Positions 1-35,684 are shown, counted from the stretch's first letter. The stretch is 35,684 nt of DNA from Nitrospirota bacterium (GCA_005877505.1 VBOO01000002.1:1-35684), one strand, 5' to 3'. Made by a program: numbers and translations. The notes: a model not told the origin generated them from the sequence alone.

Positions 1-90
1 GGGTATGGGATAGATATCAAAGGCGGCGCAGGCAGACAAGCCCAATGAAATGAACAGGAGAATCGCCATCAAGCTGCGTGTGAGAAACAT
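1..90 (-). CDS. Lipoprotein, N-terminal part (runs off window)
   Basis: The minus strand reads from an ATG at 90 with no stop to the window edge, giving 30 residues. These form a classic lipoprotein signal: MFLTRSL, a hydrophobic core (LLFISLGL) and the lipobox LSAC, so the lipidated Cys is about residue 21. A GGGAGG ribosome binding site lies about 8 bases upstream, and a good promoter sits at 131-159. The rest of the protein is outside the window, so its function cannot be called. Gene and start are well supported despite the short length. Confidence 0.75.
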   Translation of the reverse strand, partial: MFLTRSLMAILLFISLGLSACAAFDIYPIP

Positions 91-130
91 GCCCAGCCTC
101 CCTTCCATGAAAGGGTCATCACTGGCAAGG

Positions 131-159
131 AGTGTACCAAAAGACAGACTGACTGTCCA
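131..159 (-). promoter_or_regulatory. Sigma70-type promoter of the lipoprotein gene
   Basis: On the minus strand TGGACA (159-154) is followed by a 17-base spacer and TACACT (136-131). Transcription would start near 124, giving a leader of about 34 bases that includes the GGGAGG ribosome binding site of the lipoprotein gene. Assigned from sequence only. Confidence 0.5.
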
Positions 160-231
160 TGAAAAAATTTTGGCCGGAAGTCACTGAAGGTGCTGGATAT
201 CTTGAGAAGCACCGGATTCGCCAAACTTTGC

Positions 232-358
232 ACTGGTGGTATTGGAGGGATCACTGGTGGTATTGCATATCCGCCCCTATTTGATCGAAAGGGGCGGGTT
301 CGTTCATGAGTTTACTGGAGGTATTGCATATCCCAGTACATTTGATCGAAGCACTGGG
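232..358. repeat. Tandem hairpin repeats with differing stems and a shared loop
   Basis: The core ACTGG(T/A)GGTATTG occurs at 232-244, 253-265 and 314-326. After the second and third copies comes GCATATC and then a hairpin. Hairpin one is CCGCCCC (271-277) with GGGGCGG (291-297). Hairpin two is CCCAGT (332-337) with ACTGGG (353-358). Both loops contain ATTTGATCGAA. The stems differ in sequence but each pairs perfectly, while flanks and loops are conserved. The array lies just downstream of tRNA-Val on the minus strand. No T-run follows either hairpin, so these are not ordinary terminators. Confidence 0.7.
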
Positions 359-374
359 CTCAGCAAGCTCGGTG

Positions 375-450
375 TGGTGGGCGATACAGGTTTTGAACCT
401 GTGGCCTCTTGCGTGTGAAGCAAGCGCTCTCCCACTGAGCTAATCGCCCA
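375..450 (-). tRNA. tRNA-Val(CAC)
   Basis: The minus strand from 450 to 375 folds as a complete cloverleaf. The acceptor arms TGGGCGA and TCGCCCA pair over 7 bases. The D arm begins with AGCTC. The anticodon stem CTTGC/GCAAG encloses the loop TTCACAC, giving anticodon CAC, which decodes GUG valine. The T arm is CAGGTTCAAAACCTG. The 3' CCA is encoded. A promoter sits about 25 bases upstream. Confidence 0.95.
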
Positions 451-474
451 CTCCGAATCCGCAGCAAGGCATGA

Positions 475-503
475 ACGGTAGCACAGCGTTTCCGCGCAGT
501 CAA
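475..503 (-). promoter_or_regulatory. Sigma70-type promoter of tRNA-Val
   Basis: TTGACT (503-498) and TACCGT (480-475) are separated by exactly 17 bases on the minus strand. The predicted start near 468 leaves a short 5' leader before the mature tRNA end at 450. Confidence 0.6.
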
Positions 504-515
504 TCGCGGGCTCCG

Positions 516-1697
516 CTAGAGGATCTGCAACACGCAACACTTGAGGTACTCGCTTTCGGCCAGCCCGAGCAGGACCGGGTGGTCGGAGCCTTGAGCCCCC
601 TGCGCCACCAGCTTGGCTGTCCGCCGGACATCCCTGGCGGCGTCCCAGAGCATGCGGCGAAACTGCTCGACGGGCAGGTGATACGAGCAGGAGCAGGTGA
701 CCAGGAACCCGCCGGGGCGGAGCAGCCGCATCGCCCGGAGGTTGATCTCCTTGTAGCCGGCCAGGGCTTCCGGTAACCGGGTGCGCGCCTTCACGAACGC
801 GGGAGGATCGAGGATGACCAGGTCGAAGGCTTCGCGCCGTCTGTCGCGCTCTCTCAGCTCATCGAAAACGTTGCCGACGCGGAAGGCGCAGCGATCCGCC
901 AGACCAGTCCGTTCGGCGAGGGCGGTCGCCTGCTTGATCGCAGCCGGCGACTGATCGATCCCGGTGATGCGGGTTGCCCCGTACCGGACGGCATGGAGCC
1001 CCCACAGCCCCACGTAGCAGAAGCAGTCCAGCACGTCCGCCCCGCCGGCCATCCGTTCGATCAGGGGATAGTTGTCAATTTGGTCGAGGAAGAGGCCAGT
1101 TTTTTGCCCCTCTAAGAGATCAACTGCCACCTCCAAACCGTGGATCGTCACGACGGGATCGGGCGGAATCTGCCCGACGAGGACGGTCCGTTCCCGGGGA
1201 AGGCCTTCCCGCTCGCGCATCGTCGAATCGTTTCGGGCCACGATCGTTCGGGGTCGCAGGACCTCTTCGACGGCCGTGAGGATGAGATCGCGGCGGCGGT
1301 CCATGCCGGCGGTGAGGAGTTGGATCGCCACCGCATCGCCGTAGCGGTCCACGACGAGTCCGGGCAGGCCGTCTGCTTCTCCGTGAACGACCCGGTAGGC
1401 GACCCTACCCCCTAGCAACCTTTCCCGCAAGGCCGTAGCCCGACGGATGCGGGCGAGGAAAAACTCCTGATCGACGGGCACGCGGTCTCGCGCCAGCACG
1501 CGGACGGCGATGGTGGTGCGCGGGTTGAGATAGCCGCGTCCCAGGAATCGGCCTTGGCTATCGTGGAGGTCAACGAGGTCGCCGGGCGCCGCGTCCTGGG
1601 ACCAGCCCTCCAGTTCGTTCTGGTAGATCCAGGGATGCCCGGCCAGCAGCCGGTCCTGCTCACCTGGCTTCAGCCGGATCGTGTGGATCGGCTCCAT
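516..1697 (-). CDS. rlmI: Class I SAM-dependent rRNA (cytosine-C5) methyltransferase, RlmI family
   Basis: About 393 residues, the usual length of the RlmI/YccW family that methylates a cytosine of 23S rRNA. An N-terminal PUA-like RNA-binding domain (about residues 1-80, with HPWIYQNELEG) precedes a Rossmann methyltransferase domain. Motif I reads DVLDCFCYVGLWGLHA. The DPPAF catalytic motif (VILDPPAFVKAR) and a CSCSYH motif with the expected catalytic cysteine are present. A GTG directly precedes the chosen ATG and could also serve as start. The gene stands alone, between tRNA-Val and the iron block. Family assignment is strong; the exact rRNA position is inferred from the family. Confidence 0.85.
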   Translation of the reverse strand: MEPIHTIRLKPGEQDRLLAGHPWIYQNELEGWSQDAAPGDLVDLHDSQGRFLGRGYLNPRTTIAVRVLARDRVPVDQEFFLARIRRATALRERLLGGRVAYRVVHGEADGLPGLVVDRYGDAVAIQLLTAGMDRRRDLILTAVEEVLRPRTIVARNDSTMREREGLPRERTVLVGQIPPDPVVTIHGLEVAVDLLEGQKTGLFLDQIDNYPLIERMAGGADVLDCFCYVGLWGLHAVRYGATRITGIDQSPAAIKQATALAERTGLADRCAFRVGNVFDELRERDRRREAFDLVILDPPAFVKARTRLPEALAGYKEINLRAMRLLRPGGFLVTCSCSYHLPVEQFRRMLWDAARDVRRTAKLVAQGAQGSDHPVLLGLAESEYLKCCVLQIL

Positions 1698-1750
1698 CAC
1701 TAGAGTTCAAAATCCAAAATGCTCTTGAAGACCGCTGTCGCGATGCGGGC

Positions 1751-1781
1751 CATTGGTTGAACACCCAGTGTGGGGCCAATG
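1751..1781. other. Inverted repeat at the end of the iron/flavin gene block
   Basis: CATTGG (1751-1756) and CCAATG (1776-1781) form a 6-bp stem directly after the stop codon of the membrane protein gene that ends at 1782. There is no T-run, so a role as transcript end or RNA-stability stem is only possible, not shown. Confidence 0.25.
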
Positions 1782-2297
1782 TTATTCGTGCGGCCGCTCG
1801 GCGGCCATGAGCCGCTTTTTCAGGATCCACATCTCATACAGCGGCACGCCCGCCATCACCAGGAACGAACCCACCATCAGCACGTCGCCCAACAGCATGG
1901 CCAGCGCGAAGTGGGGACTCACGTAGAGGATGAGCCACGGCGACACCAGGTCGAGGGCGACGCCCGCGAAGGCCAGCACGGTCATGCTTACTTTTAATGA
2001 CTGGCTGGCCAGCGTCAGATAGAACACGTGGCAGAGGATCAGGAAGACGACCGGCATCGTGAAGAAATGGAAGTGGGTCGTCTCGGCCAGTTCCTGGAAG
2101 GACTTGGGCTGCCCGAAGGTCTCATCCGAGCCGAGGTAATGCTGCGCGATGCCGGTATAGGAGAGACCGGTCATGCTGTGCGCCCAGTAGATGGTGAACA
2201 GAAACCCGGCGAAGATTGTCGCGATGAACAGCGTGTAGAGCAGGCGGATGTTGCGGTCGGTGTCGAGGAGCCGGAACCGGGTGTTGAAGTGGCGCAC
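1782..2297 (-). CDS. Histidine-rich four-helix membrane protein, putative redox partner
   Basis: 171 residues with four predicted membrane helices at about 19-37, 76-96, 103-125 and 130-152. Histidines lie in or at the ends of helices: H40, H75, H77 (THFHFF), H90 (CHVFY) and H129. This resembles small b-type cytochrome-like or DUF4405-like proteins, but I do not recognise a named family. The GTG start follows the stop of the FMN-binding gene by 7 bases, and no in-frame ATG lies between. As last gene of the porin-lipoprotein-flavoprotein cluster it is a candidate to pass electrons from the quinone pool to the periplasmic flavin. Heme binding is inference only. Confidence 0.6.
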   Translation of the reverse strand: MRHFNTRFRLLDTDRNIRLLYTLFIATIFAGFLFTIYWAHSMTGLSYTGIAQHYLGSDETFGQPKSFQELAETTHFHFFTMPVVFLILCHVFYLTLASQSLKVSMTVLAFAGVALDLVSPWLILYVSPHFALAMLLGDVLMVGSFLVMAGVPLYEMWILKKRLMAAERPHE

Positions 2298-2304
2298 GGC
2301 GGCG

Positions 2305-2922
2305 TCAGTGGGGAGTGAGGTAGAACTCGTCGATCAGGACGAGGGCGCGCTTCACGCCTGCGCTCACCGACCGGACCGACATCGTGGCGCCCGTGATGTT
2401 GATGATGTCCTTGTTGATGCGGATCGGGTCCAGCACGGTCTTGCCTTCGTACTGCGAGTTGAACCGTTTCTTCCGCACCTCGCTGCCCTTGCTCTCCCGG
2501 TATACCAGGATCTCGACGTCGGAGACCTTGCCGTCCGGCGTCACGCCGACAAGGTAGGTGATGGGCCGATGCTTGCCGATAGTCTCTTGAAGGACGGCGT
2601 AGCCGTCGATCTTGCCGTTGGTTTCCGCCTTGAAGGCGTGGAAGCTCTCTTCGGGGAACTTCCAGCCGATCCGCTCCTGGATCCGGGCCTTTTGCTCGGG
2701 CGTGAGCCGGAGCTCCTCAGCCTTGATGTTTTGGGACTTGGGGAACAGGAGCTTCAGGGCCTGCTCCTCGGTGAGGTACACCTCAACCTTGCCGATCTCT
2801 TCCTCGGTGAGATAGCGCTTCAGGTCGGGATCCCAGATGTGGTGGCTCGGCTCGGAGGCGTCGGCGATCGGAGCGAGGGCAACCCAGATGGGCAATGCGG
2901 CGGTCACCACGAGCCTCAGCAT
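2305..2922 (-). CDS. Periplasmic FMN-binding domain protein with flavinylation motif
   Basis: 205 residues. A signal peptide (MLRLVVTAALPIWVALAPIADA) is followed by an alpha-helical segment and a C-terminal FMN-binding domain like those of RnfG, NqrC and NosR. The motif TGATMS at about residues 177-182 fits the S/T-G-A-T-x-S/T core to which ApbE attaches FMN covalently. The preceding pattern ITYLVGVTPDGKVSDVEILVYRES is typical of this domain. The start ATG overlaps the stop of the upstream lipoprotein gene (ATGCTGA). It probably acts as an extracytoplasmic electron carrier. No apbE is visible in the window, so the flavin transferase must be encoded elsewhere. Confidence 0.8.
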   Translation of the reverse strand: MLRLVVTAALPIWVALAPIADASEPSHHIWDPDLKRYLTEEEIGKVEVYLTEEQALKLLFPKSQNIKAEELRLTPEQKARIQERIGWKFPEESFHAFKAETNGKIDGYAVLQETIGKHRPITYLVGVTPDGKVSDVEILVYRESKGSEVRKKRFNSQYEGKTVLDPIRINKDIINITGATMSVRSVSAGVKRALVLIDEFYLTPH

Positions 2923-3374
2923 CCCTTTTCCTTGAGGCGCCGGGCGATCTCGGCGGCCACCGCCTCTTCTTCCTGAGGGTTGCCGGGGACGGAGCGCCAC
3001 TGGCGCATGCGGGCACCCATGGGCGACCAGGCTTCGCGGAGCTGCAGCACCGTGGCCGCGGCCCCGGTCCTTTTCCGTTTCACCTCCACCACGTACCGCA
3101 CTCGTTCTTTGTTGACGTCGCGTTGCATGACGCCCGCGCGCGTCGAGCTGTCGACTTCCACCCAAGCTGTCTCCAGGACCCCCGTGGTTTTGTCGGCCGA
3201 TTGCAGACGCACCCCTGCGAGCGCGGCGATGGAGGTGTCCCACACCTGCTCGAAGGCGCACGGCGATGTCGCGGTCGGCTTTCCCTCCAGGGATGCGCAC
3301 CCGGCCAGCAGCAGACAGATGAACACGGCAAGCAATGTATGGGTTGCCACGACCATCTCGCAAAGGCGCGGCAT
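2916..3374 (-). CDS. Small outer-membrane-type lipoprotein, unknown function
   Basis: 152 residues from the first ATG; a start at the ATG at 3356 (MVVATHT) is equally possible because neither has a clear ribosome binding site. The lipobox LAGC follows a hydrophobic core. The body (VWDTSIAALAG, then TGVLETAWVEVD) recalls lipoproteins of the BamC/DUF3568 type, in which a repeated alpha/beta unit begins with a tryptophan and ends in GxLxTxW. That similarity is by eye only. It lies 11 bases after the porin stop and overlaps the FMN-binding gene, so the three are surely cotranscribed. A periplasmic-facing accessory role to the porin or flavoprotein is inference. Confidence 0.65.
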   Translation of the reverse strand: MPRLCEMVVATHTLLAVFICLLLAGCASLEGKPTATSPCAFEQVWDTSIAALAGVRLQSADKTTGVLETAWVEVDSSTRAGVMQRDVNKERVRYVVEVKRKRTGAAATVLQLREAWSPMGARMRQWRSVPGNPQEEEAVAAEIARRLKEKGC

Positions 3375-3385
3375 CTTAGCATGGT

Positions 3386-4810
3386 TTAGAAGTAGGTGGC
3401 CACGGACAGGACCAGTCCGTCGTTTCTGATGCGGTTGTTCTTGCCGTCCTCAAAGTTGAATTGATAATCCACCTTGAAGACCGTGTCCTCGACCGGGCGG
3501 AAATTCAGCCCCAGCGTCAGGCGCTCCCGTTTGGTGTCCGAGAACTCGCTGTTCGTGTTGATCTGATCCCATCGGGCGACGGCCGTGAAGGTGGACGCTT
3601 CCGTGAAATAGGACGGGGCCCAGCGCCGGAGGAATTGCGGCATGAAGTGGTAGTTGCCTTGCACGTAATAGCCGTCCATGCGCCGCGGCAGAAGCCGGAA
3701 ACCTGGAGCACAGGTGAACGTAGGAGGGTTGTCGCACGCGAAATTTCCATTTATCAGGCGGTCGTTGTCGCGGGCATAGACCCAGGCAGCCTCGCCGATG
3801 AGCTCAAAGGCTCCCCGCTGGAAGGTCCAATCGGCCGCCCAGATGCTGAGCGGCCGCTTGCTGGCCGGATCGTACGTGCCGAAGTACCCGGAGCCGCCGA
3901 CCTCGATACCCAAAATCGGACTGAAGGCCACACGGCCGACGACAGCTTTGCCATTGTTGTTGTCCAGCCCATCATCCTCCGTCGACACGCGTTGCCGCGC
4001 GTCCCTGAGGCCTGCACCGGCTGTGATGACCGGCGTCTCGTCTTTTTTGTAACCGTTGAAGCCTTGCGTCGCGTACAGTTCGTAATCCAGCTTCGACAGG
4101 CGGGTCGGGTAAAACGTCCCGTAAAACCCGGCGCCGGTTTCCGATAAGGTGGAGGGAATGATGGCCGTGGCGACCAGCGGGCGGTCCGAGAGGTCGTTGA
4201 GCGGAGAGTCATGCAGCAGGTTGAACTTGCCGACCGGCAACAGGATGATGCCCGCTCGGAAATTGAGCGGTTCTGCGATCAGGTAGTCGATGGTCGCGAA
4301 CTCAAGACTCACCTCGATGCCTCCGGAATCTTCCTGGGTTGACTTGGACCGGATTCCATGTTCGATCTCCAGCTCAGCGGCAACCTTGAGACGGTCGGTG
4401 ATGTCCGAGTAGAAGAACGGCACGAACCGCTGCTGGTCAAAACTGCTACTGCCTGCTCCGGTGCCGGGTTGTCCGACGCCAGTGGAATTGCTGCTGTTGA
4501 ACAACCGGTACTGCAGGTCCATGTAGCCGCCGACTGTCGTCCGGGGCGAGGAGAGGAACGGCTTGGCGTAGATAAGCTTGCCGCTGCCGGTGCTGCCGAA
4601 ACTCAGCGGCTTCTCGCCGATTTTTTTCTCCTTTTCCTTGGATTCTTTCTCCTCTTTGGCCTCGTGCTCCGTGAGCTCCTCCACCAACCTTTCCAGCCTC
4701 CTGATCCGTTCTTCGAGCGCCTTCTCGGTCTTCTCGTCGGCTACGGCTTCGAACGAGGCGCCGCCCAAAAGACAGGCTGTGAGGGCCCCGAGGATGACTA
4801 ATCGCCGCAT
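3386..4810 (-). CDS. Outer-membrane beta-barrel porin, OprP-like
   Basis: 474 residues. A signal peptide (MRRLVILGALTACLLGGASFEAVA) is followed by a highly charged coiled coil (about residues 25-65, with ERIRRLERLVEEL), then a long beta-rich domain ending in an aromatic residue (ATYF), as outer-membrane barrels do. The length, the coiled-coil N terminus and segments such as VGGYMDLQYRLF match porins of the phosphate-selective OprO/OprP type; the substrate cannot be read from sequence. The start has a textbook AGGAGG site. A Fur-like operator lies just upstream, suggesting iron-controlled expression, perhaps for uptake of an iron complex. First gene of a four-gene unit. Confidence 0.75.
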   Translation of the reverse strand: MRRLVILGALTACLLGGASFEAVADEKTEKALEERIRRLERLVEELTEHEAKEEKESKEKEKKIGEKPLSFGSTGSGKLIYAKPFLSSPRTTVGGYMDLQYRLFNSSNSTGVGQPGTGAGSSSFDQQRFVPFFYSDITDRLKVAAELEIEHGIRSKSTQEDSGGIEVSLEFATIDYLIAEPLNFRAGIILLPVGKFNLLHDSPLNDLSDRPLVATAIIPSTLSETGAGFYGTFYPTRLSKLDYELYATQGFNGYKKDETPVITAGAGLRDARQRVSTEDDGLDNNNGKAVVGRVAFSPILGIEVGGSGYFGTYDPASKRPLSIWAADWTFQRGAFELIGEAAWVYARDNDRLINGNFACDNPPTFTCAPGFRLLPRRMDGYYVQGNYHFMPQFLRRWAPSYFTEASTFTAVARWDQINTNSEFSDTKRERLTLGLNFRPVEDTVFKVDYQFNFEDGKNNRIRNDGLVLSVATYF

Positions 4811-4825
4811 GGTGATCCTCCTAAT

Positions 4826-4856
4826 TGATAATGTAATTGCGATTCGTTCTCATTAC
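4826..4856 (-). promoter_or_regulatory. Fur-box-like array upstream of the porin operon
   Basis: On the minus strand the stretch 4852-4838 reads TGAGAAC-G-AATCGCA, a degenerate 7-1-7 Fur site, sharing TGAGAACGA with the site upstream of fur. On the plus strand TGATAAT at 4826-4832 is a perfect Fur half-site facing it. The array lies 16-46 bases upstream of the porin start. Operator identity is inferred. Confidence 0.5.
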
Positions 4857-4870
4857 TTTCAGTAAAAAAA

Positions 4871-5911
4871 CTAACTCTTCGGGAACGTGACGATGTGGGT
4901 CGCCACGATCTTGAGGTCCACCGAAGTGCTGATCGGATAGACCGTTGTGGAGGCTTCGCTACTGTGCAGATGCTGCCCGGAGGGCAGGATCATCGTGTAG
5001 AGGTTCTCGGAGCCCCGGAACTGACGCCCCACGATCCGCGCCCCGCCCGGCGAGGCCGGCACGATGTGGACGTCGTCGGGCCGAATCATGATCTCGACGG
5101 CCGCCCCGGCTGGATGTCCCCTGACATTTTCAAAGACGCCCACCTCGGTGTGGATCTTGCCGTTGTCCACGCGGCCCAAGAGAAAATCGGCCTGGCCGAC
5201 GAAGTTGGCGACGAAGGGCGTCGAGGGCGTGTGGTAGATGGCCTCGGGCGCGTCCACCTGCTCCAGCCGGCCGTGATTGAGAACGGCGACCCGGTCGGCC
5301 ATGGCGAAAGCTTCGTCGTGGTCGTGCGTGACCAGCACGGCCGTCGTGCCGGTGAGCCGGAGGATTTCCTCCACCTCTTCCCGCATCTGGCCCCGCATGT
5401 CCGGATCCAGGTTGCTGAACGGCTCGTCCAGGAGCAGGACGATGGGCTTGGGAGCGAGCGCGCGGGCGAGCGCCACCCGTTGCTGCTGGCCGCCTGAGAG
5501 TTCGTGGGGGTAGCGGTCCCCAAAGCCGGAAAGCCCGACGAGGTCCAGCGTCTGGGCGACGGTGCGTGCGGCAGCTTCTTGCGGGAGGCGCTGAAGCCCG
5601 AAGGCAACGTTTTCCGTTACGGTGAGGTGCGGGAACAACGCGTAGTCCTGAAAGACCATGCCCACGCCGCGCTCTTCCGGCACCACCCAATGGCCGGCGT
5701 CGCAGACCGGCCGGCCGGCGATCGTGATCGCGCCGGCCTGGGGCCGCTCGAAGCCGGCAATGGCGCGGAGCACCGTGGTCTTGCCGCAGCCGCTGGGGCC
5801 GAGGATCGACAGGGTGGCGCCTTCGTCCACCTCAAGGGTGAGATCCACCAGGGCCGGCGTGGCGGCGTTGGTATAGGTGAGCGAGATCTGGCACAGCTCA
5901 ATCAGCGTCAT
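4871..5911 (-). CDS. fbpC: Fe3+ ABC importer, ATP-binding subunit
   Basis: 346 residues. Walker A GPSGCGKT at 38-45, Q-loop VFQDYALFPHLT, signature LSGGQQQR at 138-145, Walker B VLLLDEP at 158-164 and an H-loop histidine (VLVTHDHDEA) are all present. A C-terminal TOBE-type regulatory domain (about 240-346, IMIRPDDVHIV) is typical of FbpC/FutC and other Fe3+/spermidine-type importers. The start ATG overlaps the permease stop as ATGA, so the two are translationally coupled. It powers ferric iron uptake with the two genes before it. A run of seven Ts follows the stop codon on the minus strand but without a convincing hairpin. Confidence 0.9.
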   Translation of the reverse strand: MTLIELCQISLTYTNAATPALVDLTLEVDEGATLSILGPSGCGKTTVLRAIAGFERPQAGAITIAGRPVCDAGHWVVPEERGVGMVFQDYALFPHLTVTENVAFGLQRLPQEAAARTVAQTLDLVGLSGFGDRYPHELSGGQQQRVALARALAPKPIVLLLDEPFSNLDPDMRGQMREEVEEILRLTGTTAVLVTHDHDEAFAMADRVAVLNHGRLEQVDAPEAIYHTPSTPFVANFVGQADFLLGRVDNGKIHTEVGVFENVRGHPAGAAVEIMIRPDDVHIVPASPGGARIVGRQFRGSENLYTMILPSGQHLHSSEASTTVYPISTSVDLKIVATHIVTFPKS

Positions 5912-7530
5912 ACGAGTTTCTTCTCCCGCAGCCGCGTGACCACCATCCACGGGAGCGCCGTGAAGGCGATGAGCAGCAGGGCCATGACCGCCGCCCGCGC
6001 GTACTCCGCCTCCACGGTGTGGATGTAGACCCGCACCGGCAGCGTGTCGAACCCGGCCGGCCGCAGCAGCAGCGTGGCGTCGAGCTCCTTCATGGCGGAG
6101 ATGAACACGAGCGCCCAGACCGCAAACAGCGTGGGGCGGACCAGGGGCGCGAGGATGCGGCGCAGCACGCGCCACGGGGAGGCGGCGAGCGAGCGGGCCG
6201 CTTCTTCCAGATGCGGGTTGATGCCAGCGAGCGCCGCGTCCACGCCCTGGACCGCCTGGGTCAGGAAGCGGATCAGATAGGCCACCACGAGGATCCCGAC
6301 CGTGCCGTACACCCACGGGACGTAGGTGTTGTACAGGAGGATCAGACTCAAGCCGAGGACTGTGCCCGGGATGGCATAGCCGATTTGGATGGTGCCGGGC
6401 AGCAGCGCGCCGGTCCAGGGCGGCGTATGCCGGGCGGTGAACGCGATGAGGAGTCCGAGGATCACCGCGAGCGTGGCGGCGAGGCCCGCCATCAACAGAC
6501 TGTTCTTGATGTAGTCGTTTTGCTCGCGGACGACGTCCAGGAAGTGGCCGACTGAGCCGGTCTGCGCCAGCAGCACGCCCAGCGGGATGAACACCGACAG
6601 GCCCAGGACCGCGCCCGTAAGCAGGGCGGCGGGCCAGCGCCACCGGCCGAGGTGCAGCGGCCGCGCGAGCCGCGCCGTGCCGGTGATCGTGACGTACGAG
6701 CGACGGTGCAGGAGCATCTGTTGCCCCACCAGGATGGCGATGGTGATGAGGACGAGCACGAACGACAGCAGGGCGGCGGCGGCCTGATCGAACCGCGTGT
6801 TGAGTTGATGGTAGATGGCGGTGGTGAACACCTGCACGCGGAGCAGCGACGGCGAGCCAAAGTCCGACAGCGCGTAGAGGAAGGCCAGGAGCCCGCCCGC
6901 CAGGATGCTTGGCCGGAGCATCGGCAGCGTGACGCGGCGGAACACGCCCCAGGGGCTTTCGCCCAGCGAGCGGGCGGTCTCTTCCATGGAGGGATTGGTC
7001 GCCTCCAGCGCCGCGCTGACGAGCAGGAAGATGTACGGATACGTGAAGAGGCCCAGCACGAAGACCCCGCCCCAGAAGCCGTAGATGTTCACCCACTGCT
7101 GTGGGGACCCAGTCAAAGCGCTCAGCCAGTTGTTCACTGAGCCCACGGGCCCCAGCAGCGCGATATAGGACATGGCGCCGATGTAGGACGGGATCGCGAG
7201 CGGGATCACCGCCAGCCACCGACAGAGATTCCGGAAAGGCAGGTCGGTGCGGACGACGAGCCAGGCGAGCGGCAGGGCCAGGAGCATCGCCCAGATCGTC
7301 GCCAGCGTCGCGAGCGACAGGGTCATGGCGGCCAGGCGGACGAGCGAGCCGATCGTGACGGCGCCGAGTTCGCCAGCCTTCAGGGCCACGGCGACCAGGT
7401 AGAGCAGCGGGGGCAGAACCAGCAAGCCCACGCCGGCCAACAGCACGAAGGTGCCGGTCCGAGCAAGCGAGCCAGACGCCGGGGCCAGCGGCGCCGAGGG
7501 TGTGAGGGTGAGGGGGCCGGCCTGCGTCAT
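5908..7530 (-). CDS. fbpB: Fe3+ ABC importer, fused permease
   Basis: 540 residues with about 12 membrane helices, made of two permease halves in one chain, as in FbpB/FutB. Each half has its EAA loop that docks the ATPase: EETARSLGESPWGVFRRVTLPMLRP in the first and EEAARSLAASPWRVLRRILAPLVRP in the second (quoted in part by residue class; both contain the conserved A-x-x-L-G/A pattern). It starts one base after the stop of the binding-protein gene and overlaps the ATPase gene by 4 bases. The conserved gene order and architecture make the iron importer call firm. Confidence 0.9.
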   Translation of the reverse strand: MTQAGPLTLTPSAPLAPASGSLARTGTFVLLAGVGLLVLPPLLYLVAVALKAGELGAVTIGSLVRLAAMTLSLATLATIWAMLLALPLAWLVVRTDLPFRNLCRWLAVIPLAIPSYIGAMSYIALLGPVGSVNNWLSALTGSPQQWVNIYGFWGGVFVLGLFTYPYIFLLVSAALEATNPSMEETARSLGESPWGVFRRVTLPMLRPSILAGGLLAFLYALSDFGSPSLLRVQVFTTAIYHQLNTRFDQAAAALLSFVLVLITIAILVGQQMLLHRRSYVTITGTARLARPLHLGRWRWPAALLTGAVLGLSVFIPLGVLLAQTGSVGHFLDVVREQNDYIKNSLLMAGLAATLAVILGLLIAFTARHTPPWTGALLPGTIQIGYAIPGTVLGLSLILLYNTYVPWVYGTVGILVVAYLIRFLTQAVQGVDAALAGINPHLEEAARSLAASPWRVLRRILAPLVRPTLFAVWALVFISAMKELDATLLLRPAGFDTLPVRVYIHTVEAEYARAAVMALLLIAFTALPWMVVTRLREKKLV

Positions 7531-7531
7531 C

Positions 7532-8533
7532 TCACCAGTTCTGATTCAGCGAGGTGAGCAGCTTGAGGGTCGCCTCTTCCAGGTCGGCGAGCCGCTGGGC
7601 GGTGACGGCGGTCCGCTTGATGGACTTGAGCGGGGGGACCTCGCTCGAGTCCACGTGACCGGCCAGGGGGAACTCATAGTCCTGCGTGACGAGAATGCGC
7701 TGGCCTTCTGGTGACAGGACGAAGTCGATGAACTTGCGGGCGGCCTCAGGATTGGCGGCGCCTTTGATCACGGCAACGGCGTTGGGGTTGACCGGCGTGC
7801 CGATCCCGCCCGAGTCCTGGTCCGGGTACACCACACCCACGGGCAGGTTGTTCTGTCGCGCGAGGTAGTAGTTGGGCGAGTTGGTCAGGCCGATCGCAAA
7901 CTCGCCGCGCCCCACGCCCTGCCAGACCTCGGTGTTGTCCGTCAGGATCTTGAGGTCGTTCGCGTGCAGGCCCTTGAGGTAGTCGCGGGTGAACGCTTCC
8001 CCTTTGAGTGCGACGAGCGCGGTGGCCCACGCCAGGGTCGTTCGCTCGCGGGTCCCGGCAATGGCGAGCTTCCCTTTCCATTTGGGGTTGGTCAGGTCGA
8101 AGATCGACTTGGGCACGTCCTTCTCAGGAACCAGGGTCTTGTTATAGAGGATGACCCGCGCCCGGCCGGAGATGCCGGTCCACGTGCCCGCCGCGCTCCG
8201 GAAATCGTCAGTCACGGCCTTGGTCGCGGCCGACTGGTACGGGTCCAGCAGACCCTCCTTGGTCAGGATCTCCACGATCCCGCTTTCAGTGGAGATGAAG
8301 AGATCGCCGCGCGGGGGGGCCTTCTCCATGCGGATCTCGTTGGCCAGGCCCGAGGTTTTGCCGATTTTCAGATCCACCTGGATGCCGGTCTGCTTCGTGA
8401 ACGCGTCCACGACCGGCTTGACTGCCTTCTCCTTACGCCCCGAATAGATCACCAGGGAGTCGGCCGCGTCGGCCGGCAGAACGGGCAGCAGGCCCGCCAC
8501 GAACGCGAAGAGAACGCCGGCTAGCACGACCAT
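7532..8533 (-). CDS. fbpA: Fe3+ ABC importer, periplasmic binding protein
   Basis: 333 residues from the ATG at 8533, which opens a clear signal peptide (MVVLAGVLFAFVAGLLPVLPADA). The frame stays open further upstream into fur, but that part is not signal-like. The mature start LVIYSGRKEKAVKPVV is characteristic of FbpA/FutA ferric binding proteins. The paired tyrosines in NSPNYYLARQ match the iron-ligating YY motif. The gene follows fur by 13 bases and the permease follows it by one base. It captures ferric ion in the periplasm and hands it to the permease. Confidence 0.9.
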   Translation of the reverse strand: MVVLAGVLFAFVAGLLPVLPADAADSLVIYSGRKEKAVKPVVDAFTKQTGIQVDLKIGKTSGLANEIRMEKAPPRGDLFISTESGIVEILTKEGLLDPYQSAATKAVTDDFRSAAGTWTGISGRARVILYNKTLVPEKDVPKSIFDLTNPKWKGKLAIAGTRERTTLAWATALVALKGEAFTRDYLKGLHANDLKILTDNTEVWQGVGRGEFAIGLTNSPNYYLARQNNLPVGVVYPDQDSGGIGTPVNPNAVAVIKGAANPEAARKFIDFVLSPEGQRILVTQDYEFPLAGHVDSSEVPPLKSIKRTAVTAQRLADLEEATLKLLTSLNQNW

Positions 8534-8546
8534 TCCAACACGCCCT

Positions 8547-8975
8547 TCAATTTTTGCACTTGCTGCAGAGGCCGTAGAGCTCCAGCTTGTGCGTGGTGAT
8601 GGTGAACCCGTGCCGGCGGGCGACCTCCTCCTGCAGATGCTCGATGTCACAGTTCTCGAACTCGATGATCGCCCCGCAGTGGGTGCAGATCATGTGATCG
8701 TGGTGGCGCTTGTGAACCACGTTGTCGTAATGGGTCTGCGAGCCGAAGTGCCGCTCCTGGGCGATGCCCGATTCGCACAGCAGATTCAGGGTCCTGTAGA
8801 TGGTCGCCAGGCCGATGTGCGGCTTGTGGCGGCCCAGCATCCGGTAGAGCTGCTCGGCCGTGATGTGCTCATTGCGGAGGAAGGCGTCCAGGATGACCTC
8901 CCGCTGCTTGGTGACCTTCAGCCCGTGCTTGGAAAGGTGCTCCCGCAGTATCCCCAGCTCCTTTGCATGTCTCAT
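8547..8975 (-). CDS. fur: Ferric uptake regulator Fur
   Basis: 142 residues. An N-terminal winged helix (about 1-85, with TKQREVILDAFL and GLATIYRTLNLL) is followed by the metal-binding dimerisation domain with HHDHMICTHCG and a second CxxC near the end (CSKCKN), so a structural zinc site is intact. This composition fits Fur rather than Zur or PerR, though PerR cannot be fully excluded. It is the first gene of the iron importer operon, and a Fur-like box overlaps its own promoter, pointing to autoregulation. Confidence 0.9.
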   Translation of the reverse strand: MRHAKELGILREHLSKHGLKVTKQREVILDAFLRNEHITAEQLYRMLGRHKPHIGLATIYRTLNLLCESGIAQERHFGSQTHYDNVVHKRHHDHMICTHCGAIIEFENCDIEHLQEEVARRHGFTITTHKLELYGLCSKCKN

Positions 8976-8992
8976 GGGCGGCCGTTTCTAGT

Positions 8993-9007
8993 TGAGAACG
9001 ATTATTA
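8993..9007 (-). promoter_or_regulatory. Fur-box-like operator upstream of fur
   Basis: The plus strand reads TGAGAAC-G-ATTATTA, close to the 7-1-7 Fur consensus TGATAAT-N-ATTATCA. It covers the end of the -10 element of the fur promoter and lies 18-32 bases upstream of the fur start, the right place for iron-dependent repression of fur and the importer. Confidence 0.65.
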
Positions 9008-9034
9008 TTACCGTATTCTTCTGGTGGCCGTCAA
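9005..9034 (-). promoter_or_regulatory. Sigma70-type promoter of the fur-iron importer operon
   Basis: On the minus strand TTGACG (9034-9029), an 18-base spacer and TAATAA (9010-9005). The -10 overlaps the Fur-like box, and the -35 directly abuts the palindromic repeat that starts at 9035. Confidence 0.6.
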
Positions 9035-9113
9035 GTAGGGGCGCACCTATGTGTGCGTCCGCCTTGTGGGTGGCCACGCGGGACATGGGCGGACACACAG
9101 GTCCGCCCCCTAC
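9035..9113. repeat. Imperfect long inverted repeat (MITE/REP-like)
   Basis: The left arm (9035-9063, starting GTAGGGGCGCACCT) is nearly the reverse complement of the right arm (9088-9113, ending GGTCCGCCCCCTAC), with a 24-base spacer. The arms pair over roughly 25 positions with a few mismatches. Such GTAGGGGCG palindromes look like dispersed non-coding elements. It fills most of the gap between the divergent fur operon and the gene starting at 9154. Confidence 0.65.
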
Positions 9114-9153
9114 GCCGTTGACAAGGATTGCGGGGGTGTGGCCATAATCCGGC

Positions 9154-9750
9154 GTGCGTTCGTCCGCCGAGACTATCGTTGACCGCCTCCTGTTATTGTT
9201 CCTCCTCAAGACCGCCGCGCCATACGGCATTGACGGGGATGTCAAGTTCCAGCAGCTCGTCTTCCTCTCCGAATTGCAGATGCTGTATGGCCGGCAGTGC
9301 AAGGGCTTCCATTACCGGTTCTTCCGGTATGCCTACGGAGGCTACAGTAAGGACCTGCAGGACGACTTCGTGGCGCTCGGTGCCAAGAAGTTCCTGGACC
9401 CGGCGGCCTGGAAGCTCACGCCGGCGGGGGAGACCGTGGTGAAGGTCATGCCGAACGCGGTGAAGGGCCAGTCGCACAACGAGGACATCGTGGCGATCAT
9501 CCAGGACATCGTCAAGGCATACGGGAGGTTCGACAGCTCGACCATCGTGCCGGAGGTTGAGAAGATCGAGCTAATCCTGCCGGAGAAGGCGGACGCCGCG
9601 GCCGAGGGCGTGGTCCACCAGCAGGAGTCCCTGCCCATCGGGCACGTGTCCTTCCATGCGCACCTGCTGGTGCCGGAGCGGATCGAGACGTCCAAGGAGT
9701 TCAAGCTGAAGGACGACCTGCTCGCGGTGCTCCAGGACATCCTGAAATGA
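9154..9750 (+). CDS. Uncharacterised protein, Panacea/DUF4065-like N-terminal part
   Basis: 198 residues from a GTG. I do not recognise a named family with certainty. The pattern KFQQLVFLSELQMLYGRQCKGFHYRFFRYAYGGYSKDLQDD recalls the helical Panacea/DUF4065-type proteins, where a K-x-Q-K-L-x-F-x helix is followed by a GP(F/Y)S-like segment. The C-terminal half is mostly helical and charged. There is no signal peptide or membrane segment. The stop overlaps the gpsA start as ATGA, so the two are translated together. No ribosome binding site precedes the GTG, and a -10-like CATAAT ends 5 bases before it, so a leaderless start is possible; a later start is also possible. Confidence 0.6.
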   Translation: MRSSAETIVDRLLLLFLLKTAAPYGIDGDVKFQQLVFLSELQMLYGRQCKGFHYRFFRYAYGGYSKDLQDDFVALGAKKFLDPAAWKLTPAGETVVKVMPNAVKGQSHNEDIVAIIQDIVKAYGRFDSSTIVPEVEKIELILPEKADAAAEGVVHQQESLPIGHVSFHAHLLVPERIETSKEFKLKDDLLAVLQDILK

Positions 9751-10757
9751 GCGCGCCGATCGCGGTGATCGGCGCGGGCGCCTGGGGAACCGCCCTGGCC
9801 TGGCACCTGGCCGGGAAGGGCGAGCGCGTCCGGCTGTGGGCGTTCGAGCCCGAAGTGGCGTCCGGGATCGTGGCCCATCACGAGAACAGGTGGTATCTGC
9901 CCGGGGTCTCCCTGCCGGCCGCGTTGGAACCCACCACCTCGCTGGCGGAAGCGGTTGATGGCGTCAAGCTGGTCGTCTTTGTGGTGCCGTCCCACGCGGC
10001 CGCCAAGGTGGCGGCTTCGCTGGCGCCCGATCTTCCCGCGGCGGTTCCGGTCGTCACCGCGACCAAGGGGATCGAGCCGGAGAAGCTCCGGTTCATCTCA
10101 GCGCTGCTCGAAGAGACGCTCCCTGCGCGCCGCGGACCGGTGTTCGCGCTCTCCGGCCCGAGTTTCGCCGCGGAGGTGTGCCGGCACCTCCCCACGGCGG
10201 TCGCGCTGGCCGGGCCGCCGGGCGTGCAGGCGGAAGCCCTGCAGCGCTTGTTGATGACGTCCACGTTTCGCGTCTACCTGAGCGAGGATCGGATTGGCGT
10301 CCAGCTCGGCGGCGCGTTGAAGAACGTGATCGCACTGGCGGCGGGCGTGGCGGACGGACTCGGGCTCGGGCTCAACACGCGCGCCGCGCTCATCACACGC
10401 GGCCTGACCGAGATGGTCCGCCTCGGCGCGGCGATGGGCGCCGATGCGCGCACCTTCGCGGGTCTCTCGGGGATCGGCGACCTCGTCCTCACCTGCACCG
10501 GAGGGCTCAGCCGGAACCGGTCGGTGGGGATCCAGCTCGGACAGGGGAAAAAGCTCGCCGATATCCTAGCGGGGACGCGCACTGTGGCGGAGGGGGTCGG
10601 GACCGCCAAGGCGGCGAAGGCTCTCGCCGAACGCCACCTAGTGGAGATGCCCATCGTCCGGGAGGTGTGCGCGGTGCTCTTCGAGGGCAAGGATCCCCAG
10701 CGGGCCGTGAGCGATCTAATGGAGCGGGCCGCGCGCCCCGAGTTCGACCCACCATGA
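9747..10757 (+). CDS. gpsA: NAD(P)-dependent glycerol-3-phosphate dehydrogenase
   Basis: 336 residues, the normal family length. The nucleotide-binding motif GAGAWGTALAWHLA is at residues 8-21. The family signature GPSFAAEV is present, as is the catalytic lysine segment GGALKNVIALAAG near residue 190 and the NTRAALITRGLTEM motif. It reduces dihydroxyacetone phosphate to sn-glycerol 3-phosphate for phospholipid synthesis, in the cytosol. It is joined to both neighbours by 4-base overlaps. Confidence 0.95.
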   Translation: MSAPIAVIGAGAWGTALAWHLAGKGERVRLWAFEPEVASGIVAHHENRWYLPGVSLPAALEPTTSLAEAVDGVKLVVFVVPSHAAAKVAASLAPDLPAAVPVVTATKGIEPEKLRFISALLEETLPARRGPVFALSGPSFAAEVCRHLPTAVALAGPPGVQAEALQRLLMTSTFRVYLSEDRIGVQLGGALKNVIALAAGVADGLGLGLNTRAALITRGLTEMVRLGAAMGADARTFAGLSGIGDLVLTCTGGLSRNRSVGIQLGQGKKLADILAGTRTVAEGVGTAKAAKALAERHLVEMPIVREVCAVLFEGKDPQRAVSDLMERAARPEFDPP

Positions 10758-11524
10758 CGTCCGAGCGCATCCGGCGGTTGCTGGCGCAGGTGCAGGCCGG
10801 CCGCCTCAACGCCGAGGAGGCAGCGCGGCGCCTGAAGAGGCTGCCGTATGAGAACCTCGGGTTTGCCGCGGTGGACCACCATCGCGTCTTCCGGCAGGGG
10901 ATGGCGGAGGCGATCTTCTGTGAGGGGAAGACGGTCGGCCAGGCGGTCGCGATCGCCCGCCGGCTGCTGCGCAACCGTCATCCGGTGCTGGCCACTCGGG
11001 TCGAGCCGGCCGTGGCGCGCGCCCTGTTGCGGTTGGACCGCCGCGCCCGCTACGAACCGCTCGGGCGAACCGTCGTGCTCGCGCCGCCGAAAGGTTGGGG
11101 CACCCGCGCACTGCAGGGCGCGGGCCATGTCGTGATCATGACGGCCGGAACGGCGGACGTGGCGGTGGCCGAGGAGGCGCGCGTGACGGCGCAGGCGCTG
11201 GGCGACCGCGTGACGACGCTCTACGACGTCGGCGTGGCAGGGCTGCACCGGTTGCTGGACCGCTTCGAGCTCTTGGAGACAGCGAAGGTGCTGGTCGTGG
11301 TTGCCGGCATGGACGGGGCCCTGCCGAGCGTCGTGGGCGGCATGTTCGGCCAGCCGGTGATCGCCGTGCCGACGAGCCGCGGTTACGGGGCCAGCTTCGG
11401 CGGGCTCTCGGCGCTGCTCGCCATGCTCAATTCCTGCGCCGCCGGCGTGGGGGTCGTCAACATTGATAACGGGTACGGAGCCGCCTGCCTCGCCCACCGC
11501 GTCAATTCGCTCAGCGCGTCCTGA
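10754..11524 (+). CDS. larB: Nickel-pincer cofactor biosynthesis protein LarB
   Basis: 256 residues. The C-terminal two thirds are related to PurE (the AIR carboxylase fold), with VVIMTAGTADVAVAEEA, VVAGMDGALPSVVGG and VPTSRGYGASFGG, all hallmarks of LarB. LarB carboxylates and hydrolyses nicotinic acid adenine dinucleotide in the first step of pincer cofactor synthesis. The start ATG overlaps the gpsA stop as ATGA. LarC follows about 600 bases downstream; LarE and the user enzyme LarA are not in the window. Confidence 0.9.
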   Translation: MTSERIRRLLAQVQAGRLNAEEAARRLKRLPYENLGFAAVDHHRVFRQGMAEAIFCEGKTVGQAVAIARRLLRNRHPVLATRVEPAVARALLRLDRRARYEPLGRTVVLAPPKGWGTRALQGAGHVVIMTAGTADVAVAEEARVTAQALGDRVTTLYDVGVAGLHRLLDRFELLETAKVLVVVAGMDGALPSVVGGMFGQPVIAVPTSRGYGASFGGLSALLAMLNSCAAGVGVVNIDNGYGAACLAHRVNSLSAS

Positions 11525-12026
11525 CTTCGAACTTACCCCTCTTCTTCAGCGAGGCTTCCCGCATCAGGGGGCCGTTCTTCCCCGGCACCAGCAGCTTGGC
11601 CTGCACCTGGTAGTCGTACAGCCCATCGGCGACGAGGCGCCTGGTGTGGTCGGTCCCGTCCCACGACTGCATGACTTGGACCTGCAGCGGGACGCTCTTC
11701 GCGCCGTTGGTCCCGGCCGCAGCGTCGCCCGCGACCGCCTGGCGGCTCGTCAGCAGGCGGAACGATGTCCTCGACGGCGAGGTGATCAGCGTCGTCACGT
11801 CCAGCAGCGCGTCACCCGGAACGCTCTTCGGCAGCGCGATCGTGATCGTCAGGGTCAACGGGTGTTCGTTGAGAAAGAAAGGCGCTGGGGCCGCCTCGAC
11901 GGACAGGATCTTGAGCTCCGGAAACTTCCCCCTGGGCTTGACGGTGAAGGCGTGGCTGGGGACCTCAAGGGACGTGGCGAGGAGCCCGACGCTGATGGCC
12001 AGCGCCACCGCGGCGGTTCGCATCAT
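11511..12026 (-). CDS. Secreted protein of unknown function
   Basis: 171 residues from the first of two adjacent ATGs. A signal peptide (MMRTAAVALAISVGLLATSLEVPSHA) precedes a beta-rich body with no cysteines. The phrases FFLNEHPLTLTITIALP and YDYQVQAKLLV suggest an immunoglobulin-like fold, but this is only an impression. No recognised family. It runs against larB and larC: its 3' end overlaps the end of larB by 14 bases. No ribosome binding site is evident, and an in-frame upstream start exists but would spoil the signal peptide. Confidence 0.6.
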   Translation of the reverse strand: MMRTAAVALAISVGLLATSLEVPSHAFTVKPRGKFPELKILSVEAAPAPFFLNEHPLTLTITIALPKSVPGDALLDVTTLITSPSRTSFRLLTSRQAVAGDAAAGTNGAKSVPLQVQVMQSWDGTDHTRRLVADGLYDYQVQAKLLVPGKNGPLMREASLKKRGKFEVRTR

Positions 12027-12130
12027 CGGGGTCGACGCGGGTGTGGCATGCTCGTGAATCACATAACACAGCGCGCCCGTCCTGGTCAACGCATAGCAAA
12101 GGCCCAGGCGCTCTGCTAATATCCGCTGGT

Positions 12131-13306
12131 ATGCGCATCGCCTACTTCGACTGCTTCTCCGGCGTCAGCGGCGATATGTGCCTGGGCGCGCTCGTGGACG
12201 CCGGGCTGCCGCTCGCCGATCTTGTGAAGGGCCTCGAGGGTCTGCGACTCCGGGGCTTCTCGCTCCGCAGCCGGCGGGTGGCCCGCGGCGCGCTGTCCGG
12301 TACGAAGGTGGACGTCCTCGTCGAGAAGGGCCATGACCGGATGTTGAACTGGCGGGATGTCCACCGGGCGCTCACGGCGGCGCACCTCCCCGAACCGGTG
12401 CGCGACCGGTCGCTCGCGGTCTTCGATCGCCTCGCCAAGGCCGAGGGTCGCGCGCACCGCACGCCGGCCACTCGGGCCCAGCTCCACGAAATCGGCGATC
12501 TGGATTCGCTCGTGGATGTGGCGGGCACCGTGCTTGGCTGCCACCTCCTCGGCGTGGAGGCGCTCTACGTTTCGGCGATCAACGTCGGCACAGGGACCAG
12601 CAAGACCGAGCACGGCGTGCTCCCGGCGCCGGGCCCCGCGACAGCGGCGCTGCTCAAGGGCCTTCCGGTGTACGCGACGGGGCCGCGCTTTGAGCTGACG
12701 ACGCCCACCGGCGCGGCCCTGATGGCGACCTTAAGCGCGGGCGCCGGCGCGATGCCGGCGATGACGGTTATGTCCATCGGCTACGGCGCGGGCGAGGCCG
12801 ATCCGCCCGGCTGGCCGAACGCCCTGCGGGTCTTCGTCGGCGAGACGCTAGCCCCGACGGAGTTCGATCGCGTCGCGGTGCTGGAGACCAATCTTGACGA
12901 CATGAACCCGCAGGGGTACGACCTGCTGATCGAACGTCTGCTGGCGCGCGGCGCGCTGGACGTCACGCTGACGCCGGTGATCATGAAGCGCGGCCGGCCC
13001 GGCATCGTCCTGAACGTGCTGACCGATCCGGCTAAGGTGGAGCCGATGCTCAAGGTCCTCTTCGCGGAGACGACGACGCTGGGCGTGCGCGTACAGGAGG
13101 TCGCTCGCCGCCTGCTGGCGCGAGAGCTGACCGAAGTGGCCACTCGGTTCGGACCGGTTCGCGTCAAGGTGGCGAAGGCGGGGGGACGGAGCGTGAAGGC
13201 CCGTCCGGAGTACCAGGACTGCAAGCGGATCGCGGAGCAGACCGGCCTGCCGCTGCGCGACGTCGTGCGCGAGGTCGAGCGCGCCCTCCGCCGGCTGCGG
13301 AGCTGA
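12131..13306 (+). CDS. larC: Nickel-pincer cofactor nickel insertase LarC
   Basis: 391 residues in one uninterrupted frame. The start MRIAYFDCFSGVSGDMCLGALVDAG is the LarC N-terminal signature. HEIGDLDSLVDVAG is the metal-binding region. ETNLDDMNPQGYDLL marks the LarC2 half. In Lactiplantibacillus plantarum LarC1 and LarC2 are joined by a programmed frameshift; here they are one ORF. LarC inserts nickel into the pincer cofactor in a CTP-dependent way. An extended -10-like TGC-TAATAT ends 8 bases before the ATG and no ribosome binding site is visible. Confidence 0.9.
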   Translation: MRIAYFDCFSGVSGDMCLGALVDAGLPLADLVKGLEGLRLRGFSLRSRRVARGALSGTKVDVLVEKGHDRMLNWRDVHRALTAAHLPEPVRDRSLAVFDRLAKAEGRAHRTPATRAQLHEIGDLDSLVDVAGTVLGCHLLGVEALYVSAINVGTGTSKTEHGVLPAPGPATAALLKGLPVYATGPRFELTTPTGAALMATLSAGAGAMPAMTVMSIGYGAGEADPPGWPNALRVFVGETLAPTEFDRVAVLETNLDDMNPQGYDLLIERLLARGALDVTLTPVIMKRGRPGIVLNVLTDPAKVEPMLKVLFAETTTLGVRVQEVARRLLARELTEVATRFGPVRVKVAKAGGRSVKARPEYQDCKRIAEQTGLPLRDVVREVERALRRLRS

Positions 13307-13314
13307 CCCTCGCG

Positions 13315-14307
13315 ATGCTCCTCTCGCTGCTGCTCTTCCTCGTGGCGATCGGAATCATCCTCGGCGGCGCCGCCGTCTTCACGAACGCCGTCGAGTGGCT
13401 GGGCCGGCGGCTCGGCATCTCCGACGGCGCCATCGGAAGCGTCCTGGCCGGCATCGCGACCGCGCTGCCCGAGACGCTCATCCCGATCATCGCCATCTTC
13501 GGCGGCGAGAGCCAGGCCGAAACGGACATTGGAATTGGCGCCATTCTGGGCGCGCCGTTGATGCTCGGCACGCTGGTCCTGCCGCTGCTGGCCGGCTTCC
13601 TTCTGCTGTTAGGCCGGATGCGGGAGCGCGCGGATCAGTTCGAACTGGACTATCGGGCCGTCAGCCACGACTTGGAGTTCTTCCTGGCGGCTTACGGGCT
13701 GGCGCTGCTCGTCTCGGCGGTGCCGGGGCGGGCCTTGCACGACGTGGTGGCTGTCGGGCTCTTGCTCCTGTATGCGTGGTACGTCCGGATTCACGTGACG
13801 AGCGGAGAGGTCAGCGGGTTGGAGCTGGATCCGCTGTACTTCTCGCGCCGCGCGGGCCGGCCGGCAACCGAGCTGATCGTCGCGCAGGTCGTCGCCGGGC
13901 TGGGGCTGCTCATTGGGGGCGCGCACCTGTTCGTCCACGTCGTCAAGGACGCCGCGCTCGGCATGGGTGTCTCGCCGCTCGTGCTGGCGCTGCTCGTCGC
14001 GCCGATCGCGACGGAGCTGCCGGAGACGATGAACAGCTTCTTCTGGGTCTATCGGAAGAAGGACACGCTGGCGGTGGGGAACATCACGGGCGCGATGGTG
14101 TTCCAGGGGACGTTTCCGGTCTCGGTGGGCCTGGTCGGCACCAACTGGAACCTGGATGCAGGCGCCATGCTGAGCATGGCGCTGCCGCTCGTCGGAATGG
14201 CGCTGTGCCTGGCCCAGCTCCGGAAGACCGGCCGGTGGGATCCGCGCATCGTGCTGTTATCAGTCCTGCTATATGCTGGGTATATGGGGTACCTGGTCTT
14301 GCGGTGA
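13315..14307 (+). CDS. CaCA-family sodium/calcium exchanger-like protein
   Basis: 330 residues with about ten membrane helices and two inverted alpha repeats. The first repeat carries LAGIATALPETLIPIIAIFGG, the second APIATELPETMNSFFWVY, each with the ion-binding LPE core and each followed by a GxxxG-like second half (GIGAILGAPLML; AVGNITGAMVFQG). This is the hallmark of the cation/Ca2+ exchanger superfamily (YrbG/CAX-like). The ion is not certain. It lies 8 bases after larC, in a run with the CDF transporter, so it may belong to a metal-handling operon. Confidence 0.8.
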   Translation: MLLSLLLFLVAIGIILGGAAVFTNAVEWLGRRLGISDGAIGSVLAGIATALPETLIPIIAIFGGESQAETDIGIGAILGAPLMLGTLVLPLLAGFLLLLGRMRERADQFELDYRAVSHDLEFFLAAYGLALLVSAVPGRALHDVVAVGLLLLYAWYVRIHVTSGEVSGLELDPLYFSRRAGRPATELIVAQVVAGLGLLIGGAHLFVHVVKDAALGMGVSPLVLALLVAPIATELPETMNSFFWVYRKKDTLAVGNITGAMVFQGTFPVSVGLVGTNWNLDAGAMLSMALPLVGMALCLAQLRKTGRWDPRIVLLSVLLYAGYMGYLVLR

Positions 14308-14314
14308 GGCGGCT

Positions 14315-15223
14315 ATGAGTCGGCGAGGTCAGACGAATGGAGAGAGGGCCTTCGCGGAGGATGCCGCCGCGCGCGAGACGCGGATGATCTTGTGGATCAT
14401 CCTCGGCCTGAATTGGGGGGTGGCGGCGGCGAAGCTGATTTACGGCTTGATGACCGGCTCCATCGGCATGCAGGCCGACGGCATCCATTCATCGTTCGAC
14501 GGCATGTCGAACGTGATTGGGTTGTTCGCCCTCTGGGTGGCCTCCTACCCTCCGGACGCCCGCTATCCCTACGGCCACAAGAAGTACGAGACCTTCGCGG
14601 CGGCCGCCATCGGCCTGCTGCTGTTCGGGACCTGCCTGTATATCCTCCAGAACAGCTACCTCCATTGGCGCGAGTCCGTCGTGCCGCAGGTGACCGGACT
14701 CAGCTTTGCCATCATGCTCGGGACGATGGCCGTCAATTGGGGGGTCATGACGTGGGAGCGCCGGCGCGGGGAAATCCTGAAGAGCGAGATTCTGGTGGCC
14801 GACTCTCTCCACACGGCCAGCGACATTCTCTCGTCCCTGTCGGTGCTGATCGGCCTCGCGGCGGTCGCCATGGGCTATCCGCTCCTGGACCCGATCGCCG
14901 GCGTGGTGATTGCAGGCTTCATCGGCCACACCGGCATGCTGGTGCTCAAGGAAGCGACGCAGTCCCTTGCCGACCGGGCGCGTCTGGACGCCGACGCGAT
15001 CCAGCAGGTGGCCCTCACCGTGGAGGGCGTGCGCTGCTGCGACGACATCCGGACCAGAGGGCTCGCCCGGCACGTCTTCATGGACCTGTGCATCCACGTG
15101 GACTCGGCCATGACGATCGCCCGCGCGCACATCGTCGCGCACGATGTGGAGGACAGGCTCAAGCAGGCGTTCCCCGGCGTGGCCGAGGTGGTTGTGCACG
15201 TCGAGCCGGAAGACCATGCATGA
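14315..15223 (+). CDS. Cation diffusion facilitator (CDF) metal efflux transporter
   Basis: 302 residues with six predicted membrane helices and a C-terminal cytosolic dimer domain (about 220-302, ending HVEPED). Metal-site motifs are visible: ADGIHSSFDGMSN in helix 2 and DSLHTASDILSSL in helix 5, the HxxxD/DxxxD pairs of the family. Proton-driven export of a divalent cation such as Zn2+, Fe2+ or Mn2+ is the family role. The start is 7 bases after the exchanger stop, and the end overlaps the peptidase gene by 8 bases. Confidence 0.9.
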   Translation: MSRRGQTNGERAFAEDAAARETRMILWIILGLNWGVAAAKLIYGLMTGSIGMQADGIHSSFDGMSNVIGLFALWVASYPPDARYPYGHKKYETFAAAAIGLLLFGTCLYILQNSYLHWRESVVPQVTGLSFAIMLGTMAVNWGVMTWERRRGEILKSEILVADSLHTASDILSSLSVLIGLAAVAMGYPLLDPIAGVVIAGFIGHTGMLVLKEATQSLADRARLDADAIQQVALTVEGVRCCDDIRTRGLARHVFMDLCIHVDSAMTIARAHIVAHDVEDRLKQAFPGVAEVVVHVEPEDHA

Positions 15224-16475
15224 CGCGCTCTCATCCCATCTTGAGGCCCTGATCGCCGAACGCCATCCGGTCACCGCTCCCGCCTCCCTCCGCCGCGCTG
15301 AAGCCTATCTCACCGAACAGTTCACGAACCTGGGCCTGGACGTCTCGACCCATGCGTTCAAGGCGCTGGGAGAGACGTACCGCAACGTCATCGGCGTTCT
15401 ACCGCCCGCGGAAAAGGGGGACAGTCCCCATGAAGAAATGGGACAGTCCCCTTTGCCGCCCCTGATCATCGCGGCGCACTACGACACGGTGGAAGGGTCG
15501 CCCGGCGCTGACGATAACGCCAGCGCGCTGGCGGTGCTGCTCGACGTCGCCCGCAGTCTTCGGGGCGTTCCACTGGTCAGAACCGTCCGCTTCATCACGT
15601 TCTGTTTGGAAGAGGAAAACTTGTTGGGGAGCCTGGCCTACGTGTCATCGCTCCGGGCCGCCGGCGAAGCGATCTGCGGCGCCATCGTGCTGGAGTGTGT
15701 GGGCTACGCATGCGAGGAAGAGGGCTCACAGCAGAAACCGCCGATTCCCGTCACCGTGCCAACCGTGGGAGACTTTCTTGGGATCGTGGGGAACGCCGCG
15801 TCCGCGCCCTTGGTCAAAGCAGTGGAAGCCGCCGCTAACCACGCCGTGCCAGCTCTCAGGACGGTCTCGCTCGTGGTGCCCGGCAACGGCGAGCTGCTGC
15901 CGGACACGCGGCGCAGCGACCACGCGGCCTTCTGGCACCACGGCTATCCGGCGGTGATGCTGACCGACACCGCCAACTTCCGCAATCCCCACTACCACCA
16001 GCCGACGGACACGCTCGAGACATTGAACCTCGCGTTCATAGAGCAGGTCGCCCGCGCGGTCACCGCCGCGGCGATTGTCCTGTGCTCCACCACGGCGGCG
16101 ACGCCGCCTCGACGCGCGTCCGTCTGGAAAGAAGCGGCGCTCACGGTCCCGCACTTGGCGGCGCTGGTAGCCGGCCTTATGGCGGACAAGCGCGTGCCGG
16201 CGCAGACGAAGGCCACGCTCGCCGGCGTCGCGGCGTATCTCGCCATGCCGTTCGATCTGATCCCGGACTTCATCCCGGTCCTCGGCTATTTGGACGACCT
16301 CGTGCTCGTGGTCCTGGTCTTCGACGGCGTGGTGAATCAGATTGACGAGGCGATCGTGGCGGAATACTGGAAGGGCGATCCAGCCACGCTGCAGCGACTC
16401 AAGGCGGTGTCGCGGCGGGCGGCGCGGTTCATTCCGGGGTGGATCAAGAAGAAATTGTTCGGGCGGAGCTTGTAA
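15216..16475 (+). CDS. M28 zinc peptidase fused to a YkvA/DUF1232 domain
   Basis: 419 residues. The N-terminal two thirds form an M28 aminopeptidase-like domain with two-zinc ligands in place: H88 and D90 (AHYDT), D99/D100 (GADDNAS), E132-E134 (CLEEEN) and a late histidine in HYHQPTDT. No signal peptide is visible. Residues about 325-375 are a DUF1232/YkvA domain: YLAMPFDLIPDFIPVLGYLDD is its diagnostic signature (here 21 positions, given as class: P-x-D-L-I-P-D-x-I-P-V-L-G-Y). The fusion is unusual. A 14-codon palindromic insertion encodes the loop before AHYDT. Start ATG overlaps the CDF stop by 8 bases; a second ATG nearby is in another frame. Confidence 0.85.
   Translation: MHDALSSHLEALIAERHPVTAPASLRRAEAYLTEQFTNLGLDVSTHAFKALGETYRNVIGVLPPAEKGDSPHEEMGQSPLPPLIIAAHYDTVEGSPGADDNASALAVLLDVARSLRGVPLVRTVRFITFCLEEENLLGSLAYVSSLRAAGEAICGAIVLECVGYACEEEGSQQKPPIPVTVPTVGDFLGIVGNAASAPLVKAVEAAANHAVPALRTVSLVVPGNGELLPDTRRSDHAAFWHHGYPAVMLTDTANFRNPHYHQPTDTLETLNLAFIEQVARAVTAAAIVLCSTTAATPPRRASVWKEAALTVPHLAALVAGLMADKRVPAQTKATLAGVAAYLAMPFDLIPDFIPVLGYLDDLVLVVLVFDGVVNQIDEAIVAEYWKGDPATLQRLKAVSRRAARFIPGWIKKKLFGRSL
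15413..15454. repeat. In-frame palindromic insertion inside the M28 peptidase gene
   Basis: GGGGGACAGTCCCC (15416-15429) and GGGACAGTCCCC (15440-15451) are each near-perfect palindromes centred on an A, bounded by AAA on the left and TTT on the right, so the whole 42-base block is also an imperfect inverted repeat. It is exactly 14 codons and keeps the reading frame (KGDSPHEEMGQSPL). It shares the GGGGACAG core with the repeat at 26139-26216. Confidence 0.65.
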
Positions 16476-16563
16476 GAGCGGGTCCTGCCCCCGCATAGCC
16501 CAGATCAGCTGGGCGTTTCGCCGTCGAAGCCCCGCAGACCCGGCTGTACGCCCCACGCTGGGC

Positions 16564-16590
16564 ACCCGTTGCATTCCGGGAGCAACGGGT
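16564..16590. other. Perfect 9-bp hairpin upstream of the isoaspartyl methyltransferase
   Basis: ACCCGTTGC (16564-16572) pairs fully with GCAACGGGT (16582-16590) around a 9-base loop. It lies in the 186-base gap after the peptidase gene. Weaker hairpins flank it (GCCCAG/CTGGGC near 16500; GCGG/CCGC near 16610). No T-run follows. It may be part of a structured leader or a transcript end; no known riboswitch consensus is recognised. Confidence 0.4.
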
Positions 16591-16661
16591 AACCCGGGCG
16601 CCCATGCGGTGTCACCCGCAATATGAAAAATATTTCGCGCCGTGGTGAGAGGAGTGGTTGG

Positions 16662-17408
16662 ATGAGGTGTTGGACGTTCTGGATCTCCGTTGTGCTTGGA
16701 GCGCAGTTTGTGGTGCTGGGGTGCGGGGACGGCTTCGATGGTTCCGATACTGGCTTGCCTTCATTAGATCCCACGCGCCAAGCGGAGCGGGAGCGGATGG
16801 TCGAGCGGCAGATCGTGGCGCGCGGCGTCAGGGACACGGTGGTGCTCAGAGCGATGCGTCAGGTGCCGCGTCACCTGTTCGTGCCGGTCTCCTATGCGCC
16901 TCAGGCTTACTGGGACGGTCCGCTGCCGATCGGCCACGGCCAAATGATCTCCCAGCCTTATGTCGTGGCCTTCATGGCCGAAGCGCTGCGCTTGCGTGGC
17001 GAGGACAGGGTGCTCGAGGTCGGCACCGGCTCTGGCTACCAGACCGCGGTCCTGGCCGAACTTGCCCGAGACGTGTTCTCCATCGAGATCGTGAAGCCGC
17101 TGGCGGAACGGGCCGCCGCGCAGCTCACGAAACTGGGCTATACAAACGTGCAGGTGCGGACCGGCGACGGCTATGAAGGCTGGCCGGAACACGCGCCCTA
17201 CGACGCGATCCTCGTCAGTGCCGCGCCGGACCACATCCCGCAACCGCTGCTGGATCAGCTCGCCGTCGGCGGGCGGTTGGTCCTTCCCGTGGGCCAGAAG
17301 TTTTCCCAGAGCCTGTTGCTGATCCGCCGCACCCATTCGGGCAATGAGCGCACCACGCTCCTGCCTGTCGCCTTCGTCCCCATGACCGGTGCGGCCGAAG
17401 AAAAATAG
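16662..17408 (+). CDS. pcm: Protein-L-isoaspartate O-methyltransferase with lipoprotein signal
   Basis: 248 residues from the ATG at 16662, which has a GAGAGGAG site 7 bases upstream; the ATG at 16623 has none. The methyltransferase domain is complete: MVERQIVARGVRD, the signature PLPIGHGQMISQPYVVAFM, SAM motif VLEVGTGSGYQTAVLA and LVSAAPDHIPQPLL. It repairs isoaspartyl residues in damaged proteins using SAM. Oddly, the chosen start adds a signal with lipobox VLGC (MRCWTFWISVVLGAQFVVLGC), predicting a lipoprotein outside the cytosol. It converges on nth with 6 bases between stops. Confidence 0.9.
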   Translation: MRCWTFWISVVLGAQFVVLGCGDGFDGSDTGLPSLDPTRQAERERMVERQIVARGVRDTVVLRAMRQVPRHLFVPVSYAPQAYWDGPLPIGHGQMISQPYVVAFMAEALRLRGEDRVLEVGTGSGYQTAVLAELARDVFSIEIVKPLAERAAAQLTKLGYTNVQVRTGDGYEGWPEHAPYDAILVSAAPDHIPQPLLDQLAVGGRLVLPVGQKFSQSLLLIRRTHSGNERTTLLPVAFVPMTGAAEEK

Positions 17409-17414
17409 TGCTGA

Positions 17415-18125
17415 TCATCGCACGCGCTTGCGCTTCCTGGGCGGGGCGAGCTTCGCTTGCGCGGGGTAGGGGCAGAGGTGGTTGATGGGGCAGCCCGGAC
17501 AGTCCGGCTTGCGGGCGAGACAGATCGTTCGGCCATGCGCCTGGAGCAGATGGCAGAAGCGGACCTTGTGCTCGTCGGGCACCAACGGATTCAAATCCGC
17601 TTCGATCTTGTCGGGGTTGGTCTCGCAGGACAATTCCAGGCGCTGTGCCAGCCGGCCCACGTGGGTATCCACGCCGATGGCTGGTTGGCCAAGCGCATTG
17701 CCCCGGAGGATGTTGGCCGTCTTCCGGCCCACGCCCGGCAAGGAGATCAGCTCCTCGAGCTTGTCCGGGACTTTGCCCCCGAAGCGGTTGACGAGTTCCT
17801 GGCAGCACTCCTGGACTGCCTTGGCCTTGTTGCGGAAAAACCCAGTGCTCCGGATTTCGGCTTCCAACGTGCTCCGCGGAAGGCCGGCCCAGTCTTGCGG
17901 GGTCCGGTTCTTCTTGAACAGCGTGGCGGTGACCTGATTCACGCGTTCGTCCGTGCACTGCGCGGCCAGGATCAGGGCGATCAGGAGCTCCAAGGGCGTC
18001 GTGAAGTTCAGCGCGAGGATGGTAGTCGGATAGGTGCGATCCAGGATCTCGATGATCTTCAAGGCCCTGCGCTTTTTGTCTTCCGGCGTTTCCTTGCGAC
18101 GAGGTTTGGTGACGGTGGGGTTCAT
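17415..18125 (-). CDS. nth: Endonuclease III
   Basis: 236 residues from the ATG at 18125 (MNPTVTKPRRK); an in-frame start at 18161 is possible. The helix-hairpin-helix LPGVGRKTANI supplies the catalytic lysine, and the catalytic aspartate is in GVDTHVGRL. A [4Fe-4S] loop follows as C-x6-C-x2-C-x5-C (CLARKPDCPGCPINHLC). It is a DNA glycosylase/AP lyase that removes oxidised pyrimidines. A short basic tail (PPRKRKRVR) and a basic N terminus extend the usual length slightly. Confidence 0.95.
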   Translation of the reverse strand: MNPTVTKPRRKETPEDKKRRALKIIEILDRTYPTTILALNFTTPLELLIALILAAQCTDERVNQVTATLFKKNRTPQDWAGLPRSTLEAEIRSTGFFRNKAKAVQECCQELVNRFGGKVPDKLEELISLPGVGRKTANILRGNALGQPAIGVDTHVGRLAQRLELSCETNPDKIEADLNPLVPDEHKVRFCHLLQAHGRTICLARKPDCPGCPINHLCPYPAQAKLAPPRKRKRVR

Positions 18126-18254
18126 GGCAGGGATGCTAGGGCATCCGTGGTTCCATCGCAACAGCCGGAGTCACTGATGTGCTAGCTCGCGTGCCTTCCT
18201 CGCCCGCATCCCTGATCTCTTGCCTGCCCATCCGGGGTGGAAGTAAGAAGCCAG

Positions 18255-18698
18255 TCATCGTTTCCGCGACGCCGTCTTTTTCCCCGGCTCGGTCGCGAAT
18301 GTGATGCCGAGCGTCTGGACTTCGCGATAGGGAAGCAGCCAGATGAGCGACTCGTCCTGCAGGTCCCCCACCTGGATGCGGTTGCCCCACGGATCGCGGA
18401 AATCGCAGCGGAAGTGCGGCTCCAGCTTCAGCCCGTACTTCTGGGTGAGCTTCTCCCGCACCTCGTTGATCTGCGCCTCGTCGCGCACCATGAGGCCGAA
18501 GTGCTTCACGCGGTCCGGGCGGAGCTCTTTCACTTCGAAGATGGCCAGGAACTGGTGCTCGCCCAGCTTGCACCAGACCGCGCCTTCGCCGCCTCGTAGC
18601 ATCTCCAGATTGAACACGTCGGCATAAAACGCCGCGGCCTTCTCGGCGTCGTCCACCTCAATGGCGACGTGGTTGCATCCATAGACCTGCGCAGCCAT
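18255..18698 (-). CDS. VOC-superfamily (glyoxalase-like) protein
   Basis: 147 residues with the paired beta-alpha-beta-beta-beta modules of the vicinal oxygen chelate fold. Likely metal ligands are H10 (NHVAIEVDD), a second histidine in KHFGLMVRD and a residue in GNRIQVGDL. The substrate cannot be told; the divergent C terminus (LIWLLPYREVQTLGITF) does not match classic glyoxalase I. The start has a GGGGGGA site. It lies 129 bases upstream of nth on the same strand, and I see nothing else in that gap. Confidence 0.8.
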   Translation of the reverse strand: MAAQVYGCNHVAIEVDDAEKAAAFYADVFNLEMLRGGEGAVWCKLGEHQFLAIFEVKELRPDRVKHFGLMVRDEAQINEVREKLTQKYGLKLEPHFRCDFRDPWGNRIQVGDLQDESLIWLLPYREVQTLGITFATEPGKKTASRKR

Positions 18699-18837
18699 AG
18701 CGATCCCCCCTGAGTTGAATCTGTCCCTCTCCTCACGCCGGGCCTCCGGCGCCTCCGGCCATCATAGCAAACGAGGCTGAGCGAGAGGCGTGGAAAAAGT
18801 GTACAATGGGGAGACTCCCTAAGGAGCGGGGAATGCC

Positions 18838-19221
18838 ATGTCCCTGTTACGTCGCGTGTGGGACTTCCTACGACGCCGACCCGTTCAGCCGGATTGCCGG
18901 GAGCGGCGCGCATTCGAACGGATCCTGGTGCGGTTTGCCGTCGCGTTTGCGGGAGAGCACAAAAAAGGCAGGGGGATCGCGCGCGATCTTTCGCTCTGGG
19001 GCTGCATGATTGAGTCGGACGCGGCGCTGCCTGCGGACACGCTCCTTGAGCTCAAGCTGTTCTTGACCGAGCAAGACATGCCCATCGAGGCCGCGGCGTC
19101 AGTGCGGTGGGCTGACGGCAAGCAGATGGGGGTCAAGTTTCTCCGCATCCGCGATGAAGAGCGCTTGCGGAAGTTTCTCGGTGTTGGCGAGCCTCAGGAC
19201 GCGGTACAATATCCTCGCTAG
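18838..19221 (+). CDS. PilZ-domain protein, probable c-di-GMP binder
   Basis: 127 residues. RERRAFERILVRF gives the RxxxR motif and ARDLSLWGCMIES the D-x-S-x-x-G motif, the two c-di-GMP contacts of PilZ domains. The rest is a short beta barrel with no extra domain. The start has AAGGAG upstream at an 11-base spacing, and a TACAAT -10-like element lies at 18802. The stop shares one base with the GTG start of pdxA (TAGTG), so pdxA and ksgA are likely in the same transcript. Confidence 0.85.
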   Translation: MSLLRRVWDFLRRRPVQPDCRERRAFERILVRFAVAFAGEHKKGRGIARDLSLWGCMIESDAALPADTLLELKLFLTEQDMPIEAAASVRWADGKQMGVKFLRIRDEERLRKFLGVGEPQDAVQYPR

Positions 19222-20252
19222 TGGGAAAAACTGGCACAACCTCCCAGAAACCTGCGAAGCCCCTGCTCGGCATCACGATGGGCGATCCGGCAGGGATCGG
19301 CCCGGAGGTCATCGTGAAGGCCCTGGCGCGCCCGGGCGTGCGGCGCCTCTGCCGGCCGCTGGTCATCGGCTCGCCCGAGGTGCTGGCCAGGACGGTCAGC
19401 GCGCTGAAGGCGCCGCTGAAGGTTCGTAGCGTGGATCTGTCCGGCTTCGAGGCGCCGGACGGGGTCATTCCGGTGCTGGACCCGCTACCGCAGCCGCTCG
19501 GGCCGTTCACGCCGGGAAAAGTGTCCCACGAGACCGGCGCCGCCCAGGCCGTCTATGTGGAAGAGGCGGTCGAGCGGGCCCTGGACGGCAGCATCGCCGC
19601 GATCGTGACGGCGCCTATCAACAAGGAAGCGATCAATCTCGCCGGCTACAGCTATCCCGGCCATACCGAGATGCTGGCCGACCTGACGGGCGCCAAGGAG
19701 GTCGGCATGATGATCGTCGGCGGGCCGTTGCGCTTTTTCTTCGCCACCATCCATGCGGCGATCAAGGACGTGCCGGCGCTACTCACGCCGGAGCGGATCG
19801 AGCGCGCGATCCGGCTGTGCCATCGCGGGCTGACGGAGTTCTTCCGCATCAAGCACCCGCTGATCGCGGTGGCGGCCCTGAACCCGCACGCCGGCGAGGG
19901 CGGGCTGTTCGGGACCGAGGAGCGCACGGCCATCGGGCCTGGCATCGAGCGGGCGCTGGCGCGGGGGTTTCCAGCCGTAGGCCCGTTGCCGGCGGACACG
20001 CTCATCGGGCAGGCGGCGCAGGGCAAGTACGACGCGGTGGTGGCTATGTACCACGACCAGGGCTTGATCCCGCTGAAGCTCGCCGCCTTCGGCAAGTCGG
20101 TCAATATCACGGTGGGGCTGCCGATCATCCGCACGTCCGTGGATCACGGGACCGCCTACGACATCGTCGGCAAGGGCATTGCCGACGACGGCAGTCTCAT
20201 CGAGGCGATCACGCTCGCCGCGCAGTTCGTGGAGAACCGTCCTCGTCGATGA
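19221..20252 (+). CDS. pdxA: 4-hydroxythreonine-4-phosphate dehydrogenase
   Basis: 343 residues. The signature GITMGDPAGIGPEVIVKAL is at the N terminus; metal and substrate motifs include YPGHTEMLADLTGA, ALNPHAGEGGLFG and AMYHDQGLIPLKL (the histidines bind the divalent metal). It oxidises 4-phosphohydroxy-L-threonine in the DXP-dependent pyridoxal phosphate pathway. The GTG start overlaps the PilZ stop by one base; the N terminus before GITMGD is a short poorly conserved tail. The stop overlaps ksgA as ATGA. pdxA-ksgA adjacency is also found in enterobacteria. Confidence 0.95.
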   Translation: MGKTGTTSQKPAKPLLGITMGDPAGIGPEVIVKALARPGVRRLCRPLVIGSPEVLARTVSALKAPLKVRSVDLSGFEAPDGVIPVLDPLPQPLGPFTPGKVSHETGAAQAVYVEEAVERALDGSIAAIVTAPINKEAINLAGYSYPGHTEMLADLTGAKEVGMMIVGGPLRFFFATIHAAIKDVPALLTPERIERAIRLCHRGLTEFFRIKHPLIAVAALNPHAGEGGLFGTEERTAIGPGIERALARGFPAVGPLPADTLIGQAAQGKYDAVVAMYHDQGLIPLKLAAFGKSVNITVGLPIIRTSVDHGTAYDIVGKGIADDGSLIEAITLAAQFVENRPRR

Positions 20253-21073
20253 CGCGCCCCGGTTCTCGTGCCAATGTCGCGCCCGCTCACGTCCCCCGAA
20301 AGTCCCTCGGGCAGCACTTCCTCATCGACAAGAACATCGTCCACAAGATCGTCCGCCTGGCCGAGCTCCAGCCGGGCGACACGGTGCTGGAGATCGGCCC
20401 GGGCCGGGGGATCCTGACGGAAGCGCTGCTGGACAGCTCCGGGCTCGTCGTCGCCGTAGAGCTGGATGCCGTGCTCTGCGCGCACCTCCGCGCGATGCTG
20501 GGGCACCGGTCGAACTTCCGCCTGATCGAGGGTGACGCGCTGACATTCGAGTACGCGCAGGTGCCGAGCCCGTTTCTGGTAGTGGCCAACCTGCCGTATT
20601 CTGTCTCGACGCCGCTACTGTTCCGCCTGCTGGAGGAGCGGCGGCGCATCGGCCGTCTGGTGCTGATGCTCCAGGAGGAAGTGGTCTCGCGCCTGGCCGC
20701 GACGCCCGGCGGCAAGGACTACGGGGCGCTCTCCATCGCGGCGCAGTTCTACTGCGAGGTGCGCCAGGCGTTCCGGGTGCCTCCCACGTGCTTTCGTCCG
20801 AAGCCCCAGGTCGGGTCGGCGGTCGTCGTGCTCACGCCGCTGCCGAAGCCGCGCGTCTCGGTAGCGGACGAGGCGTTCTTCTTCCGGGTCGTGCGCGCCG
20901 GGTTTGCGCACCGGCGTAAGGCCCTGCCGAATTCGCTGCGTGACGAGGGCTTCGAAGGTGCGCCGACGGCCGCGGCGTTGGAGCGGGCCGGCCTCGATCC
21001 CCTCCGCCGAGCCGAGACCCTCAGCGTCGAAGAATTCGCGGCGCTGGTGGATGGGCTTATGGGCCTGCCTTGA
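20249..21073 (+). CDS. ksgA: 16S rRNA dimethyladenosine transferase KsgA
   Basis: 274 residues. PRKSLGQHFLIDKNIVHKIV is the KsgA N-terminal signature, then SAM motif LEIGPGRGILTEALL, acidic motif VAVELD, catalytic NLPYSVSTPLLF and FRPKPQVGSAVVVL. It dimethylates two adjacent adenines near the 3' end of 16S rRNA during small-subunit assembly. The start overlaps the pdxA stop; its 3' end overlaps the end of the convergent O-methyltransferase gene by 17 bases. Confidence 0.95.
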   Translation: MTRPGSRANVAPAHVPRKSLGQHFLIDKNIVHKIVRLAELQPGDTVLEIGPGRGILTEALLDSSGLVVAVELDAVLCAHLRAMLGHRSNFRLIEGDALTFEYAQVPSPFLVVANLPYSVSTPLLFRLLEERRRIGRLVLMLQEEVVSRLAATPGGKDYGALSIAAQFYCEVRQAFRVPPTCFRPKPQVGSAVVVLTPLPKPRVSVADEAFFFRVVRAGFAHRRKALPNSLRDEGFEGAPTAAALERAGLDPLRRAETLSVEEFAALVDGLMGLP

Positions 21074-22091
21074 ACGACGACGCTTCGATGAGACCGTTCT
21101 CTCCGTCTTTCCGTGTTCCTATCCCCGTCAGCAGCCGCACGCGCCGATAGCCGGCCTTTCGCAGCCAGCGCATCACGTCCCGCGACGCATACGTGTTGCC
21201 GGTGTCGGTGAAGAGCAGCATGGTCAGGGCGAATGCCGTCGTGTCGATGGGATTCAGCCCGTGCGGGTCGGTGAGGAACGAATCGTGGATGAGCAGGCGC
21301 CCGCCCGGGGCCAGGGCCTTGCGGATCTTGCGGAAGAGGCCCACGTTCTGCGCCGGCGCATAGATGTGGATGATGTTCGACAGCCAGACCACGTCGTAGC
21401 GGCCGGGCAGAGCATCGAGCATGAAATCCAGCGGCGCGAAGCTCAACCGGGCCTTGGCGGGATGCGTCGCCGCGATCTCGCGCGCGACCTTGAGGGCGGC
21501 GGGCCGATCCGCCACCGTGGCGCGCAGGGAGGGGTTGGCCGCGAGGAGGGCCATGGCGTAGGTGCCGGGCCCGCCGCCCAGGTCCAGAAGGGTGCGCGCC
21601 CGGCTCAGATTGAGGAACCGGGCGACCGTCTTCGCCTGCTCCCGGCTCCGGTGGTGCATGGCCCAGGTGAAGTTGCGGCGCCAGACGGACGACTCGGGCT
21701 CGTCCGCATCCAGCGGCTTCCCCGAGCGCACGGTGTCGGTGAGCTGCGTGAAATCGTGCCACTGGTTTGTGATGAGCTCAAGGTAGGCGCCGCGATAGGC
21801 CGGGCTCCGCCGGTTCAGCTCCGTGCGCGCGAGCAGTGTGTTCCGATAAAACGAGCCGCGTTTGACCAGCAGGCCCAGCACAGCGAGGTTCCGGCAAAGG
21901 ATATCGAGACCCCGCCGGTCGGCCCGGAGGGGTCGGGCCAGCGCGGCAATTGGCCAGGAGCGGGCTCCGAGGGCGGTGAAGAGGTCCAGCTCCAGCGCGG
22001 TGAGGATGGCGCGGGAATACTGATAGAGCTGGGCTACGTGACGGAAATCATCGAAGGTCTTGATCGGGTAGGCGCCGAGAGGGTACGTCAC
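21057..22091 (-). CDS. SAM-dependent O-methyltransferase (family 2, small-molecule type)
   Basis: 344 residues from a GTG. An N-terminal winged-helix dimerisation domain (about 1-100, with LDLFTALGARSWPIAALA) precedes a Rossmann methyltransferase domain with LLDLGGGPGTYAMALLA, the acidic ADRP motif and LAPGGRLLIHDSF. This is the architecture of acetylserotonin, hydroxyneurosporene and similar O-methyltransferases. The substrate is unknown and no pathway genes are adjacent. The frame continues upstream to 22208, but that part is not conserved-looking. An extended -10-like TGC-TATACT ends 6 bases before the GTG, suggesting a leaderless mRNA. Confidence 0.8.
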   Translation of the reverse strand: MTYPLGAYPIKTFDDFRHVAQLYQYSRAILTALELDLFTALGARSWPIAALARPLRADRRGLDILCRNLAVLGLLVKRGSFYRNTLLARTELNRRSPAYRGAYLELITNQWHDFTQLTDTVRSGKPLDADEPESSVWRRNFTWAMHHRSREQAKTVARFLNLSRARTLLDLGGGPGTYAMALLAANPSLRATVADRPAALKVAREIAATHPAKARLSFAPLDFMLDALPGRYDVVWLSNIIHIYAPAQNVGLFRKIRKALAPGGRLLIHDSFLTDPHGLNPIDTTAFALTMLLFTDTGNTYASRDVMRWLRKAGYRRVRLLTGIGTRKDGENGLIEASSFKAGP

Positions 22092-22169
22092 CCCCGAAGT
22101 ATAGCATCCGCGGAGACGCCGCGGTCTGAGGTCGGCGGGTCCGTAGTCTCTCGTGAGGGAAAGGTCGAC

Positions 22170-22198
22170 TTGACAGGACAACCGGAGGGGATTAGGAT
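22170..22198 (+). promoter_or_regulatory. Strong sigma70-type promoter of the structured transcript
   Basis: TTGACA (22170-22175), a 17-base spacer and TAGGAT (22193-22198). Predicted start near 22205, directly before the first hairpin of the transcript. Confidence 0.7.
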
Positions 22199-22247
22199 CA
22201 CCTTGCACCCGACAAGGGTGTATCTCTCAGCGAGAGGAGGTACTTGT

Positions 22248-22346
22248 ATGAGCGACCTTACTCCTCCGGGCCAGTCGGGCCCGCCCGCGACGGGTGACAC
22301 CTCGCCGCGGTGGGCCTTCCGCTCAACGCCGGACCCCTCTGCGTAA
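22248..22346 (+). CDS. Small ORF of 32 codons with strong ribosome binding site
   Basis: The ATG at 22248 follows GAGGAGG at a 7-base spacing, the best ribosome binding site in the window. The peptide (MSDLTPPGQSGPPATGDTSP then RWAFRSTPDPSA) is rich in Pro, Ser, Thr and Gly, hydrophilic, with no membrane segment or signal. The ribosome binding site can pair with CTCCTCC at 22261-22267 inside the ORF, so start access may be controlled by RNA structure. It may be a small protein, a leader peptide, or a translated part of a dual-function RNA. No family recognised. Confidence 0.5.
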   Translation: MSDLTPPGQSGPPATGDTSPRWAFRSTPDPSA

Positions 22347-22535
22347 GCCCCGACGGTGGCGCCCCATGGCGCGTAGTCGCTGAAAAGCGACGATCGGATG
22401 CTCAGGGCCTCGGAAAACAGCCTCCAAAGTGAGGTGCGTGGCTCCGGCGGCGACGGAAGTTCCCACTGACTGTCGTAGGCGGGTCGACCACATAAGGCGA
22501 CCCATAATGGCAAGTGAGGCGCCCCAAGCGCCGAG

Positions 22536-22573
22536 AAGGGCTCCCGTCACGGGACGGGAGCCCTTCCTATTTT
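22536..22573 (+). terminator. Rho-independent terminator
   Basis: A perfect 13-bp stem (22536-22548 with 22553-22565, core GGGCTCCCGTC/GACGGGAGCCC) closes an ACGG loop and is followed by CCTATTTT. It ends the structured transcript and separates it from ftsK. Confidence 0.85.
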
Positions 22574-22635
22574 CCGCCTGCGACCGCCAAGGGAATCATT
22601 GATCTTGCCCCCTTGTTATGGTAGCCTGCCCCACA

Positions 22636-25035
22636 ATGGCCGCTGCTGGTATGAGCAGAAGCGGAGCGGCAGGGACTCGCCATGAGATGGCGGGAGTGGT
22701 GCTCCTCACCTTGGCGCTGCTCCTCGGCCTTTCGCTGCTGTCCTACTCTCCACGCGATCCGATCCTGTTCGAAGAGTCCTTTCATCCGGCGTCCGTTCAC
22801 AACCTGATCGGCCGGGTCGGGATGACGCTGGCCACCGTTGTCTTTGCGGTCTTCGGGGGCGGGGGCTATCTCGCGCCGATCGCGCTGGGAATCCTCGGAA
22901 GCCGATGCTTCCTCCGTGGCGGATTGGGCATCACGCTCCGCAGCGCCGGCGGCTTCACGGCGTTGCTCCTGTTCTTGTCCATGCTGTTGGCGCTGCACGT
23001 GCCTGGCGTGCCGACGATCAGTAGCGGGTGGATTCAGGAAGGACTGGCGGGCGGGCGTGTCGGCAGCTCCCTTAGCGGGATGCTCGTGCTGTACTTCGCG
23101 CCGGTTGGCGCCCACATCGTGATCATTGCCGGGTTGCTCCTGTCCGTGCTCATCGCGACTCCGTTCTCGCTGTTCACGCTCGGCCGGCAGTGGGCGGAGA
23201 TGGCGGCGACTCTGCGCGAATGGGCGCAGGAACGGTGGAGCCTGTTCCAGGCGTGGGCGGGCGACAGGCCCAAGCGCGTCAAGGCCAAACCAGTCAAGAT
23301 CATCAGGCCGAAGCCGGCCGTGCCGGATGAGGTGGAGATCACTCAGGCGGCAGGCAGCGCCGAAACCGTGGAACCGGTGCCGCTGAACCAGCCGGCGTAC
23401 CGTCGTCGCAAGAGGAAGCTCGCCCTCGCGGATCATCGTTCGGCGCAGCTTGTCTTGCCTCAGGTCGTGGACGGAGCCGGGTACGTGCTGCCGGACCCGG
23501 CGGTGTTGCTGCGCGAGCCGGCGACGCGGGTGGATCGGGTCACCGATGAGGAGATCCGTGCGCAGGCGCAGGTGCTCACCCAGGCCCTGGCGAATTTCGG
23601 GATCGACGGCCAGGTGATCCAAACGCACGTGGGCCCCGTCGTGACGATGTACGAATTCGAGCCGGCCCCCGGCGTCAAGGTGGCCCGCATCGTGAACCTC
23701 GCCGACGATCTCGCGCTGGCCATGCGGGCGACCAGCCTCCGCATCGTCGCGCCCATCCCCGGCAAGTCGGTGGTCGGCATTGAAGCGCCCAACCCGCGGC
23801 GCGAAGACGTGATGCTCAAGGAACTCGTGCTGAGCGAGGCGTACAGCGGCGCTCGCTCGCGGTTGAAACTGGCGCTGGGCAAGGACATCTTCGGCGCGCC
23901 CGTCGTGGCGGATCTCCGGAGCATGCCGCACCTGCTCGTCGCGGGCGCCACGGGATCGGGCAAGAGCGTCGGCCTCAACACGATGATCCTGAGCCTCCTC
24001 TTCGCGGCGCGCCCCGATGAGGTCAAGTTTCTGCTGATCGACCCCAAGATGCTCGAGCTGACGGTGTACGAGGGCATCCCGCATCTGTGGCGTCCGGTCA
24101 TTACGCAGCCCAAGGCCGCCTCGCGCGGGCTTATGCTGGCCGTCAAGGAGATGGACCGCCGCTACAAGCTGATGGCCGAGTTCGGCGCCCGGAACATTGA
24201 TGCGTACAACCGCGCCGTCGCAGAGGCCCAGGGCGTTGCACTGCCGCACCCCTTGGAGACGCCGGAGGGGGAGGTCGTGCCCTGCACGGAGCCTCAGACG
24301 GCGTATTTCTCGGAAGAGGAGCGGCTGGCGTTGGGCGGGACGGCGGCTCCCGGCATCTCGGAGGCGCAGACGCCGCCGGCCCCGCTTCCCTACCTGGTCA
24401 TCGTCATCGACGAACTGGCCGACCTGATGATGGTCGCTTCAAAGGAGGTCGAGGACTCCATCACCAAGCTGGCGCAGATGGCAAGGGCCGCCGGGATCCA
24501 CCTGATCCTTGCCACGCAGCGGCCCTCCGTGGACGTGCTGACGGGCCTCATCAAGGCGAACTTCCCGGCTCGTATCGCGTTCCAGGTCGCATCGAAGACC
24601 GACTCGCGCACGATCCTCGACCAGAACGGCGCCGATCAGTTGCTGGGCCGCGGCGACATGCTCTACCTTGCCACGGGCAGCGGCAAGTTGATCCGCGTGC
24701 ACGGCGCCTACGTGCCGGAGGGAGATCTGCGCAGGGTCGTGGAGTTCGTCAGGGCCCAGGGCAGTCCGGCCTTTGCCGAGGAGGCGGTGCCGGTGGGGGC
24801 GGAGGCGCCCGGCGCCGACGGCGAGCGGGACGAGATGTACGAGAAGGCCAAGGAGATCGTGGTCGGCACCGGGCAGGCCTCGGCCTCGTTCCTGCAACGC
24901 CGGCTCCGCATTGGCTATCCCCGCGCGGCTCGCATGATCGAGATGATGGAACAGGACGGCCTCGTCGGCGCGATGTCACGAGACGGCCGCCGTGAAGTGC
25001 TGGTCAAGCGCGTGGGCGTTGATGAGGGGTTATGA
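22636..25035 (+). CDS. ftsK: DNA translocase FtsK
   Basis: 799 residues from the ATG at 22636; the frame is also open to an ATG at 22618, but that one overlaps a -10-like TGT-TATGGT and FtsK needs its own promoter after the terminator at 22573. Four N-terminal membrane helices (about 10-190) are followed by a short basic linker (KRVKAKPVK) and the motor: Walker A GATGSGKS, Walker B LVIVIDELADL, then ATQRPSVDVLTGLIKANFPARIAF. The C-terminal gamma winged helix (FLQRRLRIGYPRAARMIEMM) binds KOPS-like DNA sites. An insertion of about 50 residues lies between NIDAYN and the Walker B strand. It pumps chromosome dimers through the septum at division. The stop overlaps lolA. Confidence 0.92.
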   Translation: MAAAGMSRSGAAGTRHEMAGVVLLTLALLLGLSLLSYSPRDPILFEESFHPASVHNLIGRVGMTLATVVFAVFGGGGYLAPIALGILGSRCFLRGGLGITLRSAGGFTALLLFLSMLLALHVPGVPTISSGWIQEGLAGGRVGSSLSGMLVLYFAPVGAHIVIIAGLLLSVLIATPFSLFTLGRQWAEMAATLREWAQERWSLFQAWAGDRPKRVKAKPVKIIRPKPAVPDEVEITQAAGSAETVEPVPLNQPAYRRRKRKLALADHRSAQLVLPQVVDGAGYVLPDPAVLLREPATRVDRVTDEEIRAQAQVLTQALANFGIDGQVIQTHVGPVVTMYEFEPAPGVKVARIVNLADDLALAMRATSLRIVAPIPGKSVVGIEAPNPRREDVMLKELVLSEAYSGARSRLKLALGKDIFGAPVVADLRSMPHLLVAGATGSGKSVGLNTMILSLLFAARPDEVKFLLIDPKMLELTVYEGIPHLWRPVITQPKAASRGLMLAVKEMDRRYKLMAEFGARNIDAYNRAVAEAQGVALPHPLETPEGEVVPCTEPQTAYFSEEERLALGGTAAPGISEAQTPPAPLPYLVIVIDELADLMMVASKEVEDSITKLAQMARAAGIHLILATQRPSVDVLTGLIKANFPARIAFQVASKTDSRTILDQNGADQLLGRGDMLYLATGSGKLIRVHGAYVPEGDLRRVVEFVRAQGSPAFAEEAVPVGAEAPGADGERDEMYEKAKEIVVGTGQASASFLQRRLRIGYPRAARMIEMMEQDGLVGAMSRDGRREVLVKRVGVDEGL

Positions 25036-25724
25036 CCCGCCGCACGCTCGCGAGGAGCGTCGCCCTGGCGATGCTCGGGCTGGGGATTGCCTGGCTGCCC
25101 GCACCCGTCCGAGCCGGAGATCCCGTGAAGGATCTGGTGAGGAAGGTCGAGGCCCGCTACCAGAAGACGACAGACCTCACCGCTGAATTCTCCCAGTCCA
25201 CGGACATCCGGGGGTTTGCCAAGCCGCTCCAGTCGTCCGGCCGGGTCTACCTCAAGCGACCCGGCAAGCTCCGGTGGGACTACCTGGCGCCCACGCTCGA
25301 ACAGATCTTCGTGGACAACGACAAGGTCCAGTTCTACATCCCCGAGCACAAGCAGGTGATGGTTGGGCAGCTGTCCAAATTGGCCGACTCCCAGGCCCCG
25401 CTCCACCTGCTCCAAGGCATCGGGCGGCTGGACAGTCACTACCTCGTCGCGACCGCGCCTGACGGAGCTAAAGGGAACGGCGGCCTCCCGCTCCTGAGCC
25501 TGACTCTGCGCGACGGCGGGCCGGACCACCCACGGATCGTCGTCGAGGTGGACCCGGGCTCCTTCTTCCTGCGCCGGGTCGAGCTGCATGACGTGAACGG
25601 GAACGTGTCCACCTTCACGTTCGGCGCGTTCCGCCCTAACACCGGCCTCCAGGACAGGCTGTTCGCATTCACCGTGCCCCAGGACGTGGAAGTCGTCGAC
25701 GCCCCGACACTGGCGGTCCCCTGA
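25032..25724 (+). CDS. lolA: Outer-membrane lipoprotein carrier protein LolA
   Basis: 230 residues. Signal peptide MTRRTLARSVALAMLGLGIAWLPAPVRA, then the LolA half-barrel with LTAEFSQSTDIRGFAKPLQSSGRVYLKRPGKLRWDYLAP, a region typical of the family (residue classes F-x-Q and G-x-x-x-x-x-R-P-G-x-x-R-W-x-Y). It ferries lipoproteins through the periplasm from LolCDE to LolB. The start overlaps the ftsK stop as ATGA; ftsK-lolA adjacency is conserved in many bacteria. The window's several lipobox proteins would be its cargo. Confidence 0.9.
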   Translation: MTRRTLARSVALAMLGLGIAWLPAPVRAGDPVKDLVRKVEARYQKTTDLTAEFSQSTDIRGFAKPLQSSGRVYLKRPGKLRWDYLAPTLEQIFVDNDKVQFYIPEHKQVMVGQLSKLADSQAPLHLLQGIGRLDSHYLVATAPDGAKGNGGLPLLSLTLRDGGPDHPRIVVEVDPGSFFLRRVELHDVNGNVSTFTFGAFRPNTGLQDRLFAFTVPQDVEVVDAPTLAVP

Positions 25725-25734
25725 CCGCTCCTCG

Positions 25735-26124
25735 ATGCCCTGGAACGCCAAATGGATTGCCGCCATCGTGGGGACGTTCGTCCTCCTGGTCATTGCCGAC
25801 CGCATCAGGTATGTCCAGGAGATGAAGACCCTGGCGGCCCGACTCGGCGTGGAATGGTCCAAGATCGAGCGGCGAGGGACCTTCCCCTACGAATACTACA
25901 AGAAGGTGGTCCACTACGGCATGACGAAGGACGAGGTCCACAATGTCATGGCCTATTTCGCCAGCGTTGAGGAGAAGCAGTTCGGGCGCTATCTCTACGA
26001 GATCTATTACTATCGCTTCGGGACCCTGAGCCGCCACGGCGTCAGGGTTGAGTATGACCAGTTGGGAAGGGTCCGCAAAGTGGACGACGCGCCGCCCGTC
26101 CCGCCACAGGACCTCTCGAAATGA
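25735..26124 (+). CDS. Small membrane-anchored protein, possibly BamE/SmpA-like
   Basis: 129 residues. One N-terminal membrane helix (WIAAIVGTFVLLVIADRI) anchors a soluble domain. GMTKDEVHNVMAYFAS followed by YLYEIYYYRFG and GVRVEYDQLGRVRKVD follows the pattern of BamE/SmpA-type domains (a GMT-x-x-x-V helix, then beta strands ending in D-x-x-G-x-V). This is recognition by eye, not proof. It follows lolA by 10 bases, so a part in envelope assembly would make sense. Its stop codon falls in an 11-base tandem duplication. Confidence 0.65.
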   Translation: MPWNAKWIAAIVGTFVLLVIADRIRYVQEMKTLAARLGVEWSKIERRGTFPYEYYKKVVHYGMTKDEVHNVMAYFASVEEKQFGRYLYEIYYYRFGTLSRHGVRVEYDQLGRVRKVDDAPPVPPQDLSK

Positions 26125-26216
26125 ATTGGAAATGAATTGGGGACAGATTTATTTTTCAATTGCATTGCACCGTCTGCTAGTCTGCTTGCGTGATCATGGA
26201 AAATAAATCTGTCCCC
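26119..26216. repeat. Palindromic element with 20-bp terminal inverted repeats, plus 11-bp tandem repeat
   Basis: GGGGACAGATTTATTTTTCA (26139-26158) is the inverted match, at 19 of 20 positions, of the segment 26197-26216. The 38-base centre is not coding. AAATGAATTGG is repeated directly at 26119-26129 and 26130-26140, the first copy holding the stop codon of the upstream gene. GGGGACAG-type palindromes of this kind often accompany REP-associated IS200-like transposases; none is present here. The element ends 11 bases before the KimA-like gene. Confidence 0.75.
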
Positions 26217-26227
26217 CTTAAAAGACG

Positions 26228-28042
26228 ATGTGGCTGAAGCGCTGGCTGCTCGGCCATCCTCTCGCGACCAAGCAGGCCGTCCACGAGCGGCTGTCGAATC
26301 CCGTGGCGCTCGCGGTCTTCTCGTCGGACCCGCTCTCCTCGGTCGCCTATGCCACTGAAGAAATTCTGCTCGTCCTGGTCTTGGCCGGCACGGCCGCCCT
26401 GCACTACTCCATCGGGATCAGCCTCGTGATCGTTGGATTGGTGGCCATTCTCACCGCGTCCTACCGTCAGACCATCTACGGCTATCCGTCCGGCGGCGGG
26501 GCGTTTGTCGTGGCAAAATCCAACCTCGGCGAAGCGCCCGGGTTGGTCGCCGGGGCGGCGCTGCTCATCGACTATGTGTTGACCGTGGCCGTGAGCGTCG
26601 CGGCTGGGATTGCCGCGATTACTTCGGCGGTGCCGGGGTTGCACGAGCACCGCATCGGTTTGGGCCTCCTGGCGATCGCCATCCTGACCTGGGGCAATCT
26701 TCGAGGCGTGCGGGAATCGGGCAAGATCTTTGCCTTGCCGACCTACCTGTTCGTCGGTGGCCTCGGTGTGGTGATCCTCGTCGGTTTGGGGCGGGTGCTC
26801 TTTGGCGTTGAGGAACAACACCCGCTTCCCTCTGTTCCGGCCGTGGAAGGACTCACGCTCTTTCTGCTCCTTCGCGCGTTCTCCTCCGGCTGTACCGCCT
26901 TGACCGGCATCGAGGCGATCTCGAACGGCGTACCGGCCTTCCGGCCTCCGGCACCGAAGAATGCCGCAACCACCATGATCTGGATGGCCACGATCTTGGG
27001 TGGCCTGTTTCTCGGGATCACCATCCTCGCCCATATCTACGGAGTCGTGCCGCGCCAAGACGAGACCCTGATCTCCCAGATCGCGCGAATCTCGCTCGGC
27101 GGGGGCGTCCTGTACTACTTCATGCAGGTCGCGACGATGCTGATCCTGATCCTCGCGGCGAACACGAGCTACAACGGCTTTCCCCGACTGGCCTCCCTGC
27201 TGGCTCAGGACAGCTTTCTGCCGCACCAGATGCGGAGTGTCGGTGACCGGTTGGCCTTCTCAAACGGGATTTTCATCCTGGGTCTGAGCGCAGCGCTCCT
27301 GCTGATCGTTTTTCGCGGCGAGACACACGCGTTGATCCCGCTGTACGCCGTCGGCGTCTTCCTGTCCTTCACGCTCTCCCAGGCGGGCATGGTCCGTCAT
27401 TGGCAGGACCGAAAAGGCCGTGGCTGGCGGAAGAAGCTCGCGATCAATCTGACCGGCGCCGTCGCGACCGGCGTGGCCACCGTGGTGCTGGCCATCACCA
27501 AGTTCACGCATGGCGCCTGGATGGTGATCTTTCTGATCCCCCTCCTCATCGTTATGTTCAAGAAGATCCAGTGGCACTACAAGATGGCCGACTGGCAGCT
27601 CTCCCTGACCATGTATGAGCGGCCCAAGAACCCGCCGCCGAACATTGTGGTGATGCCGATCGGGAGCGTGAACCGGGCGGCCGTCATCGCCTTGGACTAC
27701 GTCCGGCAGCGGGCGCAGGACATCCGCGCGGTGCACGTGGACGTGGATCCCGACGAGACGATGAAGATCAAGCAAGACTGGGAGAAGTGGGGGGGCGGCA
27801 TTCCCCTGGTGATCCTGCCCTCGCCGTATCGGTCGTTCATCCAGCCGTTGCTCGACTATGTCGAAAAAGTCCGGCAGGAGAATCCCGGCGGGTGGGTCAC
27901 GGTCGTGCTGGGAGAAGTCTTGCCCGCACGCTGGTGGGAGAACCTCCTGCACAATCAACGCGCCTTGCTGATCAAGGCCGCGCTGCTCTTCAAGTTCCGC
28001 GTGATCGTGACCGACGTCCCCTATCACCTGGGACCGTACTAG
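26228..28042 (+). CDS. kimA: KimA-like APC-superfamily potassium transporter
   Basis: 604 residues, close to Bacillus KimA (YdaO). About 12 membrane helices are followed by a C-terminal cytosolic alpha/beta domain (about 450-604). Diagnostic stretches include LAVFSSDPLSSVAYATEEIL, YPSGGGAFVVAKSNLGE, AFSSGCTALTGIEAISNGVP and IPLYAVGVFLSFTLSQAGM; the C-terminal tail RWWENLLHNQRALLIKAALLFK also follows KimA closely (quoted as recalled similarity). KimA imports K+ with protons and is inhibited by c-di-AMP in Bacillus; whether this one is regulated so is unknown. No clear ribosome binding site; the repeat at 26139-26216 lies where its promoter should be. Confidence 0.85.
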   Translation: MWLKRWLLGHPLATKQAVHERLSNPVALAVFSSDPLSSVAYATEEILLVLVLAGTAALHYSIGISLVIVGLVAILTASYRQTIYGYPSGGGAFVVAKSNLGEAPGLVAGAALLIDYVLTVAVSVAAGIAAITSAVPGLHEHRIGLGLLAIAILTWGNLRGVRESGKIFALPTYLFVGGLGVVILVGLGRVLFGVEEQHPLPSVPAVEGLTLFLLLRAFSSGCTALTGIEAISNGVPAFRPPAPKNAATTMIWMATILGGLFLGITILAHIYGVVPRQDETLISQIARISLGGGVLYYFMQVATMLILILAANTSYNGFPRLASLLAQDSFLPHQMRSVGDRLAFSNGIFILGLSAALLLIVFRGETHALIPLYAVGVFLSFTLSQAGMVRHWQDRKGRGWRKKLAINLTGAVATGVATVVLAITKFTHGAWMVIFLIPLLIVMFKKIQWHYKMADWQLSLTMYERPKNPPPNIVVMPIGSVNRAAVIALDYVRQRAQDIRAVHVDVDPDETMKIKQDWEKWGGGIPLVILPSPYRSFIQPLLDYVEKVRQENPGGWVTVVLGEVLPARWWENLLHNQRALLIKAALLFKFRVIVTDVPYHLGPY

Positions 28043-28103
28043 CGCTCTTCCGCGCCGCCCTCGCTCTTTCGGTGTCAAGCGGTCCCGTGCTAAAGTACCG
28101 TTC

Positions 28104-29804
28104 ATGCGTGTGTCTGCTTCCCGAATCATGCTGGCAGCCGTGGCGGTGTCAGTCGCGACCGGCCTGTGGTGGCCGCCGTTGTTTGCCCCGGCTTCGGGAG
28201 CGGCGCCGGCGGCCGAGTACATAAAGAAGGGCAGGCGGCCGGCGGCCAAGACCACGCCGGTGATCGCGGCGGCCAAGCAGTATGCGGAAGCCATCGCCTC
28301 GGGCGATCGGGTGGGGTTCGGGCGCCTCGATTTCGGCTGCCAGTTCGCGCTGGTTTCGGCCGCTGCCGCGCCGTTCAAGGACTTTCCGCCTGGGTCCGAT
28401 CCGATCTACGGGCAATGCTGGACGACACTGGTCCAGGCCCAAGACACCGCTGTCGAGCAACGGGACGAGGGGGTGAACGCGATCTGGCCGGGCAAGGGAT
28501 TCCTGGTGTTCTACAGGAACCAGCTCACCAGCTACGCACCGTCGTTTTACGTGATGGCGCGAATGGGCCTGTCCCCGCCGGGCACTGGAATTCGGGTCGA
28601 GCCGGTGGACAGCGCGCCCATACCGGCCGCCTCGTTCCGGATGCGCTCGGGCGCGCCCCTGGTGTCCGTGCCGGCCTCGGTGGTCAGGCTCCGGGTCACC
28701 TATAAGGATCCGATCACCTCGCCGGTGACGTACGCGCCCGAGGAGTACAACCTGACCGCCACGGTCACGACCACCACGCAGGCGCTGAAGGCGGTCACCG
28801 TCAAGTGGGTGGTGCTGTCGGGCCTGCGCAAGCTAGGGTTCCCGGGTGATACGGCGGTGCTGAATCTGCCGATGGCCGGCCGCGAGGGAGAGGCCGTGCC
28901 GTCCGTCACCGAGACCGGCGGCTATATCCCCGGCTCAGGCGAGTGGTGGAAGCCGACCGACGCGCCAGAAGTGCTCAGCGCCGCGCTCCAGCGCATGGCG
29001 CACTACGCCGAGCAGCGGGACCGCATCGCGCTGTTGAACCGGGTGCTGATCGTGGACCCCGGCCAGGTGGCCGCGTTGACGATTCTCACGGGCGGCCTCT
29101 ACCACACGCTGGTGAGCGCCGGCGCCGCCGTACACCGCGTGCCGATCGGCGATACGGCGCTGGCCGACCGCTTCAACGAGCTCTATTGGAACGCCTACGC
29201 CCAGGAGTCCCGCATCGACATCTCCTACCCAAGGAGCATGATCGGGAAGGACGGCATCGCCACGCCGACCCCGGCCGACTATCTGTACCGGATGCTCCCC
29301 GCGATGGAGCGACTCGCGCGCCTGCAGCCGGACGATCTGGAGAGCCGGATTCGCCTGGGGAATGCCTATCGGTGGAATAACGATCCGCAGGCGGCGATCG
29401 CCACGCACGAGGCGGTGCTGAAGGACATCCCGCCGGAGCGCGCCGCGCTCAAGGCGCGCGTCCTGCTGGAGCTGGCATGGTCCCGCATCGCGAAGGTCGC
29501 CTGGAGCCGCATGTTGGATGATCCTACCCTCGTGCAGGCCAACAAGGCGGCGGAGGAGGCGTTCACGCTGACGGATCGGCCGCTGGACAAGTTCACGGCC
29601 ACCTATACGATGGCGTATGCACAGGCCTATATGCCGAACCGCGACAACCACGCGATGCTGGAGAAATTGACCGAGGCGCGCCGTTGGTATTTGCAACTGG
29701 CCGGCGCCTCCGTGGACTCGTGGCTCTTCCTGCTCCAGAACGACACGCTCAAGGGCGTGGTCGAAGCCGACCCCGCCTTCAAGCCCCTCCTCACCGCCTC
29801 ATAG
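28104..29804 (+). CDS. Large secreted protein with TPR-like C-terminal part, unknown function
   Basis: 566 residues. A signal peptide (MRVSASRIMLAAVAVSVATG onward) is followed by a domain of unknown type (about 50-290; KQYAEAIASGDRVGFGRLDFGCQF, with two cysteines) and an all-helical region (about 300-566) in which RLQPDDLESRIRLGNAYRWNNDPQAAIATHEAVL has tetratricopeptide spacing (motif given as residue pattern). No catalytic motif recognised. It has its own extended -10-like TGC-TAAAGT 7 bases before the ATG, suggesting a leaderless transcript. It converges on the efflux locus with 21 bases between stops and no clear terminator there. Confidence 0.7.
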   Translation: MRVSASRIMLAAVAVSVATGLWWPPLFAPASGAAPAAEYIKKGRRPAAKTTPVIAAAKQYAEAIASGDRVGFGRLDFGCQFALVSAAAAPFKDFPPGSDPIYGQCWTTLVQAQDTAVEQRDEGVNAIWPGKGFLVFYRNQLTSYAPSFYVMARMGLSPPGTGIRVEPVDSAPIPAASFRMRSGAPLVSVPASVVRLRVTYKDPITSPVTYAPEEYNLTATVTTTTQALKAVTVKWVVLSGLRKLGFPGDTAVLNLPMAGREGEAVPSVTETGGYIPGSGEWWKPTDAPEVLSAALQRMAHYAEQRDRIALLNRVLIVDPGQVAALTILTGGLYHTLVSAGAAVHRVPIGDTALADRFNELYWNAYAQESRIDISYPRSMIGKDGIATPTPADYLYRMLPAMERLARLQPDDLESRIRLGNAYRWNNDPQAAIATHEAVLKDIPPERAALKARVLLELAWSRIAKVAWSRMLDDPTLVQANKAAEEAFTLTDRPLDKFTATYTMAYAQAYMPNRDNHAMLEKLTEARRWYLQLAGASVDSWLFLLQNDTLKGVVEADPAFKPLLTAS

Positions 29805-29825
29805 TCGCCTTTCCTTGGCCCTGCT

Positions 29826-32800
29826 TTAGGGTGAGACAGCCGCGGCGTAGGCAGTGAGATCACCGACAGATTCTGCGACATCAAACCCAGCGGCCTCCAC
29901 GGCCGTTCTCAGTTCCAGGTCGCGCAGGCGCACTTCCCGGTTGGTCCGATACGCATCGACGAGTTCGAGGATTCCCCGAGCACCCTCGCGATACGCGGTC
30001 TGGGCGGTCCGCAGCAGCCGTTCCGCCCGTTGCATGACGGCCGTTTGGTAGCGATCCCGCTCCGCTACGCGCTGCTGGTAGACGGCGGTGTCCCGTATGA
30101 CTTCGGTGTGAATGCGGGTCTCCAGCGCCTGGACATCCAATCGGGCGGCGTCTGCGGTCGAGCGCGCGGCCTGAATTGTGCCCTGTCCTCGGCGAATGAT
30201 GGGGATGGGGATGGACACACCCGCGAGCACGTCGGTGCTGGTCGGCCCAGCGCTGTTGAGCAGGCCCAGACTGAAGGTGACGTCCGGGACCACCTCCCGG
30301 CGGGCCAAGATGGCCGATGCCTCGGCTCCGCCGTGGAGAGCCCGGGCGGCCCTCAGGTCGCCGCGATTGCTCAGGGCCAACACGGTCAGGGCGCCGACTT
30401 CCGCATACGGCGGGCTCAGGTCCACAGGGACCACGATAAAAGAACCCGCGGGCGCGGTCGGGCCGATGGCTTTCCGCAGTTCCTCGCGGGCCCCTTTTTC
30501 GTCCGCCAACGCATCGCTCAACTCGGTCCGCACTCGCTCCGCCTCGAGCTCGCCGCGCGTCAGATCGTACTGGGCCGTCGCCCCCGACGCGACACGCTTT
30601 TTGAGCACTTCCACGACCTCTTCGAGCGAGGCAAGGTCCTGGCGGGTGAAGAGGATACGCTGTTGGGCGGCGAGGAGGCGGGAATAGGCCCGGAGGACGG
30701 CGAGACGCAGCCCGATATCGCGGACCTGGAAGGAGCCCTCCGCGGCGTCTCGGTTCGCTTCGGTCACCTGCCGGCGCAGTCCAAGTTTTCCAGTGAGCGG
30801 CACTGTCTGCGAGAGCGTATTGGAGTAATAGTGGTCCCCACTGGTCGGCGTGCCGGTATTGTTGTGCCCCTGCATATGCGAGAGGACCGGGTTTTCCAGA
30901 AGACCGGCGGCGCGGACCTGCTGGCGGGCCGCCTCCACGATCGCTTGGGCTGACTTTCGTTCCAGATTGCCCGCCTCGTAGGCCTTGAATGCTTCGCTCA
31001 GGGTCATCACCGGAGGAGATGAAACGCCAGGGACCTGTGTCATCATGCTCGGCTGCCCCTGCGCCGTCCCGCTCGCCGGCCCGGCGAGCACTGCCAGTGC
31101 GACCAGCAGCATGAACGTGGTGGGGGCCGGATGCGGCACCACGCCGGGACGCTCGACCTTGGCGAAGATTCTGAAGCTGAACAGCACCGGGATCAGGAAC
31201 AACGTCAGGGCGGTGGAAGTCACGATCCCTCCGATGATCACCAACGCGAAGGGCCGCTGGGTCTCAGAGCCCATTCCATGTGACAGGGCCGCCGGGACCA
31301 GCCCGAGCCCGGCGAGCAGAGCCGTCATAAGAATCGCGCGCAGCCGCATGTTCACGCCCTTGCGGATCAGGTCGTTGAGCGTCATCGGTTCCTCCTCCTG
31401 CTGCAGTTGCCGGAAGGTAGCGACGAGCAGCACACCATTGAGTACGGTTTGACCCATCAGGGCGATCAGGCCGACGGCCGCGGAGACCGAGAAGACCGTC
31501 CCGGTCAGCCACAGGGTCGCGATGCCGCCGACGAAGGCGCAGGGCGCCACCAGGATGATCAGCAAGGCGTCCCGGATTGATCCGAATGCGAGATACAATA
31601 GGGCTATCACTGCCAGGATCGCCATGGGGACGACAACCTTGAGGCGGGACATCGCCCGTTGCTGATTCTCGAATTCGCCTCCCCATGTCATGTAATAGCC
31701 TTCCGGGAGTTTGACCCTCGCTTCCACCTGCGCCATCGCTGCCTCCACGAAGCTCCCCATGTCGCGGTCCCCGATATTGCACTTGACCGCGATGAATTTG
31801 CTGTTGTTCTGGCGCCAGATTTGCGCGCGGCCGTCGGCCACGCGGATTTTGGCCAACGTATCCAACCGGATCCGGCCTCCGTCCGACGTGCCGATGGTTA
31901 TTTCCCCGATCCGCGAGGAGGTGGCGCGGCTGGGCTCGGCCAGAAGCACGCGGACGCCGAACCGCTTTTCCCCTTCCCAGTACTCGGTGGCGACGCGGCC
32001 GCCGATCGCGGTCTCGATGACCCGCTCAATGTCGGCCACGGTCAACCCGTGCCGGGCGATTTGGGGGCGGTCCAGTTCGATGAGCAGGTTGGGCACCATG
32101 CCGGTTCGGTAGATCGCTGGATCTCTCACCCCGCGGACAGTCTTGAGTGCAACCAGGACCTCGGCGGCCTTCGCTTGCAGGACTTCGTTGTCCTCGCCGA
32201 ACACTTTGATGACGACCTGCCCGCGGATGCCGCTGATGGCTTCCTCGACGTTGTCGCGGATCGGCTGGGAGAAATTAAACAACACGCCGGGGATATTGGA
32301 GACAACACCGCGCATGGCTTCTACGAGCTGGACCTTGGTCCGTCCTGTCGTCCACCCTTCCTCTGCGTGCAAGTGAATGAACGTCTCGCTTTGATTGGGC
32401 CCGATCGTGTCGGTGCCGTCCTCGGGGCGGCCCTGTTCGGACAAGACACCCTCGACTTCCGGGAACTGCGCTAGGAGGCGACGAATCTCGGCCAGCAGAT
32501 GCTGGCCCTCGGGCAGGGAGATGGCATTCGGCATCTCGACGTAGACGTGCAGATCACCTTCATTCAGTTCCGGCAGGAATTCCGTGCCAAGACGGGTCAG
32601 CAGGAAGCCGGACGCGAGCAGCAGCGCAACCATGCCCGCGAGCACGACCCCGCGCACGCGGAGAGCGTACACGACTAAGGGTTCAATCACGCGGCGGGCG
32701 GCGACCATGAACCAAGGTTCCAGCTCCTGGTGTGGGATGCGCTTGATGAGCAGGGCCGCCAGCGCGAGGACCGCCGTGAACGAGAAGAGGAGGGCGCCGG

Positions 32801-34220
32801 TCAGCGCAAAGGCGTAGGTATAAGCCATCGGCCTGAAGATCCGACCCTCCACCCGCTGGAACGTGTAAATTGGAATGAGCGCCGCCATGATGATGCTCAG
32901 CGAGAAGAGCGTGGGCACCGCCACCTCTTTGGCGGCTTGGGCGATCACGATTGGGACCCGGTGCGGGTCGGGCCGGCGCTCCGTCAGGCGACGGTAGATG
33001 TTTTCGATCAGGATCACGGCACCGTCCACGATGATGCCGAAATCAATCGCCCCCATGGAGATCAGATTGGCCGGCACCTTGATGAGATACAGCCCCGCGA
33101 AGGCTGTCAGCAGGGAGGCGGGGATGATGATAGCGACGGCTACGGACCCGCGCCACGACCGCAGGAAGAGCCAGACGACCCCGGTGACCAGCAACGCGCC
33201 TTCCAGGAGATTCGTACGGACCGTGTGGAGGGTGCGTTGGACGAAGGTCGTGCGGTCGATAAACGGCACGATCTTGACGCCAGCGGGCAGGATGCCATTG
33301 TTGAGACGATCCACCTGCTGTCGAACCAGTTCCAGCACGATCGACGGGTTCTCGCCCCGCCGCATCAGCACGAACCCTTCCACGGCCTCGGGTTTCGTTC
33401 CTCGCCCGACCGCGCCCTGGCGCGGCGTATGGGCCTCGACCAGCGTGGCGACATCTTTGACACGGACCGGCGTGCCTTTCTCGGCCGTCAGCACGATCTC
33501 CTTGATGTCGTCAGGCGAACGGAGCAAGCCGAGCCCCCTCACGATGTATTGCTCCTGTCCGTGGAGAATGTGGCCGGCGCCGATATTGGCGTTGGACCGG
33601 GAGAGAGCGTCGTAGACGGTGGTGAGAGTGATGCCGTGCGCCTTGAGCCGGTCAGGGTCCACCAGAATGTGGATCTCCTTCCGGAACCCACCCTGGGCGA
33701 CGATATCGGCCACCCCGGGAATCTGCTTGAGGAATGGGACAATCGTCCAATCTAGGAGAGTGCGGAGTTCCGTTGGCGATTTTCCTCCGCCTTCGACCGT
33801 GAACTGATACACCTCGCCCAACGGCGTGATCTGTGGGCCTAGGACAGACACCACGCCGTCCGGCAGGTCCACCTGGCGCAGACGCTCCGTGACCACTTGC
33901 CGCGCGAAGTACATGTCCACTTCGTCGTCGAAGGTGACGATGATGTAGGACAGCCCGAAGACGGAGACGGACCGCATGTCGATGGCCTTGGGCAACGCGC
34001 TCAGGCCCCGCTCCAACGGGATCGTCACTTGCCGTTCCACTTCTTCTGAGGCCTGGCCGGGAAAGAGCGTGATGATGTTGACTTGAAGATTCGTGACGTC
34101 CGGATAGGCCTCGATCGGCAGGCTGAAATAGGCGTAGACGCCGTAAATGAGAAGCGCGAGCGTGAAGAGCAGCGTTGCAGTCCGGCGGTGTACCGCCAGG
34201 TCGATAAGTCGGTCCAGCAT
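29826..34220 (-). CDS. Heavy-metal efflux RND pump fused to outer-membrane factor (CzcA-CzcC type)
   Basis: 1464 residues. Residues 1 to about 1020 are a complete HME-type RND pump. DFGIIVDGAVILIEN near residue 390-405 is the divalent-metal (CzcA-like) signature in helix 4, unlike the monovalent CusA form. After a linker, a hydrophobic stretch (about 1026-1044, FMLLVALAVLAGPASGTAQG) resembles a signal peptide or extra membrane helix, leading into a TolC-like outer-membrane factor (about 1060-1464) with two repeats of the OEP domain (ALSNRGDLRAARALHGGAEA and similar). Such fusions are known in some Bacteroidetes and others. It exports Zn/Co/Cd/Ni-type ions, with the adaptor gene 12 bases upstream. 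Confidence 0.9.
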   Translation of the reverse strand: MLDRLIDLAVHRRTATLLFTLALLIYGVYAYFSLPIEAYPDVTNLQVNIITLFPGQASEEVERQVTIPLERGLSALPKAIDMRSVSVFGLSYIIVTFDDEVDMYFARQVVTERLRQVDLPDGVVSVLGPQITPLGEVYQFTVEGGGKSPTELRTLLDWTIVPFLKQIPGVADIVAQGGFRKEIHILVDPDRLKAHGITLTTVYDALSRSNANIGAGHILHGQEQYIVRGLGLLRSPDDIKEIVLTAEKGTPVRVKDVATLVEAHTPRQGAVGRGTKPEAVEGFVLMRRGENPSIVLELVRQQVDRLNNGILPAGVKIVPFIDRTTFVQRTLHTVRTNLLEGALLVTGVVWLFLRSWRGSVAVAIIIPASLLTAFAGLYLIKVPANLISMGAIDFGIIVDGAVILIENIYRRLTERRPDPHRVPIVIAQAAKEVAVPTLFSLSIIMAALIPIYTFQRVEGRIFRPMAYTYAFALTGALLFSFTAVLALAALLIKRIPHQELEPWFMVAARRVIEPLVVYALRVRGVVLAGMVALLLASGFLLTRLGTEFLPELNEGDLHVYVEMPNAISLPEGQHLLAEIRRLLAQFPEVEGVLSEQGRPEDGTDTIGPNQSETFIHLHAEEGWTTGRTKVQLVEAMRGVVSNIPGVLFNFSQPIRDNVEEAISGIRGQVVIKVFGEDNEVLQAKAAEVLVALKTVRGVRDPAIYRTGMVPNLLIELDRPQIARHGLTVADIERVIETAIGGRVATEYWEGEKRFGVRVLLAEPSRATSSRIGEITIGTSDGGRIRLDTLAKIRVADGRAQIWRQNNSKFIAVKCNIGDRDMGSFVEAAMAQVEARVKLPEGYYMTWGGEFENQQRAMSRLKVVVPMAILAVIALLYLAFGSIRDALLIILVAPCAFVGGIATLWLTGTVFSVSAAVGLIALMGQTVLNGVLLVATFRQLQQEEEPMTLNDLIRKGVNMRLRAILMTALLAGLGLVPAALSHGMGSETQRPFALVIIGGIVTSTALTLFLIPVLFSFRIFAKVERPGVVPHPAPTTFMLLVALAVLAGPASGTAQGQPSMMTQVPGVSSPPVMTLSEAFKAYEAGNLERKSAQAIVEAARQQVRAAGLLENPVLSHMQGHNNTGTPTSGDHYYSNTLSQTVPLTGKLGLRRQVTEANRDAAEGSFQVRDIGLRLAVLRAYSRLLAAQQRILFTRQDLASLEEVVEVLKKRVASGATAQYDLTRGELEAERVRTELSDALADEKGAREELRKAIGPTAPAGSFIVVPVDLSPPYAEVGALTVLALSNRGDLRAARALHGGAEASAILARREVVPDVTFSLGLLNSAGPTSTDVLAGVSIPIPIIRRGQGTIQAARSTADAARLDVQALETRIHTEVIRDTAVYQQRVAERDRYQTAVMQRAERLLRTAQTAYREGARGILELVDAYRTNREVRLRDLELRTAVEAAGFDVAESVGDLTAYAAAVSP

Positions 34221-34232
34221 CTGTGAGAAATC

Positions 34233-35330
34233 TCAGAGGAGCTTGTGGAATGCCGAATCGAGGAGAACGGCGCCTTCGACCACGATGCGCTCGCCTCCCT
34301 GGAGGCCTTTCACCACGGGCACCATCTTGCCGATTTCCGGACCTAGGATGACCGGGCGCGGGGTGTACGTCCGCTCTTTCCCGTCGTCCTCGACGTACAC
34401 GAAGAACTGGTCCCCTTTAGTCACGACGGCGGAAGTGGGAATGAGGATGTCGGCTTGGGGGCGGTGCAGCGTGACGTTCACGAACATCTCCGGCTTGAGC
34501 CGGAACTGAGGGTTGGGGATCAGGCACCGGAGCTTGGCGGTCCGCGTGGATTGGTCCAACAATTCGCTGAGGTACTCGACGGTGCCGGGAAACTTGACGC
34601 CAGGGTACGCCGGGGCTTCGACTTCGACTGGGAGGCCCGGATGCACGCCGCCCATCTCCCGCTCCGGCAGATCGGCCAGGACCCAGACCTTGGACAGGTC
34701 CGCGATGATGAACAACGTGCCGCTGCCGGGCTGGACTTCCGCCCCAACAAGTGCTGAGGGAGACCGACTGATGACCACGCCGTTAGTTGGTGCTGTAAGC
34801 TGGAAATCAGGAGAAGGTTTGTCCTGATTCCCGCCCAGGCTCGCCAGATCCGCCGCCGCCCGCTCATACTCGGCCCGGGCCTGGGCCAAAGCGTCCTCCG
34901 CCTCGGAGACTTCTCGTTGGGAGGAAGCCCCTTCCGCAAACAACCGCTTTAGGCGGGCTAAGTTCTTCTCGGCGACCAGAAGGGCAGAACGCGCTTTCTG
35001 CTCGGCGGACTCGGCCAACGTAAAATTCGGGCTATGGATGTTCAAAAGGGTTTGACCGTGATGCACCCGGTCGCCCGGCTTTGCCAGCACCTGGATCACC
35101 CGACCTTCAACCGGCGATCCGACGTGAGCGGTCCGGCTTTCATCGAAGGTGACCCGCCCGTTCAGGCCGATCGCGGTCCCCCCTTCCACCCTCCGGACCT
35201 CGGCGATCTTGAGGTACCTCAGGTTCTCCTCAGTCACTGTGAACTGTTTGGCCGGCTGCTTCGCGGGCCTGGGCGGTCTTTGGCTCGCGGCCGTCGCTAC
35301 AGCCGAACAGGGCTGCGCAGGTGAGGACAA
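34233..35330 (-). CDS. RND periplasmic adaptor (CzcB/HlyD family), body of a frameshifted gene
   Basis: The conserved body begins about KQFTVTEENLRYLKIAEV (near 35246) and is complete: barrel-sandwich/lipoyl strands (GSPVEGRVIQVLAKPGDRV), a helical hairpin of about 60 residues (AEQKARSALLVAEKNLARLK), second lipoyl half (LTAPTNGVVISRS), beta-barrel and membrane-proximal domains. This is a CzcB-type adaptor bridging pump and outer-membrane factor. The frame stays open to a TTG at 35330, but residues before KQFTV are an Ala/Pro/Arg-rich out-of-frame reading. The real N terminus lies in another frame (see 35230-35403), so one extra base seems to lie between about 35299 and 35246. Confidence 0.8.
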   Translation of the reverse strand: MSSPAQPCSAVATAASQRPPRPAKQPAKQFTVTEENLRYLKIAEVRRVEGGTAIGLNGRVTFDESRTAHVGSPVEGRVIQVLAKPGDRVHHGQTLLNIHSPNFTLAESAEQKARSALLVAEKNLARLKRLFAEGASSQREVSEAEDALAQARAEYERAAADLASLGGNQDKPSPDFQLTAPTNGVVISRSPSALVGAEVQPGSGTLFIIADLSKVWVLADLPEREMGGVHPGLPVEVEAPAYPGVKFPGTVEYLSELLDQSTRTAKLRCLIPNPQFRLKPEMFVNVTLHRPQADILIPTSAVVTKGDQFFVYVEDDGKERTYTPRPVILGPEIGKMVPVVKGLQGGERIVVEGAVLLDSAFHKLL

Positions 35331-35403
35331 GGAGGACTCTGAATGGGAACCGTTGGAAGGGCGAGGCGCGAACGAGGGGGAGGGCCGGTGCCTTTGATGG
35401 CAT
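35230..35403 (-). other. Displaced lipoprotein signal of the adaptor gene, in another frame
   Basis: From the ATG at 35403 the minus strand encodes 57 residues ending at a TGA at 35230. They include RVLLVLTCAALFGCSDGREP, a textbook lipoprotein signal with lipobox LFGC, as CusB/CzcB adaptors carry. The codon phase differs by one base from the adaptor body. Skipping a single base near 35250-35299 would join the two. Either the gene is frameshifted, or there is a sequencing or assembly indel, or a +1 frameshift is used in decoding. Confidence 0.7.
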
Positions 35404-35416
35404 AGGTGGAGGACTC

Positions 35417-35684
35417 TTAGTGGTGGAGGTGCTTCAGGGTCGAGGCCATGAGCACGATGAAGATGCCGAACCAGAAGGACGCGCGAAGGAACGGAACGCC
35501 TTCCGGATCCTTCTCTTCGTCGCCGACCTTACCCTTCTCTTCTGGCTCCGGCGGAAAGATGACGTTGTAGAGGAAGAGCGTCATGATGCACATGACGAAG
35601 AAGAGCTTGATGCCCAGCGCGATGATGTACGGATTGGTGAAGCCTTCTCCGGTGGTCGCCTTCATCAGCCGGTTGACGTAGGCG
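35417..35684 (-). CDS. Membrane protein, C-terminal part (runs off window)
   Basis: The frame is open from the window edge to the stop at 35417, giving 89 residues: AYVNRLMKATTGEGFTNPYI onward. Two membrane helices are visible (IIALGIKLFFVMCIMTLFLYNVIF and FLRASFWFGIFIVLMASTLK as classes), with a charged loop between and a His-rich end (KHLHH). The pattern of a lysine-bearing helix resembles CopD-like or similar heme/copper membrane proteins, but no family can be named with confidence. An internal ATG at 35665 could be a start, but the upstream reading also looks coding. It ends 13 bases before the adaptor gene, so it is probably in the metal-efflux operon. Confidence 0.6.
   Translation of the reverse strand, partial: AYVNRLMKATTGEGFTNPYIIALGIKLFFVMCIMTLFLYNVIFPPEPEEKGKVGDEEKDPEGVPFLRASFWFGIFIVLMASTLKHLHH

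Follow-up and report, generated by a model that had tools for sequence, protein, structure and literature searches.

A Fur-linked gene set of Nitrospirales that probably passes membrane electrons to a periplasmic flavoprotein for iron uptake

The window, meaning the whole stretch of 35,684 nucleotides that was analysed, is a contig from a Nitrospirota MAG of the order Nitrospirales (G000), which is 87% complete. On its minus strand, fur, fbpA, fbpB and fbpC are followed by genes for a porin, a lipoprotein, an FMN_bind protein and a 171-residue membrane protein, here TM171, with successive gaps of 13, 1, -4, 60, 11, -7 and 7 bp. The last four genes constitute the module under study. A preliminary description of this DNA had pointed to four tightly packed genes adjoining a fur-Fe3+ importer operon. 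Both points are borne out, the first by the minus-strand gaps of 11, -7 and 7 bp and the second by Pfam matches to FUR (PF01475), SBP_bac_6, BPD_transp_1 and ABC_tran. The small intergenic gaps suggest that the module genes of the window are transcribed together with fur-fbpABC as one transcription unit. The features, in window coordinates, are listed below.

1782..2297, minus strand: TM171, inner-membrane protein of 171 aa, proposed electron relay
2305..2922, minus strand: FMN_bind protein (RnfG/NqrC-type domain; PF04205, E=3e-11), secreted, proposed ApbE substrate
2377..2394, minus strand: flavinylation-type motif TGATMS, residues 177-182, from the sequence and an orthologue alignment
2916..3374, minus strand: lipoprotein, with lipobox C26 and with C39 and C152, both invariant
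3386..4810, minus strand: outer-membrane porin, N-terminal coiled coil and OprP/OprO-like barrel, from a structure model
4827..4852, minus strand: degenerate Fur-like element TGAGAACGAATCGCAATTACATTATC, porin-proximal, without significance in the window
4871..5911, minus strand: ABC ATPase, FbpC-type (ABC_tran, TOBE_2)
5908..7530, minus strand: double permease, FbpB-type (BPD_transp_1 twice)
7532..8533, minus strand: iron-binding protein, FbpA-type, with a Tyr-Tyr pair in SPNYYLA (SBP_bac_6)
8547..8975, minus strand: Fur repressor (PF01475, E=2e-36)
8994..9012, no strand assigned: Fur box GAGAACGATTATTATTACC preceding fur, 15/19 against the consensus

The porin had also been described as lying behind a Fur-like array. 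This did not hold in the window itself, where the best match of the porin promoter to the E. coli Fur consensus, the only one used for these counts, is 11/19, a chance level reached by 42% of shuffles. The box before fur, however, scores 15/19 and was equalled in 0/300 shuffles, and strong boxes do occur in relatives. A box of at least 15/19 lies upstream of the orthologous porin in 12/27 loci, against 0.05 in shuffles, and in L039-L041 the corresponding intergenic region carries boxes of 13-15/19, better than that of the window. The half-site GAGAA(C/T)GA of the porin-proximal element recurs in four of five members of the family, being common to the window and L037, L038, L040 and L041. A Fur matrix partly seeded with these loci was discarded as circular. 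Bacterioferritin genes are found near the module locus in many relatives.

In its structure model the porin is a beta-barrel preceded by a coiled coil at the N-terminus, and the closest fold obtained for it is that of OprP (2o4v; E=1.5e-13, TM 0.50/0.57). No porin family in Pfam or NCBIfam matched it at E <1. Three cysteines of the lipoprotein are conserved, that of the lipobox included, and its family matches were confined to sub-threshold hits to DUF3576 and NlpB-like models. Because it is fast-evolving and no copy turned up at the loci read in other orders, we regard it as the least essential part of the module, probably an accessory component of the envelope.

The FMN_bind protein scores 44.1 bits against a curated PF04205 cut-off of 22, and the motif at residues 177-182 confirms the periplasmic FMN-binding domain with TGATMS that had been proposed. 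GATMS is invariant in an alignment of 25 FMN_bind orthologues. RnfG models are weak relatives, with the TIGR01947 (RnfG/RsxG) cut-off unmet at 41 vs 102 bits, and no Rnf or Nqr genes were seen in the cluster or in the neighbourhoods read. For 46/58 relatives, the module copy is the sole FMN_bind protein of the genome. ApbE is present in 54/58 relatives, and its gene is adjacent or fused in many. In seventeen loci from two families, the fbp genes and the porin are separated by an ApbE gene, its family assignment confirmed, which in most cases is divergent from the porin gene. Other orders of the class have an ApbE::FMN_bind fusion in one ORF of ~490-600 aa (ten ORFs read), with both domains above cut-off in 4/4 fused ORFs tested. 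The fused gene has the porin and TM171 as flanking genes, and Fur and FbpABC are nearby; L082 has, besides Fur, an FTR1 permease and a cupredoxin instead of FbpABC. Judged from these sequences, ApbE would attach the flavin to the FMN_bind protein of the module. None was detected in the window's own MAG, but since 6/7 of its family relatives have ApbE (G001-G003, G005-G007), its absence is likely an assembly gap. ApbE also went undetected in G048, G010 and G145, although TM171 and the FMN_bind protein are present, an absence without explanation unless these genomes are incomplete there. It is missing from 10/17 module-free genomes compared with 4/96 module-bearing ones.

The initial proposal had been made to depend on the four genes being conserved together, and they are. 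Porin, lipoprotein, FMN_bind protein and TM171 retain this order in 28/28 Nitrospirales loci read. TM171 and the module FMN_bind protein occur in the same 96/113 Nitrospirales genomes, a subset of a class-level draw, and are absent from the same 17 (Fisher p ~1e-20, ignoring phylogeny and linkage), a co-absence that is inflated by gene linkage in fragmented MAGs. The porin is absent from 14/17 module-free genomes vs 1/96 module-bearing ones. In other orders, a short-form TM171 and a module-type FMN_bind protein are found in one and the same set of 17 genomes. TM171 is found in 55/58 close relatives, almost always in single copy, and Fur with FbpABC, or FTR1, adjoins the module across families. 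Absences of the module span at least seven genera and include one single-contig genome (G112). G092, G122 and G139 were rejected as true losses; with the fbp locus or ApbE at a contig end, they are probably truncations. The module is found in most Nitrospirales genomes, and a contig search with one module protein gave matches solely in close relatives.

Sequence searches of Pfam, NCBIfam and the PDB with TM171 gave no significant match. Zero Pfam matches were obtained across 28 members, PepSY, MsrQ and DUF4405 included, and no family unrelated to electron transfer, which would have gone against the initial proposal, was assigned by the profile searches. An AlphaFold2 model (pLDDT 85) agrees with the four helices described earlier, with four long helices and helical segments at residues 15-43, 47-55, 67-92, 99-125 and 130-157. 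The best PDB fold match to this model has E=2.3, with nothing at <=0.001 and solved membrane cytochromes unmatched. Every one of 40 short-form sequences has H75, H77 and H90; H53 and M141 are each kept in 39, and position 116 holds D in 38 sequences and E in the other 2. The placement of H75, H77 and H90 in TM2 and of M141 in TM4 is no more than compatible with heme b ligation. In the model, H75, H77, D116 and M141 sit at similar depth, about one third of the way inward from the periplasm, and the two long paralogues that were aligned retain them too. H90 is found close to the cytoplasm together with R18, Y21 and K102, and the long form does not keep it. From these positions and their conservation we infer a periplasm-facing heme or metal site and perhaps a cytoplasm-facing quinone site. 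Further ligands could come from a TM171 dimer, by analogy with FezC, which is modelled to form heme sites through dimerising (mSystems 2024, PMC11334425).

The best indirect evidence that TM171 belongs to an electron-carrying family is the long paralogue, a protein of ~240 aa with CxxCH in its first periplasmic loop. It adjoins a c-cytochrome and a one-heme porin in L057, L085 and L088, this porin being called Cyc2-like from its size, CxxCH position and porin-like sequence, with no Pfam match, and the long paralogue adjoins Rieske and cytochrome b genes in L087. These neighbours would fit a redox role for TM171 itself. It is possible to read TM171 instead as a metal-handling or scaffold protein, with a metal site formed by H75, H77, D116 and M141 and the flavoprotein fed by another membrane enzyme. 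The iron-transport context would suit such a protein, as would features that count against an electron carrier: no cytochrome fold or family is recognisable in TM171, its conserved histidines are too few for two bis-His hemes per chain, and the four-histidine pattern of PepSY, MsrQ and DUF4405 proteins within one chain is not present. Nevertheless, TM171 tracks the FMN_bind protein perfectly and always lies beside it, its paralogue has a c-heme motif next to c-cytochromes or a bc complex, and the module shows no other membrane redox gene. We therefore find the metal or scaffold role unlikely and treat TM171 as a putative electron carrier.

Seven module-free genomes have, at the module's place in the same locus, a FecA-like TonB-dependent receptor of ~780-815 aa. 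These loci have kept fbpABC and tonB, and in most exbB and exbD as well, while the segment from apbE to TM171 is absent. In the family of the window, exbBD and tonB are missing from this locus. Plug and TonB_dep_Rec barrel domains score above cut-off in 7/7 receptors, the closest solved relative of which is FecA, the ferric dicitrate receptor. A FecA-like receptor is present in 12/17 module-free genomes vs 11/96 module-bearing ones (p 1e-6). These 11 rule out strict mutual exclusion, and three of them (G035, G141 and G155) have receptor and module on one contig, a few kb apart. Module and receptor are therefore alternatives that can also occur together. FbpB is retained in 10/12 tested genomes without a detected module (three of these being contig-edge cases), so FbpABC can do without the module, which counts against the relay set out below. 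The ability of FbpABC to persist alone would fit a flavin relay that serves some other purpose, for example peroxide defence, cytochrome maturation or metal-site repair, its place near iron genes being due to Fur control, and a MauG/MbnH-like heme protein is found nearby in several relatives. This would leave the substitutions at the locus hard to account for, however: a FecA-like receptor takes the place of the module, and FTR1 with a cupredoxin takes that of FbpABC in another lineage. We consider such a purpose quite improbable and prefer a relay that serves iron.

Taken together, we hold it reasonably probable that the module is a flavin-based electron relay serving Fur-controlled iron acquisition. 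In nitrite-oxidising Nitrospirales and their relatives, the products of this conserved gene set probably deliver electrons from the membrane to a periplasmic flavoprotein and so free iron for uptake. TM171 would take electrons, most likely from quinol, and hand them to the secreted FMN_bind protein with its ApbE-attached flavin. The reduced flavoprotein would then reduce Fe(III) complexes in the periplasm, which would enter via the porin, or via a TonB-dependent receptor where present. FbpA would pick up the freed iron and FbpBC would carry it into the cell, a step that in some lineages would fall to FTR1. This scheme draws on the parts of the locus and their order, on co-inheritance, on the ApbE link and fusion, on the iron-transporter context and on the TonB-receptor swap, all read from sequence; the attached flavin, the redox role of TM171, quinol donor, Fe(III) substrate and direction of electron flow we infer. 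The redox-iron idea of the preliminary description, that quinol electrons pass through the membrane protein to the periplasmic flavin, perhaps to reduce Fe(III), is thereby much strengthened.

The Tyr pair of FbpA is one we take to be typical of ferric binders. Given this pair, Fe(II) is not the obvious form transported, which weighs against the relay. With a binding protein of apparently ferric type, the reduction more likely serves to release chelated iron than to supply Fe(II) to a ferrous importer. A ferric FbpA would accept the product of reverse flow, with periplasmic Fe(II) oxidised via the flavin into the quinone pool or a cytochrome, and the c-heme paralogue does adjoin a Cyc2-like porin cytochrome. 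But Fur repression matches iron shortage, not Fe(II) surplus, and where such systems have been characterised, the covalent flavin of FMN_bind proteins acts as a low-potential donor. We rate reverse flow as highly improbable. Dissimilatory extracellular iron respiration was set aside in view of Fur control and a module without multiheme cytochromes.

A broader form of the relay reading is put forward tentatively. TM171 may found a new class of membrane electron carrier for an ApbE-flavinylated protein, and with the porin it may provide a TonB-independent, flavin-driven iron route able to stand in for a FecA-type receptor at a single locus under Fur control throughout the class Nitrospiria, nitrite-oxidising lineages included. 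Among the Nitrospirales is Nitrospira, an important group of nitrite oxidisers that need much iron. If true, this would be a new way of acquiring iron, built on a membrane-protein family without a known domain, and would add an electron-carrier family that lacks a Pfam model. A porin and a flavin reductase would be able to replace a TonB receptor at one locus, and the link between flavin and iron would become testable with a single operon.

Clusters joining flavinylation to iron transporters are already known (eLife 2021, PMC8238504). The main text of two flavinylation surveys mentions neither Nitrospirota nor porins, and a search of one literature library returned nothing relevant joining Nitrospira with ApbE or iron limitation, nor the module with flavinylation. 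The PepSY/DUF2271/ApbE clusters, Fur-repressed in Shewanella and Caulobacter (PMC8238504), resemble the module in having ApbE, a secreted flavinylated protein, a membrane electron-transfer protein, iron genes and Fur control. The module differs from them in its membrane partner, a four-helix protein without a PepSY match, in its FMN_bind/RnfG-type flavoprotein, and in its porin and lipoprotein. MsrQ-like, DUF4405 and FezC cytochromes resemble TM171 in being small membrane proteins with histidines that are encoded next to ApbE or to iron functions (PMC11334425), but TM171 conserves H53, H75, H77 and H90 rather than four central helix histidines per chain. RnfG and NqrC share the FMN_bind domain, the GAT flavinylation motif and weak full-length similarity with the module protein, which is, in contrast, predicted to be secreted with a cleavable signal and for which RnfG models fall far below cut-off. 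P19/FTR1 clusters (PMC8238504) likewise place an FMN_bind gene beside an iron permease, and FTR1 occurs in one Nitrospiria lineage (L082), whereas most module lineages have Fur-FbpABC, a dedicated membrane protein and a porin. Xenosiderophore use in Caulobacter is served by a PepSY protein similar to ferri-siderophore reductase (PMC12424826). Such HiuABC/FoxB-type PepSY reductases are also Fur-regulated and reduce in the periplasm for uptake of chelated iron (PMC12424826), but the window cluster is without a TonB-dependent receptor and a flavoprotein relay would replace the PepSY reductase. Compared with known flavinylation-based iron assimilation, the module stands apart in its membrane partner, in having a porin and in its exchange for a receptor in some genomes.

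At two loci a second porin copy lies immediately 3' of the gene for TM171, the four-helix inner-membrane protein (L044, 9903-11417; L045, 9786-11282), and several Nitrospirales carry a MauG/MbnH-like heme protein immediately 3' of the module, as at L042 10341-12239. At L104, where a FecA-like receptor stands in place of the module, genes for a PepSY-domain protein and a secreted 150-aa protein (6782-7602) come before that receptor. ApbE, the flavin transferase, was not found in genomes G048 (L066), G010 and G145, all three of which carry module genes.

Within the window, positions 236-360 hold GGTATTGCATATCC...ATTTGATCGAA in two near copies, adjoining a tRNA-like stretch. The window also encodes a fusion ORF:

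29826-34220, minus strand: RND pump and outer-membrane efflux protein fusion, 1464 aa (ACR_tran + OEP)

ACR_tran spans residues 6-1015 and OEP starts at residue 1075, with a signal-like segment separating them. The ORF is an inner/outer membrane fusion, odd in topology.

The long TM171 paralogue, which contains CxxCH, sits among heme proteins. At L087 (5073-8089) it forms a row with a Rieske protein, a cytochrome b that carries a c-heme domain, and a c-cytochrome. Elsewhere it is followed by a small c-cytochrome and a one-heme, Cyc2-resembling porin:

L057 8817-11248: paralogue, cytochrome, porin
L085 5628-8071: same set
L088 664-3111: same set

This three-gene set looks like a heme counterpart of the flavin module.
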